This document shows positions 1 to 55,686 of a stretch of 55,686 nt of DNA, in pieces. Source of the DNA: Planctomyces sp. SH-PL62. GTDB taxonomy: Bacteria > Planctomycetota > Planctomycetia > Planctomycetales > Planctomycetaceae. The notes below the pieces were generated by a model. The model searched no databases. It had not been told where the DNA came from and was given only the letters and a program-made list of their open reading frames with translations. The stretch is taken from positions 1-55,686 of the forward strand of contig CAMDEA010000033.1 of the NCBI GenBank assembly GCA_945893045.1, written 5' to 3'. Each line of letters begins with the position of its first letter. The stretch's first letter is position 1. A program made the position numbers and the translations under genes.

Positions 1-1562
<1,562 letters not shown>

Positions 1563-1582
1563 GTCGGAAATCTCCTGAGGAC

Positions 1583-1643
1583 GTAGTGCAGGCGGCTCGC
1601 CTGCAATCGGTGAGTTATTGGAAGCAGTCGCAGGCGAGCCGCC
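1583..1643. repeat. REP-like hairpin (GTAG + palindrome) with inverted partner
   Basis: GTAG at 1583-1586 is followed by a perfect 8-bp hairpin, TGCAGGCG-GCT-CGCCTGCA (1587-1605). A 14-nt inverted copy of part of it (GCAGGCGAGCCGCC) lies at 1630-1643. It sits inside the groES-groEL transcript. It has the same GTAG-plus-hairpin build as the other palindromes in this window. It might modulate the groES/groEL ratio. Confidence 0.7.
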
Positions 1644-1658
1644 CGCGCCACAAGCGAA

Positions 1659-1970
1659 CTAGAACGTCGCGAGAATGTCGCTCTCGCGCATGAGCAGGTA
1701 GGTTTCGTCGCCGACCTTGATCTCGTCGCCGGCGTAGGAACTGAAGAGGATGCGATCGCCGGACTTCACGGTCAGAGCGACCTTCTTGCCGTCGCGACGG
1801 ACATAGCCTTCGCCGACCGAAAGAACTTCACCGCGTTGCGGCTTATCCTTGGCCGAATCCGGCAGCACAATTCCGCCGAGCGTTGTCGTCTCAGCTTCAG
1901 CACGTTTCACAACCACGCGGTCCCCCAGCGGAACCAGCTTTTCGGATTTCTTGGCAGCGGCTTTGGCCAT
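1659..1970 (-). CDS. groES: Co-chaperonin GroES (10 kDa)
   Basis: The product is 103 residues, MAKAAAKKSEKLVPLGDRVV..., with the GroES hallmarks PLGDRVVVKR, TTLGGIVLPDSAKDKPQRGEV, and a C-terminal KVGDETYLLMRESDILA. I chose the ATG at 1970 because GAGGAGAC lies just upstream; the open frame extends further but without family similarity. GroES caps the GroEL ring in the cytoplasm. The short Lys/Ala-rich N-terminal extension (AKAAAKKSEK) is slightly longer than in E. coli. The gene is first in the groES-groEL operon. I saw no CIRCE-type inverted repeat upstream, so heat-shock control by HrcA is not supported here. Confidence 0.97.
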   Translation of the reverse strand: MAKAAAKKSEKLVPLGDRVVVKRAEAETTTLGGIVLPDSAKDKPQRGEVLSVGEGYVRRDGKKVALTVKSGDRILFSSYAGDEIKVGDETYLLMRESDILATF

Positions 1971-2615
1971 CTGTGTCTCCTCAAGATCATGCACGTCGTT
2001 CAGAGAGAAATGCCTCAAAAACCAAGCAACAGTTTCAGGCATCGCGGCGAAGAGCGAATCGCGGGCCAACTGCCGGCGAGTTCCTAAGAGCCAAATTCGC
2101 TGCGAGTTGCGTTCTCGGTGGTTTCTGCCATGCCTGCCAACCTCGGCTAGGAAGCCAAGCCAAGTCAGGCTCTGCTGCCATTACGGCATTTGCTGTGATC
2201 CCCGATCTGTCGCTTCGCCTTTGCCAGACATCCTCGGCTGACAGGTGGGAATCACGCCGCAGTTGGTCGGGGGCTAACTGGGCAATGCCTTTGGCGAGCA
2301 CCGGTCTTCATCCGCGGCCGTGTCTGAATCCGCGGGGCCAACTGGATTCCCACCCCGCGGATTCAGACACGGCCGCGGATGAAGGGCGGATTTCATCATG
2401 AAGAGTTGAGTCGATTGTGCCCTTCAAAACACTCTGATGTTCTTGGAAAGGATCCTAAGGATTGCCGCTGCCGGCCGAAAAGCTGCGCCAGCAAATCCCA
2501 GCCGATCGACGTCGATGTGCTTGCGAATTGTCCGGCCGCTTGGTGAACTTTCCACCGCTGGATGTCGGAGTGTTTCGACGGAGACCGTCGACGTGATTTT
2601 CTGAGAAGGATAGCA
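1971..2615. other. Gene-free interval between groES and the TPR gene
   Basis: This is the divergent promoter region for groES (minus) and the TPR protein gene (plus). Apart from a perfect 32-bp inverted repeat at 2306-2384 I see no coding or RNA signal. The open frames here are antisense or lack a start with a ribosome site. Confidence 0.6.
2306..2384. repeat. Perfect 32-bp inverted repeat, 15-nt loop
   Basis: The left arm 2306-2337 (CTTCATCCGCGGCC...) and right arm 2353-2384 (...GGCCGCGGATGAAG) are exact reverse complements. Each arm also contains two CCGCGG sites. It lies upstream of the TPR gene and does not begin with GTAG, so it is a different palindrome type from the REPIN-like elements. 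Confidence 0.85.
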
Positions 2616-5579
2616 ATGATGCGGCAACGATTGATTGGGTTCATCGGCTTGGCTGTGGTGTTGATGGCGGGAATGTTCGCGAACAGCGCGCGGGCGGAAG
2701 AAGACTTCATCGAGTTCCTACGTGGCCTGCATGGCCTTGGTCACGGCGAATTGGCGGTGCATTACCTCAACCAGATCAAGGAACGGCCCGATCTTCCCGA
2801 CGACGTGAAAACGACGTGGGATTTGGAGATGGCTCGCAGCCTGCGGATCGCGGCCAAAGAAACTCCGAACACCGATCTCCAGCAGAAGTACATCGTCGAG
2901 GCTCAAGCGGCGTTGGATAAGTTCCTCAAAGAACAAGCCAATCATGAAGAGGCCGCGTCGGCTCAAATGACTTCCGGCGACATCTCATTGTTTCGCGCAC
3001 AGAACGCCTTGCTGGTGGGGCTGCGTGACAAGACGAAGAAAGACACGCTGATCCCGGAGGCTCGCAAACTGCTCGGCGAGGCACGGCCGAAGTTTGAGAA
3101 AGCGGTGACGATGTACAAAGAGCGTGTCGATAAGGCTCGCGCGGGAATGGGAGCCAAGGGCAAGGTTCTCAGCACCAAAGCACAGAAACAATACACGGCC
3201 TTAGTCGAAGCTTGGTACAATGCGCGCTTCAAGGTCGCGACGGTCGATTACAACATCGGCCTGACGTACACCGAGCCAGCCGCTCCGCCACGCAAAGTCG
3301 CTCTTTCGGAGGCCGCCAAAGGTTTCGACAGCATCTATCAAGAAAACCGCGACGAGCGTGTCGGCATCTACGCGAAATTGTGGGGAGGCAAAGCCGCGGA
3401 AGAGATGGGAGAAGTTGAAAAGGCACTGGATATCTACGACGAAGTGATGTCGGCTGCTCCTCCCGACAAAGACAAGCGGCAAGCCGATTATGCGGCGATG
3501 TTTCAAGAGGTGAATCGCTTCCGCCTGATGCTGTTGGGTAAGACCAAGAAATACAACGACCTCGTGGAGGATGCGACCGAATGGCTGAAGGTCCACGATG
3601 CGGCCCATCGCACCAATGGCTACCAGGGCATCGCGCTGGAGTTGGCCAAAGCGCATCTCGAACTCGCTAAGACGCGCAAGGGCGTTGAGGCCACCAAGTC
3701 CGCAGCAGAAGCCAAGAAATGGATCACCGCGATCATCAAAATCCCCAGCGAGTACCAAAAAGAGGCGATCCTGCTGCAACGGCTTTCGGCGGGTGGTCAA
3801 GAAGTTCCGCTGGCCAGCTTTGATGAAGCAATTGCGGTAGCCGATTCCTCCGCCAAAGCTGCGAGTGAGGCAGCGACACCCGCCGACGTGAAGGCCAACT
3901 GGGTTGAGGCGGAGAAGGCCTACTCGAAGGCGATCGAACTCAGCGCGGACGTGAAGGACAAGAACCGAATCTTGCACACACGCTTCGCCTTGGCGACGGC
4001 TCAATACATGGTCGGTAAGGCCGCTGAGGGCTACACAACGGCACTGACTCTGGCTAAGGAAAACACGAACTACGCGAAAGCTCCCGCAGCCGCCTCGCTG
4101 GCGGTCAACATCGCGTTGTATCTCTATGGGCAGACGCCAGCGGCGGAACGTGGCCCCGCAATGGAGCGGATCAACGATGCCACCGATCTGTTGCTCAAGC
4201 AGTGGCCACAGCACGCCGAAGCGGACGACGCCCGCATCGCGAAGGGCAAGCTCAAACTCTTGCAGAATCCACCCGACTTCAACGGAGCGATCGCGACTTT
4301 TACCAGCGTGAACCCCGTCTCTGACCGGTATCCGACCGGATTGCTGCTTGCCGGACAGACGCATTGGGTTGTCTACAACAACGAGAAGAAAAAAGGAGAC
4401 CCGGCTAAGACCGAGGCCGCGCTAAAGGATCGCAAAAAGACGGTCGAGTTGTTGGAACAAAGCTTGACTGCGTTCGGCAAGACTGAGTCAGGCGGCGCGG
4501 CGCTTGCGCAGTCGCTGCAAGATACGCAGTTGCTGTTGGCGGAAGTTCGATTGGAAGGCGAACAAATGGAAGAGGCTTTGCAACTGTTGCAGCCCATGGT
4601 CGAAGCCTTGAAAGCGAAGCCGCCTGCCAGCGTGGACAGGACGACGCTTCGTATTCTGGTCAATTCCGTACGAGCTTATGCCGCGCTGGGCAAAGTCAAT
4701 GACTCGATTGAGGTCGGCAACATTCTGGTCACGGGCGGCGAAGACATTCCACCGGTCAACGGCGTACTGATCGAGTTCGCCAAGATGATCAAAGGCGAAT
4801 GGAAGAAAGGGGCGGCCGAACTGATTGCCGCCGAAGAGAGCAAAGAAGAAGGTCGCATCAACAACGCCAAGCTCCGCGAAACCAACAGCAAGGAAGCCCT
4901 CATGAAACTGTTGGAGAAACTCAATGAGCGCAAGCAGTACGACCTGGCTGGCTTGGTCTTCCTGGCGGAGAGCAGCCTGGAGATTAGTCAGTCGTTGATG
5001 GACAAGCCTCGTGAAGAATTCCAAACCAAGGCACGCGACCAATTCCTGGCGATCGTCAGCCGAGCGAACTCGGATGAAGCGTTCAAGAAGCTGGCGGCAA
5101 AAGCGTTGCCGCGCGTCCGCTCGCAGCTCATCGGTTTACTCCGCGAAGAGAAGAAGTACCCGGAAGCGCTGGCGGAGATCGACGCCTTGCTCAAAGACCA
5201 ACCGAACGCCCTCGAACCGATGATTGAAAAGGGCAACATCATGCAAGCGATGGCCGAGTCTGATCCCAAAAAGTATGACGAAGCGGTCAAGTGGTGGTCG
5301 GGCATTCGCAACAAGCTTCAAAATCAGCCCGGCAAGAAACCGCCGGCGTACTATGAGGTCGTCTATAACACGGCCTTCTGTCTTGTGGCTCAAAAGCAAC
5401 CGGAGAAGAACACGCAAGCGTCACAGTTGCTGAGTGCCACGTTGGCACTCGCCCCATCGCTCGATGGTCCTGACCGCGTCGAGAAGTACAAGGCGCTGCT
5501 CAAGCAACTCCCAGCCGCGAAGGCTGCTCCCGCGAAGTCCGGTGCAGTGAAGCCTGCCGCAGCGAAGCCCAAAAAATGA
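2616..5579 (+). CDS. Secreted tetratricopeptide-repeat (TPR) protein
   Basis: The product is about 987 residues and starts MMRQRLIGFIGLAVVLMAGM, a signal peptide cleaved near NSARA-EED. The mature protein is almost entirely helical, with repeated TPR-like units (for example EAEKAYSKAIELSADVKDKN and EEKKYPEALAEIDALLKDQP) and ends in an Ala/Lys/Pro-rich tail. I chose the ATG at 2616 because GAAGGA lies 5-6 nt upstream and the signal peptide starts there; the open frame begins 18 codons earlier. No catalytic motif is visible, so a scaffold or envelope-organising role is an inference. Its stop overlaps the following redoxin frame, suggesting co-transcription. Confidence 0.85.
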   Translation: MMRQRLIGFIGLAVVLMAGMFANSARAEEDFIEFLRGLHGLGHGELAVHYLNQIKERPDLPDDVKTTWDLEMARSLRIAAKETPNTDLQQKYIVEAQAALDKFLKEQANHEEAASAQMTSGDISLFRAQNALLVGLRDKTKKDTLIPEARKLLGEARPKFEKAVTMYKERVDKARAGMGAKGKVLSTKAQKQYTALVEAWYNARFKVATVDYNIGLTYTEPAAPPRKVALSEAAKGFDSIYQENRDERVGIYAKLWGGKAAEEMGEVEKALDIYDEVMSAAPPDKDKRQADYAAMFQEVNRFRLMLLGKTKKYNDLVEDATEWLKVHDAAHRTNGYQGIALELAKAHLELAKTRKGVEATKSAAEAKKWITAIIKIPSEYQKEAILLQRLSAGGQEVPLASFDEAIAVADSSAKAASEAATPADVKANWVEAEKAYSKAIELSADVKDKNRILHTRFALATAQYMVGKAAEGYTTALTLAKENTNYAKAPAAASLAVNIALYLYGQTPAAERGPAMERINDATDLLLKQWPQHAEADDARIAKGKLKLLQNPPDFNGAIATFTSVNPVSDRYPTGLLLAGQTHWVVYNNEKKKGDPAKTEAALKDRKKTVELLEQSLTAFGKTESGGAALAQSLQDTQLLLAEVRLEGEQMEEALQLLQPMVEALKAKPPASVDRTTLRILVNSVRAYAALGKVNDSIEVGNILVTGGEDIPPVNGVLIEFAKMIKGEWKKGAAELIAAEESKEEGRINNAKLRETNSKEALMKLLEKLNERKQYDLAGLVFLAESSLEISQSLMDKPREEFQTKARDQFLAIVSRANSDEAFKKLAAKALPRVRSQLIGLLREEKKYPEALAEIDALLKDQPNALEPMIEKGNIMQAMAESDPKKYDEAVKWWSGIRNKLQNQPGKKPPAYYEVVYNTAFCLVAQKQPEKNTQASQLLSATLALAPSLDGPDRVEKYKALLKQLPAAKAAPAKSGAVKPAAAKPKK

Positions 5580-5599
5580 TGGAATCGGAGAGCCGTGTG

Positions 5600-6214
5600 A
5601 TGGCGCGCACTCAGCGAGGGATTCGCAACGCCGCCGTGCTGGTTGCGGCACTGCTTTCGGCTGGGGCGCTCTCTGCGGCCAAGTTCAACAAAGTGCTCGA
5701 CATCGGCAAGCCGGCTCCGGTCTGGAAAGAGCTGCTCGGAGTTGATGAAAAGCGACACGGCCTCGACGACTTGAAGGATGCCAAACTGGTGGTCATCGTC
5801 TTCGCCTGCAATCACTGCCCGGTGGTGAAAGCGTACGAGCGACGGTTGATTCGCTTCGTGGATGACTACCGCGACAAAGGAGTTGATTTTGTCGCGATCA
5901 GCGTCAGCCGCCAGCCGTCCGACCAGTTGCCGCAGATGAAAACGCGAGCCTCCGACAGCGGCTTCAACTTTCCGTATTTGATTGACCCGACTCAGAAAAT
6001 CGCGCGAGCCTACGGTGCGACCTGCACGCCGCATGTCTTTGTGCTCGATCAACAGCGTCGTGTCGCCTACATGGGCAAGATCGACGATCACTTGGACGAG
6101 TCGAAGGTCGGCGAGCGATTCCTGCGAGACGCCGTCGATGCGCTGCTCGCCGGCAAACAACCGGAAGTTGCCGAGACCCGGCAAGTCGGCTGCGACATCG
6201 AATTCGCAGAGTAG
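5600..6214 (+). CDS. Secreted redoxin / thioredoxin-fold protein (AhpC-TSA-like)
   Basis: The product is about 204 residues with an N-terminal signal peptide (MARTQRGIRNAAVLVAALLS...ALSA). The thioredoxin-fold domain carries FACNHCPVVKAYERR, a CxxC active site of the type common in planctomycete redoxins, followed by YLIDPTQKIARAYGATCTPHVFVLD with the cis-Pro segment TPHVF. It probably acts as a periplasmic disulfide or peroxide oxidoreductase. The start is uncertain: ATG 5576 overlaps the TPR stop (ATGA), while ATG 5600 has GGAG about 9 nt upstream and begins a better signal peptide. The TAG stop lies inside the left end of the palindrome at 6211. Both Cys codons are normal here, unlike the UGA-containing redoxin at 43.9 kb. 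Confidence 0.85.
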   Translation: MARTQRGIRNAAVLVAALLSAGALSAAKFNKVLDIGKPAPVWKELLGVDEKRHGLDDLKDAKLVVIVFACNHCPVVKAYERRLIRFVDDYRDKGVDFVAISVSRQPSDQLPQMKTRASDSGFNFPYLIDPTQKIARAYGATCTPHVFVLDQQRRVAYMGKIDDHLDESKVGERFLRDAVDALLAGKQPEVAETRQVGCDIEFAE

Positions 6215-6264
6215 ACGAGTCACTCCGTGACTCGAACATTCCGGTCACGGAGTGACCGGTCTAC
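6211..6264. repeat. REPIN-like palindrome between convergent genes (GTAGAC type)
   Basis: GTAGACGAGTCACTCCGTGA faces an inverted GTAGACCGGTCACTCCGTGA copy. Each half is GTAG followed by its own hairpin (CGAGTCAC-TCC-GTGACTCG and CCGGTCAC-TCC-GTGACCGG). The outer GTAG supplies the TAG stop of the redoxin gene on the plus strand, and the other end supplies the TAG stop of the Xer gene on the minus strand. A near-identical element in opposite orientation is at 53236-53289. Confidence 0.85.
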
Positions 6265-7178
6265 TTTCGGCCGCGTACCGGCTGCGAATGCGGATGGGCC
6301 TTGTCGTAGGTTTCGCGCATCCGTTGCGTGCTGACGTGCGTGTAGATCTGCGTCGTCGTCAGGCTTTTGTGGCCGAGTAATTCCTGGACGCTGCGCAGGT
6401 CGGCTCCACCATCGAGCATGTGCGTCGCGAACGTATGCCGCATCGAGTGCGGGCTGATCTTCGAGTCGAGTCCATTCGCCTTCACGTATTTCTCCAACAT
6501 GCGTCCGACACTGCGAGTCGTCAACCGCTTGCCGAATCGGTTCAGAAAGACCGCCTCATGATCTTCTGGCCGAGCATCCCCGGAAACTTCTCGCACGGCG
6601 AGCCATTTGTGGAGAGCCGCGCTGGCGTGCCGGCCGACCGGAGCGATCCGTTCTTTGCGTCCCTTGCCGCGAACTCGTAGCACGTTCGCATCTTGATCCC
6701 AATCGGAAAGATTGAGTCCCACCAGTTCGGCAACACGCAGCCCGGCGGAGTACATCGTCTCCAGCATGGCTCGATCGCGCAGGCCGGCCGGTTCGTCGCT
6801 GGGCGGAGCTTCCACGAGTGCGACCGTTTGTTGTGCCGTCAGAAAGCTCGGCAACTTGCGCCCGGTCCGCGGAGTGCGAAGAGCCTTGGCGGGATTCGAG
6901 GTCGTCAGCTTCTCGCGAGCACAGTACCGAAAGAAGCTCCGCAGGCAGGCGAGTCGCCGCGCGATTGTCGTCTTGGCGTACTGGCACTCGTGGAGATACG
7001 CGACATAGCCGCGCAACATCGAGATGTCCGTTTCCGACGGCTCCGGGATGCGGCCGACGCGATCCTGCAAGTAATCGAAGAAGCTGTTGAAGTCTTCCGA
7101 GTACGACTTCAACGTCAGCGGCGAAGCATTCCGCTCGATACGCAACGATCGCAAAAATCCGTCAACGGCGGCGTGCAT
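6261..7178 (-). CDS. Tyrosine recombinase XerC/XerD
   Basis: The product is 305 residues. An N-terminal core-binding SAM-like domain (about 1-95) is followed by the catalytic domain. Catalytic residues are visible in order: Arg in SAGLRVAEL, Lys in [14 protein letters not shown] (HxxR), [11 protein letters not shown] with the His and the nucleophilic Tyr. Length and motifs fit a chromosomal dimer-resolution recombinase acting at dif; I cannot decide between XerC and XerD. I start at ATG 7178 (MHAAVDGFL); an upstream TTG at 7217 is in frame but poor. The TAG stop is provided by the REPIN-like palindrome. The upstream small gene at 7221-7454 is 42 nt away on the same strand. Confidence 0.92.
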
Positions 7179-7220
7179 TGAGATTTCAAATTTCAGATCC
7201 GAGATTTGAGATGCCAACGG

Positions 7221-7454
7221 CTACCACGTCGTCTCGCGCGACCACTGCTCGCGAGCTTCCGCCTCGGCCTCTTCCTTCAATCGGCGGACTTTCTGGCTGA
7301 GCACCGCCGCGTCGTACCAGGTGAAGCTCAGGTCTTTGTCGGCCGCGAACTGGCCAAGCTGTTGCAGCAAGACGTCCGAGCTGTCCTCGTCGTACAAGAA
7401 AATGTATCGCTCGGTGTCTTTCACCAACGCCAGCACGTTGAGTTCGCTCGTCAT
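7221..7454 (-). CDS. Small conserved hypothetical protein (77 aa)
   Basis: The product reads MTSELNVLALVKDTERYIFL..., with a central LGQFAADKDLSFTWYDAAVL and a Glu/Arg-rich C-terminal helix. An AAAGGA ribosome site lies about 8 nt before ATG 7454. It resembles a short soluble protein family I have seen only in planctomycetes, of unknown function. No Cys, membrane segment or known catalytic motif is present. It lies 42 nt upstream of the Xer gene and probably shares its transcript. Confidence 0.7.
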   Translation of the reverse strand: MTSELNVLALVKDTERYIFLYDEDSSDVLLQQLGQFAADKDLSFTWYDAAVLSQKVRRLKEEAEAEAREQWSRETTW

Positions 7455-7629
7455 GGCAGATGTCCTTTTGGCCGAGCCATTCGGCATCAGTCCTGATCGG
7501 CAAAATCGGCAGAGCTTCTTCAATTGAACCGACTGGCTGAACTTGCCGACGTGGCTCTTGTCGGTCGGGTCGCGAGTCCCGTCCGCCACGCTACTCGTGA
7601 CACGCTTCGACCGTCACAATGGCCCCACA

Positions 7630-8673
7630 ATGACAGACTTACCCTCGAATTCGGGCTGGAAATCCTGGCTACGCGACCGCTGGCATGGCGGCGATTTGGC
7701 TCCGGTGATCAGCCTGCTGGTGCTGCTGGCGATCTTCACGGGGCTGGTCGGACCACGCGATTTTTTGACCCTTGGCACCGCCAGTCTGGTGTTGGAACAA
7801 GGGGCGGTACTGGCGATCGTCTCCGTGGGCCTGACCTTTGTGCTGCTGACCGGCGAGATCGACTTGGCCGTTGGTCGCATCGCGCTGTTGTCCGCGTGCG
7901 TCTGCGGAGTGCTGTTTCAACTGCCGTTCTTCGCGGGCACCGCTGGTGAATCGCAGATGAGCAACATCTCGCTGCTCATCGTGCTGGCCATACCGTTTCT
8001 CGTCGCGTTGCTCGTGGGCTGGCTGTCGGGAGTGCTGACGGTCACGTCGCGGCTACCCAGTTTCATCATCACGTTGGCGATGATGTTCGTCTGCCAGGGC
8101 ATGGCGAAGTATCTGACGAAGAGCAAACAATTCCAGTTGCCGTCGCTGCTGAAGTCGCTCGGCAATGACAGCCTGCTTGTGAGGGACTTGAGCATTCCCT
8201 ACAGCGCGCTTCTCGCGGTAGCCGTCATGCTGGTGGGGCATGTCGTCCTGCAATACACGCGCTTCGGCCGCTACGTCTACATGACCGGCGGCAACCGCGA
8301 GGCGGCTCGCCTGGCGGGCGTGCGCACGCCGCTGATCGTGGTTGCGTGCCTGGTGATCAGCGGTTGGACCGCAGCTCTCGGCGGCCTGGTCAACGCCGGC
8401 CGCATGGGGAGCATCACGCTCGATCAGAACGCCGATCTGCTGTTGGAGGCGGTTGCCTGCGTGGTGCTCGGCGGAACGAGCCTGTTCGGCGGCGAAGGGA
8501 GTATGCCGCGCACGCTGATCGGCGTGCTCACCTTCACGGTCCTGAATGTCGGCTTGATGCTGGCGAAGATCGACTGGATTCCCGACTTCGATTTTCTGCG
8601 CGACTTCGTGAAGGGGGTCGTGCTGCTGATCGCGCTGTTCATCAACGGCCGCATCGCTCGCGGTAGAGGCTGA
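7630..8673 (+). CDS. Sugar-type ABC transporter permease (RbsC/XylH family)
   Basis: The product is 347 residues with about nine hydrophobic segments, matching the branched BPD_transp_2 permease family. Diagnostic stretches are VSVGLTFVLLTGEIDLAVG (the GxIDLSVG-type motif), FGRYVYMTGGNREAARLAGV (the cytoplasmic coupling loop), and EAVACVVLGGTSLFGGEGS. It would form the inner-membrane channel of a monosaccharide importer. No ATPase or binding-protein gene is adjacent, so its partners are elsewhere. The start at ATG 7630 lacks a clear ribosome site; it is the first ATG giving a normal N-terminus. Confidence 0.88.
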   Translation: MTDLPSNSGWKSWLRDRWHGGDLAPVISLLVLLAIFTGLVGPRDFLTLGTASLVLEQGAVLAIVSVGLTFVLLTGEIDLAVGRIALLSACVCGVLFQLPFFAGTAGESQMSNISLLIVLAIPFLVALLVGWLSGVLTVTSRLPSFIITLAMMFVCQGMAKYLTKSKQFQLPSLLKSLGNDSLLVRDLSIPYSALLAVAVMLVGHVVLQYTRFGRYVYMTGGNREAARLAGVRTPLIVVACLVISGWTAALGGLVNAGRMGSITLDQNADLLLEAVACVVLGGTSLFGGEGSMPRTLIGVLTFTVLNVGLMLAKIDWIPDFDFLRDFVKGVVLLIALFINGRIARGRG

Positions 8674-8737
8674 GCCACCGGATTGAAGGTGAGTTTGAAG
8701 TGCCAGTCGTCGTTTTCCGTGCGAAGGAGAAATGCCT

Positions 8738-9877
8738 ATGGCCGCAGCAATTGAGCCAGACGGAAACCTCGATTCTGAGAGACGGACAGCATCGCCGGCT
8801 GACCTGTTCGACCCACACAAATCGCCCTTGCGCAGCCAGACGACAGATTCGGTGCCGCAGGTTTTGTCGGAGTTGGGTGTGTCGTTGTTCGTCTCGACGT
8901 ATCAAGCCGGATTCGTTGTCGTCGTGCGAGCGGCGGATGCCTCGCAGCTCAATACGCATTTCAAAGCATTTCCGAGGCCGATGGGGCTGGCGCATCGCGG
9001 CGGCCGGTTGGCGATTGGGACCGATCGCGAAGTCGTCGAATTCTGGAACATGCCCGCCGTCAGCGAGCGGCTGGAACCGCCCGGTCTCGTGGATGCCTGC
9101 TTCGTCCCGCGCAAGAGTCACTTCACCGGACACATCGACATTCACGAGCTGGCTTGGGGACACGAAGGGCTGTGGTTCGTGAACACGTTGTTCTCCTGCC
9201 TCTGCACGTTGGACGCCGACCACAGTTTTGTGCCGCGCTGGTGGCCGAAGTTCGTGACATCGCTCGGCCCGGAGGATCGCTGTCACTTAAACGGAGTCGC
9301 GATGCGAGACGGTCAGCCAGCGTTCGTGACGTGTCACTCGATGGGCGACACGCATCAAGGTTGGCGCGAGCACAAGAAAGAGGGCGGAGTCTTGATCGAT
9401 GTCTCCAGCGGCGAGACCGTCGTGCAAGGGCTGTCGATGCCGCATTCGCCGCGCTGGTACGACGGTCGATTGTGGGTTTTAGAATCAGGTGATGGCAGCT
9501 TGGGAACGGTTGATCTGAAGACCGGCACCTACGAAGCGATCACGCATTTTGACGGCTTCACGCGCGGCTTGAGTTTTTGCGGTCCGTTCGCGTTTGTGGG
9601 TTTGTCACAAGTCCGCGAGTCCGCGGTGTTCAGCGGCATCCCGATCGCCAGCCGATTGCAAGACAAGGAACGCATCTGCGGAGTGGCCGTTGTGCATCTC
9701 CCCTCAGGACGCCAAGTCGGCTGGGTCCACTTTCAAGACGCTGTGCAAGAAGTCTTTGCCGTCGAAACGATTCCGAATCGCTACCCCGATCTCCTGGAAG
9801 CGACAGATCCACTCGTCGCCTCAACCTATTCGTTGCCCGACGAAGCATTGCGATTTACCTCGCGTTGCCATGAATGA
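8738..9877 (+). CDS. TIGR03032-like conserved hypothetical protein
   Basis: The product is about 379 residues. Stretches such as VSLFVSTYQAGFVVVVR, RPMGLAHRGGRLAIGTD, HIDIHELAWGHEGLWFVNT, RCHLNGVAMRDGQPAFVT and MPHSPRWYDGRLWVLESGDG match what I recall of the TIGR03032 (DUF4915-like) family. The repeated strand pattern suggests a beta-propeller. Function is unknown. The AAGGAGA ribosome site lies 7 nt before ATG 8738 and only 2 nt before the in-frame ATG 8732, so I prefer 8738. There is no signal peptide. Confidence 0.78.
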   Translation: MAAAIEPDGNLDSERRTASPADLFDPHKSPLRSQTTDSVPQVLSELGVSLFVSTYQAGFVVVVRAADASQLNTHFKAFPRPMGLAHRGGRLAIGTDREVVEFWNMPAVSERLEPPGLVDACFVPRKSHFTGHIDIHELAWGHEGLWFVNTLFSCLCTLDADHSFVPRWWPKFVTSLGPEDRCHLNGVAMRDGQPAFVTCHSMGDTHQGWREHKKEGGVLIDVSSGETVVQGLSMPHSPRWYDGRLWVLESGDGSLGTVDLKTGTYEAITHFDGFTRGLSFCGPFAFVGLSQVRESAVFSGIPIASRLQDKERICGVAVVHLPSGRQVGWVHFQDAVQEVFAVETIPNRYPDLLEATDPLVASTYSLPDEALRFTSRCHE

Positions 9878-10100
9878 GACCGGCGAGCAGAGCGGGATGA
9901 GTCACCGGATTGCCGACTCTCTGCGGCAAGGACTGCCGGACGACGGCTGGTCCGAGAAAACTTTGCGGCGGCAAGGCTTGCGCAACCGATAGGGTTTCAC
10001 AGAGTTCGCATCCCTCACGCTCAAAATGCGCCCTCGTTGTGCCCGACACTTTCAGTCGCTGCCGGAGTGCCGCGACTGTGCAAGTCCAAGGATGGAACTC

Positions 10101-13100
10101 ATGCAGTTCGCGGATTGGCTGAATTTGTGGTGGTCTCATCGGAAGCCGGCTCGTCGCCGTTCGCGGCACGGGAAGCAAGAGCGTGACGGTACGACTCGCG
10201 CGAAGGTGGCTGCGGAACTGCTGGAGCAACGGATGCTGCCGGCAGTCATCACCGTGACCAGCTTGGCGGACACGGTCGCCAACGATGGGCAAGTCACTCT
10301 GCGAGAGGCCATTCAAGCCGCGAACACGGACAGCGTTGTCGATGGATCGACCCAAGGAAACGGAGCGGACACGATTCAGTTCGCTCCGTCGCTTACGGCT
10401 GGAGGTCCGGCCACGATCACGTTGGGTGGGACGCAGTTGGCCATTAGCTCGGACCTGACCATTAGCGGTTCCGGAGCGGATCGGCTCACGATCAATGGCG
10501 ACAGTCGATCGCGATTGTTCCTGGTCGATGACGGAGTCGGTACGACCAAGAAGACGGTGACGATCAGCGACTTGACCTTAGCGGGAGGTGCAGTCCAAGA
10601 CACCACGAGCGGCGGCGCGATCCTCAGCAAAGAAAAACTCACGATTACCAATTGCGTCATTACCGGAAACACGGCACGCGATGGGGGTGGAGTGGCGAGC
10701 GGTCACGGCGAATTGACCATTCACCAAAGCGTCATTTCGCGGAACTTCGCGTCTTTCGGTGGCGGCGGCGGAATTTTTCACGGCTATGGCCCGCTGACCA
10801 TTCGGCAAAGCACGATTTCAGGCAACTCAAATTTCAACGGGGCCGGCGGGGGTATTTGCAGCTATGGAGCGACGGGGGAAGTCACGATTGCCCAAAGTAC
10901 GATTGCCGGAAACTCGACGTCGCACGGTTCTGGCGGCGGAGCGAGAATCAGCCGCACCAACGGTCCCGTGACCATCACGCAAAGCACGATCTCCGGCAAT
11001 ACGTCGGACTCCGTTGGAGGTCTCGACGTTGGCGGCTTTACCTCGTTCACGATCGCGCAAAGCACAGTCGTCGGGAACTCGGCACTCAGCGATGCGGGTG
11101 GATTGCGCACCGACCTTTCCAACCTCACGCTGACCAACACCATCATCGCGGGGAACACTTTGGCGGACGGAACGCCGCATGACATGGTGGGGGGCACGCT
11201 GACGTCGAGCGCCAAGAACAACCTGATCGGTGATCCGGCTCACGCGGGCGGATTGAGCCACGGCGTTAATGGGAACATCGTCGGCCAGAGCAATGGAGCG
11301 GGTGGCCGGACGACGCTAAATCTCGCCACGGTGCTGTTCGTCGCACCCATGAACATTGGAGGCCAAGTGACGGCGATTCCTATCCTGGCCGGAAGCCCGG
11401 CCTTGAATGCCGGAGCCAACTCGGCGATCCCACTGGACTCGTTTGATCTGGACGGAGATGGGAACAAGACGGAGACAGTCCCCTTCGATCAAAATGGTTC
11501 TGGGTTCAACCGGGTGGTCGATGGCACGGTCGATATCGGAGCGTTTGAAGGAATCGCCACAACCACCGTGGTTGCGGTGGCGGCCATTCCTGCAAAGTTG
11601 AAGGAAGACGGTTCTGAAAACCTGGTGTTTCGGTTCTCGCGGTCGAACACGATCGGTTCGTTGACAGTGAACTTCGCGGTGGGCGGTTCCGCCGCACAAA
11701 ACAGCGACTACACCACGAGCGATTTCTCAGGATCGACAGGCTTCGTGACGTTTGACGATGGATCGTCGGTCGCGTCGGTCACGGTCGATCCAATGGCAGA
11801 CGGCCTCTTTGAAGACAACGAATCCGTCGCGCTCACGATCACCAGCGATCCGAGCTACACGATCAGCTCCTGGAACTCGGCCGTCGGCACGATTGCCAAC
11901 GATGACACCATCGTCGTGGATACGCTGGAAGACGCGGTGGATGGAAACCGCACGCCGGGCGACTGGTCCCTGCGTGAAGCGATTCTGCTGGCGAATTCCA
12001 ATGCGGGACCGGACACGATTGTCTTCGCTCCGTCACTGACTTCGATCGGCCCTGCCACGATCTCGCTCACGCTGGGACTCATCCGAATCAACGATGATCT
12101 GGTGATTCAAGGTCCAACCGATCGCGGTCTCACCATCAGTGGTAACAACACGTTTCAACTCTTCGAGGTAGAAGACCGCACAAGTGCCGACAAAGTCGTC
12201 GCGTTTCGGTCGCTGACACTCACGGGCGGGAAGGCCGAGATCAGCGGCGGCGCGATCAGCAATGGCGAGAATCTGACGATTTCAGACTGCACGATCACAG
12301 GGAATTTCGCCTTCATCGAAGGGGGCGGCATCAACAACGGCAACCGCGCCCGCTTGACCGTCGAACAGAGCACACTCACCGGCAATTCCGCGAACTTTCG
12401 GGGCGGAGCGATTGCGAACCGTGGGACCGCGCTGACCATCCGGCAAAGCACGATCGTCGGCAATTCCGTGGTTGGCGGCTCTCCGGGAGGCGGCGTGTTC
12501 GATTACTACCGAACCGCCGAACTGACCAACACGATCATTGCGGGCAACACAAAGGGCAGTGGTCTGGAAAGCGACTTTGAAGGGAGCACGCTGACCTCCG
12601 CGTCTCGAAACAACCTGATCGGCTCGCCAACGACGGCGGGTGGTTTGACGCACGGAACCAACGGCAACATCGTCGGCCAAGCGAACGGCAGCGGACGAAC
12701 TCGTCTCAACCTCGCTTCCGTCCTGTCCGCGACGCTCGCGGACAACGGTGGTCCGACCAAGTCATTGGCGCTCGCCAGCGGCAGCCCGGCGATTGACGCT
12801 GGCAACAACGGCTTGATTCCGGCCGACACGTCGGACAGCAACCGTGACGGCAACACGACTGAAGCAGCTCCGTCTGATCAGCGAGGCAGCGGCTTCGCAC
12901 GATTGCAGAACGGCACCGTTGATATCGGGGCGGTCGAATTCCCATCGGTGGTCTCTCCCATTTCGATCGCGGCCACGAGTGCCTTCAGCTCTGAGGGGAA
13001 CGGGAGCAACACCGAGTTCGGCTTCACGGTCACTCGAACGGGAGTCACCTCCGGAGCGGCCAGTGTGGACTACAGGGTGACTGGCATCGGAACGAACGCG

Positions 13101-15671
13101 GCCGACGCGGCCGATTTTGGCGGGACACTGCCGAGCGGCACCGTCAATTTCGCAGCCAATGAGACCAGCCAGACTCTGATCTTCCATGTCAGCGGCGACT
13201 CGACTGCCGAAACAGATGACAGCTTCGTGGTCCGGCTTTTAAATCCGGTCGGAGGATTCTTGGACACGGCGTCCACGAACCTCGTGATCAACGGCGACTT
13301 CGAGGCGGGGAACACGAGCTTTTCGAGCGCCCACCGCAATCGCCCCAATACGCTCGACAGCCTGCATGCGGCGGGCGATTACACCATCACCACCGATCCG
13401 AGATTCGTTCACGATCAGTTCGCCAGCTACCCGGACCATACTCCGGGAAGCGGGACATTCATGCTGGTCGCGAACGGCGCGACGACCCCGATCACCATTT
13501 GGGGACAAACGGTCGCGGTCTCTCCGAACACGACCTATCAATTCGCGGCTTATGGTTCCACGACGGTCGTCGATACCGCCTCACTTCGATTCGAGATCAA
13601 CGGCGTGGACGTGGGAACCTTGAACGTGCCGGCGGTGACGGGCCTATGGACTCCGTTCTCGGCCACCTGGAATTCGGGCAACGCGACGACCGCAGACCTC
13701 AAGATCATCAACCTCAGCGTGGCCTCCAACGGCAACGACTTCGCACTCGATGACATCTCCTTTGGTGCAACAACGGGAACACCGGCAGCGGTCGGAATCA
13801 TCCTCAACGACGACATCAACGACGCCTCGTTGTCGATCGCGGCGTCGAACGCATCGCGGTTGGAAGGGAACAGCGGTACCACGGCGTCCACCTTCACAGT
13901 CACGCGCACCGGTGACACGAGCGGCACGGCGAGTGCCAACTTCGCCGTCACAGGAAGTGGCACCAACCTGGCAAATGCGGCCGACTTCGGCGGTTCGTTG
14001 CCGAGCGGCATGATTCGCTTTGAGGCTGGCGAATCATCAAAGACGCTCACGATCAATGCCAGCGGCGATACAACGGTTGAACCGAACGAAGGCTTCACCG
14101 TCACGCTGTCCAACTTGGTTGGAGCCAGTTTGGGAGCGGCAGCGGCAACCGGGACGATCCGCAACGACGATAGCGCGCTGTCGATCGCGGGCACGAGCGC
14201 ATCGAACTCGGAAGGGAACAGCGGCACGACGCCGTTCACCTTCACGGTGACTCGAACCGGCACGATCAGCGGCACCGCGAGCGTTGATTACGCGGTCACG
14301 GGCAGCGGCACAAACGCTGCGGACGCGGCCGACTTCGGCGGCTCATTGCCCAGCGGTACAATCAACTTCGCGGCCGGCGAAACGTCAAAGTCGATCACCA
14401 TCAACGTCAACGGCGACTCCGTCGGCGAGTTCAACGAGAACTTCGCCGTGACGCTGTCCAATCCGACGGCGGACAATGTGGTGACCGCGTCCGCGACGGG
14501 AGCGATCCTCAATGATGATTGGAATGTGTCTCTCGATGCTTTCGGAAATTTGCGAATCCGAGACCTTGCGGCAGGCGGGCGAGCGGACCAATTGACGGTC
14601 TCGTTCGATGCGGCCAGCCAAGAGATTGTGATTCGCGATTCGCAGAACACATTGACGTCGAGCATCGGCACCATCGTTTCCACGCAGGAAATACGCGTCA
14701 CTCGCGCAGCGATCACGGGGAATGGGTTGCGCGTGGAACTCAACGGCCAAGCCGATCAGCTCGACCTGTCGGGTCTGCCCGCTGGCTTGCTGTCCGTCGA
14801 GGTCGATGGCGGCGACGGCAACGACACGGTCATCGGACACGCGGGAGCCGATTTGATCCTGGGTGGGCGCGGCAACGATTCCATCTCAGCCGGAGCGGGT
14901 CACGACACGCTGTCGGGAGGGGATGGCAATGACGTGCTGCGTGGCGAGGCCGGCCACGATGTGCTGCGCGGCCAAATGAACAACGATCGTCTGATTGGCG
15001 GTGACGGAGACGACACCTGCGATGGCGGCGGGGGAGATGACATCCTGTCAGGCGACGCCGGCTATGACAGCCTCCTGGGTTCCACCGGCAACGATGTCCT
15101 CAGCGGCGGCGATGGCCGTGACAAGATCCTCGGCGGTGATGGCCACGACCGTCTCGAAGGCAATTCGGGGAACGATCAACTCAATGGAGGACTCGGAAAT
15201 GATTCCGTCGATGGTGGAGCCGGGAACGACTTCATCGAGGGCCAGGCCGGCAACGATCTCATCAACGGCGGTGCCGGCGATGACACGCTGCAAGGAGGCT
15301 TCGACGATGACACGTTGATCGGCTTGTCCGGCCACGATCGGCTCGAAGGTGGCGATGGCAACGATCTCGCCAAAGGCGGAGATGGCAACGACACACTGCT
15401 GGGCGGTAGCGGCAACGACAACTTGAGCGGCTCGATCGGCGACGATGTCGAAGACGGCGGCGAAGGTGCCGACACCCTCGCGGGTGGTGACGGCAACGAC
15501 TCGCTCGCCGGTGGCGAGGGGAACGATTACCTCCACGGCGACAACGGCCTCGATGATCTGCACGGCGACGCGGGAGACGATTCGCTCGACGGCGGAGCGG
15601 GTCAGGATGTCATCTCCGGCGATCTGGGAGACGACATCCTGGTCAACGACGAGGACGACGAACTGCTGTGA
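10101..15671 (+). CDS. Giant surface protein: beta-helix, Calx-beta, RTX repeats (planctomycete LEPR-XLL type)
   Basis: The product is about 1856 residues. The N-terminus (MQFADWLNLWWSHRKPARRR, then AAELLEQRMLPAV) resembles the planctomycete LEPR-XLL export tag rather than a classical signal peptide. Order: CSLREA-like segment TLREAIQAAN and a right-handed beta-helix with many xxITxxTISGN repeats; a Calx-beta domain; a second REAILLANS/beta-helix block; three further Calx-beta domains (SIAATSA..., SIAASNA..., SIAGTSA...); then about 280 residues of GGxGxDxLxG RTX calcium-binding repeats to the end. The second-block Calx-beta is interrupted by a roughly 170-residue jelly-roll-like insertion (about 1061-1229). 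The start has AAGGA 8 nt upstream; an ATG at 10092 is an alternative. It is probably a calcium-stabilised cell-surface or adhesion protein. Confidence 0.9.
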   Translation: MQFADWLNLWWSHRKPARRRSRHGKQERDGTTRAKVAAELLEQRMLPAVITVTSLADTVANDGQVTLREAIQAANTDSVVDGSTQGNGADTIQFAPSLTAGGPATITLGGTQLAISSDLTISGSGADRLTINGDSRSRLFLVDDGVGTTKKTVTISDLTLAGGAVQDTTSGGAILSKEKLTITNCVITGNTARDGGGVASGHGELTIHQSVISRNFASFGGGGGIFHGYGPLTIRQSTISGNSNFNGAGGGICSYGATGEVTIAQSTIAGNSTSHGSGGGARISRTNGPVTITQSTISGNTSDSVGGLDVGGFTSFTIAQSTVVGNSALSDAGGLRTDLSNLTLTNTIIAGNTLADGTPHDMVGGTLTSSAKNNLIGDPAHAGGLSHGVNGNIVGQSNGAGGRTTLNLATVLFVAPMNIGGQVTAIPILAGSPALNAGANSAIPLDSFDLDGDGNKTETVPFDQNGSGFNRVVDGTVDIGAFEGIATTTVVAVAAIPAKLKEDGSENLVFRFSRSNTIGSLTVNFAVGGSAAQNSDYTTSDFSGSTGFVTFDDGSSVASVTVDPMADGLFEDNESVALTITSDPSYTISSWNSAVGTIANDDTIVVDTLEDAVDGNRTPGDWSLREAILLANSNAGPDTIVFAPSLTSIGPATISLTLGLIRINDDLVIQGPTDRGLTISGNNTFQLFEVEDRTSADKVVAFRSLTLTGGKAEISGGAISNGENLTISDCTITGNFAFIEGGGINNGNRARLTVEQSTLTGNSANFRGGAIANRGTALTIRQSTIVGNSVVGGSPGGGVFDYYRTAELTNTIIAGNTKGSGLESDFEGSTLTSASRNNLIGSPTTAGGLTHGTNGNIVGQANGSGRTRLNLASVLSATLADNGGPTKSLALASGSPAIDAGNNGLIPADTSDSNRDGNTTEAAPSDQRGSGFARLQNGTVDIGAVEFPSVVSPISIAATSAFSSEGNGSNTEFGFTVTRTGVTSGAASVDYRVTGIGTNAADAADFGGTLPSGTVNFAANETSQTLIFHVSGDSTAETDDSFVVRLLNPVGGFLDTASTNLVINGDFEAGNTSFSSAHRNRPNTLDSLHAAGDYTITTDPRFVHDQFASYPDHTPGSGTFMLVANGATTPITIWGQTVAVSPNTTYQFAAYGSTTVVDTASLRFEINGVDVGTLNVPAVTGLWTPFSATWNSGNATTADLKIINLSVASNGNDFALDDISFGATTGTPAAVGIILNDDINDASLSIAASNASRLEGNSGTTASTFTVTRTGDTSGTASANFAVTGSGTNLANAADFGGSLPSGMIRFEAGESSKTLTINASGDTTVEPNEGFTVTLSNLVGASLGAAAATGTIRNDDSALSIAGTSASNSEGNSGTTPFTFTVTRTGTISGTASVDYAVTGSGTNAADAADFGGSLPSGTINFAAGETSKSITINVNGDSVGEFNENFAVTLSNPTADNVVTASATGAILNDDWNVSLDAFGNLRIRDLAAGGRADQLTVSFDAASQEIVIRDSQNTLTSSIGTIVSTQEIRVTRAAITGNGLRVELNGQADQLDLSGLPAGLLSVEVDGGDGNDTVIGHAGADLILGGRGNDSISAGAGHDTLSGGDGNDVLRGEAGHDVLRGQMNNDRLIGGDGDDTCDGGGGDDILSGDAGYDSLLGSTGNDVLSGGDGRDKILGGDGHDRLEGNSGNDQLNGGLGNDSVDGGAGNDFIEGQAGNDLINGGAGDDTLQGGFDDDTLIGLSGHDRLEGGDGNDLAKGGDGNDTLLGGSGNDNLSGSIGDDVEDGGEGADTLAGGDGNDSLAGGEGNDYLHGDNGLDDLHGDAGDDSLDGGAGQDVISGDLGDDILVNDEDDELL

Positions 15672-15675
15672 TTCC

Positions 15676-15728
15676 GTAGGTTGGGATTCCATCCCGACCA
15701 ATCGAGTCGGGACAGAGTCCCAACCTAC
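15676..15728. repeat. REPIN-like palindrome (GTAGGTTGGG type)
   Basis: Left half GTAGGTTGGGATTCCATCCC and inverted right half GTAGGTTGGGACTCTGTCCC. Each is GTAG plus a small hairpin (GGGA...TCCC and GGGAC...GTCCC). It sits between two convergent genes (giant surface protein and DUF1501), so it may also act as a two-way terminator. A relative is at 20715-20790. Confidence 0.8.
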
Positions 15729-15731
15729 AGA

Positions 15732-17129
15732 TCACGCGCCGAACAACTCCCGAATCGGCTGCCCCTCGCTGATGCGGTATGGCCGATTCTCGTTGTCGTG
15801 GATTTCGAGTTCCGGGCTGAGACCAAGCGAATGGAACATCGTCGCGTGCAGATCCTCAACCGAGACCGGCTTCGTCTTCGGATACGCCCCGTGCTCGTCG
15901 CTGGATCCATAGACCTGCCCACCGCGAATGCCGCCCCCGGCCAGCACGACCGACTGACACGCGCCCCAATGGTCTCGGCCTTTGTTCGGATTGATCTTCG
16001 GAGTCCGTCCGAACTCGCCATACATCGCGACCAGCGTGTCGTCGAGCATTCCGCGCTCCGACAAATCTTCCATCAACGCCGAGAAGCCCTGATCGAGCGA
16101 CGGCAAGCAGTAGTTTTCTTTGAGCATCTGATAGCCGGTGATCCCACCAAGCGAACCGGTGCCGCCGTGGTTGTCCCACACGTTTAAGACGTTGCCGTCT
16201 TTCGGCGCGACGTAGTACCAAGTGAACGTCACCAGACGAACGCCCGATTCGACCAGCCGCCGAGCCATCAAGAAGCATTCGCCGTACTCATTACGTCCGT
16301 AGCGATCGCGAAGCTTTTCCGATTCGCCGTCCAACCGAAACGCTCGTTTGGCTTCCGGTGAGGTCAGCATCCGAAACGCCTGCTCGCGATAACTGTCGAG
16401 GCCGCGAGTCGCCTTCTGCTGCTGCATCGCTCGGTCGATCCCTTCGACCGTGTTGAGCAAGCCGTATCGCAACTGCAACCGATGCTCATCGACTCCCGGC
16501 GGAAGTTCAAAACTGTGCGGAGCCTTCTCCTTCACCTCGGCCGGCGGCTGCGTCTCGATGGGATCGTACTTCGGGCCAAGAAACCCGGCGTGAGTCCCCG
16601 AATACACAACGCCGTCATGCCCGATCGGCCGAGGGATCGTGACGCTCGCCGGAATGCCGCTTTGCGGAGAGAAGTATCCGACGATCGAACCGAGCGTCGG
16701 GAAGTCGCGCCGATTGCGAGCGTTTCTCGGCACCGCCAGCGTGTTGTTCACTCGGCCGGTCAACGTGTGATAAACGCTCGGCTCATGGTTGTTGCTGGGA
16801 TGTGTCAACGAACGAATGATCGCCAGCTTGTCCGTGTGCTTGGCGATCTGTGGCAGGTGCTCGCAGACCTGAATACCGGGGACGACCGAATCAATCGGCT
16901 CAAACAATCCACGAATCCCCTCCGGCGCATTCGGCTTCAAATCCAGCGTGTCATGCTGCGGAGGACCACCCCACAAATAGACCAGTATGGCGGCCTTCGC
17001 CTTGCCCGGACCGCTCGTATTCCGACGAGCCTCTTTCCAATCGGATTCCGCCCGCAAAAGCTGCGGCAGCGTCAATGCTCCCAGCCCCATCTGCCCCAAC
17101 CGCATCATGGCATCGCGTCGATGGAACAT
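15732..17129 (-). CDS. DUF1501 (sulfatase-like) Tat-exported protein
   Basis: The product is 465 residues. The N-terminus MFHRRDAMMRLGQMGLGALT has the twin-arginine plus hydrophobic pattern of DUF1501 Tat signals. Family blocks: AAILVYLWGGPPQHDTLDLKP, IRSLTHPSNNHEPSVYHTLT, MARRLVESGVRLVTFTWYY, and VAMYGEFGRTPKINPNKGRDHW. DUF1501 belongs to the alkaline-phosphatase/sulfatase superfamily, is abundant in planctomycetes, and usually pairs with DUF1549/DUF1553 proteins; its substrate is unknown. AAGGA precedes ATG 17129. The HEAT-repeat gene upstream ends 32 nt away on the same strand. Confidence 0.92.
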   Translation of the reverse strand: MFHRRDAMMRLGQMGLGALTLPQLLRAESDWKEARRNTSGPGKAKAAILVYLWGGPPQHDTLDLKPNAPEGIRGLFEPIDSVVPGIQVCEHLPQIAKHTDKLAIIRSLTHPSNNHEPSVYHTLTGRVNNTLAVPRNARNRRDFPTLGSIVGYFSPQSGIPASVTIPRPIGHDGVVYSGTHAGFLGPKYDPIETQPPAEVKEKAPHSFELPPGVDEHRLQLRYGLLNTVEGIDRAMQQQKATRGLDSYREQAFRMLTSPEAKRAFRLDGESEKLRDRYGRNEYGECFLMARRLVESGVRLVTFTWYYVAPKDGNVLNVWDNHGGTGSLGGITGYQMLKENYCLPSLDQGFSALMEDLSERGMLDDTLVAMYGEFGRTPKINPNKGRDHWGACQSVVLAGGGIRGGQVYGSSDEHGAYPKTKPVSVEDLHATMFHSLGLSPELEIHDNENRPYRISEGQPIRELFGA

Positions 17130-17161
17130 GGCGAAGTCCTTCGTCCCTCAATTTGACGATC

Positions 17162-17977
17162 TTATTTTCGCAAACGTATCTGAGCAGACGCCTTCTCGGC
17201 TTCGCTGCGAACATTTCTATGACTGTGGGTTGACGCCTTTTCGAGAACACTCAATGAAGGCTTTGTTCCCTGTTGGCCGAGCACCTGAATAATCCGGACG
17301 ACATTATCGTTGCCTCGATAAGGTGGGCCTACTAAGCGTTCCAACTCGAGGGCGAGGTAACGATCAAGCACATCACTTTTGAGTTTCTGGTCAAATCGGT
17401 TTGCCAACATGACCGTGGCACAACCTGCACGGCTGAGCTCATCCGACTCGGCAATCACCTGAAATCGCTTCTGCATGTCCGGCCAATTCCATCGCCAAAG
17501 GCTGGATGCTGCACGGTCACGCACCTCAATCGACTCATCGCCAAGTAATTCGACAAGACACGGAAGAACTCTCTTGGAAGGGAATCGCTGCAAAGACTCC
17601 GCTGCGTTGTATCTCGCGCTATCGTTCTTGTCGTTCGTCAAACGCTGATATTCATCGACGAGTTCATCCTCATTGAAAACGAGAGGAAGGTGATGCGAGT
17701 TGCTCACACGAATTTGCGATAACGGGTCGAATCGGGCGTCGCGGATGATTTGTTCGTACCCGGAGACGCGCGAAATGACGAGAAGTCGATAGGCACGCGT
17801 ACGACGATCTTGAGACGTCTCGTCGTGATACTCGCGGCGAATCGGATCGGGATTTTCGCGAACAGCCGCTAACTCTTGCTCAGAAAACTCTGGTCCAAAC
17901 TGTGCGCAACACATGGTTGGAGAGATTGCCGAAAGGACGACTGCAAACCAACTCAAGATGAGAAGTTGCTGGAACAT
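17162..17977 (-). CDS. Secreted HEAT-repeat protein
   Basis: The product is 271 residues with a signal peptide MFQQLLILSWFAVVLSAISP ending near CCAQ. The mature part contains HEAT-type helical repeats: DSARYNAAESLQRFPSKRVL, PCLVELLGDESIEVRDRAAS and a C-terminal SVLEKASTHSHRNVRSEAEK. No catalytic residues stand out. HEAT solenoids usually bind proteins. It lies between the WD40/cytochrome gene and a DUF1501 gene on the same strand and may be translated with them. A GGAG lies only 3 nt before the ATG, with a stronger GGAGGAG about 16 nt upstream, so the exact start is uncertain. Confidence 0.78.
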   Translation of the reverse strand: MFQQLLILSWFAVVLSAISPTMCCAQFGPEFSEQELAAVRENPDPIRREYHDETSQDRRTRAYRLLVISRVSGYEQIIRDARFDPLSQIRVSNSHHLPLVFNEDELVDEYQRLTNDKNDSARYNAAESLQRFPSKRVLPCLVELLGDESIEVRDRAASSLWRWNWPDMQKRFQVIAESDELSRAGCATVMLANRFDQKLKSDVLDRYLALELERLVGPPYRGNDNVVRIIQVLGQQGTKPSLSVLEKASTHSHRNVRSEAEKASAQIRLRK

Positions 17978-18005
17978 TTCTCCGTTTTGAACTCCTCCAT
18001 AGAAG

Positions 18006-20696
18006 TTAGAGCTTCACTTCCTTCAGTTTCTGAATCTCTTGCTGCAAGGCGGCGACGGGCTGCAAAGCTTGGTCGGCGGCCTGTTTGGCTGAGGCGAACT
18101 TGTCCTCGATCGGCTTCATCGCAGCAGTGAGTTCCGCGACTTTGGCATTCGAGGCAGTCAGCACGACAACGGCGGCGGCGGCTTTCTTTTCCATGTCGGC
18201 GACGACGACTTTGGCTTTCTCGACGGCGGCGGCTTTCTCGACCAGCAACGCTTTCATCGCGGCCAGGCTGGCCGTTTGCTTGTCGAGAGCCGTCTTGAGC
18301 ATCTCGGCGGCGGCGGCGAGTTCTTTGTCGGTCGGAGCCTTGGCCGCTGCCTCGGCTCCCTTGGTTTGAGCTTCTTTAAGAGCCGGGAGCGCAGCTTCGA
18401 GTCCGGCGACGGTCGTGGTAATCGCGGCGTGTTCGGCGGTCGCGGTGGTCAGGACTTGCTTGGCAGCGGCGACGGCGGCGTTTCCATCATCGACCGCCTT
18501 CTGTGACGTGACGACGACTTGCTGCGCGGCGGCGATGTCGGATTTCATCTTGTTGACGGCACCCAGAGCTTCCTCCGACGCGGCGACAAGCGGCGCTGCG
18601 AGAGCTTGCTTCTCGGTGAGAATTCGTAGCTTCGTGGCGAACTCGATCTCGGCGGTCCAGCGGACAACCTGTTGCTGCGAGGCGGCGAGCTTGGCATTCG
18701 CGGCATCGGCGACGGCCTTCGCGGCCACCGCTTTATCGGTCATCGCTTTATTGGCAACGGTCAGATCGGGAATCGTCTTCTTGACCGCTTCAAGCGCGAC
18801 GTTGCTGTCGGTGATCAGTTTTTCTTGAGCGGCGAGTTGTTCCTTGCCCTTGGTCAGTTCGACGACTTTTTCGGCAACGACTTTCTTGTTGTTGGTGAGC
18901 GTGGCGGCGCGGTTGTCGAGCAGCGCTTTGAGCGCAGTGACGGCAGCGGCGACTTCTTTGTCTTCAGCGTTCTTCGTGGCGGCTTCGGTTCCCTTTGTGA
19001 CCGAGTCGGTCAGCGCGGGGACAACCGGATCGAGTGTCGCGACGACCTTTGCAGCGGCATCGTGAGCGGCTTGTGCGGCGGCGATGGCAGCCTTGCTCGT
19101 CACGGTGGCAGCGGTTGTGTCGGTGACGACTTTCGTCAGCTCAACCATCTTGGTGTTGGCCGTGTTGAGGTCGGTTGTGGCTTTGACGGCGGCGGCTTGA
19201 GCAGCGGTGTAGCCGTCAGTCGCGGCCTTCGCTTCGACAGTCGTCGCTTGCACGGCGGCGTTGGCGGCGGCGAGTCGTTCTTCGAGCGTTGGCGGGTTCG
19301 GTGTCAGGTCGCCGATCTTTGCGCCGTCAACAGCGTTCCAAACGCGGATCGCTCCCGTCCAGTCGGCTCCGATGACACGGTTGGTTTCGTTGCAGATCGC
19401 ACAGGCCAGAGCAATGTCTCCCATCGCTTCAAAAGCTCGGACTGCGGTGCCGTTCTGATCCCACATTTTCACAACGCGGTCGCGGCCGGCGGAAATGATG
19501 CGGCCATCGCGAGCGAAATCGACCGAGGAGGCTCCGGCCCCATGTGCTCCCCAACCTTTGATGTTGCCGCCGTTTTCCATTTCCCACAGACGGACGGTCG
19601 TATCTTCACTGCACGACGCGAGGATGTTGGAATCGAGCCGCCACGAGAAGCCGGTAATCATCGCCGTGTGAGCTTTGAGCGTGTGGAATTCACGGCCGGT
19701 CTCGGCTTCCCACACGAATGCGCCGCCGTTGCGGTCGCCGGTTGCCAGCAACACGCTGTCCGGCGCGAACGCCAGCGACGTGACCCAGTCGGTGTGCTTC
19801 TTCGATTCCCAGAGCTTTGAGCCATCGGTGATCGAGTACACGCGAATCATCTTTGCCGAACCACCTAGCGCGATCAGCGATTGATCGGGCGAAATATCTG
19901 CCGCCAGAATGGTGTCGAGTTCATCACCGACTTCGGTGACTCGTTCGCCGGTCTTCACGTTGAAGATCACGACCTTGCCTTGAGCGGACGCGTGACCGCC
20001 GGCGACCATCAACAGGCTGCCGCTGCGGCTGAACTTCAGCACCTGCGGAATGCCTTCCGGGTACGGCAACACACCCACCAGTTCGAGCGTGGCGGTGTTG
20101 TACAACAGCACTTGCTTCTGTCCCGGCACGGCCGCGAGCGGCGACCAAGGATTCACCGCGAGGCTCGTAATGGCCGTCGTCGTTCGCGTCTTAATGACCG
20201 GCGCGAGACTCATGCGTTCCGGCATCGGTGGCGGACCTACGGGTCGAACGGTCGGCGCGGCGGCGAGCTTCAGGTCCATCTTCGGTTTCTTGCTGGCGAG
20301 CGCTTTGCTGCCCGTCGTTTCGAGTGCTCCGCCGTCGATCCAGTTCTTGATGACGGCCAGCATCTCGGCCGGCAGTTTCTCGGTGTTGGGCGGCATCTTC
20401 GGCTCTTCTTCGTGGTTGATGACCTTCCACAAGATGCTCGCGCCGGAATTCCCCGGATCAAAAATCTCGCCCGATCCGCCTCCGGTCTTCACAGCCGTAA
20501 AGTTCGACAGATCGAGACCGCCACTCTTCTTGTCAGTGTTGTGACAGGTCAAGCACTTGGCTCGCAGGATCGGCAAGACGTGATCGATGTAGGTGACCTT
20601 CGGTGCGTCGGCCGCAGTCGCGGTGGACACCGAACTCCCCAACAGACCACAGGTGATGACCGCGCCACCAAACCACGAGAAGAACTTTGCTGTCAT
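18006..20696 (-). CDS. Planctomycete cytochrome-c domain + WD40 propeller + Ala-rich coiled coil
   Basis: The product is about 896 residues. A signal peptide (MTAKFFSWFGGAVITCGLLG...TAA) is followed by a planctomycete-type c-heme segment with KCLTCH and the GGLDL and EPKMPP signatures of PSCyt domains. Residues of roughly 175-470 form WD40 blades (for example HTDWVTSLAFAPDSVLLATG and DTTVRLWEMENG). The remaining 430 residues are an Ala/Val/Thr/Lys-rich coiled coil that contains two related copies of about 100 residues. GGGAG lies 9 nt before ATG 20696; the upstream TTG is less likely. It probably works in the envelope with the neighbouring DUF1501 and DUF1549/1553 products, as is common in this phylum. 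Confidence 0.9.
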   Translation of the reverse strand: MTAKFFSWFGGAVITCGLLGSSVSTATAADAPKVTYIDHVLPILRAKCLTCHNTDKKSGGLDLSNFTAVKTGGGSGEIFDPGNSGASILWKVINHEEEPKMPPNTEKLPAEMLAVIKNWIDGGALETTGSKALASKKPKMDLKLAAAPTVRPVGPPPMPERMSLAPVIKTRTTTAITSLAVNPWSPLAAVPGQKQVLLYNTATLELVGVLPYPEGIPQVLKFSRSGSLLMVAGGHASAQGKVVIFNVKTGERVTEVGDELDTILAADISPDQSLIALGGSAKMIRVYSITDGSKLWESKKHTDWVTSLAFAPDSVLLATGDRNGGAFVWEAETGREFHTLKAHTAMITGFSWRLDSNILASCSEDTTVRLWEMENGGNIKGWGAHGAGASSVDFARDGRIISAGRDRVVKMWDQNGTAVRAFEAMGDIALACAICNETNRVIGADWTGAIRVWNAVDGAKIGDLTPNPPTLEERLAAANAAVQATTVEAKAATDGYTAAQAAAVKATTDLNTANTKMVELTKVVTDTTAATVTSKAAIAAAQAAHDAAAKVVATLDPVVPALTDSVTKGTEAATKNAEDKEVAAAVTALKALLDNRAATLTNNKKVVAEKVVELTKGKEQLAAQEKLITDSNVALEAVKKTIPDLTVANKAMTDKAVAAKAVADAANAKLAASQQQVVRWTAEIEFATKLRILTEKQALAAPLVAASEEALGAVNKMKSDIAAAQQVVVTSQKAVDDGNAAVAAAKQVLTTATAEHAAITTTVAGLEAALPALKEAQTKGAEAAAKAPTDKELAAAAEMLKTALDKQTASLAAMKALLVEKAAAVEKAKVVVADMEKKAAAAVVVLTASNAKVAELTAAMKPIEDKFASAKQAADQALQPVAALQQEIQKLKEVKL

Positions 20697-20714
20697 GACT
20701 TGAACTCCCAATAA

Positions 20715-20790
20715 GTAGGTTGGCGCTCCGAGCCGACCATTCCGATCTGGCCTTTTCGAACCACATGGCCGGGTCAGAGACCCAACCTAC
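20715..20790. repeat. REPIN-like palindrome (GTAGGTTGG type)
   Basis: GTAGGTTGGCGCTCCGAGCC at the left and an inverted GTAGGTTGGGTCTCTGACCC at the right. Each half is GTAG plus a hairpin (GGTTGGC...GCCGACC; GGGTC...GACCC), with about 28 nt between. It lies between the MGMT-like gene and the WD40/cytochrome gene, close to the latter's start. Confidence 0.75.
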
Positions 20791-20828
20791 GAAACTCGTC
20801 ACATTCCAAAAACTCTTCGCCGCTTCGT

Positions 20829-21380
20829 CTATCGGCTTCGACCGGCAGATTTTGCAGGTTGGCACCGCGAGCTTGCCTGACCGCTCTGCTTTGCTCGATC
20901 CGACAAATCAGAGGAAACCAATCGACTCTCATAATCCGCAACGATCCACTTCTTTCCCTTGGGGACGACTCGATGCCCTTCGGCTTCAAGCCGCACCTTC
21001 AACACTTCGACGCCGCCGGGAAACTTCGGATTCAACTCGCCGCCGGTCTTCAATGTTCGCCAGTACGGTGTGATCCGCTTAGCACCGGCTGTCTCGGCTT
21101 CGTCGGCTGCATGAGCCGCGATCCACGCAAAGATGCCGCAACACATCGGGCAGGCCATCGTCGTGTGGTGCTTCTGAGCGACCTTTGTCTGGATCTCCTT
21201 GGTGGTGATGAGCCGTCCCTTCGGGACCGACTTCATGATCTCGTCCACTTCCACCGGAGCCGGAATCGCACACGTTCCCTCGCCCCAGCGCTTCGACATC
21301 TTCCCCTCGATCACCGAGACCTTTGGCAGGCCCTTGCTGTCGAGGAGTTTTTCTCGCCAAGTTTTGCGCGGCTTTGCCAT
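20829..21380 (-). CDS. MGMT-family (alkyltransferase-like) protein
   Basis: The product is 183 residues: KTWREKLLDSKGLPKV, KRWGEGTCAIPAPVEVDEIM, PKGRLITTKEIQTKVAQKHH, then ACPMCCGIFAWIAAHAADEA and ITPYWRTLKTGGELNPKFPG. This resembles proteins annotated as MGMT family: a winged-helix DNA-binding fold related to O6-alkylguanine transferases but without the canonical PCHR active site. CPMCC occupies the equivalent stretch, so both a methyl-acceptor and a purely DNA-binding role are possible. It lies 18 nt downstream of the DUF1549/1553 gene, clearly in one transcription unit, which is an unusual partner for a DNA-repair-like protein. The C-terminal 30 residues (Ser/Arg-rich) look non-conserved. 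Confidence 0.68.
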   Translation of the reverse strand: MAKPRKTWREKLLDSKGLPKVSVIEGKMSKRWGEGTCAIPAPVEVDEIMKSVPKGRLITTKEIQTKVAQKHHTTMACPMCCGIFAWIAAHAADEAETAGAKRITPYWRTLKTGGELNPKFPGGVEVLKVRLEAEGHRVVPKGKKWIVADYESRLVSSDLSDRAKQSGQASSRCQPAKSAGRSR

Positions 21381-21398
21381 GCTGGCCTCACCTCGCGA

Positions 21399-23840
21399 TC
21401 AGTGGTTGAACACGAACTCTCGCGAGTTCAGCAGCGACCAAAACACATCTTCGAGGACGGGCTTGGGATCCTTCTCGTTGACGAGGACGCCGTTGAGAGC
21501 GGCCAGTTCTTTTTCCGTCGGCTTGCGGGTCAGCGTGCGGAGGTACATTTCTTCGATGATCTGCGGCGGAGTCTTGCCTTCTTTCAGGCGAAGGTCGATC
21601 AAGCCTCCTTGCTGGAGCTTGTTGTTGACCGTGTCGCCGTTGAGCAGGTGCAAGGCTTGCGACAGGTTCGGTTCCATCTTCACCTCGCACGAGCAAACGC
21701 TGTCGCGGGTGGCTCGGCCGAAGGTCGTCAGGAAGTACGTCGAAGTGTTGCCGTCTGCGATCTGAACGGCTCGCGAACCGAGGGGCAGGCCACCGAACTT
21801 GTCTTTGGTTTGCGTCGCCAACGTGATGCAGTCGAGCAACACTTCCGACCGGATGCGCCGCAGCGTCGCGTGCGAGAAGTTCCGGTCGTCGAGCGCGTTC
21901 GTCTCGTTGGTCTTCGTCGAAAGCTGATAGATACGGCTGGTACAGATGTCGCGGACCAGCTTTTTGAAGTCGTAGTTGTACTCGGTGAATTTCTTGCCGA
22001 GTTCGTCGATCAACTCGGCGTTCGACGGCGGGTTGCTGACGCGCACATCGTCGACTTGGTCGATGATCCCTTGGCCGAAGAAGTGCGACCAGACAATGTT
22101 CGCCAGGTTCTTGGCGAAGTACGGGTTCTCTTTCGAAGCCAGCCAAGTCGCCATGACTTCGCGCCGGTCCTTACCGGCAACATCCGGCACGGCTCCACCA
22201 AGGAGTTTAGGAACCATGACTCGACCGCCAACCGGATGTCGTACGTCACCGCCACCAGCGTTGAAAATGATGATCTCCCGCGGGTCTTCGCCCTGCTTGC
22301 GACCGATTTGCGAGAAGAACGCGGCGAAGCTGTAGTAATCGTCCATCGTCCAACGATCGAACGGATGGTTGTGGCACTGAGCACATTGAATCCGCATCCC
22401 CATGAAGACCTGAGCGACGTTTTCGGACGTTTTCAGAGTTTCTCGCTCGATCTGATAGTAGTTGGTCGCGGCGTTTGCAAAAGTGCCCCCCTTGGCCGAG
22501 AGTAATTCGCGAACCATCTGGTCCATCGGCATGTTCTTGGCGACGCGTTCTTGCAGCCATTCGTAGTACCGCAGCATCGGCTTCGTGGTGATCTGGTTGT
22601 TGGTCCGAATCTGTAACAGCTCGGCCCATTTCATCACCCACATCTCGACGAACTCTTTGCGGCCGAGCAGTTCGTCCACGAGCGCGTCCCGCTTCTTTGG
22701 GTCGGCGTTGGTTATGAACTTGGTGTATTCTTCAACAGACGGCAGCACGCCGACGATGTCGAGGTACGCTCGGCGGACGAATTCCTCGTCGGTGCAAAGT
22801 TCGCTGGGGTTGATCCGGAGCCGCTTGAGCTTTTCGTTGACGAGGTGATCGACGTAGTTGTTCTCCGGCAATGTCGGAGCGTTGTATTGAAAGCCCTTGG
22901 GCAGTGTGATGAAGTGCGAGCCGACGGTGTGCGTCTCGAAGCGAGCCATCAAGAACGCCTCGCCACGCTTACCGGCCGTGACGAGACCTTGTTGCGAAAC
23001 TCCCGCCGACGTGTCGTTGTTCGTCATGAAGAACGCCAGCGAGGTGACATCGCGATCGGTGCCGTCCGAATACTTCGCTCGCACGGTGATTTGCTGCGTT
23101 GAGCCTTCGCCATCGAGCACCGCGCTGGGCGGATAAAGCTCGACCGCGAGCACCTTCGGCACTTCGCCCACATCGTTTGGAGCACCTGCTTCCAGCCAAC
23201 GGATCGTGGTTTGATTCAGTTCGCTGTTTGGCTCGTACCGCTTGCCGCCGGTGTGCGGCACGACGCCGGTGTTCTTTTCCACCAGCAAGCTTTCCGCGGG
23301 CAACGCGAGATTAACGCGGCGACCGCTCATCTCGCGCGTCAGGCGATAGTGGTCTCCGTCCGGATCGAAACCGAACAGCGAGAGCCGAAAGCCGTCTTTG
23401 CCGCGAGCCGCTCCGTGACACGACCCGGTGTTGCAACCGGCCTTCATGAAAACCGGCATGACATCCAGTTTGAACGAGATCGGCCGATCCGCCGTCGCGT
23501 GGGCGACCTCGACCGGAATGACGACCGACTTCCCGCCGAAGTCCACCTTCAGCTCGGTCTTCCCGTCGGCGACCGGATACATCGTGTGATTTTCAAACTT
23601 CACAAACGCCGGATTGGCAAACGCGAAAGTCGATGCCTTGGTGACGTCGCGTGTGATCCCATCGGCATACGTCGCCTGTACGACGATCGACTGCCGATCA
23701 CGAATCGTGTTGATCTGCGCGTTCGGCGGATACACGGCGATGGAAACCGGCACCGGCTCTTGAGCGACGGCACTCGACGCAGCCAAGCCACCGGTCAAAA
23801 GGAGCGTCGCCAAACCTGACAGTGTTCTGGGAAATCGCAT
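21399..23840 (-). CDS. DUF1549/DUF1553 secreted protein with Ig-like and c-heme motifs
   Basis: The product is 813 residues. A signal peptide (MRFPRTLSGLATLLLTGG...AVAQ) is followed by a BIG2-like domain, a CNTGSCHG heme-like motif (CxxxCH), a second BIG2-like domain (LYPPSAVLDGEG), then DUF1549 (NNYVDHLVNEKLKRLRINPS...YLDIVGVLPS) with CAQCHNHPFDRW (CxxCH), and DUF1553 (NIVWSHFFGQGIIDQVDDVR to the end). The family is a planctomycete/verrucomicrobial secreted protein of unknown enzymatic role, always near DUF1501. GAGGAG precedes ATG 23840. The MGMT-like gene follows after 18 nt, and the PPC-domain gene is 97 nt upstream. Confidence 0.93.
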   Translation of the reverse strand: MRFPRTLSGLATLLLTGGLAASSAVAQEPVPVSIAVYPPNAQINTIRDRQSIVVQATYADGITRDVTKASTFAFANPAFVKFENHTMYPVADGKTELKVDFGGKSVVIPVEVAHATADRPISFKLDVMPVFMKAGCNTGSCHGAARGKDGFRLSLFGFDPDGDHYRLTREMSGRRVNLALPAESLLVEKNTGVVPHTGGKRYEPNSELNQTTIRWLEAGAPNDVGEVPKVLAVELYPPSAVLDGEGSTQQITVRAKYSDGTDRDVTSLAFFMTNNDTSAGVSQQGLVTAGKRGEAFLMARFETHTVGSHFITLPKGFQYNAPTLPENNYVDHLVNEKLKRLRINPSELCTDEEFVRRAYLDIVGVLPSVEEYTKFITNADPKKRDALVDELLGRKEFVEMWVMKWAELLQIRTNNQITTKPMLRYYEWLQERVAKNMPMDQMVRELLSAKGGTFANAATNYYQIERETLKTSENVAQVFMGMRIQCAQCHNHPFDRWTMDDYYSFAAFFSQIGRKQGEDPREIIIFNAGGGDVRHPVGGRVMVPKLLGGAVPDVAGKDRREVMATWLASKENPYFAKNLANIVWSHFFGQGIIDQVDDVRVSNPPSNAELIDELGKKFTEYNYDFKKLVRDICTSRIYQLSTKTNETNALDDRNFSHATLRRIRSEVLLDCITLATQTKDKFGGLPLGSRAVQIADGNTSTYFLTTFGRATRDSVCSCEVKMEPNLSQALHLLNGDTVNNKLQQGGLIDLRLKEGKTPPQIIEEMYLRTLTRKPTEKELAALNGVLVNEKDPKPVLEDVFWSLLNSREFVFNH

Positions 23841-23937
23841 CTCGTCACTCCTCGATTGAGAGGTTGTTTTGCAAGTTGTTTGGAACGCTAATTTTCGCTG
23901 ATCAACGCTAATCTGACTTAGCGAAGATTAGTGTTCT

Positions 23938-26364
23938 CTATTTACCGGCCTTGGCTTTGGCATCTTCGCGAAGTTGTTCCAATCGGCTGAGTCGCTTAGG
24001 TGCCACGGCGGCGACCGGCATTGGTGTAGGAGCCGCAGCGGCGACAGCCGGCACTGGCATCGGAGCCGGTGTGTTTGGCTTGGGCGGCAGCGGTACGTCG
24101 ATGCGAAGCTCGGCTCCGCCGACGTTATGCGTCACCGGTTCGCCGTTGGCCGTGATGGTCACGACGCCGAAGATGCCGTGCTTGCCGGCGGGACTGCTCT
24201 TCTCGGTCGTGACCTTGAAGACCAGTTCTTTCGTGTCCTTCGTGAATTGCAATGGTTGCGAAAGAACCTTGTTGGGCAGCGCGAGCAATTGGACGTTGGC
24301 GTTCCCCTCGAACGGCGTTGTCACTTCAACTTTGCAGACGACTTCAGTGGGTAGACCTTGATCGACCGCCGCGCGTTGCATGGCGAAGGTGACCCACGGA
24401 GCACTGATCTCCAGGTTGCCGAGTTGGGTCGAAGAGAACGCGGCACCGCCGATGTCGGCAGAGCCGAGTACGAAGATCCGCCACTTGCCAATCTGAGCGT
24501 TGCCGGCGGCGTTGATCGGATACAGCGCTTCGTTCTGACCTTCGGGGATTGTCACGGACGGCGCGGCACCGATGCCCGGCGGGGCAAACGGGAAGATCAA
24601 ATTGATCGGGGCCTTAAAGCCTTCTTTCCGGGTCGCCACGACTTTCAGTTGAATCGAACCGTTTTGAGCGAGCGGGACTTTGGGTTCGACGAGGTCGATC
24701 TTAAAGGGCAACTCATCGACGACGGCCACCGCCAACCGATCGACGTCGCGCCACGAGTACATCGACTGGCCGGGAGCGCCGATGATGAACTCGGCGCGGT
24801 TGAAGAAGCCGCCACGAATGGCCGGGTTGTCGGCATGTCGTCCGATGAAATCGACCAGCGCGCCGTTGACTGGTGCGTCGGCAGCGGCCTCGAAGACGAC
24901 TGGCATTGATGCCAGGTTTTCGGCCATCGGTTCGGCGACGATTGTGATGCCGACGGGCATGCCTTGGGGTTCGAGCAACAGTTTGCCACCGAAGTTGGCA
25001 CGGCTCGCGTTGATAATCGTGCCGAAGCGATTGCCCTTCGCGACATAAACTTGGCGACGGTACTGGCCGTATCGCTCGACCTGCGGAATGCTCAGTTGCA
25101 GCGACGGCACGACGCCGGTGAATTCGACTCGGTACACGAAGCCCGGCCCGCCGCGTTGCAGGTGATCGGTGACGCTCAGCAGGTATTCGCCGTCGGCGGG
25201 GATCGTCACGCGGAAGTAACTGTCCGGCCCACGCGAGTCATCGTTGCTGACAATGCCGCCGCCTTGTGCGTTGTAAAGCACCATCACCGGGTCGATCGCC
25301 GAGCGGATGCGGCGACCGTAGCACTCAACCTCGAAGACTTGTCCTTTGGTCGCGGTGAACTTGAAGAAGTCAATGTCGCCCGGTTCCTGCAAGATGCCGT
25401 TGAAGGCGTTAGGAAGCGTGGCGGGCGTCGCCTGAGCGACGGCGTTGTTCGGTTCAACTTCCAGCGAGTTGCCATGCTCGAACAGGCGGAACGGATTTGG
25501 TGAAGGAGCGATCTCGGTACCAGCGGTTGCAAACAAGCCGGTGAATTCCTTCGAGTGGGCGGTTGGCAGTTTGAACTTCTGCACGAATTCGCCAGCCGGA
25601 TCGCCGAGGAATTTCGCGTCGATCTCTTCGCCTAACTTTCCACCCGCCGGATAAACGGCGAGCGGACGCGGGAAGGTTCCGACGTGCAGCCGATAAGTGC
25701 TGCCTCCGCCGTAAGCAGTCTCGCGAATTTGAATGACGTACTTGCCGTCCTCTGGCGCGACGATCGACGCAACGGAGTCCTGATTGACCAGCGGTGTGTC
25801 GTCGGCAGCCGACAACTCAAACCGCTTCATGTCGAGGATCGCGACATACGGATCGAACAGCGCCGAACCGAGCCGCATGGCTTCGACCTCGGCACAGATG
25901 CGTTGCCCCTTCTTCGCTTCGACGATGAAGTAATCAACGTCTTCGCCGCCGATGCTGCCGACGACCGTTTGATTCAGCGTGATTGGCTGTGGCTGATCGA
26001 AGAGCGAGTTCGGTTCTTTCTCATCCAATTGCGGCAACACTCCGATGTAGAACGTTCGGTAGTCGGAGATGCCGGTTTTCGTCCGGACCTGAGCGACGTG
26101 CTCGCCGAGTCGGCAGTCGGGCGCGATCTTGACCGTGGCCTTGCAGTTGTTGACGTCGACGGTTTCGACCTTCACGACTTCAAGACCGGGTGAGTAGAAG
26201 AGGATCTGCTGCCCATCGCCAAGCTGCGACCCGCTGAAGGTCAGCACCGCTTCGGTGCCGCGCTGCACGCCTCGCGGATTGATGATGCTCAGCCGAGGAG
26301 ACGCGGCAAAAGCGGAAGTCGCACAAACCACGATCAGGAGTGAGGCCAGAATTCTTCGGAACAT
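23938..26364 (-). CDS. Secreted protein with two PPC (pre-peptidase C-terminal) domains
   Basis: The product is about 808 residues. A signal peptide (MFRRILASLLIVVCATSAFA) is followed by an IPT/Ig-like strand region and two PPC domains, each opening with an EPN signature: KEPNSLFDQPQPITLNQTVV and EVEPNNAVAQATPATLPNAF. These continue with DxDxF-type segments (EDVDYFIVEAKKG, GDIDFFKFTATKG). More Ig-like strands and a Pro/Ala-rich linker (PVPAVAAAAPTPMPVAAVAP) precede a charged helix. I start at ATG 26364, where GGAG lies about 9 nt upstream; the open frame runs 69 codons further without signal. It lies between DUF1501 and DUF1549/1553 genes and probably belongs to the same envelope complex. Confidence 0.9.
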   Translation of the reverse strand: MFRRILASLLIVVCATSAFAASPRLSIINPRGVQRGTEAVLTFSGSQLGDGQQILFYSPGLEVVKVETVDVNNCKATVKIAPDCRLGEHVAQVRTKTGISDYRTFYIGVLPQLDEKEPNSLFDQPQPITLNQTVVGSIGGEDVDYFIVEAKKGQRICAEVEAMRLGSALFDPYVAILDMKRFELSAADDTPLVNQDSVASIVAPEDGKYVIQIRETAYGGGSTYRLHVGTFPRPLAVYPAGGKLGEEIDAKFLGDPAGEFVQKFKLPTAHSKEFTGLFATAGTEIAPSPNPFRLFEHGNSLEVEPNNAVAQATPATLPNAFNGILQEPGDIDFFKFTATKGQVFEVECYGRRIRSAIDPVMVLYNAQGGGIVSNDDSRGPDSYFRVTIPADGEYLLSVTDHLQRGGPGFVYRVEFTGVVPSLQLSIPQVERYGQYRRQVYVAKGNRFGTIINASRANFGGKLLLEPQGMPVGITIVAEPMAENLASMPVVFEAAADAPVNGALVDFIGRHADNPAIRGGFFNRAEFIIGAPGQSMYSWRDVDRLAVAVVDELPFKIDLVEPKVPLAQNGSIQLKVVATRKEGFKAPINLIFPFAPPGIGAAPSVTIPEGQNEALYPINAAGNAQIGKWRIFVLGSADIGGAAFSSTQLGNLEISAPWVTFAMQRAAVDQGLPTEVVCKVEVTTPFEGNANVQLLALPNKVLSQPLQFTKDTKELVFKVTTEKSSPAGKHGIFGVVTITANGEPVTHNVGGAELRIDVPLPPKPNTPAPMPVPAVAAAAPTPMPVAAVAPKRLSRLEQLREDAKAKAGK

Positions 26365-26413
26365 GAGTCGAGCTCCGTGAAGCGGTGAAGAGGCAGCGAG
26401 CAAGGGATGTGAC

Positions 26414-26488
26414 AACGGCTTTCGGCTATCTACTCTCGGCTGACAGCCGGTGGGGCCGATCGCCGTGAGCCGACGGCCGAAAGCCGTT
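26414..26488. repeat. Inverted repeat upstream of the PPC-domain gene
   Basis: AACGGCTTTCGGC (26414-26426) and GCCGAAAGCCGTT (26476-26488) are exact inverse copies, with further imperfect pairing inside. It lies between the DUF1501 stop and the PPC start. It lacks the GTAG ends. Confidence 0.7.
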
Positions 26489-26512
26489 ATCTCCATCCAA
26501 GGTTTCCAACAA

Positions 26513-27808
26513 CTATGCGAGCAGTTCCTTTCGGACCTTGCCGCCGTCACAGATTTCGATCGGGCGGTCACCGGGGGCCATCAGTTCTTTGTCGGCGTTG
26601 ATGCCCAGGCAGTGGTAAATCGTGGTCGCCCAGTCTTCGACGTTGAGGGCGTCGTCTTCCGGTTCGCTGGCGGTCGAGTTCGACGAGCCATAGACGATTC
26701 CCGGCTTCATGCCGCCGCCGGCAAAGACGACGCTGAAGACTTTCGGCCAGTGATCGCGGCCAGCGGTCGCGTTGATCTTCGGCGTGCGGCCGAATTCCGA
26801 GGCGATGCAGACCAGCGTGTCCTTCAGCAGACCACGACCATCAAGGTCCGAGATGAGCTGAGCATACGCTTGATCGAACGCCGGCAACTGGCTGCGGATG
26901 CTGCCATTGATGTTGTCGTGCATGTCCCAACCGCCGTAGGTCAGCGTCACGAAACGCACACCCGACTCGACCAATCGGCGAGCCATCAGCATTCGCTGGC
27001 CGGCCGTGTTGCGGCCGTAAGCATCGCGAATCGGAGACGGCTCGGCGTCGATGTTGAACGCCTCTCGAGCATCGACCGACGACACGAGTCCGTAGGCCCG
27101 TTGATAGAACGTATCGACGGCGTCGAGCGAGTCCGACTTCTCTTTCTTCGTGAAGTGGTCATTGACCGTATCGAGGATCGTGCGTCGCCGAGTGAATCGC
27201 GTGTCATCGACACCGCCCGGCAGCTTCAGGTCGCGGACGGTGAAGCCATTCGCGGCCGGATCAGAACCGAGGCTGAACGGGGCGAACGACGAACTGAGAT
27301 AGCCGGTACCGGCGAACTCGTTCGGCTGGCCCGGAATGCAGACGTACGGCGGAAGATTCTTGCGTGGGCCGAACTCGTGCGAGACCACGCTGCCCATGCT
27401 CGGAAACTGCAAGGCCGGACTGGGGCGATAGCCGGTAAACATGTTGTGAGTGCCACGCTCGTGAGCCGCTTCGCCGTGCGTCATCGAGCGACAAATCGTC
27501 AGCTTGTTGGCGATTTGAGCAGTCTTCGGCATCATCTCGTTGACGAACGTGCCGGAGACGTTCGTCTGGATCGAGTTCATCGGGCCGCGGTATTCAATCG
27601 GAGCATATGGTTTTGGATCCCAGGTCTCCTGGTGAGCAGCGCCGCCGGGCAAATAGATGAAAATGACGGACTTGGCTGTCCCCTCTTTGCTCTCGTATTT
27701 CTTGATGTCTGCCTTGGCCTTCAAGGCGAAGTAGTCGGCGAGCGTCAGGCCAATGCCTCCGCAAAAGCCCACATGCAGAAAGTCACGACGTGAAGGACGC
27801 ATTCCCAT
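26513..27808 (-). CDS. DUF1501 (sulfatase-like) Tat-exported protein
   Basis: The product is 431 residues. The N-terminus MGMRPSRRDFLHVGFCGGIG is a clear twin-arginine signal (SRRDFL). Family blocks: SVIFIYLPGGAAHQETWDPK, ICRSMTHGEAAHERGTHNMF, MARRLVESGVRFVTLTYGGW, and IASEFGRTPKINATAGRDHW. AAGGAG lies about 9 nt before ATG 27808. It is the first gene of the minus-strand block leading through the PPC, DUF1549/1553, MGMT-like and WD40/cytochrome genes. Substrate is unknown. Confidence 0.93.
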   Translation of the reverse strand: MGMRPSRRDFLHVGFCGGIGLTLADYFALKAKADIKKYESKEGTAKSVIFIYLPGGAAHQETWDPKPYAPIEYRGPMNSIQTNVSGTFVNEMMPKTAQIANKLTICRSMTHGEAAHERGTHNMFTGYRPSPALQFPSMGSVVSHEFGPRKNLPPYVCIPGQPNEFAGTGYLSSSFAPFSLGSDPAANGFTVRDLKLPGGVDDTRFTRRRTILDTVNDHFTKKEKSDSLDAVDTFYQRAYGLVSSVDAREAFNIDAEPSPIRDAYGRNTAGQRMLMARRLVESGVRFVTLTYGGWDMHDNINGSIRSQLPAFDQAYAQLISDLDGRGLLKDTLVCIASEFGRTPKINATAGRDHWPKVFSVVFAGGGMKPGIVYGSSNSTASEPEDDALNVEDWATTIYHCLGINADKELMAPGDRPIEICDGGKVRKELLA

Positions 27809-28327
27809 GGACGAAACTCCTTGGTCTGTTGGTTCAGCGAATTGCCGAGCCGGAACGGTAGGTCTTCAAAGGATACGTGCCCGATGAGCACCGGCAGGTC
27901 TGAATTTGTCAGAGCATTGAAGGCAGGTTGTGTAGAGGCCGGGGACTCTGGCGGGAACTCACAGGCAGCGACCGGTCATATCGGCTGGCACCTATGAGTT
28001 GGGCAATAGGGGAACGTCTCGACCCCCAAAGTGTCAAGGGGGAGACCTTAAACTTCCACCAAGTTCAGTCGATCGCCCCTGAATTCGGAGCGATTCGAGG
28101 ACGTCTGTGAAACGGTCGAAGTTTTTGTCGTCACGATCGGTACCACCGCCACTGCGACTCGTGACGATCACGGTGTCGCCGGTCCAACGCTCTCAAACCT
28201 GTCTGCGTTTGGAATTGGCTGAGTTCAGCAATCCAGCTTGAGGTGTGAGAGTCGAATCCTTTCAATGCCTGCTAGTGTGACCGGCAGTGCCCGCATCTGA
28301 CGAGCAGTTGATTCCGGAGGACTGATA
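27809..28327. other. Gene-free divergent region before the UGA-rich cluster
   Basis: About 520 nt separate the divergent DUF1501 gene and the radical SAM gene. A small hairpin pairs CGTCACGA (28129-28136) with TCGTGACG (28159-28166). I see no tRNA-like cloverleaf, so no selenocysteine tRNA here. A 60-codon open frame at 27928-28110 has no ribosome site and no recognisable product. Confidence 0.55.
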
Positions 28328-29773
28328 ATGGACTTGCGCGGTGAAGGTTCCATTCTGTTGGTCTCGTGTTACGAGTTGGGGCACCAACCGCTCGGTGTCG
28401 CCATGCCGGTGGGATTCCTGCGACGCGCGGGTTACTTGCCGGTCGCGATCGACATTGCAGTCGAGAAGTTTGACTCGGATATTGCGGCGCGGGCGCGGTT
28501 CGTTGGGATCTCCGTCCCAATGCACACGGCGATGCGGCTGGGCGTGCGGGTCATCGAGCGGCTGCGAGAAATCAATCCGAACTGCCACATCTGCTGCTAC
28601 GGACTCTATGCCGCATTGAACTCCGAGTACCTGCTGGCTCACGGCGCGGACTCGTGTATCGGCGGCGAATACGAAGGGCCGCTGGTCGCGCTGGTCGAGT
28701 CGCTGGAGTCAGAGGCCGATGCTCAAGTCGCGGGCGTGATCCGGCGTCAGCAACCGGCGGGACCGAATCTCGTGCGGTTGTCGTTTGCGATCCCCGAACG
28801 AGACGCGCTGCCAACTCTGGATAAGTACGCCCAATTGGAACACAACGGCCAGCGTCGCACGTCGGGTTACGTCGAAGCCAGTCGCGGCTGTTTGCATTTG
28901 TGTACTCACTGCCCGATTCCGCCGGTGTATGAAGGCCGGTTCTTCACCGTGCCACCGGACGTCGTCCTGGAAGACATTCGCCGCCAGGTGCGCGCGGGAG
29001 CCACTCACATCACGTTTGGCGATCCAGACTTTTTGAACGGCCCCAAGCACTCACTGCGCGTGGTCCGCGCAATGCACGCAGAGTTTCCGACGCTCACCTT
29101 CGACTTCACGGCCAAGGTCGAGCATCTCTTGCATCGCGGCGAGGACTTACCGGAATTCGCCGCTGCCGGCTGCTTGTTCATCATCTCGGCCGTCGAATCA
29201 CTCAGCGAAAAAGTGCTGCGGATTTTCGACAAACAACATACGCGGGACGACGTGACCGCCGCTCTGAATATCGTGCGGGATGCGGGCATCGCGCTGCGAC
29301 CCACATGGGTCGTCTTCACGCCATGGACGACGCGCGAAGACTACTGCGAAGTGCTCGACTTCATTGAAACCAACGGCCTGATCGATCACGTTGATCCAGT
29401 GCAGTACGCGATCCGGCTGCTGATCCCGCCCGGCTCTTGGTTGGCGGAACATCCGGAGACTCTGCCGCATCGTGGGCCGCTGGACGAGGCCGCGTTCAGC
29501 TACCGCTGGACGCATCCCGATCCGCGCATGGATCAGTTGCAGAAAGCAGTCGCACGGTTGGTGGAAGAAGCCACTCGCGCGGGTGAAGACACCGCGACCA
29601 CTTTTTACCGCGTGCTGGATTTGGCTCATGAGCGACAACCTCCGGTCATCGTTCGCTCGCTGCCGCTGGATCGCCGGAAGGCTCCGAGGCTGACCGAATC
29701 TTGGTTCTGCTGAGCGGAGCCCACCGAGGGTCAGTTGGACCCTCTCAGCAACAGCACGACGAATATGTTTTAA
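28328..29773 (+). CDS. Radical SAM selenoprotein with C-U-A-E-P tail (UGA recoded)
   Basis: The product is 481 residues if the UGA at 29711-29713 is read as selenocysteine. An N-terminal B12-binding-like domain is followed by a radical SAM core with GCLHLCTHC (Cys 188, 192, 195; CxxxCxxC) for the 4Fe-4S cluster. At the apparent end the frame reads ESWFC-U-AEPTEG... and continues 19 codons after the U to TAA at 29771-29773. C-U-A-E-P is exactly the tail that gives its name to the CUAEP/CCAEP-tail radical SAM (seleno)protein family. A hairpin immediately after the UGA (stem GAGGGTC/GACCCTC, loop AGUUG) fits a SECIS. GGAGGA precedes the ATG. The substrate is unknown; Cys461-Sec462 may be a redox or metal-binding pair. 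It opens the UGA-rich cluster. Confidence 0.93.
29709..29749 (+). promoter_or_regulatory. Putative bacterial SECIS of the CUAEP radical SAM gene
   Basis: GCTGAG (29709-29714, containing the UGA) pairs with CTCAGC (29744-29749), and GAGGGTC (29726-29732) pairs with GACCCTC (29738-29744), sharing one base; apical loop AGUUG. The loop starts about 20 nt after the UGA, inside the usual 16-37 nt window, and contains the GU typical of SelB recognition. Confidence 0.8.
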
Positions 29774-29777
29774 GTTC

Positions 29778-29940
29778 CTGGAGTGCTGCGGCTCGACGCA
29801 GCCCTCCATTCGATTGAAATAGCGGCTCTCAAAGTCCAGAAAACTTCACTGCGAAGTCGGCTGAACAACCGCGACTGTTCTGACAATCAACATCTTCATT
29901 CCAACAGAATGGAGGGCTGCGTCGAGCCGCAGCTCTCCAG
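29778..29940. repeat. REPIN-like palindrome with GGAG signature
   Basis: CTGGAGTGCTGCGGCTCGAC (arm 29778-29811) and an inverted copy (29907-29940) match over 34 nt with one mismatch; 95 nt separate them. Each half is GGAG plus hairpin GCTGCG-GCTCGA-CGCAGC. GGAG is the alternative REP tetranucleotide to GTAG. The right end abuts the AGGAG ribosome site of the DUF169 gene. Confidence 0.8.
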
Positions 29941-29949
29941 GAGTTTTTC

Positions 29950-30636
29950 ATGAGCGCGGCAGCACGGTTGATTGAGTTATTGGCGTTGCGGTCACAGCCC
30001 GTGGCGATCAAGTTTCAGGACGCGGCTCCGGAGGGCGTGCCGCGGATCAAGGCAGCCGCGCTGGCCGGTTGCACGTATTGGAAATCAGCGGCTGACGGAC
30101 ACACCTTCTTTACGGAAGCGTCAGACCATTACGGCTGTCCGATCGGCTCGCACACGCACGGCATCGACTTGCCGGAACAAACGGCGAAGGAGCTGGAGGG
30201 GCTAGTCGGCACGATGGTGCAGCTCGAATACATCAACATGTCGGAAGTCCCCGGCATTCCGCGGCGCGGGGAGAAGTTCGGCGTCGCCATCTACTCGCCG
30301 CTGGCCGCTGCCACGTTCGCTCCCGACGTCGTCCTCGTGGCTGGCAACGCGAAACAGATGATGTTGTTGGCTGAAGCGGCGCACTTGGCGGGACTCGATT
30401 GTGACTCGTCGATGGTTGGCCGCCCCACCTGCGCGGCGATCCCAGCAGTGATGCGATCCGGACGCACCGCCACGAACTTGGGTTGCATTGGCAATCGCGT
30501 TTACACCGAACTGCCGGACGACGAACTGTACTTCGCGATCGCCGGTTTGCAGCTCGAACCGATCGTCGAAAAACTGGTGACCATCGCGCACGCCAATGGC
30601 GAGTTAGAAAAGTTCCACCGTGGACGCGTGGCTTAA
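29950..30636 (+). CDS. DUF169 family protein
   Basis: The product is 228 residues, MSAAARLIELLALRSQPVAI. Signature stretches are GCTYWKSAADGHTFFTEASDHYGCPIG, VLVAGNAKQMMLLAEAAHLAG and GRPTCAAIPAVMRSGRTATNLGCIGNR, matching DUF169 proteins. Several conserved-looking Cys (in GCTYW, YGCPIG, RPTCAAIP, LGCIGNR) could bind a metal or cofactor; the family function is unknown. All Cys are normal codons here. AGGAG lies 7 nt before the ATG. It follows the CUAEP radical SAM gene directly and precedes the UU protein, so a joint role with the selenoproteins is an inference from position only. Confidence 0.85.
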   Translation: MSAAARLIELLALRSQPVAIKFQDAAPEGVPRIKAAALAGCTYWKSAADGHTFFTEASDHYGCPIGSHTHGIDLPEQTAKELEGLVGTMVQLEYINMSEVPGIPRRGEKFGVAIYSPLAAATFAPDVVLVAGNAKQMMLLAEAAHLAGLDCDSSMVGRPTCAAIPAVMRSGRTATNLGCIGNRVYTELPDDELYFAIAGLQLEPIVEKLVTIAHANGELEKFHRGRVA

Positions 30637-30638
30637 GT

Positions 30639-30736
30639 TCAACGTAGCCGTCATCGCTCCGCGTGACGAGCCGAACGCTTCACCGACGCGGATTGGTGGT
30701 TCGGCTCGTCACGCGGAGCGATGACGGCTACGTTGA
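30639..30736. repeat. REPIN-like palindrome, perfect 38-bp arms
   Basis: Arms 30639-30676 (TCAACGTAGCCGTCATCGCT...) and 30699-30736 are exact inverse copies with a 22-nt spacer. GTAG (30644-30647) opens each half, followed by a CGTCA...TGACG hairpin. It lies between the DUF169 gene and the UU selenoprotein gene. Confidence 0.9.
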
Positions 30737-30771
30737 CTCAATTAACTTTCAAAACCAAAGGAGACCAAACC

Positions 30772-31392
30772 ATGTCCGTTGATCGTTGGCTCGCAGCTTT
30801 CGCGTGTTCGCTATTGATGGCGTCCACCGCTAACGCCCAGGTGCTCAGCGGCGTGATGACCGTGACCGGGGCCGAAATGCACTGATGAGCCGGTGTGGCG
30901 CGAGATGCCACAGCACGTCTGTATGACGTGGACGCGGAAACGATTGCTTTCAAACGATTCAACAAGACCGGCAAGTACGACATTGGGACAGTGACGTTTC
31001 GAGCCAAGCCCGGAAAACTGATCGACCTCGACAAGCTGCACGAGAGCGTTTGGGCCACTCGGCTTTCTGGCGGAACCAGCAGCGGGTTGGTGAGCCTCGA
31101 AGTGACCGTGGCGGGAACGATCGTTGTTGGCGAAAAGGAGACGACTCTCAAAGTTTCCGGTGCGGAGCCGGAGTTCGTGCTGGCGCAAAACTCAGAGGCC
31201 GAGTTCAAGACTGCTTTCGACGAATTGAAAGCTTCCTTGGCACGGAGCGAGAAAGTCACCAGCGTCAGCGGGCGACTCGATGGTTGGTCCGGTCGGTGGC
31301 CCGAAATGTTGAAGAAACTCCCGGCCAAACCACGACGGATTCTGGTGACTCGTTTTGAAGTGATGAAGTACTCGGAAACGAAAACTCCATGA
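30772..31392 (+). CDS. Secreted HMA-like protein with tandem selenocysteine (UU)
   Basis: The product is 206 residues if UGA UGA at 30883-30888 is read as Sec38-Sec39. A signal peptide (MSVDRWLAAFACSLLMASTA...NAQ) precedes MTVTGAEMHUUAGVARDATA, which resembles a heavy-metal-associated loop (MxCxxC) with UU at the metal site, then strands such as GTVTFRAKPGKLIDLDKLHE. The frame continues open to TGA 31392; the ORF is interrupted only by the UGA pair. AAGGAG lies 7 nt before the ATG. A SECIS-like hairpin (CACGTC/GACGTG, loop UGUAU) lies about 32 nt after the second UGA. The stop overlaps the next ATG (ATGA). The domain match is moderate; the UU reading rests on signal peptide, ribosome site and hairpin. 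Confidence 0.82.
30914..30930 (+). promoter_or_regulatory. Putative SECIS of the UU protein
   Basis: CACGTC (30914-30919) pairs with GACGTG (30925-30930) around loop UGUAU. The loop begins about 32 nt after the second UGA and 35 nt after the first. A nearer hairpin (TGTGGC/GCCACA, 30894-30912) is an alternative with a GC-rich loop. Confidence 0.6.
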
Positions 31393-31721
31393 AGCCGATC
31401 AACGAACAGAAACGAACGACAGGGAATCGAGCCGTCAGCGCATTGGGTGCGCTGTTCGGCACGGCGGCGATCGTGCCCAACTGAACTGCCGCAGCGATTC
31501 TTTCCTTGCTCGGGTTAGCAGGGAGTTCAGCCGCAACGGTCGTCAGTTGGTTGTCGCCGGTTTTCATCGGGCTGACGGCGGTGCTCTTGGGCCGCGCGCA
31601 CTATGTGCTTTACGTTCTCAAGCGCGGCAACCGCGCGTCGACCGTCATCACCTGGCTGACGACGTTTTTAGTCATCGGCTTTTGGACATGGAAATGGATG
31701 AAGTCAACCGGCACCTGCTAG
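31389..31721 (+). CDS. MerT-like small membrane selenoprotein (single UGA)
   Basis: The product is 110 residues reading through UGA 31482-31484 as Sec32: SALGALFGTAAIVPNU, then TAAAILSLLGLAGSS. About three hydrophobic segments follow (VVSWLSPVFIGLTAVLLG, RASTVITWLTTFLVIGFWTW). The layout resembles MerT/MerC-type transporters, where a metal-binding Cys pair sits in the first transmembrane helix (the usual CC-P segment); here the position holds N-U. It ends STGTC. The ATG overlaps the stop of the UU gene (ATGA), so translation is probably coupled, and its end overlaps the decarboxylase start. A SECIS-like hairpin with loop CGGGUU follows about 26 nt after the UGA. MerT homology is an inference from topology and motif position. 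Confidence 0.78.
31504..31522 (+). promoter_or_regulatory. Putative SECIS of the MerT-like gene
   Basis: CCTTGCT (31504-31510) pairs with AGCAGG (31517-31522) with one bulged U; apical loop CGGGUU, about 26 nt after the UGA. The GGGU loop resembles those after both UGAs of the MerTP-like gene. Confidence 0.6.
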
Positions 31722-32923
31722 AAATCGTTCGCCGCTACGGCACGCCGACCTACGCCTTCGACATGCGTCGATTGCGCGAGCAGGTGGCGAAGTTGCGCAA
31801 ACATTTGCCGCCTGCGGTCGAGATTCTGTATTCGCTGAAGGCGAACGCATCGCTCGGCATTTGCGATGTCCTGTCGAGTTGCGGAATCGGTGCTGATGTG
31901 GCTTCGGCGGGCGAACTGGCGACGGCCGTGGAAGCCGGCTTTCCGTCTCCGCGGATCTTCGTGGCTGGTCCGTTCAAACTTCCGGAAACACTCGCACAAC
32001 TTCGCGACTTGCCCGCCGCCGTCATCTCGGTGGATTCGCCGAGCGAATTGCAAATGCTGGCCGAGCATCGTTTGTCCAACCCAATCGTGTTGCGATTGCG
32101 TCCCGACTTTGGTTCGCAAGCGGTTGTCGCGGCGGGACACGAGTCGCGGTTTGGCTTTGTCGGTGAAGATGTCTCGTCGTGCCGTGTGCTGGTGAACTCA
32201 CGAGCGGTCAACGTCATCGGCTTCCATGTTTTTTCCGGCTCGCAATATCTCAACGCCGAAGGCATCGTCGCGCATTTGCGTGGCGCGTTGGCGATCTCTC
32301 AACGAGCGGCTGACGATTTGGGAATCGCGCCCGCGCTGCTGAATCTCGGCGGCGGCTTCGGCATTCCTTACGCATCGACGGCCGGCGAGTTGGATCTGGG
32401 AACCATCGGCCAAGAATTGGCGATGATTGCCAAGCGAATGCCGGCCACGCGGATTGTGCTTGAACTGGGCCGATACTTGGTGGCTCAGGCCGGTTGGTAT
32501 CTGACGTCTGTGCTCGGTCATCAAACCTTTCAAGGCCGTGCGGCCGTGGTGGTCGATGGCGGAACTCACCAGCGCGCCGACATGTGCGGGCTTTGTCTGC
32601 GCACAAAAGCCAGCCCGCCTCTGGCTTTGAACGCGCAGCCCTCGTCGCTCACACCCACCGATGTGCTGGGTTGCTTGAGCCTGCCAGCCGATGTGCTTGC
32701 GGAGTCCAGTCTGTTGCCCCGTCTCGAACCGGGCAACGTGTTGGCATTCGGCAACGCCGGTGCGTATGGCCTGTGGTCTTCGCCAGCCATGTTCCACGGC
32801 AGTCCTCTGCCAGCCGAGGTCGCTTTCGACGGATCAGAAATTCAATTGATGCGTGAGCGGCAACCGGCGCGAAGTATTCTGAACGATCAACGACATGTGA
32901 ATGTGCGAGGTCATGATGCGTGA
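31688..32923 (+). CDS. Fold-III PLP-dependent decarboxylase (LysA/ODC superfamily)
   Basis: The product is about 411 residues. The TIM-barrel contains EILYSLKANASLGICDVLSS with the PLP-binding Lys, then GADVASAGEL, IVLRLRPDFG, LNLGGGFGIPYAS and ELGRYLVAQAGWYL; the C-terminal beta domain has NVLAFGNAGAYG. These match diaminopimelate/ornithine decarboxylases and the group found with exosortase or natural-product clusters. The substrate cannot be assigned. ATG 31688 (MEMDEVNRHLLEIVRRYGTP) lies 34 nt before the end of the MerT-like gene, so the two genes overlap in different frames. No clear ribosome site is seen, consistent with coupling. Its stop overlaps the ATGs of the FGE-like gene. Confidence 0.88.
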   Translation: MEMDEVNRHLLEIVRRYGTPTYAFDMRRLREQVAKLRKHLPPAVEILYSLKANASLGICDVLSSCGIGADVASAGELATAVEAGFPSPRIFVAGPFKLPETLAQLRDLPAAVISVDSPSELQMLAEHRLSNPIVLRLRPDFGSQAVVAAGHESRFGFVGEDVSSCRVLVNSRAVNVIGFHVFSGSQYLNAEGIVAHLRGALAISQRAADDLGIAPALLNLGGGFGIPYASTAGELDLGTIGQELAMIAKRMPATRIVLELGRYLVAQAGWYLTSVLGHQTFQGRAAVVVDGGTHQRADMCGLCLRTKASPPLALNAQPSSLTPTDVLGCLSLPADVLAESSLLPRLEPGNVLAFGNAGAYGLWSSPAMFHGSPLPAEVAFDGSEIQLMRERQPARSILNDQRHVNVRGHDA

Positions 32924-33875
32924 GCTTGTCTGGCGATTTGTCAAATCCGTAGCCACGTTCGCCAGAACGTGGGCAAGCGTGAGAAAGACCCACGTTCTGG
33001 CGAACGTGGCTACGATCGTGATGGTCGCGACTTGGTGCCGATCAACCAGCGCGGACGAACCGGCCGCCGCGCCGGCCAAGATTGAAGTCCTGACGAATTC
33101 GATCGGCATGAAGCTGGCCCGCATCCCGGCGGGGAAGTTTGTGATGGGATCGCCTCGTACTGAGCCGGAACGAGTCCGCGGAGAATCGCAGCACGATGTG
33201 ACGATCACTCAGCCGTTTTACCTGGGTGTGTACGAAGTGACTCAAGCCGAGTTCACCAAAATCATGGGTGGCCAGATTCAACCGACGTTCGGCAGCAACA
33301 ACGGTGGCGGCCCGGATCATCCGATGGAAAATATGGAGTGGAGTCACGCGGCTGATTTTTGCCGCAAGCTGTCGGCGCAACCGGATGAACTGAGTGCTGG
33401 CCGCAAGTATCGCCTGCCGACGGAAGCTCAATGGGAATACGCCTGCCGAGCCGGAACCGTCACGGCGTTTCATGGCGGCGCATCGCTGTCATCGCTCAAG
33501 GCCAACTGCAACGGCAAGACACCGTATGCTGATGCGGAGCCGGGGCCGTATTTGCGCCGCACGGCCAAGGTCGGTTCGTATCCGCCCAATGCCTTCAGTC
33601 TGTACGACATGCACGGCAACGTCTCCGAATGGTGTGCCGACTGGTACGATCCGGAAGCCTATGAAGAGAATCCGCAGACAGACCCGCGAGGTCCGCCGGT
33701 GGGGACGTTTCCGGATGACTTCGGCAATTTTTTTCTAGTGGTCCGCGGCGGCTCGTGGCTGGATGATGCGCGAGCGTGCCGCTCGGCGTACCGGCAGAAA
33801 GCGATGCACAAGAACCGTTATCCTTGGATTGGCTTTCGGGTCGCGTGTGACGTCGAAGCGAAACAGCCCCAATAG
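32916..33875 (+). CDS. Secreted SUMF1/FGE-like protein, 5' end overlaps a REPIN
   Basis: The product is about 319 residues. The domain begins NSIGMKLARIPAGKFVMGSP and continues YLGVYEVTQAEFTKIMGG, YRLPTEAQWEYACRAG, YDMHGNVSEWCADWYDPEAY and VRGGSWLDDARACRSAYRQK, ending WIGFRVACD. This is the formylglycine-generating-enzyme fold; only one of the two catalytic Cys of true FGE is present (ACRSAYR), so classical sulfatase activation is doubtful. It is not SenA-like: no DinB domain. The first 40 residues are encoded partly by the palindrome at 32949-33013, and the resulting HVLANVATIVMVATWC may serve as the hydrophobic signal core. GAGG precedes ATG 32916; ATG 33021, after the palindrome, is the alternative start. 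Confidence 0.85.
   Translation: MRELVWRFVKSVATFARTWASVRKTHVLANVATIVMVATWCRSTSADEPAAAPAKIEVLTNSIGMKLARIPAGKFVMGSPRTEPERVRGESQHDVTITQPFYLGVYEVTQAEFTKIMGGQIQPTFGSNNGGGPDHPMENMEWSHAADFCRKLSAQPDELSAGRKYRLPTEAQWEYACRAGTVTAFHGGASLSSLKANCNGKTPYADAEPGPYLRRTAKVGSYPPNAFSLYDMHGNVSEWCADWYDPEAYEENPQTDPRGPPVGTFPDDFGNFFLVVRGGSWLDDARACRSAYRQKAMHKNRYPWIGFRVACDVEAKQPQ
32949..33013. repeat. REPIN-like palindrome (GTAGCCACG type) overlapping a CDS
   Basis: Perfect 25-bp arms GTAGCCACGTTCGCCAGAAC... at 32949-32973 and 32989-33013. Each half is GTAG plus hairpin CCACGTTC-GCCA-GAACGTGG. The arms are identical to those at 37113-37177 and close to those at 39685-39751. The element lies within the 5' reading frame of the FGE-like gene. 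Confidence 0.9.
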
Positions 33876-33876
33876 C

Positions 33877-33955
33877 GTAGGCGAACCGGAGGGCGTCAGC
33901 CCCCGGACGACATGGCAATCGCAACTGTCCGGGGGCTGACGCCCTCCGGCTCGCC
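33877..33955. repeat. REPIN-like palindrome (GTAGGCGAACC type)
   Basis: GTAG (33877-33880) opens the left half; arms 33880-33908 and 33927-33955 match over 29 nt with one mismatch. The right end lacks CTAC. Hairpin: CCGGAGGGC...GCCCCCGG. It separates the FGE-like gene from the UxxU lipoprotein gene. Confidence 0.85.
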
Positions 33956-33974
33956 AATCGGAGAGAACAGCGTG

Positions 33975-34310
33975 ATGCTCGCAACAGTGCGACTGATTGG
34001 ATTGGCCGTCTTATTGACGGCGTCAATTTCAGGCTGCGGCCGTTCGCCCGCGCCCGAACCATCGACGAAAGCCGGCATCGAAACCGTGACGTTTCATGTC
34101 ACCGACATGGGCAAGCGATTGGCATTGATGTGAGAGGATTGACCCAATCGGGTCAAAGAGGCCCTGGTAGGGCTTCCCGGCGTTGAGTTAGTCCGCGATG
34201 AATGGGACCACGACCTGTTGAAGGTCACGTTTGACAGAGAGAAGATAACGGTGGAAAAGCTGCGTGAGATCATCAAAAAAGAAGGCTTTGAAGCGGACGT
34301 TAAGAAGTAG
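33975..34310 (+). CDS. HMA-domain lipoprotein with UxxU in place of CxxC
   Basis: The product is 111 residues reading two UGAs (34131-34133 and 34140-34142) as Sec53 and Sec56. A lipoprotein signal MLATVRLIGLAVLLTASISG-C has lipobox SISGC. After a linker, the frame gives GKRLALMUEDUPNRVKEALV, then LPGVELVRDEWD, LLKVTFDREKITVEKLREII and KKEGFEADVKK. This is a textbook heavy-metal-associated (HMA/MerP/CopZ) ferredoxin-like domain in which both metal-binding Cys of MxCxxC are UGA. The match continues in one frame to TAG 34310. GGAG at 33960-33963 suits ATG 33975 or GTG 33972. A hairpin with loop GGU follows 24 nt after the second UGA. It probably binds a soft metal outside the inner membrane. 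Confidence 0.92.
34159..34175 (+). promoter_or_regulatory. Putative SECIS of the UxxU lipoprotein
   Basis: AGGCCCT (34159-34165) pairs with AGGGCTT (34169-34175), one G-U pair, around GGU. The loop lies about 24 nt after the second UGA and 33 nt after the first, so one element could serve both. Confidence 0.75.
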
Positions 34311-34339
34311 TCGAATCACACGAATCCAGGAGTCATTCC

Positions 34340-35056
34340 ATGACGAGCGAATTAGAACGCCGATCGTTGCCCGTCGCCAATTGCTGAACGACGACGGCGA
34401 AGACGTTGCCGGGCGCAACGACGACACCCTCGAAACTTTCTTCCAATCGCGTTGAGTTGATCGCCAAGATCGGCACAATCGTCTCGGCGCTCATGGCATC
34501 GAGTTGCTGCTGGTTGCCAGTCCTGTTGTTGGCGGTCGGCGTCTCCGGCGCGGGAATCGCTTCGGCCTTGGAAGCCTATCGGCCGCTCTTCATGGTCGTG
34601 ACGTTCAGCTTCCTCGGCATGGCCTTTTACTTCACGTACCGACCACGGCACGCGGCTAACGCAGCGGTCGAATGTTGCTCACCGTCAACCGAGGCCGTCG
34701 GCAAGCGACGGTTCAACATGATGGCGTTCAACAAAGTCATGCTGTGGGCCGTCACGCTGATGGCCGTCGTGTTTCTCTTCTGTCCGCAGTTCGTGACCGG
34801 GTTGATCGGTACCGGCAGCGACAAGATCACCGCGGACATGACGCGCACCGAGGTCAAGATCGTCGGCATGACGTGTTATGGCTGAGCGGCCAAGGCCGCT
34901 GCGGCCCTGCATCAAGCACCGGGTGTGCTTGCCGTCCAAGTCGATTATGAAAAACGCCTCGCCACGATCGGCACACAGCGCGACAAAGTTGTGCCGCGCG
35001 ACGAACTGCTCAAGTCGCTCAAGTCGATCGGCTACGACGGCCAATTCGTGGATTAG
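34340..35056 (+). CDS. MerTP-like transporter fusion with two UGA (CU and CxxU)
   Basis: The product is 238 residues reading UGA 34385-34387 as Sec16 and UGA 34883-34885 as Sec182. The N-terminal tail has VANCU. A MerT-like membrane part follows: IGTIVSALMASSCCWLPVLL (Cys pair in the first transmembrane helix), EAYRPLFMVVTFSFLGMAFY, an AVECCSP loop and a third helix VMLWAVTLMAVVFLF. The C-terminus is an HMA domain with KIVGMTCYGUAAKAAAALHQ, where the second Cys of CxxC is UGA, then APGVLAVQVDYEKRLATIG. MerTP proteins move Hg(II) into the cytoplasm. AGGAG lies 7 nt before ATG. SECIS-like hairpins follow both UGAs (loops CGGGC and CGGGU). The CxxU reading is very strong; the N-terminal U is less certain. 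Confidence 0.91.
34404..34420 (+). promoter_or_regulatory. Putative SECIS after the first UGA of the MerTP-like gene
   Basis: CGTTGC (34404-34409) pairs with GCAACG (34415-34420); apical loop CGGGC, starting about 23 nt after the UGA. Confidence 0.65.
34913..34931 (+). promoter_or_regulatory. Putative SECIS after the second UGA of the MerTP-like gene
   Basis: CAAGCAC (34913-34919) pairs perfectly with GTGCTTG (34925-34931); apical loop CGGGU, about 35 nt after the UGA, near the far end of the accepted range. Confidence 0.7.
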
Positions 35057-35083
35057 ACACTGCGGCTCGGTTTTTCATTCGAC

Positions 35084-35947
35084 TCATCGCCAGGGATTTC
35101 CTTCCTCGGTCGCACAACGCTCTTCGACGAGAATGCGTTCTGGCTTCGGGCCAGCATAGACCCACAGCATCTCCATCGTGTTCGGTGTTTCGTTGATGAA
35201 GTAATGGACTCGGCCGCGCGGTTGCAATGCGGTCACGCCATCGCGCATCCCGTAGCGCCGGCCTTCGACGACGCACATCGCTTGTCCGGAGATGATGCAG
35301 ATGGATTCGTCGAAGTCATGCACATGCGCGGGCAGCCGGCCGGTCGGATGAAACAGTCCGTAGCCGCCGCTCATTTCGAGGCCGGGGATCAGGTCGGCGT
35401 TGAAGAAGTCGATGAACTCGGTGTTCGGCCCGGCAGCGAAGCGTTTCGCGGTCGCGAAGCGGTTGACTCGTTCGGCTCCGGGGAAGCCGGTGGAATCGTC
35501 GGGCATTGAACGGCGCGGGAAGAACTTTTCGACCAACGTGCGAGCCGGTGAATCGGACGCGAGGGCGATGTGAAACACCGCCGGCTCCGTCGTCGAGGGA
35601 TTGCGCGCCGCGTGAACTCGACCGGTCGGAACCACGACGTTGTCCAGTTTCTTCAGCGAGTAGCTGCGGCCTTCAATCTCGATGACCGCTGATCCACTCA
35701 GCAGCGTGATCGATTCTGAGAACGTGTGATTGTGGTATGGCAACGTCGCGCCGGGAGCGAACGTCACGATTCCGGTTGTCAATCGCCGCGCGTGATTGTG
35801 GCTGCCGACCAAACATTCAAAGTTGACGCCGCGAGCCAACTCGACCAGCGGCCCCGTGCCGACCGAGTTCATCACCTCGGGCCGATCCGGCCGCATCGAC
35901 TCCGGCGGCTGAGCCAACGGGATGGATTCTGCGAGTGCTGATTTCAA
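35084..35947 (-). CDS. Two-domain cupin (bicupin) protein
   Basis: The product is 287 residues with two cupin barrels: PYHNHTFSESITLLSGSAVI (HxH...E, first metal site) and AHVHDFDESICIISGQAMCV (second site), each with a following RVHxxxN-type His segment. Cupins bind Fe, Mn or similar and include dioxygenases, isomerases and storage proteins; no specific activity can be given. The TTG at 35947 overlaps the stop of the upstream alcohol dehydrogenase (TTGA) and has GAGGA about 8 nt upstream, so I accept a TTG start; the first ATG (35896) is the alternative. It forms one unit with the dehydrogenase gene and runs convergent with the MerTP-like gene. Confidence 0.83.
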   Translation of the reverse strand: MKSALAESIPLAQPPESMRPDRPEVMNSVGTGPLVELARGVNFECLVGSHNHARRLTTGIVTFAPGATLPYHNHTFSESITLLSGSAVIEIEGRSYSLKKLDNVVVPTGRVHAARNPSTTEPAVFHIALASDSPARTLVEKFFPRRSMPDDSTGFPGAERVNRFATAKRFAAGPNTEFIDFFNADLIPGLEMSGGYGLFHPTGRLPAHVHDFDESICIISGQAMCVVEGRRYGMRDGVTALQPRGRVHYFINETPNTMEMLWVYAGPKPERILVEERCATEEGNPWR

Positions 35948-37065
35948 GCGATGTGTCCTCGTGGGTGATCGGTGTCACGTTGGATGACGACCTGGGCCGG
36001 ATTGATCGCGTGGAACTTTCCCTTGTTGGCTGTGATCTCGAACGCTTGGGGGACGGATTCCAGACCGTCCAGCACATGCGTGATGATCGAGTGGAGATGG
36101 ACGCGGCCGGAGGCAACGAGGCGGACGGTGTGTTCGAGGTGAGCTTGCGTGCTGATGTCGGGGAAGAGGTAGCGCAGGCTCCGTTCGCGCAGCAGATCGA
36201 CGTTCAATTCCAGGGGACCGCCGAACCAGGAGACGCCGATCACCTTGCCTCCCGACCGCGCGGCGTCGATGGCTTGTCGCAGAGTTTGCGTGCCGGCGAG
36301 TCCTTGTTTCGGGCTGCCGCCGGCACACTCGAAGACAACGTCGGCCCCGTTGCCGTCGGTCAAATCGCGAATCGTTTCCACGACATCGCAGGTCCGAGCG
36401 TTCAGCGCGTGGTCCGCTCCGAGTTCTTTCGAGATGCGGCAGGACTCATCTCGCACGTCCACGGTGATGACCAAGCCCGCTCCGCTGATGCGTGCGATTT
36501 GCAGGCACTCCAGTCCCATGCTTCCTTGGCCGAAGATGACCACCGAGTCGCCCATTTGAATCGCGGCGGTTTCGACGGCGGCGATGCTGTCGCTCAGCGA
36601 TTGCAGGCAGGCGGCCTCGCTGTCCGAGATGGAGTCATCGACTTTGACCAGCGCGATCTCCGGCAACGAGGCCACTTCGCTGAAACAGCCCGGTTGGTCG
36701 AAACCGATCACCGGTCCTTTGCGGCAGAGAGTGCTACGCTCGGACAGACACAACGAGCATTTCTCGCAAGGGAGTTTTGCGCGTGCGGCGACACGGTCTC
36801 CGACTTGGAAGCGACTGACGCCGGGACCGGTCTCGATGATGCGGGCGCAGAACTCATGGCCGAACAATTGGATGGGGGCCTCGGTTTCGAGCCGACGTTT
36901 CACGCGATCGTAGGCCAACGTCGGAATGCCGAAGGCAAGCTGGGCCTCGGTGACGCTCGGCTGCACGCACAGCGGTTCCACGAGCACATGCCGAGGTCGC
37001 AGTTCGGGCACGGGAACTTCGTCGAGCCGCAAATCGCCGAAACCATAAAACCGCCACGCGCGCAT
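35944..37065 (-). CDS. Zinc-dependent alcohol dehydrogenase (MDR family)
   Basis: The product is 373 residues. The structural zinc site is visible as PCEKCSLCLSERSTLC (four Cys), GHEFCARIIETG holds the catalytic-site His/Glu, and VVIFGQGSMGLECLQIARIS is the NAD(P) Rossmann motif. Overall it matches medium-chain threonine/sorbitol-type dehydrogenases. The substrate is unknown. The usual GxCGTD catalytic Cys stretch is replaced by EPLCVQPSVTEAQ, where the Cys is kept but the surroundings are unusual. GGAG lies about 8 nt before ATG 37065. The downstream bicupin overlaps by 4 nt, implying coupled translation. Confidence 0.9.
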   Translation of the reverse strand: MRAWRFYGFGDLRLDEVPVPELRPRHVLVEPLCVQPSVTEAQLAFGIPTLAYDRVKRRLETEAPIQLFGHEFCARIIETGPGVSRFQVGDRVAARAKLPCEKCSLCLSERSTLCRKGPVIGFDQPGCFSEVASLPEIALVKVDDSISDSEAACLQSLSDSIAAVETAAIQMGDSVVIFGQGSMGLECLQIARISGAGLVITVDVRDESCRISKELGADHALNARTCDVVETIRDLTDGNGADVVFECAGGSPKQGLAGTQTLRQAIDAARSGGKVIGVSWFGGPLELNVDLLRERSLRYLFPDISTQAHLEHTVRLVASGRVHLHSIITHVLDGLESVPQAFEITANKGKFHAINPAQVVIQRDTDHPRGHIA

Positions 37066-37112
37066 GGTTGAATCTCCAAGGAGTGTGATTTTCGTAAGAG
37101 GCTTGTTGCGTC

Positions 37113-37177
37113 GTAGCCACGTTCGCCAGAACGTGGGGGGGTCGCGGGTATTCCCACGTTCTGGCGAACGTGGCTAC
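37113..37177. repeat. REPIN-like palindrome (GTAGCCACG type)
   Basis: Perfect 25-bp arms 37113-37137 and 37153-37177, identical to those at 32949-33013; only the 15-nt spacer differs. The right-hand GTAG provides the TAG stop of the NHL gene on the minus strand. Confidence 0.92.
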
Positions 37178-38169
37178 ATGCTCCCCCGACGATTGAATTT
37201 TTGCAGGCTGTGACAGTCCGGCGCGACGAGGCCGCGGTTGCCGCCGGCCGACATCACGACCTCAGCGACGTAGACATCTCCGTGCGAGTCGATGCAGATG
37301 TCGTGCGGCGCGAAGAAGTCGCCGGGAGCGGTCGGGTTGTCGCCTCCGCCCCAGCGGGTCAGCAGTTCGCCGCGCGAGTCAAACACGCTGACGCGCCCGC
37401 CGGTTGCGTTGGGTGATGGTGGCAACGTGCCGGGCCACATGCCGGCGCGGTAGCCCAACTCGGCGACAAATAGGTTGCCCGCGGCATCAAACGCAACTTG
37501 GCAGGGCCGCGCGATGTCGGGTCGCTCGTCGAGGAACTTGCCGTCCGCCGAGAAGAGTTGGATGCGGCTGTTCTCGCGATCGGCGACGAACACGGTTCCA
37601 TGCCGATCGACAGCGATCCCGTGCGGAACTCGAAACTGGCCCGGCCCCGTGCCCGGTTCGCCCCAAGACAAAAGCAACCGACCGTCCGGCGAAAATTTGT
37701 GAACGCGGGCATTGCCGTATCCATCGGTGACATAGATTTCGCCAGCGGCGGAGAGCGCGACGTTGGTCGGAAAGTAGAACGGCGGCCCGGCGTGACGGAT
37801 CGTGCGAAAGTCGATGCTCGTCGCGCCGGTCTCTGAAGGCCGGCCGCTGGTGCCGAGCGTCATCAGTAGCGTGCCGTCGGGCGTAAACTTTCGGACGGTG
37901 TGGTCGAGGTCGTCGGTGCAATAGACGGCATCGTCTGGCCCGATCGTGATGCCGTGCGCCCGAGCGAACACTCCTTCGCCCCACGACGTCACGAATGAGC
38001 CATCGCGGTTGAAGACCATGACCGGATGCTCGCCGCGATTGAAGACGAACACACGGTCGCGCGAGTCGGTCGCGACGGCGGCGACTTCCGTCCAACTCCA
38101 ACCAGGCGGCAGTTTCGCCCAGCGTTCATCGGCCTCAAAGCTTACCTCACTGCCCAGCGGATTCTTCAT
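37174..38169 (-). CDS. NHL-repeat six-bladed propeller protein
   Basis: The product is 331 residues with at least five NHL units such as ARAHGITIGPDDAVYCTDDL, FYFPTNVALSAAGEIYVTDG, FRVPHGIAVDRHGTVFVADR and FAPHDICIDSHGDVYVAEV. The best-known enzyme with this fold is peptidylglycine amidating lyase, but many bacterial members are binding proteins. No signal peptide is obvious. It starts at ATG 38169, overlapping the stop of the DUF1501 gene (ATGA), so the two are co-translated. Its stop codon is part of the REPIN-like palindrome. Confidence 0.88.
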   Translation of the reverse strand: MKNPLGSEVSFEADERWAKLPPGWSWTEVAAVATDSRDRVFVFNRGEHPVMVFNRDGSFVTSWGEGVFARAHGITIGPDDAVYCTDDLDHTVRKFTPDGTLLMTLGTSGRPSETGATSIDFRTIRHAGPPFYFPTNVALSAAGEIYVTDGYGNARVHKFSPDGRLLLSWGEPGTGPGQFRVPHGIAVDRHGTVFVADRENSRIQLFSADGKFLDERPDIARPCQVAFDAAGNLFVAELGYRAGMWPGTLPPSPNATGGRVSVFDSRGELLTRWGGGDNPTAPGDFFAPHDICIDSHGDVYVAEVVMSAGGNRGLVAPDCHSLQKFNRRGSM

Positions 38170-39644
38170 GCCAAAACCCCCTTCACGATGCGGGCTTCGA
38201 GCACGCCGGTCAGACGCTCTCTCAGACCGTTCTCCATGATGAATAACTGATCGTGGTGCAGACCGAGCAGGTGCAGGATCGTCGCGTGCCAGTCGGGGAC
38301 GCTGACGCGGTTCTCGACGGCGGCGAGACCGAGTTCGTCGGTGGCTCCATAAGTGGTTCCGCCCTTGATGCCGGCACCGGCCATCCAGGTGCAGAAGGCG
38401 TTCTTGTTGTGATCGCGCCCCGCCTTGCGCTCGTCCTTGTCGGCCGGCAATTGAGCGATCGGAAGCCGGCCGAACTCACCGCCCCACACGACGAGCGTGC
38501 TGTCGAACAGCCCGCGTTGTTTCAGATCATGGAGCAGCGCGGCGATCGGCTGGTCGGTTCGCGCGCAAGCCTTCTTCATGTCCGCAGCCAGCGCGGTGTG
38601 GTTGTCCCAAATCTGGGCGTTGATGTAGAGCTGCACGAAACGCACGCCACGCTCGACCAATCGGCGAGCGATGAGACAGCGCCGGCCGTAGGAGTCGGTC
38701 GGTTCGCGACCCACGCCGTACATTTCCTGAATCGCCGGACTTTCTTGCGAGATGTCGAGGGCGTCGCTGGCCGCCAACTGCATCCGCGCCGCCAGTTCGT
38801 AGCTGGCGATGCGGGCCTCCAAGATCGGTTGGCCGGGTCGCTGACGCAGGTGAAGTTGATCGAGTCGCGACAGCAGCTCGCGCTCCACCCGTACCACCTC
38901 CGCCGGCCGATCGACCTCGGCGCGAAGGTTCAGCACGGGCGAGCCTGTCGAACGAAAACGAGTTCCCTGAAAGGTCGGCGGCAGGAAGCCCGCCTGCCAA
39001 TTCTCGACGCCGTTGATCGGCAGTCCCAGCGGATCATCGAGCACGACGTAGGCCGGGAGATTGGCGCACTCGCTCCCCAGGCCGTAAGCCACCCACGCGC
39101 CCAGTGTCGGCCGGCTCGGACTCATCTTGCCCGACTGAATCAGGTAAATCGCCGGCTCGTGGGTCAGGTTCGTCGTGTGCATCGAACGGATGAGCGCGAT
39201 GTCATCGACTTGCCGAGCGAGGTGCGGCAACGCCTCAGAGACCCACATGCCGCACTGTCCGTGCTGAGCAAACTGGAACGGACTGCGCATCAGCGCACCG
39301 GCGCTCTGAGGGTTCTCGACCTCGCCCGCGATCTTGTCGAAGTAGGTCTGCCCGTGGTGCTCGTCGAGGAACGGTTTTGGATCGAGGAGGTCCATTTGAC
39401 TAGGACCACCATTCATAAAGAGGTGAATGACCGACTTCGCCCGCGGCTCGAAATGCGGCTGGCGTGGCTTGAGGTCGGATGGTGGAGCGCTCGTCTCGTC
39501 GGACGCGAGAAGCCTTGATCCGCGCGCAGCATCCTGTCCCAACAAATGCGTCAGTGCCGCTCCGCAGAGTCCGCCAGAGACCCGCTGAAACAAATTCCGG
39601 CGAGTCAGTGACTGTGTCGCCGTTCGTTGTTTTGGTTTGGACAT
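38166..39644 (-). CDS. DUF1501 (sulfatase-like) Tat-exported protein
   Basis: The product is about 492 residues. The N-terminus MSKPKQRTATQSLTRRNLFQ contains the twin-arginine motif TRRNLF followed by a hydrophobic stretch. Family blocks: KSVIHLFMNGGPSQMDLLDP, LIRSMHTTNLTHEPAIYLIQ, RRLVERGVRFVQLYINAQIW, VVWGGEFGRLPIAQ and a C-terminal WHATILHLLGLHHDQLF. I start at ATG 39644; the frame is open further upstream through the REPIN without family similarity. It lies directly downstream of the DUF1549/1553 gene, the usual pairing. The NHL gene follows with a 4-nt overlap. Confidence 0.91.
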   Translation of the reverse strand: MSKPKQRTATQSLTRRNLFQRVSGGLCGAALTHLLGQDAARGSRLLASDETSAPPSDLKPRQPHFEPRAKSVIHLFMNGGPSQMDLLDPKPFLDEHHGQTYFDKIAGEVENPQSAGALMRSPFQFAQHGQCGMWVSEALPHLARQVDDIALIRSMHTTNLTHEPAIYLIQSGKMSPSRPTLGAWVAYGLGSECANLPAYVVLDDPLGLPINGVENWQAGFLPPTFQGTRFRSTGSPVLNLRAEVDRPAEVVRVERELLSRLDQLHLRQRPGQPILEARIASYELAARMQLAASDALDISQESPAIQEMYGVGREPTDSYGRRCLIARRLVERGVRFVQLYINAQIWDNHTALAADMKKACARTDQPIAALLHDLKQRGLFDSTLVVWGGEFGRLPIAQLPADKDERKAGRDHNKNAFCTWMAGAGIKGGTTYGATDELGLAAVENRVSVPDWHATILHLLGLHHDQLFIMENGLRERLTGVLEARIVKGVLA

Positions 39645-39684
39645 CGTTTCACGTCTTTCGTCGGTGAACCGCGTTGATCTCTGG

Positions 39685-39751
39685 GTAGCCACGCTCGCCA
39701 AGAGCGTGGGGGAATTCGCGGAAAACCCACGCTCTTGGCGAGCGTGGCTAC
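39685..39751. repeat. REPIN-like palindrome (GTAGCCACG variant)
   Basis: Perfect 26-bp arms GTAGCCACGCTCGCCAAGAG... at 39685-39710 and 39726-39751. Each half is GTAG plus hairpin CCACGCTC-GCCAA-GAGCGTGG. The stem differs from the 32949/37113 type by compensated changes, so pairing is kept while sequence drifts. Confidence 0.9.
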
Positions 39752-39758
39752 TCAATAC

Positions 39759-42521
<2,763 letters not shown>

Positions 42522-42834
42522 GGCGAGTCCGATTCGTACTCTGGCACAACATCTCATGCGTCGCAAAGTACGCGGCGCAGTCCACAGAGAACATGCACAG
42601 TTGGCCCAAAGTCTTTCCATTTCGGACAGACCGGCGAGAGTCCCTCGCCGCGCCTTTTCACACTGCCGGGACTGCGGTAGTTTGAGTCCAGAAAACAAGA
42701 GTTGAATTGGTTTCAGAACCCGAAAAGTAACCCGAAGCGTCAGCAAGGGAGTCGGGACATCCAGCGTGGAATCGACTCTCGCTCACGCTTCGGGTTACTT
42801 TTGAAATGGCGTCCAGCGTTCCAGAGGCAGGACC
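42522..42834. other. Divergent intergenic region with one inverted repeat
   Basis: About 310 nt between the DUF1549/1553 gene (minus) and the AraC gene (plus). It holds the inverted repeat at 42723-42802 and presumably both promoters. No other signal is seen. Confidence 0.55.
42723..42802. repeat. Imperfect inverted repeat (AAAAGTAACCCGAAGCG)
   Basis: AAAAGTAACCCGAAGCGTCAGC on the left pairs with GCTCACGCTTCGGGTTACTTTT on the right, with further imperfect pairing (GGAGTCG/CGACTC). It has GTAA rather than GTAG near the ends, so membership in the REPIN-like set is doubtful. Confidence 0.7.
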
Positions 42835-43788
42835 ATGCGCGCGACACAACGAACTCGAAAACCCACAGCGGAGACAGCTCCACCCGCATCGAATGCTCTC
42901 CCACAACTGGAAGATCGCAGCTACCTGGCCTATCTGCGTCCGACTCCGCGGCCGTTCCTGCACTTCGCCTCAGGCCACTTCCCGGCCACCACGGTCACGC
43001 AACCCCATTCTCATTCCTGCATCGCATTGCACGGCTGCCTGCAAGGTCCGCTCACACTCTGTACGACCGAAGGTGACATGCCCCTGGAAGCCGGTGTGTT
43101 CTATTTGATCGGTCCAGGGCTGCGGCATTCGTGGCGCAACGACGGCCGGCAGACGGCCGCGACTCTCAGTCTGCTTCTCGACCCGGCCCAAACGGGCCGC
43201 TGGCCCGTAGACACGGGTGTCGAAAGCTGCTGCCGCGAGTTGCACTCACACACACGCGGCCTGCATCGCTTCATGACATCCGGCGACCAAGAATTGCATC
43301 ACAGTTTCTGGCTCGTCGCGGATCACCTCACCGCCGAACAGCCGCGCGAGCCACTCGCGCTGACCGGCGGACTGCTGGCCATTCTCGGTCAGATCAAGGA
43401 GCGACTGTGCGGCGCTCCGAACCCTCTGGACCCCGATCTTGACGCCGCCAAACAGATCCGTCGCCTGCTGCTGGCGCGGGTGCGGGACCGCCTGAGCATC
43501 CGCCAAATCGCCCGCGAGGTCGGGACGAGTCCCACACGGGCCAAAGAATTCTTCCGCGAGGCCTTCGGCTGCGGAATCATGACCTACTTCAATCAGTTGA
43601 AAATCTGGCAGGCCAAGCGACTACTCAACGACTCGTCGCTCACCGTGGAACAGGTGAGTCATCAACTCGGCTTTTCCAGCCCGTCGTATTTCAGCCGCGC
43701 ATTTCTCAACCACACGGGCGAAACACCGACCACTTATCGCCAGGCATGCGGACGAGAAAAAACTCCAGCGACGAGAAAGGACTCCTGA
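42835..43788 (+). CDS. AraC-family transcriptional regulator
   Basis: The product is 317 residues. A cupin-like sensor region (HSHSCIALHGCLQGPLTLCT, FYLIGPGLRHSWRNDGRQ) is followed by the double helix-turn-helix: RLSIRQIAREVGTSPTRAKE and SLTVEQVSHQLGFSSPSYFS, with FLNHTGETPTTYRQ at the end, the standard AraC signature. The ligand is unknown. AGGA lies about 5 nt upstream of ATG. It faces the TlpA-like UGPC gene convergently and may regulate either neighbour. Confidence 0.92.
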   Translation: MRATQRTRKPTAETAPPASNALPQLEDRSYLAYLRPTPRPFLHFASGHFPATTVTQPHSHSCIALHGCLQGPLTLCTTEGDMPLEAGVFYLIGPGLRHSWRNDGRQTAATLSLLLDPAQTGRWPVDTGVESCCRELHSHTRGLHRFMTSGDQELHHSFWLVADHLTAEQPREPLALTGGLLAILGQIKERLCGAPNPLDPDLDAAKQIRRLLLARVRDRLSIRQIAREVGTSPTRAKEFFREAFGCGIMTYFNQLKIWQAKRLLNDSSLTVEQVSHQLGFSSPSYFSRAFLNHTGETPTTYRQACGREKTPATRKDS

Positions 43789-43879
43789 CCCAAACGCATT
43801 TGGCTGCGTCCCCATCCGGAGACATCTCTCTTCGCCGCGATGGACAGATCACGGATGAAATTGAATCGAGCGGTGCCTG

Positions 43880-44992
43880 CTACTTTGGGGCGGGGCGTTC
43901 CGCAAGCAGCGCGTCGACCGCTTTGTCGAGTTCATCGCCCTTCAAGTCTTTGAACCGGATCACTCCACGAGCATCGAGAACAAAAATGGCGGGGCGTTCG
44001 GTGACGTCCCATTTCGTTTGGATCGGCCCGTCCGGGCTGCCCTGGTCCCACCAGCTACGCCAGGTGATTTGTTCTTTTTCGAGCGTCTTCTTCAACTCTT
44101 CTCGGTCCTCGTCGCTGTTGATGCCGAGGAAGACAAATCGTTTTTCTTGTTCTTGCAGGCGTTTCACGAGCGACCGCTCGTGCGGGTACATCTCCCGGCA
44201 GGGGCCTCACCAATGACCCCAGAAGCTGAGCACCACGACCTTGCCGCGATGGTCGCTGAGCTTGAACGTCTTGCCGAAGATGTCTTCGCCGACGATCTCC
44301 GGAGCGACTCGGCCGATCGACAAGTGACGGATTCGGAAAAGGGCCTTTTCGGCAATCTCGCCCAACGTGCCGTCGGACGTCGGCACGTCGGCGAATGACT
44401 TGAGCATCAACTCGTAGTGTTGTTCGCGTTTCTTTTCCAACTGCTCGCGGTCGAGCGATTTCAGATGCTTGCCGTACTCCGCGCCGTAGAACTGCATCAC
44501 ACGGTCGGCCGATTCCGGTTCCTTTTTCAATTGGTCAACAACGCTGGCCTGTTGGTCGAGCAGATAGGCCAACTGCCGACACGCATGGCCGCGCACTTTT
44601 TCGTTCCGACTCTTTTCCAGTGCCGTTCGCAGCAACTTCTCCGCAGCGACAGACGGAGTCCGCGCGACGTGCCGACAAGCCGCCGCGAATTGTTCGTCGT
44701 TGAGATGATCGCGTTCGAGCAATTCCAAGGCTCGAGTCGCTTCGGGGCGGAGACGGAGTTTGGTCAGCACCCAGACCAGCGAGTCGATCGCGACGGGATC
44801 GCTGGCGTGTTGCTCGGCAAGTTCGAGAAATCGCGCGGCCAGCTCCGGTGCCTTCGCGCCCCCTTCGTACTCATCGAGCAGCTTCTGATACCGAGCGGCC
44901 GGCGCAGTCGTCTCTTTCTGCGACGCATTCGCCGGGATGACGATTGAAAGAATCAGCATCAGGCTCAATACGCAAATGATTTTCGATGACAT
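43880..44992 (-). CDS. TlpA-like thioredoxin-fold selenoprotein (UGPC)
   Basis: The product is 370 residues reading the UGA at 44209-44207 as Sec262. A signal peptide (MSSKIICVLSLMLILSIVIP...NAS) and a helical 200-residue region precede the redoxin domain: IGRVAPEIVGEDIFGKTFKL, KVVVLSFWGHWUGPCREMYP, FVFLGINSDEDREELKKTLE, TERPAIFVLDARGVIRFKD. The WCGPC active site of TlpA/ResA proteins becomes WUGPC, so Sec replaces the nucleophilic Cys. Both halves lie in one frame with matching family similarity on each side of the UGA. A hairpin with loop GGUC lies about 31 nt after the UGA. It is probably a periplasmic thiol-disulfide or peroxide reductase. It follows the di-heme peroxidase gene by 8 nt, suggesting joint peroxide handling. 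Confidence 0.94.
44165..44182 (-). promoter_or_regulatory. Putative SECIS of the UGPC gene
   Basis: On the minus strand CACGAGC pairs perfectly with GCTCGTG around loop GGUC, starting about 31 nt after the UGA. This is the cleanest stem in the set. Confidence 0.75.
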
Positions 44993-45000
44993 GCTCGCTC

Positions 45001-46305
45001 CTACTTCTTCGTCTGGCTGGCGACTCGCACAAACGGATCAGAAAACTTTGGGTCGGAGATCAGCGATTCGTCGGTGAGCGTCTTCATGAACGCGACCAGT
45101 GCCGCTTTCTGTTCGCCGGTCAGTTGAAATCCGGTCGTGGCACGATCGCCCTGCTGTTCGCCGAATGCCAAACCAAGGTTCTCATGACGATGAACGCCGC
45201 GGCTGTAATGCTCGATGACTTCCTCCAGCGTTTTGAAACGGCCATCGTGCATGTACGGCGCAGTGAGCGCGATGTTTCGCAACGACGGCGCTTTGAACTT
45301 TCCGTCGTTGGACGGCGTGAATGGGTCGTTCGTCGGTCGGCCTAACGCCCCCAGTCCTGGATCTTTCGATTTCAGATCGAGCCCGTTGTTGAACGCTTTG
45401 GGCATTCCGAATGTCGGCGGGATGTGGCAGTGCGCGCAGCCCATCTCCGCGACTCCACTGACTCCGTCGATAAACAGTGATTTGCCCAGATTCTCCTGCT
45501 CCGTGAATTTGTCAAACGCCGCCGAGTAATCGCCGCCGGCGGCGGCAGCGGCGCGATCGAACTTGGCATTCAACGCGACCATGCTGCGCAAGAATTGCGC
45601 GACCGCTTTGGCGATCCGGTCGCTGGTCACTTCCGGCGAGCCGAATGCGGCCGCGAAGAACGGCGGGTAATAGGGCAGCTTCTGGAGCTTGGCTTCCAAC
45701 GTGCTCAATTCCATTCCCATTTCGATGCGGTCCTGGATCGGCATGAGCACTTGTGCTTCCAGAGTCGCGGCTCGTTCATCCCAGAAGAATCCTGGCCGCG
45801 CCCCTTTGAAATTCGTGTACCGCAGATTTGCCAAGCCCATCGAATTGCGTCCGGTGCGGCCCCCTTCAAACCCTTTGCTGAATCGGTTCGGATCGGAGAA
45901 TCCCGCGCGCTGCTCATGACACGCCGCGCAAGAGACGGTGTTGTTGCGAGAGAGCTGTGTGTCGTAGAACAACACTCGACCCAGCTCCGCGCCTGCGTTG
46001 GTCAACACGTTTTGTTCGGTCGAGTTATCGCCCTGTGCGAATTCCGCCGCATCCACATGCTTGGGCAGTCGAACTGACGTGTAGTCATCCGGCCGCTGCG
46101 GCAGCAGCGGCACATCGACACCGCCAAACGCCGCGCGCAGTGCAGCTCGCTCCCGCACGATCAGAGTGCCGTCCTTGTCCGCATCAAACCGCCGCAGCAG
46201 AGCTTCTCGACGAAATGATTCGACGGACAGTTTCGGCTCCTCGGCCGCGACACTCAGCGTGAGTGACCAGAGGGCAAGAATGAGGATCGTGCGGAGACTA
46301 GACAT
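45001..46305 (-). CDS. Di-heme cytochrome c peroxidase-like protein with EF-hand
   Basis: The product is 434 residues. A signal peptide (MSSLRTILILALWSLTLSVA) is followed by an EF-hand-like loop (FDADKDGTLIVRE), then the CCP/MauG fold: LGRVLFYDTQLSRNNTVSCA with CAACH, FSDPNRFSKGFEGGRTGRNS, FWDERAATLEAQVLMPIQDR, GCAHCHIPPTFG with CAHCH, and APSLRNIALTAPYMHDGRFK. Two c-hemes are expected. The family reduces hydrogen peroxide or oxidises substrates in the periplasm. An EF-hand fused to a CCP is unusual but seen in planctomycetes. It is 8 nt from the UGPC gene and surely co-transcribed. Confidence 0.92.
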   Translation of the reverse strand: MSSLRTILILALWSLTLSVAAEEPKLSVESFRREALLRRFDADKDGTLIVRERAALRAAFGGVDVPLLPQRPDDYTSVRLPKHVDAAEFAQGDNSTEQNVLTNAGAELGRVLFYDTQLSRNNTVSCAACHEQRAGFSDPNRFSKGFEGGRTGRNSMGLANLRYTNFKGARPGFFWDERAATLEAQVLMPIQDRIEMGMELSTLEAKLQKLPYYPPFFAAAFGSPEVTSDRIAKAVAQFLRSMVALNAKFDRAAAAAGGDYSAAFDKFTEQENLGKSLFIDGVSGVAEMGCAHCHIPPTFGMPKAFNNGLDLKSKDPGLGALGRPTNDPFTPSNDGKFKAPSLRNIALTAPYMHDGRFKTLEEVIEHYSRGVHRHENLGLAFGEQQGDRATTGFQLTGEQKAALVAFMKTLTDESLISDPKFSDPFVRVASQTKK

Positions 46306-46353
46306 GCTTGCCTTCTATCATGCGACGCGGACGTCCGAAAGCAGAATGGGCAG

Positions 46354-46452
46354 AATCATGTTTCACAGAATCATGAAAACCAAAGCCGCTACTGAGGAGG
46401 CTCGTCGCTTAGAATCCTCCCGTCTGTTTTCATCATTTTGTGAAACATGATT
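46354..46452. repeat. Inverted repeat between the divergent peroxidase and SenB-like genes
   Basis: AATCATGTTTCACAGAATCA... (46354-46380) and its inverse (46426-46452) match over 27 nt with two mismatches; an inner GAGGAGG...CCTCC hairpin fills the gap. AT-rich arms and lack of GTAG set it apart from the REPIN-like elements. It occupies the divergent promoter region, so it could be an operator-like structure. Confidence 0.75.
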
Positions 46453-46475
46453 TTGTCGTACCGAAATCGAAACAC

Positions 46476-47423
46476 ATGCGACTGCTGATCGTCACACCGG
46501 CTCCGAAGGGGTCTCGCAAAGGGAATCGCATCACAGCGGATCGCTGGGTGCGTCTGCTGCGGAAACTGGGGCATCGTGTCACGACCGCCGAGGAGTTTTG
46601 TGATCAAGCGTGCGATGTGCTGATTGGTTTGCACGCTCGCAAGAGCGCTGCGTCGATTCGGCGTTACCGAGCGCAGCGGCCGACCGGACGGCTGGTCGTG
46701 GTGCTGACCGGGACCGACTTGTATCACGATTTGCCACAGAGTCGCGCCGCTCAGCGCTCGATCGAACTGGCCGATCGACTGGTCGTGCTGCAAGCTCGCG
46801 CCGCCGACGCGCTGCCGCGCGAATTACAGGACAAAGCGCGAGTCATCGTGCAGTCAGCGATCGGACCAACGTCGCGTCCGGTTCCGCGAAAGAACGCTTT
46901 TGAAGTGTGCGTCGTGGGACACTTGCGACCGGTCAAAGACCCGTTTCGCACGGCACTGGCTGCGCGGCGACTGCCGCCGGAATCGCAGATCAGCATCTCG
47001 CATTTAGGTGCGGCGCTTGAACCGGAAATGGAACGCGGAGCACGCGATGAAATGCTCCGCAATCCGCGCTATCGCTGGCTGGGAGACTTGCCGCACGCAC
47101 AAGCCCTGCGCGTGCTGGCTCGCAGCCGGTTGTTGGTCAACAGCTCGAAGATGGAAGGAGGCGCGAATGCCATTTGTGAAGCGTTAGCGTGCGGTGTGCC
47201 TGTGTTGTCCTCACGCATTGCGGGGTCCATTGGATTGCTGGGCGACGATTATCCGGGCTACTTCGAAGTCGGCGACACATTGGAATTGGCGGCGCTGTTG
47301 AGTCGCTTTGAAACAGACGCTGCGTTTCGGACGCGACTGAAGTCACGCTGCCGGGATCTCGCGCGGATTGTGGAACCGAAACGCGAGCGGGCGGCGTGGC
47401 AGCGATTGTTGGCGGAATTGTGA
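46476..47423 (+). CDS. senB: SenB-like selenosugar synthase (TIGR04348 glycosyltransferase)
   Basis: The product is about 315 residues, a GT-B glycosyltransferase. MRLLIVTPAPKGSRKGNRIT, CDVLIGLHARKSAASIRRYR, LVVVLTGTDLYHDLPQS, LADRLVVLQARAADALP, VVGHLRPVKDPFRTALAAR and SSKMEGGANAICEALACGVP match my memory of TIGR04348, now named SenB. In selenoneine synthesis SenB joins selenophosphate to a UDP-sugar to form a selenosugar. No SenA (selenoneine synthase) or SelD/SenC is visible in this window, so a different selenosugar product is possible. It lies near the UGPC selenoprotein and about 11 kb from the UGA-rich cluster. No clear ribosome site precedes ATG 46476; GTG 46440 is an in-frame alternative. 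Confidence 0.85.
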   Translation: MRLLIVTPAPKGSRKGNRITADRWVRLLRKLGHRVTTAEEFCDQACDVLIGLHARKSAASIRRYRAQRPTGRLVVVLTGTDLYHDLPQSRAAQRSIELADRLVVLQARAADALPRELQDKARVIVQSAIGPTSRPVPRKNAFEVCVVGHLRPVKDPFRTALAARRLPPESQISISHLGAALEPEMERGARDEMLRNPRYRWLGDLPHAQALRVLARSRLLVNSSKMEGGANAICEALACGVPVLSSRIAGSIGLLGDDYPGYFEVGDTLELAALLSRFETDAAFRTRLKSRCRDLARIVEPKRERAAWQRLLAEL

Positions 47424-47502
47424 GGTCACGCGAAGGGGTCGGCCAGTGTTGTTGAAGTCGCTGGTGCGATAACTTTCTGACACCCAAGAGGAGCGACTAC
47501 TC

Positions 47503-48306
47503 ATGAGCTACTTCCGCATCTCTGCCAGCCAGATTGACCAGTACGAAGAGGACGGCTTTTTCATCGTACCGAACCTGCTCGACGCCGAAGAAGTCGCGCT
47601 GCTGACTCAGATCGCTCGCGCGGATCACGAACTGACTCAGAAGAAAGCGACCCGCGCAGATGGTGAGGGTGGGGCGATCGACCTCGTGGTCGAGAATGAA
47701 CTACCGGACGATGCGATCTACAGCGCGATCGTCCGCAGCGAGCGGATTGTCAATGCGATGGAGACGCTGTTGCTCGACGAGGTGTATCACTACCACCACA
47801 AGATGATCCTCAAAGAGCCGCGCGTCGGCGGCGCGTGGGCTTGGCATCAAGATTACGGCTACTGGTACAACAACGGCTGTCTATTCCCGCACCTGGCAAG
47901 CTGCATGATCGCGCTGGACAAGGCGACTCGCGAGAATGGCTGCCTGCAAGTGTTGCGCGGTTCGCAGCATCTTGGCCGCATCGAGCACGGTAAGACCGGC
48001 GATCAGACCGGAGCCGATCTCGAACGAGTCAACGCCGCGCTGCAACGCTTCGAGTTGGTTTACTGCGAGCTCGATCCCGGCTCGGCGATTTTCTTCGACT
48101 GCAACCTGCTGCACCGCTCGGATCAGAACAAGAGCAACCAGCCCCGTTGGGCTTTCATCGGCTGTTACAACGCCAAGCACAACGACCCATACAAGGATTC
48201 GCGGCACCCACGCTATTCGCGGTTGGAACGTTGGGACGATTCGCGCGTGAAGGAAGTTGGCCGGCAACAGTGGGCGAGATTGCAGCGATTGGCGGAAGGC
48301 ACCTGA
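47503..48306 (+). CDS. Phytanoyl-CoA dioxygenase (PhyH) family protein
   Basis: The product is 267 residues. It matches the non-heme Fe(II)/2-oxoglutarate PhyH family: YEEDGFFIVPNLLDAEEV, WAWHQDYGYWYNNG (HxD iron ligands), LQVLRGSQHLG, DPGSAIFFDCNLLHRSDQN (distal His) and PRWAFIGCYNAKHND. Such enzymes hydroxylate small molecules. GAGGAG lies about 10 nt before the ATG. The gene follows the SenB-like gene by 79 nt on the same strand and may act on the same pathway. It ends 3 nt from the convergent PlsC gene. Confidence 0.9.
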   Translation: MSYFRISASQIDQYEEDGFFIVPNLLDAEEVALLTQIARADHELTQKKATRADGEGGAIDLVVENELPDDAIYSAIVRSERIVNAMETLLLDEVYHYHHKMILKEPRVGGAWAWHQDYGYWYNNGCLFPHLASCMIALDKATRENGCLQVLRGSQHLGRIEHGKTGDQTGADLERVNAALQRFELVYCELDPGSAIFFDCNLLHRSDQNKSNQPRWAFIGCYNAKHNDPYKDSRHPRYSRLERWDDSRVKEVGRQQWARLQRLAEGT

Positions 48307-48309
48307 CGG

Positions 48310-49077
48310 TCAGTTCGCGTTGTTCGTCGAGTGGTTGTAGGTCACTCCGCCCAGGTCGGCGAGCTTGCGCATCAGTTCGTCAGTGAGCGCTTGCAACAAC
48401 TCTTGCGTCTTGCGTTGGCCTTGCCAAAGGCTGAGGTCAATCGGCGTGCCGTAGGTCACGCGCACGCGGCTGGGGGTATAAAATGGGGTGACCATGTTTT
48501 CAGTTTTGGGCACGCCACGAATATAGACCGGGATGATCGGCACGTTCGCTTTGAGCGCGAGGAACGCGATTCCGGAATTCGCGGCTCGCAGACCGTCACC
48601 GGTATTGATGCCCCCTTCGGGAAAGATGCCGATCAAATCGCCCCGTTCCAATCGTCGCACCGCCTCGCGAGTCGGCCCCACGTCGTGGCCGTTGCGATCG
48701 ACCGGGATCGACTGCATCGCCCGGCTGATCCAGCCGGTCAGGCCCGGCTGTTCGTAGTATTCGCGAGCCATCAGATACCCGATCACGCGGATCGACCGCG
48801 CGTGTTCTTCGTATCGCAAGTGCGAGTTCATCCACGCCACCATCGGGTCAATGGGGCTACGATGATTCGACAAGATGATCGCGCCGCTCGATTCGGGATA
48901 CGGGCAGCGCCCGTTCGCTCGCCAGCGAAACAGGAACGCGACATAGAACCGCTCGACCAAAAATAGCAGCCAGACTTTCCAACCGTCCCGGCAACGTCGC
49001 TTCGAGGCCAATAGCAACCCGACCGCGATCGCCGCGTAGGCCAGCAACACCAATTGAGCAAGTTGATCGGGCGTCAT
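48310..49077 (-). CDS. 1-acyl-sn-glycerol-3-phosphate acyltransferase (PlsC family)
   Basis: The product is 255 residues. An N-terminal membrane segment (LAQLVLLAYAAIAVGLLLAS) precedes the acyltransferase motifs: SNHRSPIDPMVAW (NHxxxxD), GYLMAREYYEQPGLTGWISR, SIPVDRN, GIFPEGGINTGDG (motif III), and VPIIPVYIRGV (motif IV). It would transfer an acyl chain to lysophosphatidate at the membrane in phospholipid synthesis. It runs convergent with the PhyH gene. No clear ribosome site was identified at ATG 49077. Confidence 0.9.
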   Translation of the reverse strand: MTPDQLAQLVLLAYAAIAVGLLLASKRRCRDGWKVWLLFLVERFYVAFLFRWRANGRCPYPESSGAIILSNHRSPIDPMVAWMNSHLRYEEHARSIRVIGYLMAREYYEQPGLTGWISRAMQSIPVDRNGHDVGPTREAVRRLERGDLIGIFPEGGINTGDGLRAANSGIAFLALKANVPIIPVYIRGVPKTENMVTPFYTPSRVRVTYGTPIDLSLWQGQRKTQELLQALTDELMRKLADLGGVTYNHSTNNAN

Positions 49078-49169
49078 CGGTAGCCAACGAGTTCAATGGA
49101 ACGAAGTGCGTATTGAGTAGTGAGTCCGCACCAGTCGATCAAGAGTCGTGAACTGGCTCTTCGACAATC

Positions 49170-49196
49170 GTAGGGTGGGTCGAGTCATCGAGACCC
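49170..49196. repeat. Left part of a REPIN-like palindrome split by an IS element
   Basis: GTAGGGTGGGTCGAGTCATC... matches the inverse of the right part ending in CTAC at 50732. GGTGGGTC...GACCCACC would form the half hairpin. The last 20 nt (49177-49196) are repeated at 50661-50680 on the other side of the IS. Confidence 0.88.
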
Positions 49197-49241
49197 CATA
49201 CGCAGCAACTTAAGAAAAGATTGTTCTAGGCAGGAAAGCGA

Positions 49242-49297
49242 GAAGCTCCTAATTCAGAACGGGTTATCTCACGACACGTTCCGGAAGAAGGAGCTTC
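49242..49297 (+). promoter_or_regulatory. Hairpin that can hide the transposase ribosome site
   Basis: GAAGCTCCT (49242-49250) is the exact inverse of AGGAGCTTC (49289-49297), which contains the ribosome-binding AGGAG just before ATG 49301. Read-through transcripts entering from outside would form this stem and mask the site. IS10 and IS50 use the same kind of protection. Confidence 0.6.
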
Positions 49298-49300
49298 CCG

Positions 49301-50647
49301 ATGAGCATGGTAGCGAAGGTGGTGTCGACGATGGAAAAGATCTTGGGATCGAAGGCTGACGTTTTGGCACGGAAGCATGGGGTCATCCAGCGGAAGCGGA
49401 AATTTCGCGGGAAGAGCTTGCTGCGAATGCTCGTGCTCACGTTGTTGAAAAAGCCCGATGCCAACTTTCAGGACATGGCGCTCACGGCGGCTCAGTTGGG
49501 GGTTCCTGTTTCGGACACGGCGGTCGAAAAACGCTTCACACAGCCGCTGGTGGATTTTCTGAGGGAGGTCGTGAGTGTGGCGTTCCAGCAATTGTTGGCT
49601 GCGGAACCGGTTCCCGTGGAGTTGCTGAATCGCTTCACCGCGGTCGTGGTGGGCGACAGTTCCAGTCTCAGCTTGCCCGACGAACTTCCGCAGGAGTTTC
49701 CCGGCTGCGGCGGTACGCAGGGAAGCGGCTTGGCGGCGCTCAAGATTCAAGTTCGTTGGGACTTGAAGACGGGCGAACTTCCGCAAGTGCTGATCGAAGC
49801 GGGCCAGGCCAGTGACGCCAAAAGTCCGATCGCTCAGCAAGCCGCGCGGCCCGGTTCGCTGGAGATTTTTGATCTGGGATATTTTTCCGTGGAACGCTTT
49901 CGGCGGCTGAGCGACGAACAAGCCTGCTTCATTTCGCGGTGGCAACACGGCACGACCGTCCTGAATGAGCCGGGCGAAATGCTGAATCTGCGCGAGTTTC
50001 TGCCAGCCAACGCGATCCAGAACGTGGTCGATGTGCCGGTGCGACTGGGAACCAAAGAGCGCTTGCCGTGTCGCCTGATCGCGGTGCGTGTTCCGGAGGA
50101 AGTCGCGAATCGGCGTCGTCAGAAGGCTCGTGAGAAAGCCACCAAGCACGGTCGTGAGCCGTCGGCGGAATACTTGGAACTGCTGGGCTGGTCGCTGTTC
50201 GTGACCAACCTTCCGCTCGAACAATTGACCTGGAAAGAAGCGATCGTGTTGTACCGGGCGCGATGGCAGATCGAACTGCTGTTCAAGCTCTGCCCTGTTG
50301 TTTCTCCACGGCCGCACAACCAACTCGCACGCCATCGTCCCGGAGCGACTGCGATCGAAGCGATGGCCGTGCTGTGGGCCAAGTTGATCGGAGTGATGTT
50401 GCAGCACTGGCTGCTGTTGTCGGCCGCCTGGCCTGACGACCGTCGTAGCCTCCTGAAAGCCGCGCGTGCTCTGCGTGACTGGATCGCGGCACTGATCGGA
50501 GTCTTGGATGATCATGACCAACTCCTTCACACGGTCACCAAGTTGCAATCTCACCTTGCTCATGTCGCCAAGATCCAATCTCGAAAGAATCAACCCAGCC
50601 ACTTCCAACTTCTACGCAACCCGGAGTTACTCAATTGGGCGGCTTAA
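49301..50647 (+). CDS. IS4-family transposase (DDE)
   Basis: The product is 448 residues. The first Asp is in TAVVVGDSSSLSLPDEL, the second in EIFDLGYFSVERF, and the third acidic residue in the YREK signature: VLYRARWQIELLFK (Y-R-E-K spaced 2-3-6). The C-terminal domain has AVLWAKLIGVMLQHWLLL. The stretch after LFK, LCPVVSPRPHNQLARHRPGA, differs from the more usual LWKSHNQLA-type sequence; a small indel or lineage change there could affect activity. AAGGAG precedes ATG 49301; ATG 49307 is in frame too. The stop overlaps the right inverted repeat. Confidence 0.93.
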   Translation: MSMVAKVVSTMEKILGSKADVLARKHGVIQRKRKFRGKSLLRMLVLTLLKKPDANFQDMALTAAQLGVPVSDTAVEKRFTQPLVDFLREVVSVAFQQLLAAEPVPVELLNRFTAVVVGDSSSLSLPDELPQEFPGCGGTQGSGLAALKIQVRWDLKTGELPQVLIEAGQASDAKSPIAQQAARPGSLEIFDLGYFSVERFRRLSDEQACFISRWQHGTTVLNEPGEMLNLREFLPANAIQNVVDVPVRLGTKERLPCRLIAVRVPEEVANRRRQKAREKATKHGREPSAEYLELLGWSLFVTNLPLEQLTWKEAIVLYRARWQIELLFKLCPVVSPRPHNQLARHRPGATAIEAMAVLWAKLIGVMLQHWLLLSAAWPDDRRSLLKAARALRDWIAALIGVLDDHDQLLHTVTKLQSHLAHVAKIQSRKNQPSHFQLLRNPELLNWAA

Positions 50648-50660
50648 GTTGCTGCGTATG

Positions 50661-50732
50661 GGGTCGAGTCATCGAGACCCACCAACATCGCTCGCCAATT
50701 TTGGTGGGTCTCGATGACTCGACCCACCCTAC
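50661..50732. repeat. Right part of the split REPIN-like palindrome
   Basis: Starts with the 20-nt direct repeat of the IS insertion and contains both halves of the palindrome, GGGTCGAGTCATCGAGACCC and the inverted copy ending in CCCACCCTAC. It lies between the IS and purD. Confidence 0.88.
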
Positions 50733-50881
50733 GGCTACGGCTCGCGTGCGAAGAATTCGCCCGCCGTGATTTGTCAGGCTCAGAGGCTCGGTCGCTTCAC
50801 GGTCAGCCGCTATCATCCGCCGCTTTGAGCCACGCTGGCTCACTGTCCGGATTGAGCGAATTGGGTTTCGGGAGACTTGTG

Positions 50882-52171
50882 ATGAAGGTATTGGTCATCG
50901 GCCAAGGGGGCCGAGAGCACGCGCTGTGCTGGAAGCTGAAGAACTCGCCGTCGGTCGAGCGAGTCTATTGTGCTCCGGGGAATGCCGGCACCGCTTTGGA
51001 AGCGACGAATGTGGACATCGCGGCCACCGACGTTGAACAGTTGGTGAAGTTCGCGAAATCCGAGCGGATCGACCTGACTGTGGTCGGTCCGGAAGCCTCT
51101 CTCGTGGCGGGTGTGGTCGATGCCTTCCAAGCGGTGGGGCTGCGGATCTTCGGCCCCACGAAGAAGGCCGCCGAGCTGGAAGGGAGCAAACTCTTCTCGA
51201 AGGAATTGATGCGGAAGGCCAACGTGCCGACCGCCGAGTTCCGCTCGTTCTCGCGCTTTCAAGATGCGGTCATGTATCTCGAAGAGCGTGAGGAAACGCC
51301 GCTGGTCGTGAAGGCGGATGGACTCGCATCGGGCAAAGGGGTCTTCGTCTGCAAGAACCGGCAGGAAGCACTCGACGCCGTCAAGCAGATCATGGTCGAT
51401 CAAGCCTTCGGCGCGTCGGGAAACAAGATCGTCATGGAAGAATGCCTTTTTGGCGACGAGGCGAGCATCCTCGCCATCGTGGATGGGAACACGATCCTGA
51501 CACTCGAAGCCTCGCAGGATCACAAGCGTGCTCAAGACGGCGACGCCGGCCCGAACACCGGCGGCATGGGGGCCTACTGCCCGACACCGCTGATCACTGA
51601 CAAGCTGATGGACCAGATCGTCGAAAAGGTGCTGGTGCCGACGATCCATTTCATGAACGTCGAAGAGCGACCGTTCAAAGGTTGCCTCTACGCCGGGATC
51701 ATGGTGACGAATCAAGGTCCGAAGGTGCTGGAGTTCAACGTCCGCTTCGGCGACCCGGAAACGCAACCGGTGCTGATGCGGCTCAAGTCCGACCTGGGTG
51801 AACTGCTCAAGGCCGCCGCGGATGGCAAGCTGGCGGAGTTCGGTCCCGCCGAATGGGATCCTCGTCCGGCCGTCTGCGTCGTGATGGCCGCCGAAGGTTA
51901 TCCCGGACCTGTGAAGAAAGGGGCCGTGATCCGCGGCCTCGAAGACGCCGCTGAGATCGCCGATGCGAAAGTCTTCCACGCGGGAACCGCTCGCAAAGGG
52001 AACGACGTCGTGACCGATGGTGGCCGAGTGCTCGGCGTCACCGCGCTGGGGGCGGACTTCGCCGAGGCCAAGCTCAACGCCTACCAAGCCGTGAAATGTG
52101 TCCGCTGGCAAGGTGGCTGGTGTCGCAAAGACATCTCCGATCGCGCGCGGTCGTACCTCGCGGAAGGCTGA
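50882..52171 (+). CDS. purD: Phosphoribosylamine-glycine ligase (GAR synthetase)
   Basis: The product is 429 residues: MKVLVIGQGGREHALCWKLK, YCAPGNAGTALEATNVDIA, LTVVGPEASLVAGVVDAFQA, then the ATP-grasp domain with PLVVKADGLASGKGVFVCKN, EECLFGDEASILAIVDGNTI, QDHKRAQDGDAGPNTGGMGA, and KVLEFNVRFGDPETQPVLMR. It catalyses the second step of purine synthesis in the cytoplasm, joining glycine to phosphoribosylamine. GGGAG lies about 8 nt before ATG 50882. The IS and split REPIN lie just upstream and may affect its promoter. Confidence 0.97.
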   Translation: MKVLVIGQGGREHALCWKLKNSPSVERVYCAPGNAGTALEATNVDIAATDVEQLVKFAKSERIDLTVVGPEASLVAGVVDAFQAVGLRIFGPTKKAAELEGSKLFSKELMRKANVPTAEFRSFSRFQDAVMYLEEREETPLVVKADGLASGKGVFVCKNRQEALDAVKQIMVDQAFGASGNKIVMEECLFGDEASILAIVDGNTILTLEASQDHKRAQDGDAGPNTGGMGAYCPTPLITDKLMDQIVEKVLVPTIHFMNVEERPFKGCLYAGIMVTNQGPKVLEFNVRFGDPETQPVLMRLKSDLGELLKAAADGKLAEFGPAEWDPRPAVCVVMAAEGYPGPVKKGAVIRGLEDAAEIADAKVFHAGTARKGNDVVTDGGRVLGVTALGADFAEAKLNAYQAVKCVRWQGGWCRKDISDRARSYLAEG

Positions 52172-52205
52172 GCGTCGGCGACAAACAACTCTTCTTCTGA
52201 AACGG

Positions 52206-53216
52206 ATGAACGGCCGAATGCCCACCGATTTTCGCCCCTCGGCTTCACTCGATGTACTTCGTCTGCGTGCAAAACTGCTGGCCTTCACGCGCCGCTTCGT
52301 CGATGAGTCCGGCTATTGGGAAGTCGACACGCCGATGCTGTCACACGAGCGCGTGATCGATCCGAACATCGAACCCTTCGTCGTACACAATTCGGCGAGC
52401 GAGCAGTTGTCTCTGCAAACGTCTCCCGAATTCGCGATGAAGCGGCTGTTGGCTTCCGGAGCTGATGCGATTTATCAACTCGGCAAAGTGTTTCGCCGTG
52501 GAGAATTCGGCCGGCTGCATAACCCGGAGTTCACAATGCTGGAGTGGTATCGCGTCGGCGACACGCACCACGATCAGATGAACTTTGTGGAGAAGTTCGT
52601 AACTGCATTCGCACGCGAAGTTGAGCAGCAGTCCTCCGTGGCCCCGCTGCCCGCAGTCCTCAACTCGCGGACTTTCGAGCGTCTGACCTACGACCAAGCA
52701 TTTGAGAGGCACACCGGATCGAAGGTTCTTTCGCGGCCGACCGGAGAAATCGTCGCACTGGCTCGGCGGCAGGGAGTCAGTGCTCCCGAAAGTCTGCTGC
52801 CGAATGACCGGGACGGTTGGCTGAACCTGCTGTTGGCCGAACGAGTCGAGTCGCACTTGGGCCACGATCAGCCGACGTTCCTCTACGATTATCCCGCGTC
52901 GCAGGCCGCGCTGGCTCGCGTGCGCGTCGCGGGACCAGTCTCCGTGGCCGAGAGGTTTGAGCTGTACGTGAGCGGTATCGAACTCTGCAACGGCTATCAC
53001 GAACTCACCGACGCCAACACTCTCCGCGCTCGCATTCGTCACGAAGCAACCGCCAGCGAACAGCATCTCCCTGAACCGGCTCGATTGCTGGCCGCGATGG
53101 AGCAAGGTCTCCCGGCATGTTCCGGTGTGGCGTTGGGATTTGACCGCCTGTTGATGCTCTGCCTCGGAGCCAACTCGATCCGGCAGGTGATTCCGTTTCC
53201 GTTCGAGATCGCCTGA
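52206..53216 (+). CDS. epmA: EpmA/GenX-like elongation factor P lysine ligase
   Basis: The product is about 336 residues, the class-II lysyl-tRNA synthetase core without the anticodon-binding domain. Motifs: [60 protein letters not shown] (motif 2), [15 protein letters not shown] and [20 protein letters not shown] (motif 3). EpmA attaches beta-lysine to elongation factor P. ATG 52206 (MNGRMPTDF) is my choice; ATG 52218 is also possible, and neither has a strong ribosome site. It follows purD by 34 nt and may be co-transcribed. A REPIN-like palindrome lies after its stop. Confidence 0.93.
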
Positions 53217-53235
53217 CTCAGAAGCACGCGAAAAA

Positions 53236-53289
53236 GTAGACCGGTCACTCTGTGACCGGAACTTTCGAGTCACGGAGTGACTCGTCTAC
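53236..53289. repeat. REPIN-like palindrome (GTAGAC type) flanked by A/T tracts
   Basis: GTAGACCGGTCACTCTGTGA and the inverted GTAGACGAGTCACTCCGTGA. It is the reverse-orientation copy of the element at 6211-6264 with about three differences in 54 nt. It is flanked by AAAAA on the left and TTTTT on the right and lies between convergent genes, so it looks like a two-way intrinsic terminator. Confidence 0.87.
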
Positions 53290-53292
53290 TTT

Positions 53293-54261
53293 TTAATATT
53301 CGCCGACACGCTCGCCGCCGTCGCGCGTGGCGATCGCTTTGAGGATTTTGAAATCGGTGTTCTTGGCGATCGACCGGCTCGAACCATCCGCGAGAGCGAA
53401 GTTGCATGTGCCCGCGTGCCAACTGCCGAAGCCAAAGAATTGGGTTCCCGACGCCGTATCGATCCAAGCGGTATCGAACGAAGCAGGTCGCATGGTCAAA
53501 AAAACGTTGTCGGTACCACGATCGGGAATGCCGTTGTTGTCATCATCGGCAAACCGGGCACAGCAGCTATTGCCGTCCCCCCAAAACCCCATCATCGATT
53601 CGCCAATCAACAGGGTGTTGGACTCGCCGTCACGAATCCCGCGAAACGAGACGGCACTGTCCGGATACATGATTCCGGTGCCACGAGCCGCTCCAATGCA
53701 TCCACGATAGTTTGAATAGGCATAGCTACTCGGCCGACTGGACGGCAGAGCGCTCGACGGGCAGGTGTAGGTGCCAACCAACTGCTGGCAGGCGACCATG
53801 TTGTCGGTAACCATCATGGGGTTCATGGGGTCGAACTTGGGTCTACCAAAGTTGACCCCCACCGTAGTTTGCCCCATCTGAGACAGAATCAGAGCTTGCC
53901 AACTCCAACTCTCGGAGTAGGTCCAGTTGGTCAACGGGACTTGAAAAACGACTCCGTTGACCGTCTCCAGCGGAATGTTGATCGGCGTGGCGGGGAACGA
54001 TAACAATTGCCCGCTCGTCGGACTGGTCACCAAACCCGATGGGAAGCACTTGTGCGAATCGGCGTAGTTGTGGCAGGCAAGCGCCATTTGCTTGAGATTG
54101 TTCAAGCACTCGGTCCTTCGAGCGGCTTCGCGAGCTTGCTGCACGGCGGGCAACAGCAGCGCCGCCAGCAGCGCAATGATGGCAATCACCACCAGCAGTT
54201 CGATCAGCGTAAATCCAGATCGAACGGAGTCAGTGCGGTCTGAGATCAAGGGGGTCTTCAT
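53293..54261 (-). CDS. DUF1559 pilin-like protein
   Basis: The product is 322 residues. The N-terminus has the prepilin cleavage and helix motif: [20 protein letters not shown], with G-F cleavage and Glu at +5, then [20 protein letters not shown]. The C-terminal part ends with the H-X9-DG type signature: [23 protein letters not shown]1559 proteins are extremely abundant in planctomycetes and are thought to be type II secretion or type IV pilus-like surface proteins. GGAG lies about 9 nt before ATG 54261. It is convergent with epmA. Confidence 0.95.
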
Positions 54262-54333
54262 GAAGGAGTCTCCGGCAGCCAGAACGAGTCGCCCGCGAAC
54301 ACGAATCGGAGCGTATCAGCCAACAAATGCCTG

Positions 54334-54978
54334 TCAATCGAGGAAGTTTCGCCAAGCCGAGTACTTGCGTGAGCTGAGTTGATGCGCCAGCGACGGACTG
54401 CGCGCCGGCCGGCTTGGCAGACGGAACAGCCTCATGCCAGCTTCTTGTGGCGTGCGGCCTCCCTTGCGGACGTTGCACTTCAAACAGGCGCAGACAATGT
54501 TGTCCCAAGTGGATGGCCCACCGCGGCTGCGCGGGACAACATGATCGAGACTGAGATGACTGTTGCCGAATTTCTTGCCGCAGTATTGGCAGCGGTTTTC
54601 GTCTCTCAAAAAAACGTTCCGGCGGTTGAATTTGACCGCGTTGCGCGGCACGCGGTCGTAATCCAGCAGCCGGATCACGCGAGGGACTTGGATCGAAAAA
54701 CTGACAGTGCGTATCCAGTCATCCCACTCGCAGAGTTCTTCGATCGCCTGCTTGGCGTCGCTTAACTCGCGCCAACGGTCGAAGTCAAAGGTCTGGTACT
54801 GACCGTCCTCGACAGAGACGACCTCAGCCAAGCCCTTGTAGAGCAACGTGAAGGCGCGCCGCACAGCGACAACATGCACGGGCGCATAAGCTCGGTTCAG
54901 AGCCAAGACGCTCGCTTGCATCGCCGCAGAGGGGCCGGATCGTGACGCAACAACGTGACTGGAACGTGTAGAAATCAT
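54334..54978 (-). CDS. HNH endonuclease family protein
   Basis: The product is 214 residues. An N-terminal helical part (VLALNRAYAPVHVVAVRRAF) precedes the HNH domain: RCQYCGKKFGNSHLSLDHVV, then PRSRGGPSTWDNIVCACLKC, and NVRKGGRTPQEAGMRL. Cys pairs CQYC and CLKC would bind zinc, and SLDHV carries the catalytic His. This type is common as a stand-alone bacterial HNH nuclease of unknown biological role. No mobile-element context is seen. Start ATG 54978 has no clear ribosome site; ATG 54921 (MQASVLALNRAY) is an alternative. Confidence 0.9.
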   Translation of the reverse strand: MISTRSSHVVASRSGPSAAMQASVLALNRAYAPVHVVAVRRAFTLLYKGLAEVVSVEDGQYQTFDFDRWRELSDAKQAIEELCEWDDWIRTVSFSIQVPRVIRLLDYDRVPRNAVKFNRRNVFLRDENRCQYCGKKFGNSHLSLDHVVPRSRGGPSTWDNIVCACLKCNVRKGGRTPQEAGMRLFRLPSRPARSPSLAHQLSSRKYSAWRNFLD

Positions 54979-55234
54979 GGGACCATTCCAACGGACAGAG
55001 GCCGGAACGGTCGAATCTCGCTTCCCAAGCGGGGCGGAGTCTAGCGGTGGGTTGGAACGCGAACAACTCCCTACGGCGGCTGTTTCTGGCAGCCTCCCCG
55101 ACCGTGAGCGACCGTCACCTTCTCAGTGTCGCACCGGTTTGTCTGAAACCTGGGAAGAGCGCCGAGGCTGGAATCGCTATCGTGCCTGACTGTTTTGCGA
55201 ACCGCTTGATCCGAGAGTTCCGGCGAGTCACTTC

Positions 55235-55686
55235 ATGAGTGGTCGAACCTGCAACCCAGAGCGTCCGGCAACCGTTGGGTTGATCGGTCTCGGCTTGATT
55301 GGTTCGGCGGTCGCTGAGCGATTACTCGCTGCCGGCCACACGGTCATCGGGTTCGATGTCATCGAAGAGGCGCGACTCAAACTCAGCCAACTCGGCGGAG
55401 TTCGCACGGCAACCGTGCAAGAGGTCGCGCAAGCAACCGATATCGTGATGCTCGCGCTGCCGAATGACGTGATCTCGGCCAAAGTGCTGCGCGACATCGA
55501 TGGCAGCTTACGTCCCGGTCACATCCTCGCCGACTTGGGAACTGGCAATCCACGAATCGCGGAATCGCTCGCAGCCAAGCTGAGCGAACGCGGCGTGCAG
55601 TTTCTCGACGCAACAATCTCCGGCAGCAGTGCACAGGTGCGGCGCGGCGATGTGCTGGTGATGGTCGGTGGCGAAGAATCCGCGTT
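55235..55686 (+). CDS. Beta-hydroxyacid dehydrogenase-like protein (HIBADH family), cut at window edge
   Basis: About 150 residues are present: MSGRTCNPERPATVGLIGLG, then GSAVAERLLAAGHTVIGFDV (the N-terminal NAD(P)-binding Rossmann motif GLIGLGLIGS), ATDIVMLALPNDVISAKVLR, LADLGTGNPRIAESLAAKLS and QFLDATISGSSAQVRRGDVL, the DAxxSGS substrate-binding motif. It matches 3-hydroxyisobutyrate and tartronate-semialdehyde reductases. The C-terminal helical domain lies beyond the window, so the substrate cannot be assigned. No strong ribosome site precedes ATG 55235. Confidence 0.88.
   Translation, partial: MSGRTCNPERPATVGLIGLGLIGSAVAERLLAAGHTVIGFDVIEEARLKLSQLGGVRTATVQEVAQATDIVMLALPNDVISAKVLRDIDGSLRPGHILADLGTGNPRIAESLAAKLSERGVQFLDATISGSSAQVRRGDVLVMVGGEESA

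What the first reader, a model, noticed from the sequence alone, without database searches (positions are those of the whole stretch)
33975..34310. HMA domain whose CxxC is replaced by UxxU, on a lipoprotein
Reading two UGAs nine bases apart as Sec gives LALMUEDUPNRVKEALVG, with the rest of a complete HMA fold after it. Both metal-binding Cys, and only those, are UGA. A lipobox (SISGC) places it outside the inner membrane. A hairpin with loop GGU lies 24 nt after the second UGA. Two Sec in one metal site is exceptional.
Basis: partly seen in the sequence, partly recalled or inferred. Interest (0 to 1): 0.95.

Follow-up and report, generated by a model that had tools for sequence, protein, structure and literature searches.

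The report
Two-selenium metal-binding lipoprotein beside MerT
In a likely planctomycete genome both metal-gripping positions of a MerP-like protein are UGA codons, very likely read as selenocysteine, and the predicted lipoprotein would catch a soft metal such as mercury and pass it to the neighbouring MerT-type transporter, which itself likely carries selenocysteine.

Summary
Two in-frame UGAs (34131-34133, 34140-34142) stand at the two metal-ligand positions of an HMA domain on a predicted lipoprotein. Four close MAG relatives keep both, with purifying selection beyond them. In 392 genomes of the phylum, 39 more loci (34 genomes) encode relatives with two to four in-frame TGAs; of 34 motifs read, 31 are UxxU. 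A CUG opening a hairpin loop stands at one offset from the second UGA in 25 of 25 loci. The genome has SelA, SelB, SelD and a tRNA-Sec match. Distant relatives have CxxC. The next gene is a MerT-HMA fusion with two more conserved UGAs (CU, CxxU). Distant members are HMA-thioredoxin fusions, some with three or four UGAs, and many lie near MerT, MerR or CsoR genes. Best reading: a selenium version of MerP that would bind Hg(II) or another soft metal through two selenolates and hand it to MerT; metal and direction are inferred. A UxxU metal-binding family (NF041115) is already catalogued, but this protein scores far below its cut-off: a new variant of a known kind.

The parts
33975..34310 (+). 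Predicted lipoprotein with a single HMA domain, UxxU in place of CxxC (111 aa, stop TAG)
34131..34133 (+). In-frame UGA 1, residue 53, first metal-ligand position
   Evidence: Cys in the distant relatives of alignment A4
34140..34142 (+). In-frame UGA 2, residue 56, second metal-ligand position
   Evidence: Cys in the distant relatives of alignment A4
34140..34155 (+). Hairpin 1, starting at UGA 2 (UGACCC-AAUC-GGGUCA)
34158..34176 (+). Hairpin 2, SECIS-like, 8 bp, loop GGU
34340..35056 (+). MerT-HMA fusion (238 aa) with UGA at codon 16 (CU) and codon 182 (CxxU)
   Evidence: PF02411 55.2 bits over 32.9 on its first 182 aa
34385..34387 (+). In-frame UGA of the CU pair near the MerT N terminus
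   Evidence: kept in 5 of 5 close loci, window included; least certain of the four UGAs
34883..34885 (+). In-frame UGA of CxxU in the C-terminal HMA of the MerT fusion
   Evidence: kept in 5 of 5 close loci, window included

Best explanation
This is very likely a selenium version of MerP: a predicted membrane-anchored lipoprotein whose HMA domain would hold a soft metal, most likely Hg(II), between two likely selenocysteines placed at in-frame UGA codons, and would hand it to the MerT-HMA protein encoded next to it. Shown: the two UGAs, the HMA match, the hairpins, purifying selection beyond the UGAs, recurrence of the UGA pair in relatives across the phylum, the Sec machinery genes, and the MerT neighbour with its own two in-frame UGAs. 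Inferred: that Sec is really inserted, the lipid anchor, the metal, and the direction. Proposed path: periplasmic UxxU lipoprotein, then the C-terminal CxxU HMA of MerT, then the Cys pair in MerT helix 1, then the cytoplasmic Cys pair, then the N-terminal CU (MerT topology recalled, not tested). In the thioredoxin-fused relatives the thioredoxin domain would keep the selenolates reduced.
For: UGA pair at the ligand positions and HMA fold. Window against each of four close relatives after UGA 2: dN 0.09-0.12, dS 0.42-0.59. Of the 40 best rows in 392 genomes (E <= 5.7e-38), 39 have two to four in-frame TGAs. Synonymous-codon randomisation of the 39 nt from UGA 2: mean z -2.45, 12 of 25 at p <= 0.01, against mean z -0.36 and 0 of 8 for CxxC HMA controls. 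The CUG opening the hairpin-2 loop is at one offset in 24 of 24 relatives and the window, including the UxxxU type, whose residues and first hairpin differ. tRNA-Sec 55 bits (cut-off 47), SelB 342 (242), SelA 522 (268), SelD 289 (125). SelB strong in 32 of the 35 genomes with the family, against 235 of 392 overall over the cut-off (Fisher p 2e-5, relatedness ignored). MerT within 1.1 kb on the same strand at 11 of 40 loci. MerR- or CsoR-type genes near 12 of 20 distant loci; six of the nine MerR-like ones were scanned and all score best with mercury MerR; one aligns three Cys with two MerR structures.
Against: No MerA over the cut-off in the window's own genome (89% complete), so Hg uptake would lack its usual end point. 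No MerR or CsoR gene among 10 window neighbours scanned. All six MerR-like proteins stay below the MerR cut-off, and the one CsoR-like protein scanned resembles copper RicR. CopZ models score like MerP on the window protein. 29 of 40 loci have no MerT hit within 1.5 kb. Weaker hits in the phylum include exported-looking HMA proteins with plain CxxC (L036, L039, L044, L051), so Sec is not the only solution there. One locus (L102) folds no better than codon-randomised versions. Between the MerT CU and its first helix (codons 17-37) dN is not clearly below dS. No Se or metal measurement exists.
Confidence: 0.66

Rival explanations
1. The UxxU is mainly a redox centre (selenol/diselenide) that works with thioredoxin, and metal binding is secondary; the short window form would be the substrate-binding half of such a reductase.
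For: All 18 distant members in alignment A1 are HMA-thioredoxin fusions, some with a further UGA at the thioredoxin site (GPGUxxC, GDDUxxC); two Sec in a redox pair also occur in Prx-like proteins and ferredoxin-thioredoxin reductase (passages).
Against: The window form and its four close relatives have no thioredoxin domain; the HMA fold and the MerT, MerR and CsoR neighbours point to metal.
Confidence: 0.2
2. Same protein and relay, but the metal is Cu(I)/Ag(I) or another soft metal, or an organometal, rather than Hg(II).
For: CopZ models score like MerP models; some MerT partners carry an Fe-S CopZ domain and a CsoR-like neighbour resembles RicR; no MerA over the cut-off in the genome.
Against: MerT is the most specific neighbour found; six scanned MerR-like neighbours score best with mercury MerR, and one keeps three aligned Cys.
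Confidence: 0.28
3. The UGAs are true stops: the gene makes a 52-aa stub or is a decayed pseudogene.
For: Database proteins end there (P0002-P0005); UGA is the commonest stop in the window, 15 of 24 genes counted.
Against: Purifying selection beyond the UGAs, the same UGAs in other genomes, conserved hairpins, Sec machinery.
Confidence: 0.02
4. UGA is read as some other residue throughout this genome (code change).
For: None beyond the open frame.
Against: 15 of 24 long window genes end in UGA; SelA, SelB, SelD and a tRNA-Sec match are present.
Confidence: 0.01

Closest known systems
NF041115 UxxU_metal_bind, metal-binding (seleno)protein (listed as 'putative mercuric reductase', UxxU, 2 Sec, in tables of PMC13188914 and PMC9312934; passages seen)
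   Same: Small metal-binding domain with UxxU; it aligns over the window HMA
   Different: Window protein 33.1 bits against a cut-off of 95; 0 of 23 members of alignment A1 pass (best 81.2); predicted lipoprotein with six extra residues before the UxxU, beside a UGA-bearing MerT
MerP (TIGR02052; PDB 1osd, 1afi)
   Same: Fold (TM 0.93 by target), ligand positions, likely export, MerT next door
   Different: UGA for Cys, lipobox-like start, 33.7 bits against a cut-off of 92.55, no MerA over cut-off in the genome
NF045683 MerT_CopZ_Se, MerT/CopZ fusion-like heavy metal transport selenoprotein, and NF033556 MerTP_fusion
   Same: MerT fused to an HMA (NF045683 also with Sec); resemble the downstream gene
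   Different: Downstream gene 60.2 bits against 375 and 102.3 against 180; it has CU and CxxU
Mercuric transport protein MerP selenoproteins of the GOS survey (PMC2398784, Table 2 passage: 2 sequences in 1 sample, 0 Cys homologs)
   Same: Sec-containing MerP was already reported
   Different: No motif, sequence or context in the passages seen; could not be compared

Membership tests
PF00403 HMA | Score over the gathering cut-off | tested here: met
   34.3 against 24.8 bits
PF00403 HMA | beta-alpha-beta-beta-alpha-beta fold with the ligand pair at helix 1 | tested here: met
   model with Cys for Sec
Selenoprotein (bacterial) | In-frame UGA aligned with Cys in homologues | tested here: met
   columns 53 and 56 invariant in A4; CxxC in the 12 distant proteins read across the site; no close Cys form found
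Selenoprotein (bacterial) | SECIS-like hairpin just after the UGA | tested here: met
   no Rfam match; SelB binding itself not testable
Selenoprotein (bacterial) | Sec machinery in the genome | tested here: met
Selenoprotein (bacterial) | Se in the protein | not testable with these tools
   needs mass spectrometry
NF041115 UxxU_metal_bind | Curated score cut-off 95 bits | tested here: not met
   33.1 bits
NF041115 UxxU_metal_bind | UxxU at the ligand positions | tested here: met
MerP (TIGR02052) | Curated score cut-off 92.55 bits | tested here: not met
   33.7 bits
MerP (TIGR02052) | Linked to MerT | tested here: met
   MerT hit at 34460-34774
MerP (TIGR02052) | Part of a mer system with MerA | tested here: not met
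   no MerA over cut-off in an 89% complete genome
MerT (PF02411), downstream gene | Gathering cut-off | tested here: met
   55.2 against 32.9 bits

The most novel reading that the evidence does not exclude
Planctomycetota run a selenium-based periplasmic metal-handling system: HMA sites built from two selenocysteines, up to four selenocysteines in one HMA-thioredoxin protein, and a MerT carrier with its own CU and CxxU, forming a selenolate relay for mercury that gene callers have been cutting off at the UGAs.
Probability: 0.4. Interest if true: 0.88.

Novelty: new variant of a known kind. Interest (0 to 1): 0.74.

Why it matters
Sec is usually explained as a redox catalyst. A family in which UGA stands at both ligands of a metal site, in 31 of 34 loci read, suggests Sec chosen for metal affinity, and makes that directly testable: swap U for C and measure Hg(II) and Cu(I) binding. 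Proteins with three or four predicted Sec would be unusual (a passage of the 2026 review PMC13188914 says that a small subset of families has 2-3). It also shows a blind spot in annotation: the database pieces of these genes that I read end or begin at the UGAs.

Tried and rejected
Rfam at gathering thresholds found nothing in the window, so the SECIS case rests on comparative tests. ARAGORN did not call the tRNA-Sec, probably because the sequence held stops at the end of the match; the Rfam model did (55 bits; in 5 of 14 control genomes something also passed that cut-off), and its UCA anticodon was read by eye. MerA: the best hit, on C36, looks like SthA by its active-site stretch (motif recalled). 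A search for close Cys forms of the window type returned four pieces that end at UGA 1. Neighbour scans of 20 proteins at loci mostly without MerT gave no common partner. In one search the two UxxxU loci (L095, L104) were read out of register; they were folded again but not re-tested, and the means include them. In one search the MerT cluster joins L101 (CopZ part only) and L104 by other sequence, so MerT counts come. The shuffles do not remove codon constraint; one search does. In single-sequence folds hairpin 2 is not always the best structure (L041). Rows left out of the motif count: eleven weaker hits read that are other proteins (L030, L031, L035, L036, L039, L042, L043, L044, L046, L048, L051; CxxC, CxxU or no HMA), and G320. 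Haft and Tolstoy 2025, Haft and Gwadz 2023 and a 2007 Olavius paper were not held, so a description there is not excluded.

Full report
WHAT IS THERE. From ATG 33975 (or GTG 33972, after GGAGAG) a frame runs to TAG 34308-34310, broken only by TGA at 34131-34133 and 34140-34142. With TGA as U it is a 111-aa protein: a signal-like start with SISGC, a short linker, and an HMA domain (PF00403 34.3 bits, cut-off 24.8) whose two ligand positions, 53 and 56, are the two UGAs. An AlphaFold model from 15 sequences (mean pLDDT 74.9; 72-94 by blocks over residues 31-110) has the HMA strand-helix order, and the best solved match is MerP 1osd (TM 0.93 by target, 31% identity). That the host is a planctomycete is inferred from record titles of relatives; the genome itself is unnamed.

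WHY THE UGAs ARE VERY LIKELY SEC. (a) Close relatives: the search for related loci gave five MAG records; the four that span the site (L052-L055, 74-78% identity) keep both UGAs. Between the window and each of them dN is 0.09-0.12 and dS 0.42-0.59 after the second UGA, so the part beyond the stops is under selection as protein. (b) Wider family: a search of 392 genomes of the phylum with the 23-row alignment gave 40 rows at E <= 5.7e-38. 39 of them (34 genomes) have two to four in-frame TGAs; the fortieth (G320) begins after the site, and its frame carries a CxxR HMA in front. The window's own row follows; the next rows match mainly the thioredoxin part. I read the motif at 34 loci, window and L052-L055 included: 31 UxxU, 2 UxxxU (L028, L034), 1 UxxC (L038); ten loci were counted by the tool only. 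Eleven weaker hits are other proteins, among them exported-looking HMA proteins with CxxC. (c) Distant Cys forms: of 49 database proteins found with the profile I read 17; the 12 that reach across the site (P0044 starts at it) have CxxC, the other five are pieces that begin after it. The ten of them aligned in A4 lack the six residues before the window motif. (d) RNA: a hairpin starts at UGA 2 itself, and a second, GAGGCCCU-GGU-AGGGCUUC, has its loop at position 27 counted from UGA 2. The CUG that opens this loop is at the same offset in 24 of 24 related loci and the window, including the UxxxU type, where residues and first hairpin differ; the loop is mostly GGA or GGU, once GUC, once GUU. 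On 22 distinct sequences 89.3% of pair cells are standard, against 32-56% when slid, with two-sided changes at three pairs in 12 cells (1 of 500 shuffles reach that). (e) Machinery: tRNA-Sec, SelA, SelB, SelD all over their cut-offs. Of the 35 genomes with the family, 32 have a SelB match at E <= 4.4e-80; the three others (G305, G146, G131) are 64-85% complete. Overall 235 of 392 pass the cut-off (Fisher p 2e-5, relatedness ignored). (f) UGA is otherwise a stop here: 15 of 24 long window genes end in it.

THE PARTNER. The next gene (34340-35056, AGGAG in front) is MerT (PF02411 55.2 bits over 32.9) fused to an HMA. It has UGA at codon 16 (ANCU) and codon 182 (GMTCYGU, i.e. CxxU); both are kept in 5 of 5 close loci, window included. 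The two-gene unit thus has four UGAs. The N-terminal one is least certain: a TTG start beyond it would avoid it, and codons 17-37 show no clear excess of dS over dN; the ribosome site and the conserved ANCU argue for it.

THE FAMILY. The 18 distant members of alignment A1 continue into a thioredoxin domain, WCxxC or with a third UGA (GPGUxxC, GDDUxxC). L029, L049 and L131 have a fourth (IPDTU), and L047 has a second HMA with UxxxU. A model of one Cys-form fusion (P0041, mean pLDDT 89.1) shows an HMA-like then a thioredoxin-like order of elements (its fold was not searched). A MerT hit lies within 1.1 kb on the same strand at 11 of 40 loci, where a rough chance estimate gives 0.003. MerR-type genes lie near nine and CsoR-type genes near four of 20 distant loci, 12 loci in all. 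Six MerR-like proteins scanned all score best with mercury MerR (105.9-139.5 bits) but below its 150.85 cut-off; the one CsoR-like protein scanned scores best with RicR, below cut-off. One MerR-like protein aligns three Cys with structures 4ua1 and 5crl. Some MerT partners carry an Fe-S CopZ domain.

HOW IT MOST LIKELY WORKS. A predicted lipoprotein outside the inner membrane would catch a soft metal between two selenolates and give it to the HMA and Cys pairs of MerT. Hg(II) is favoured by MerT and by the MerR-like neighbours of relatives; Cu(I)/Ag(I) is not excluded, since the genome has no MerA over the cut-off and the HMA scores equally with copper chaperones. In the fused relatives thioredoxin would keep the pair reduced. 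These steps are inferred.

KNOWN OR NEW. Table passages of PMC13188914 and PMC9312934 list a UxxU metal-binding protein (NF041115 in the former), a MerT with Sec, and other double-Sec proteins; Table 2 of PMC2398784 (passage) lists Sec-containing MerP, 2 sequences. The window protein fails the NF041115 cut-off (33.1 against 95), as do all 23 members of A1, the best having 81.2 bits. I found no description of the lipoprotein or the HMA-thioredoxin form in nine searches of the open library (listings, with passages or abstracts of six papers); three relevant papers were not held. Hence: new variant of a known kind.

Noticed in passing
window 33880-33955: A 29-nt inverted repeat (97%) between the upstream FGE-like gene and the lipoprotein start; its core arm occurs at 24 places in the genome with up to one mismatch (0 for the reversed control), so it looks like a REP-like repeat.
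   Followed up: partly
window 28328-33875: Radical SAM/B12, DUF169, decarboxylase and FGE-sulfatase-like genes upstream; the decarboxylase- and FGE-position ORFs recur in the same order before the lipoprotein in 5 of 5 close loci, window included.
   Followed up: partly
L028, L034 (L104, L095): A UxxxU variant of the HMA site, one residue longer than UxxU, in HMA-thioredoxin lipoproteins; Cys relatives have CxxC.
   Followed up: partly
L029, L049, L131, L047: Single predicted proteins with four in-frame UGAs.
   Followed up: partly
L102, L103: MerT-bearing frames next to the lipoprotein gene that end in ...GMT before a stop, suggesting Sec in the MerT-fused HMA of distant relatives as well.
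   Followed up: no
L046 (G278): A lipoprotein-like HMA with CxxU (GCPFU), apparently a separate Sec-HMA type.
   Followed up: no
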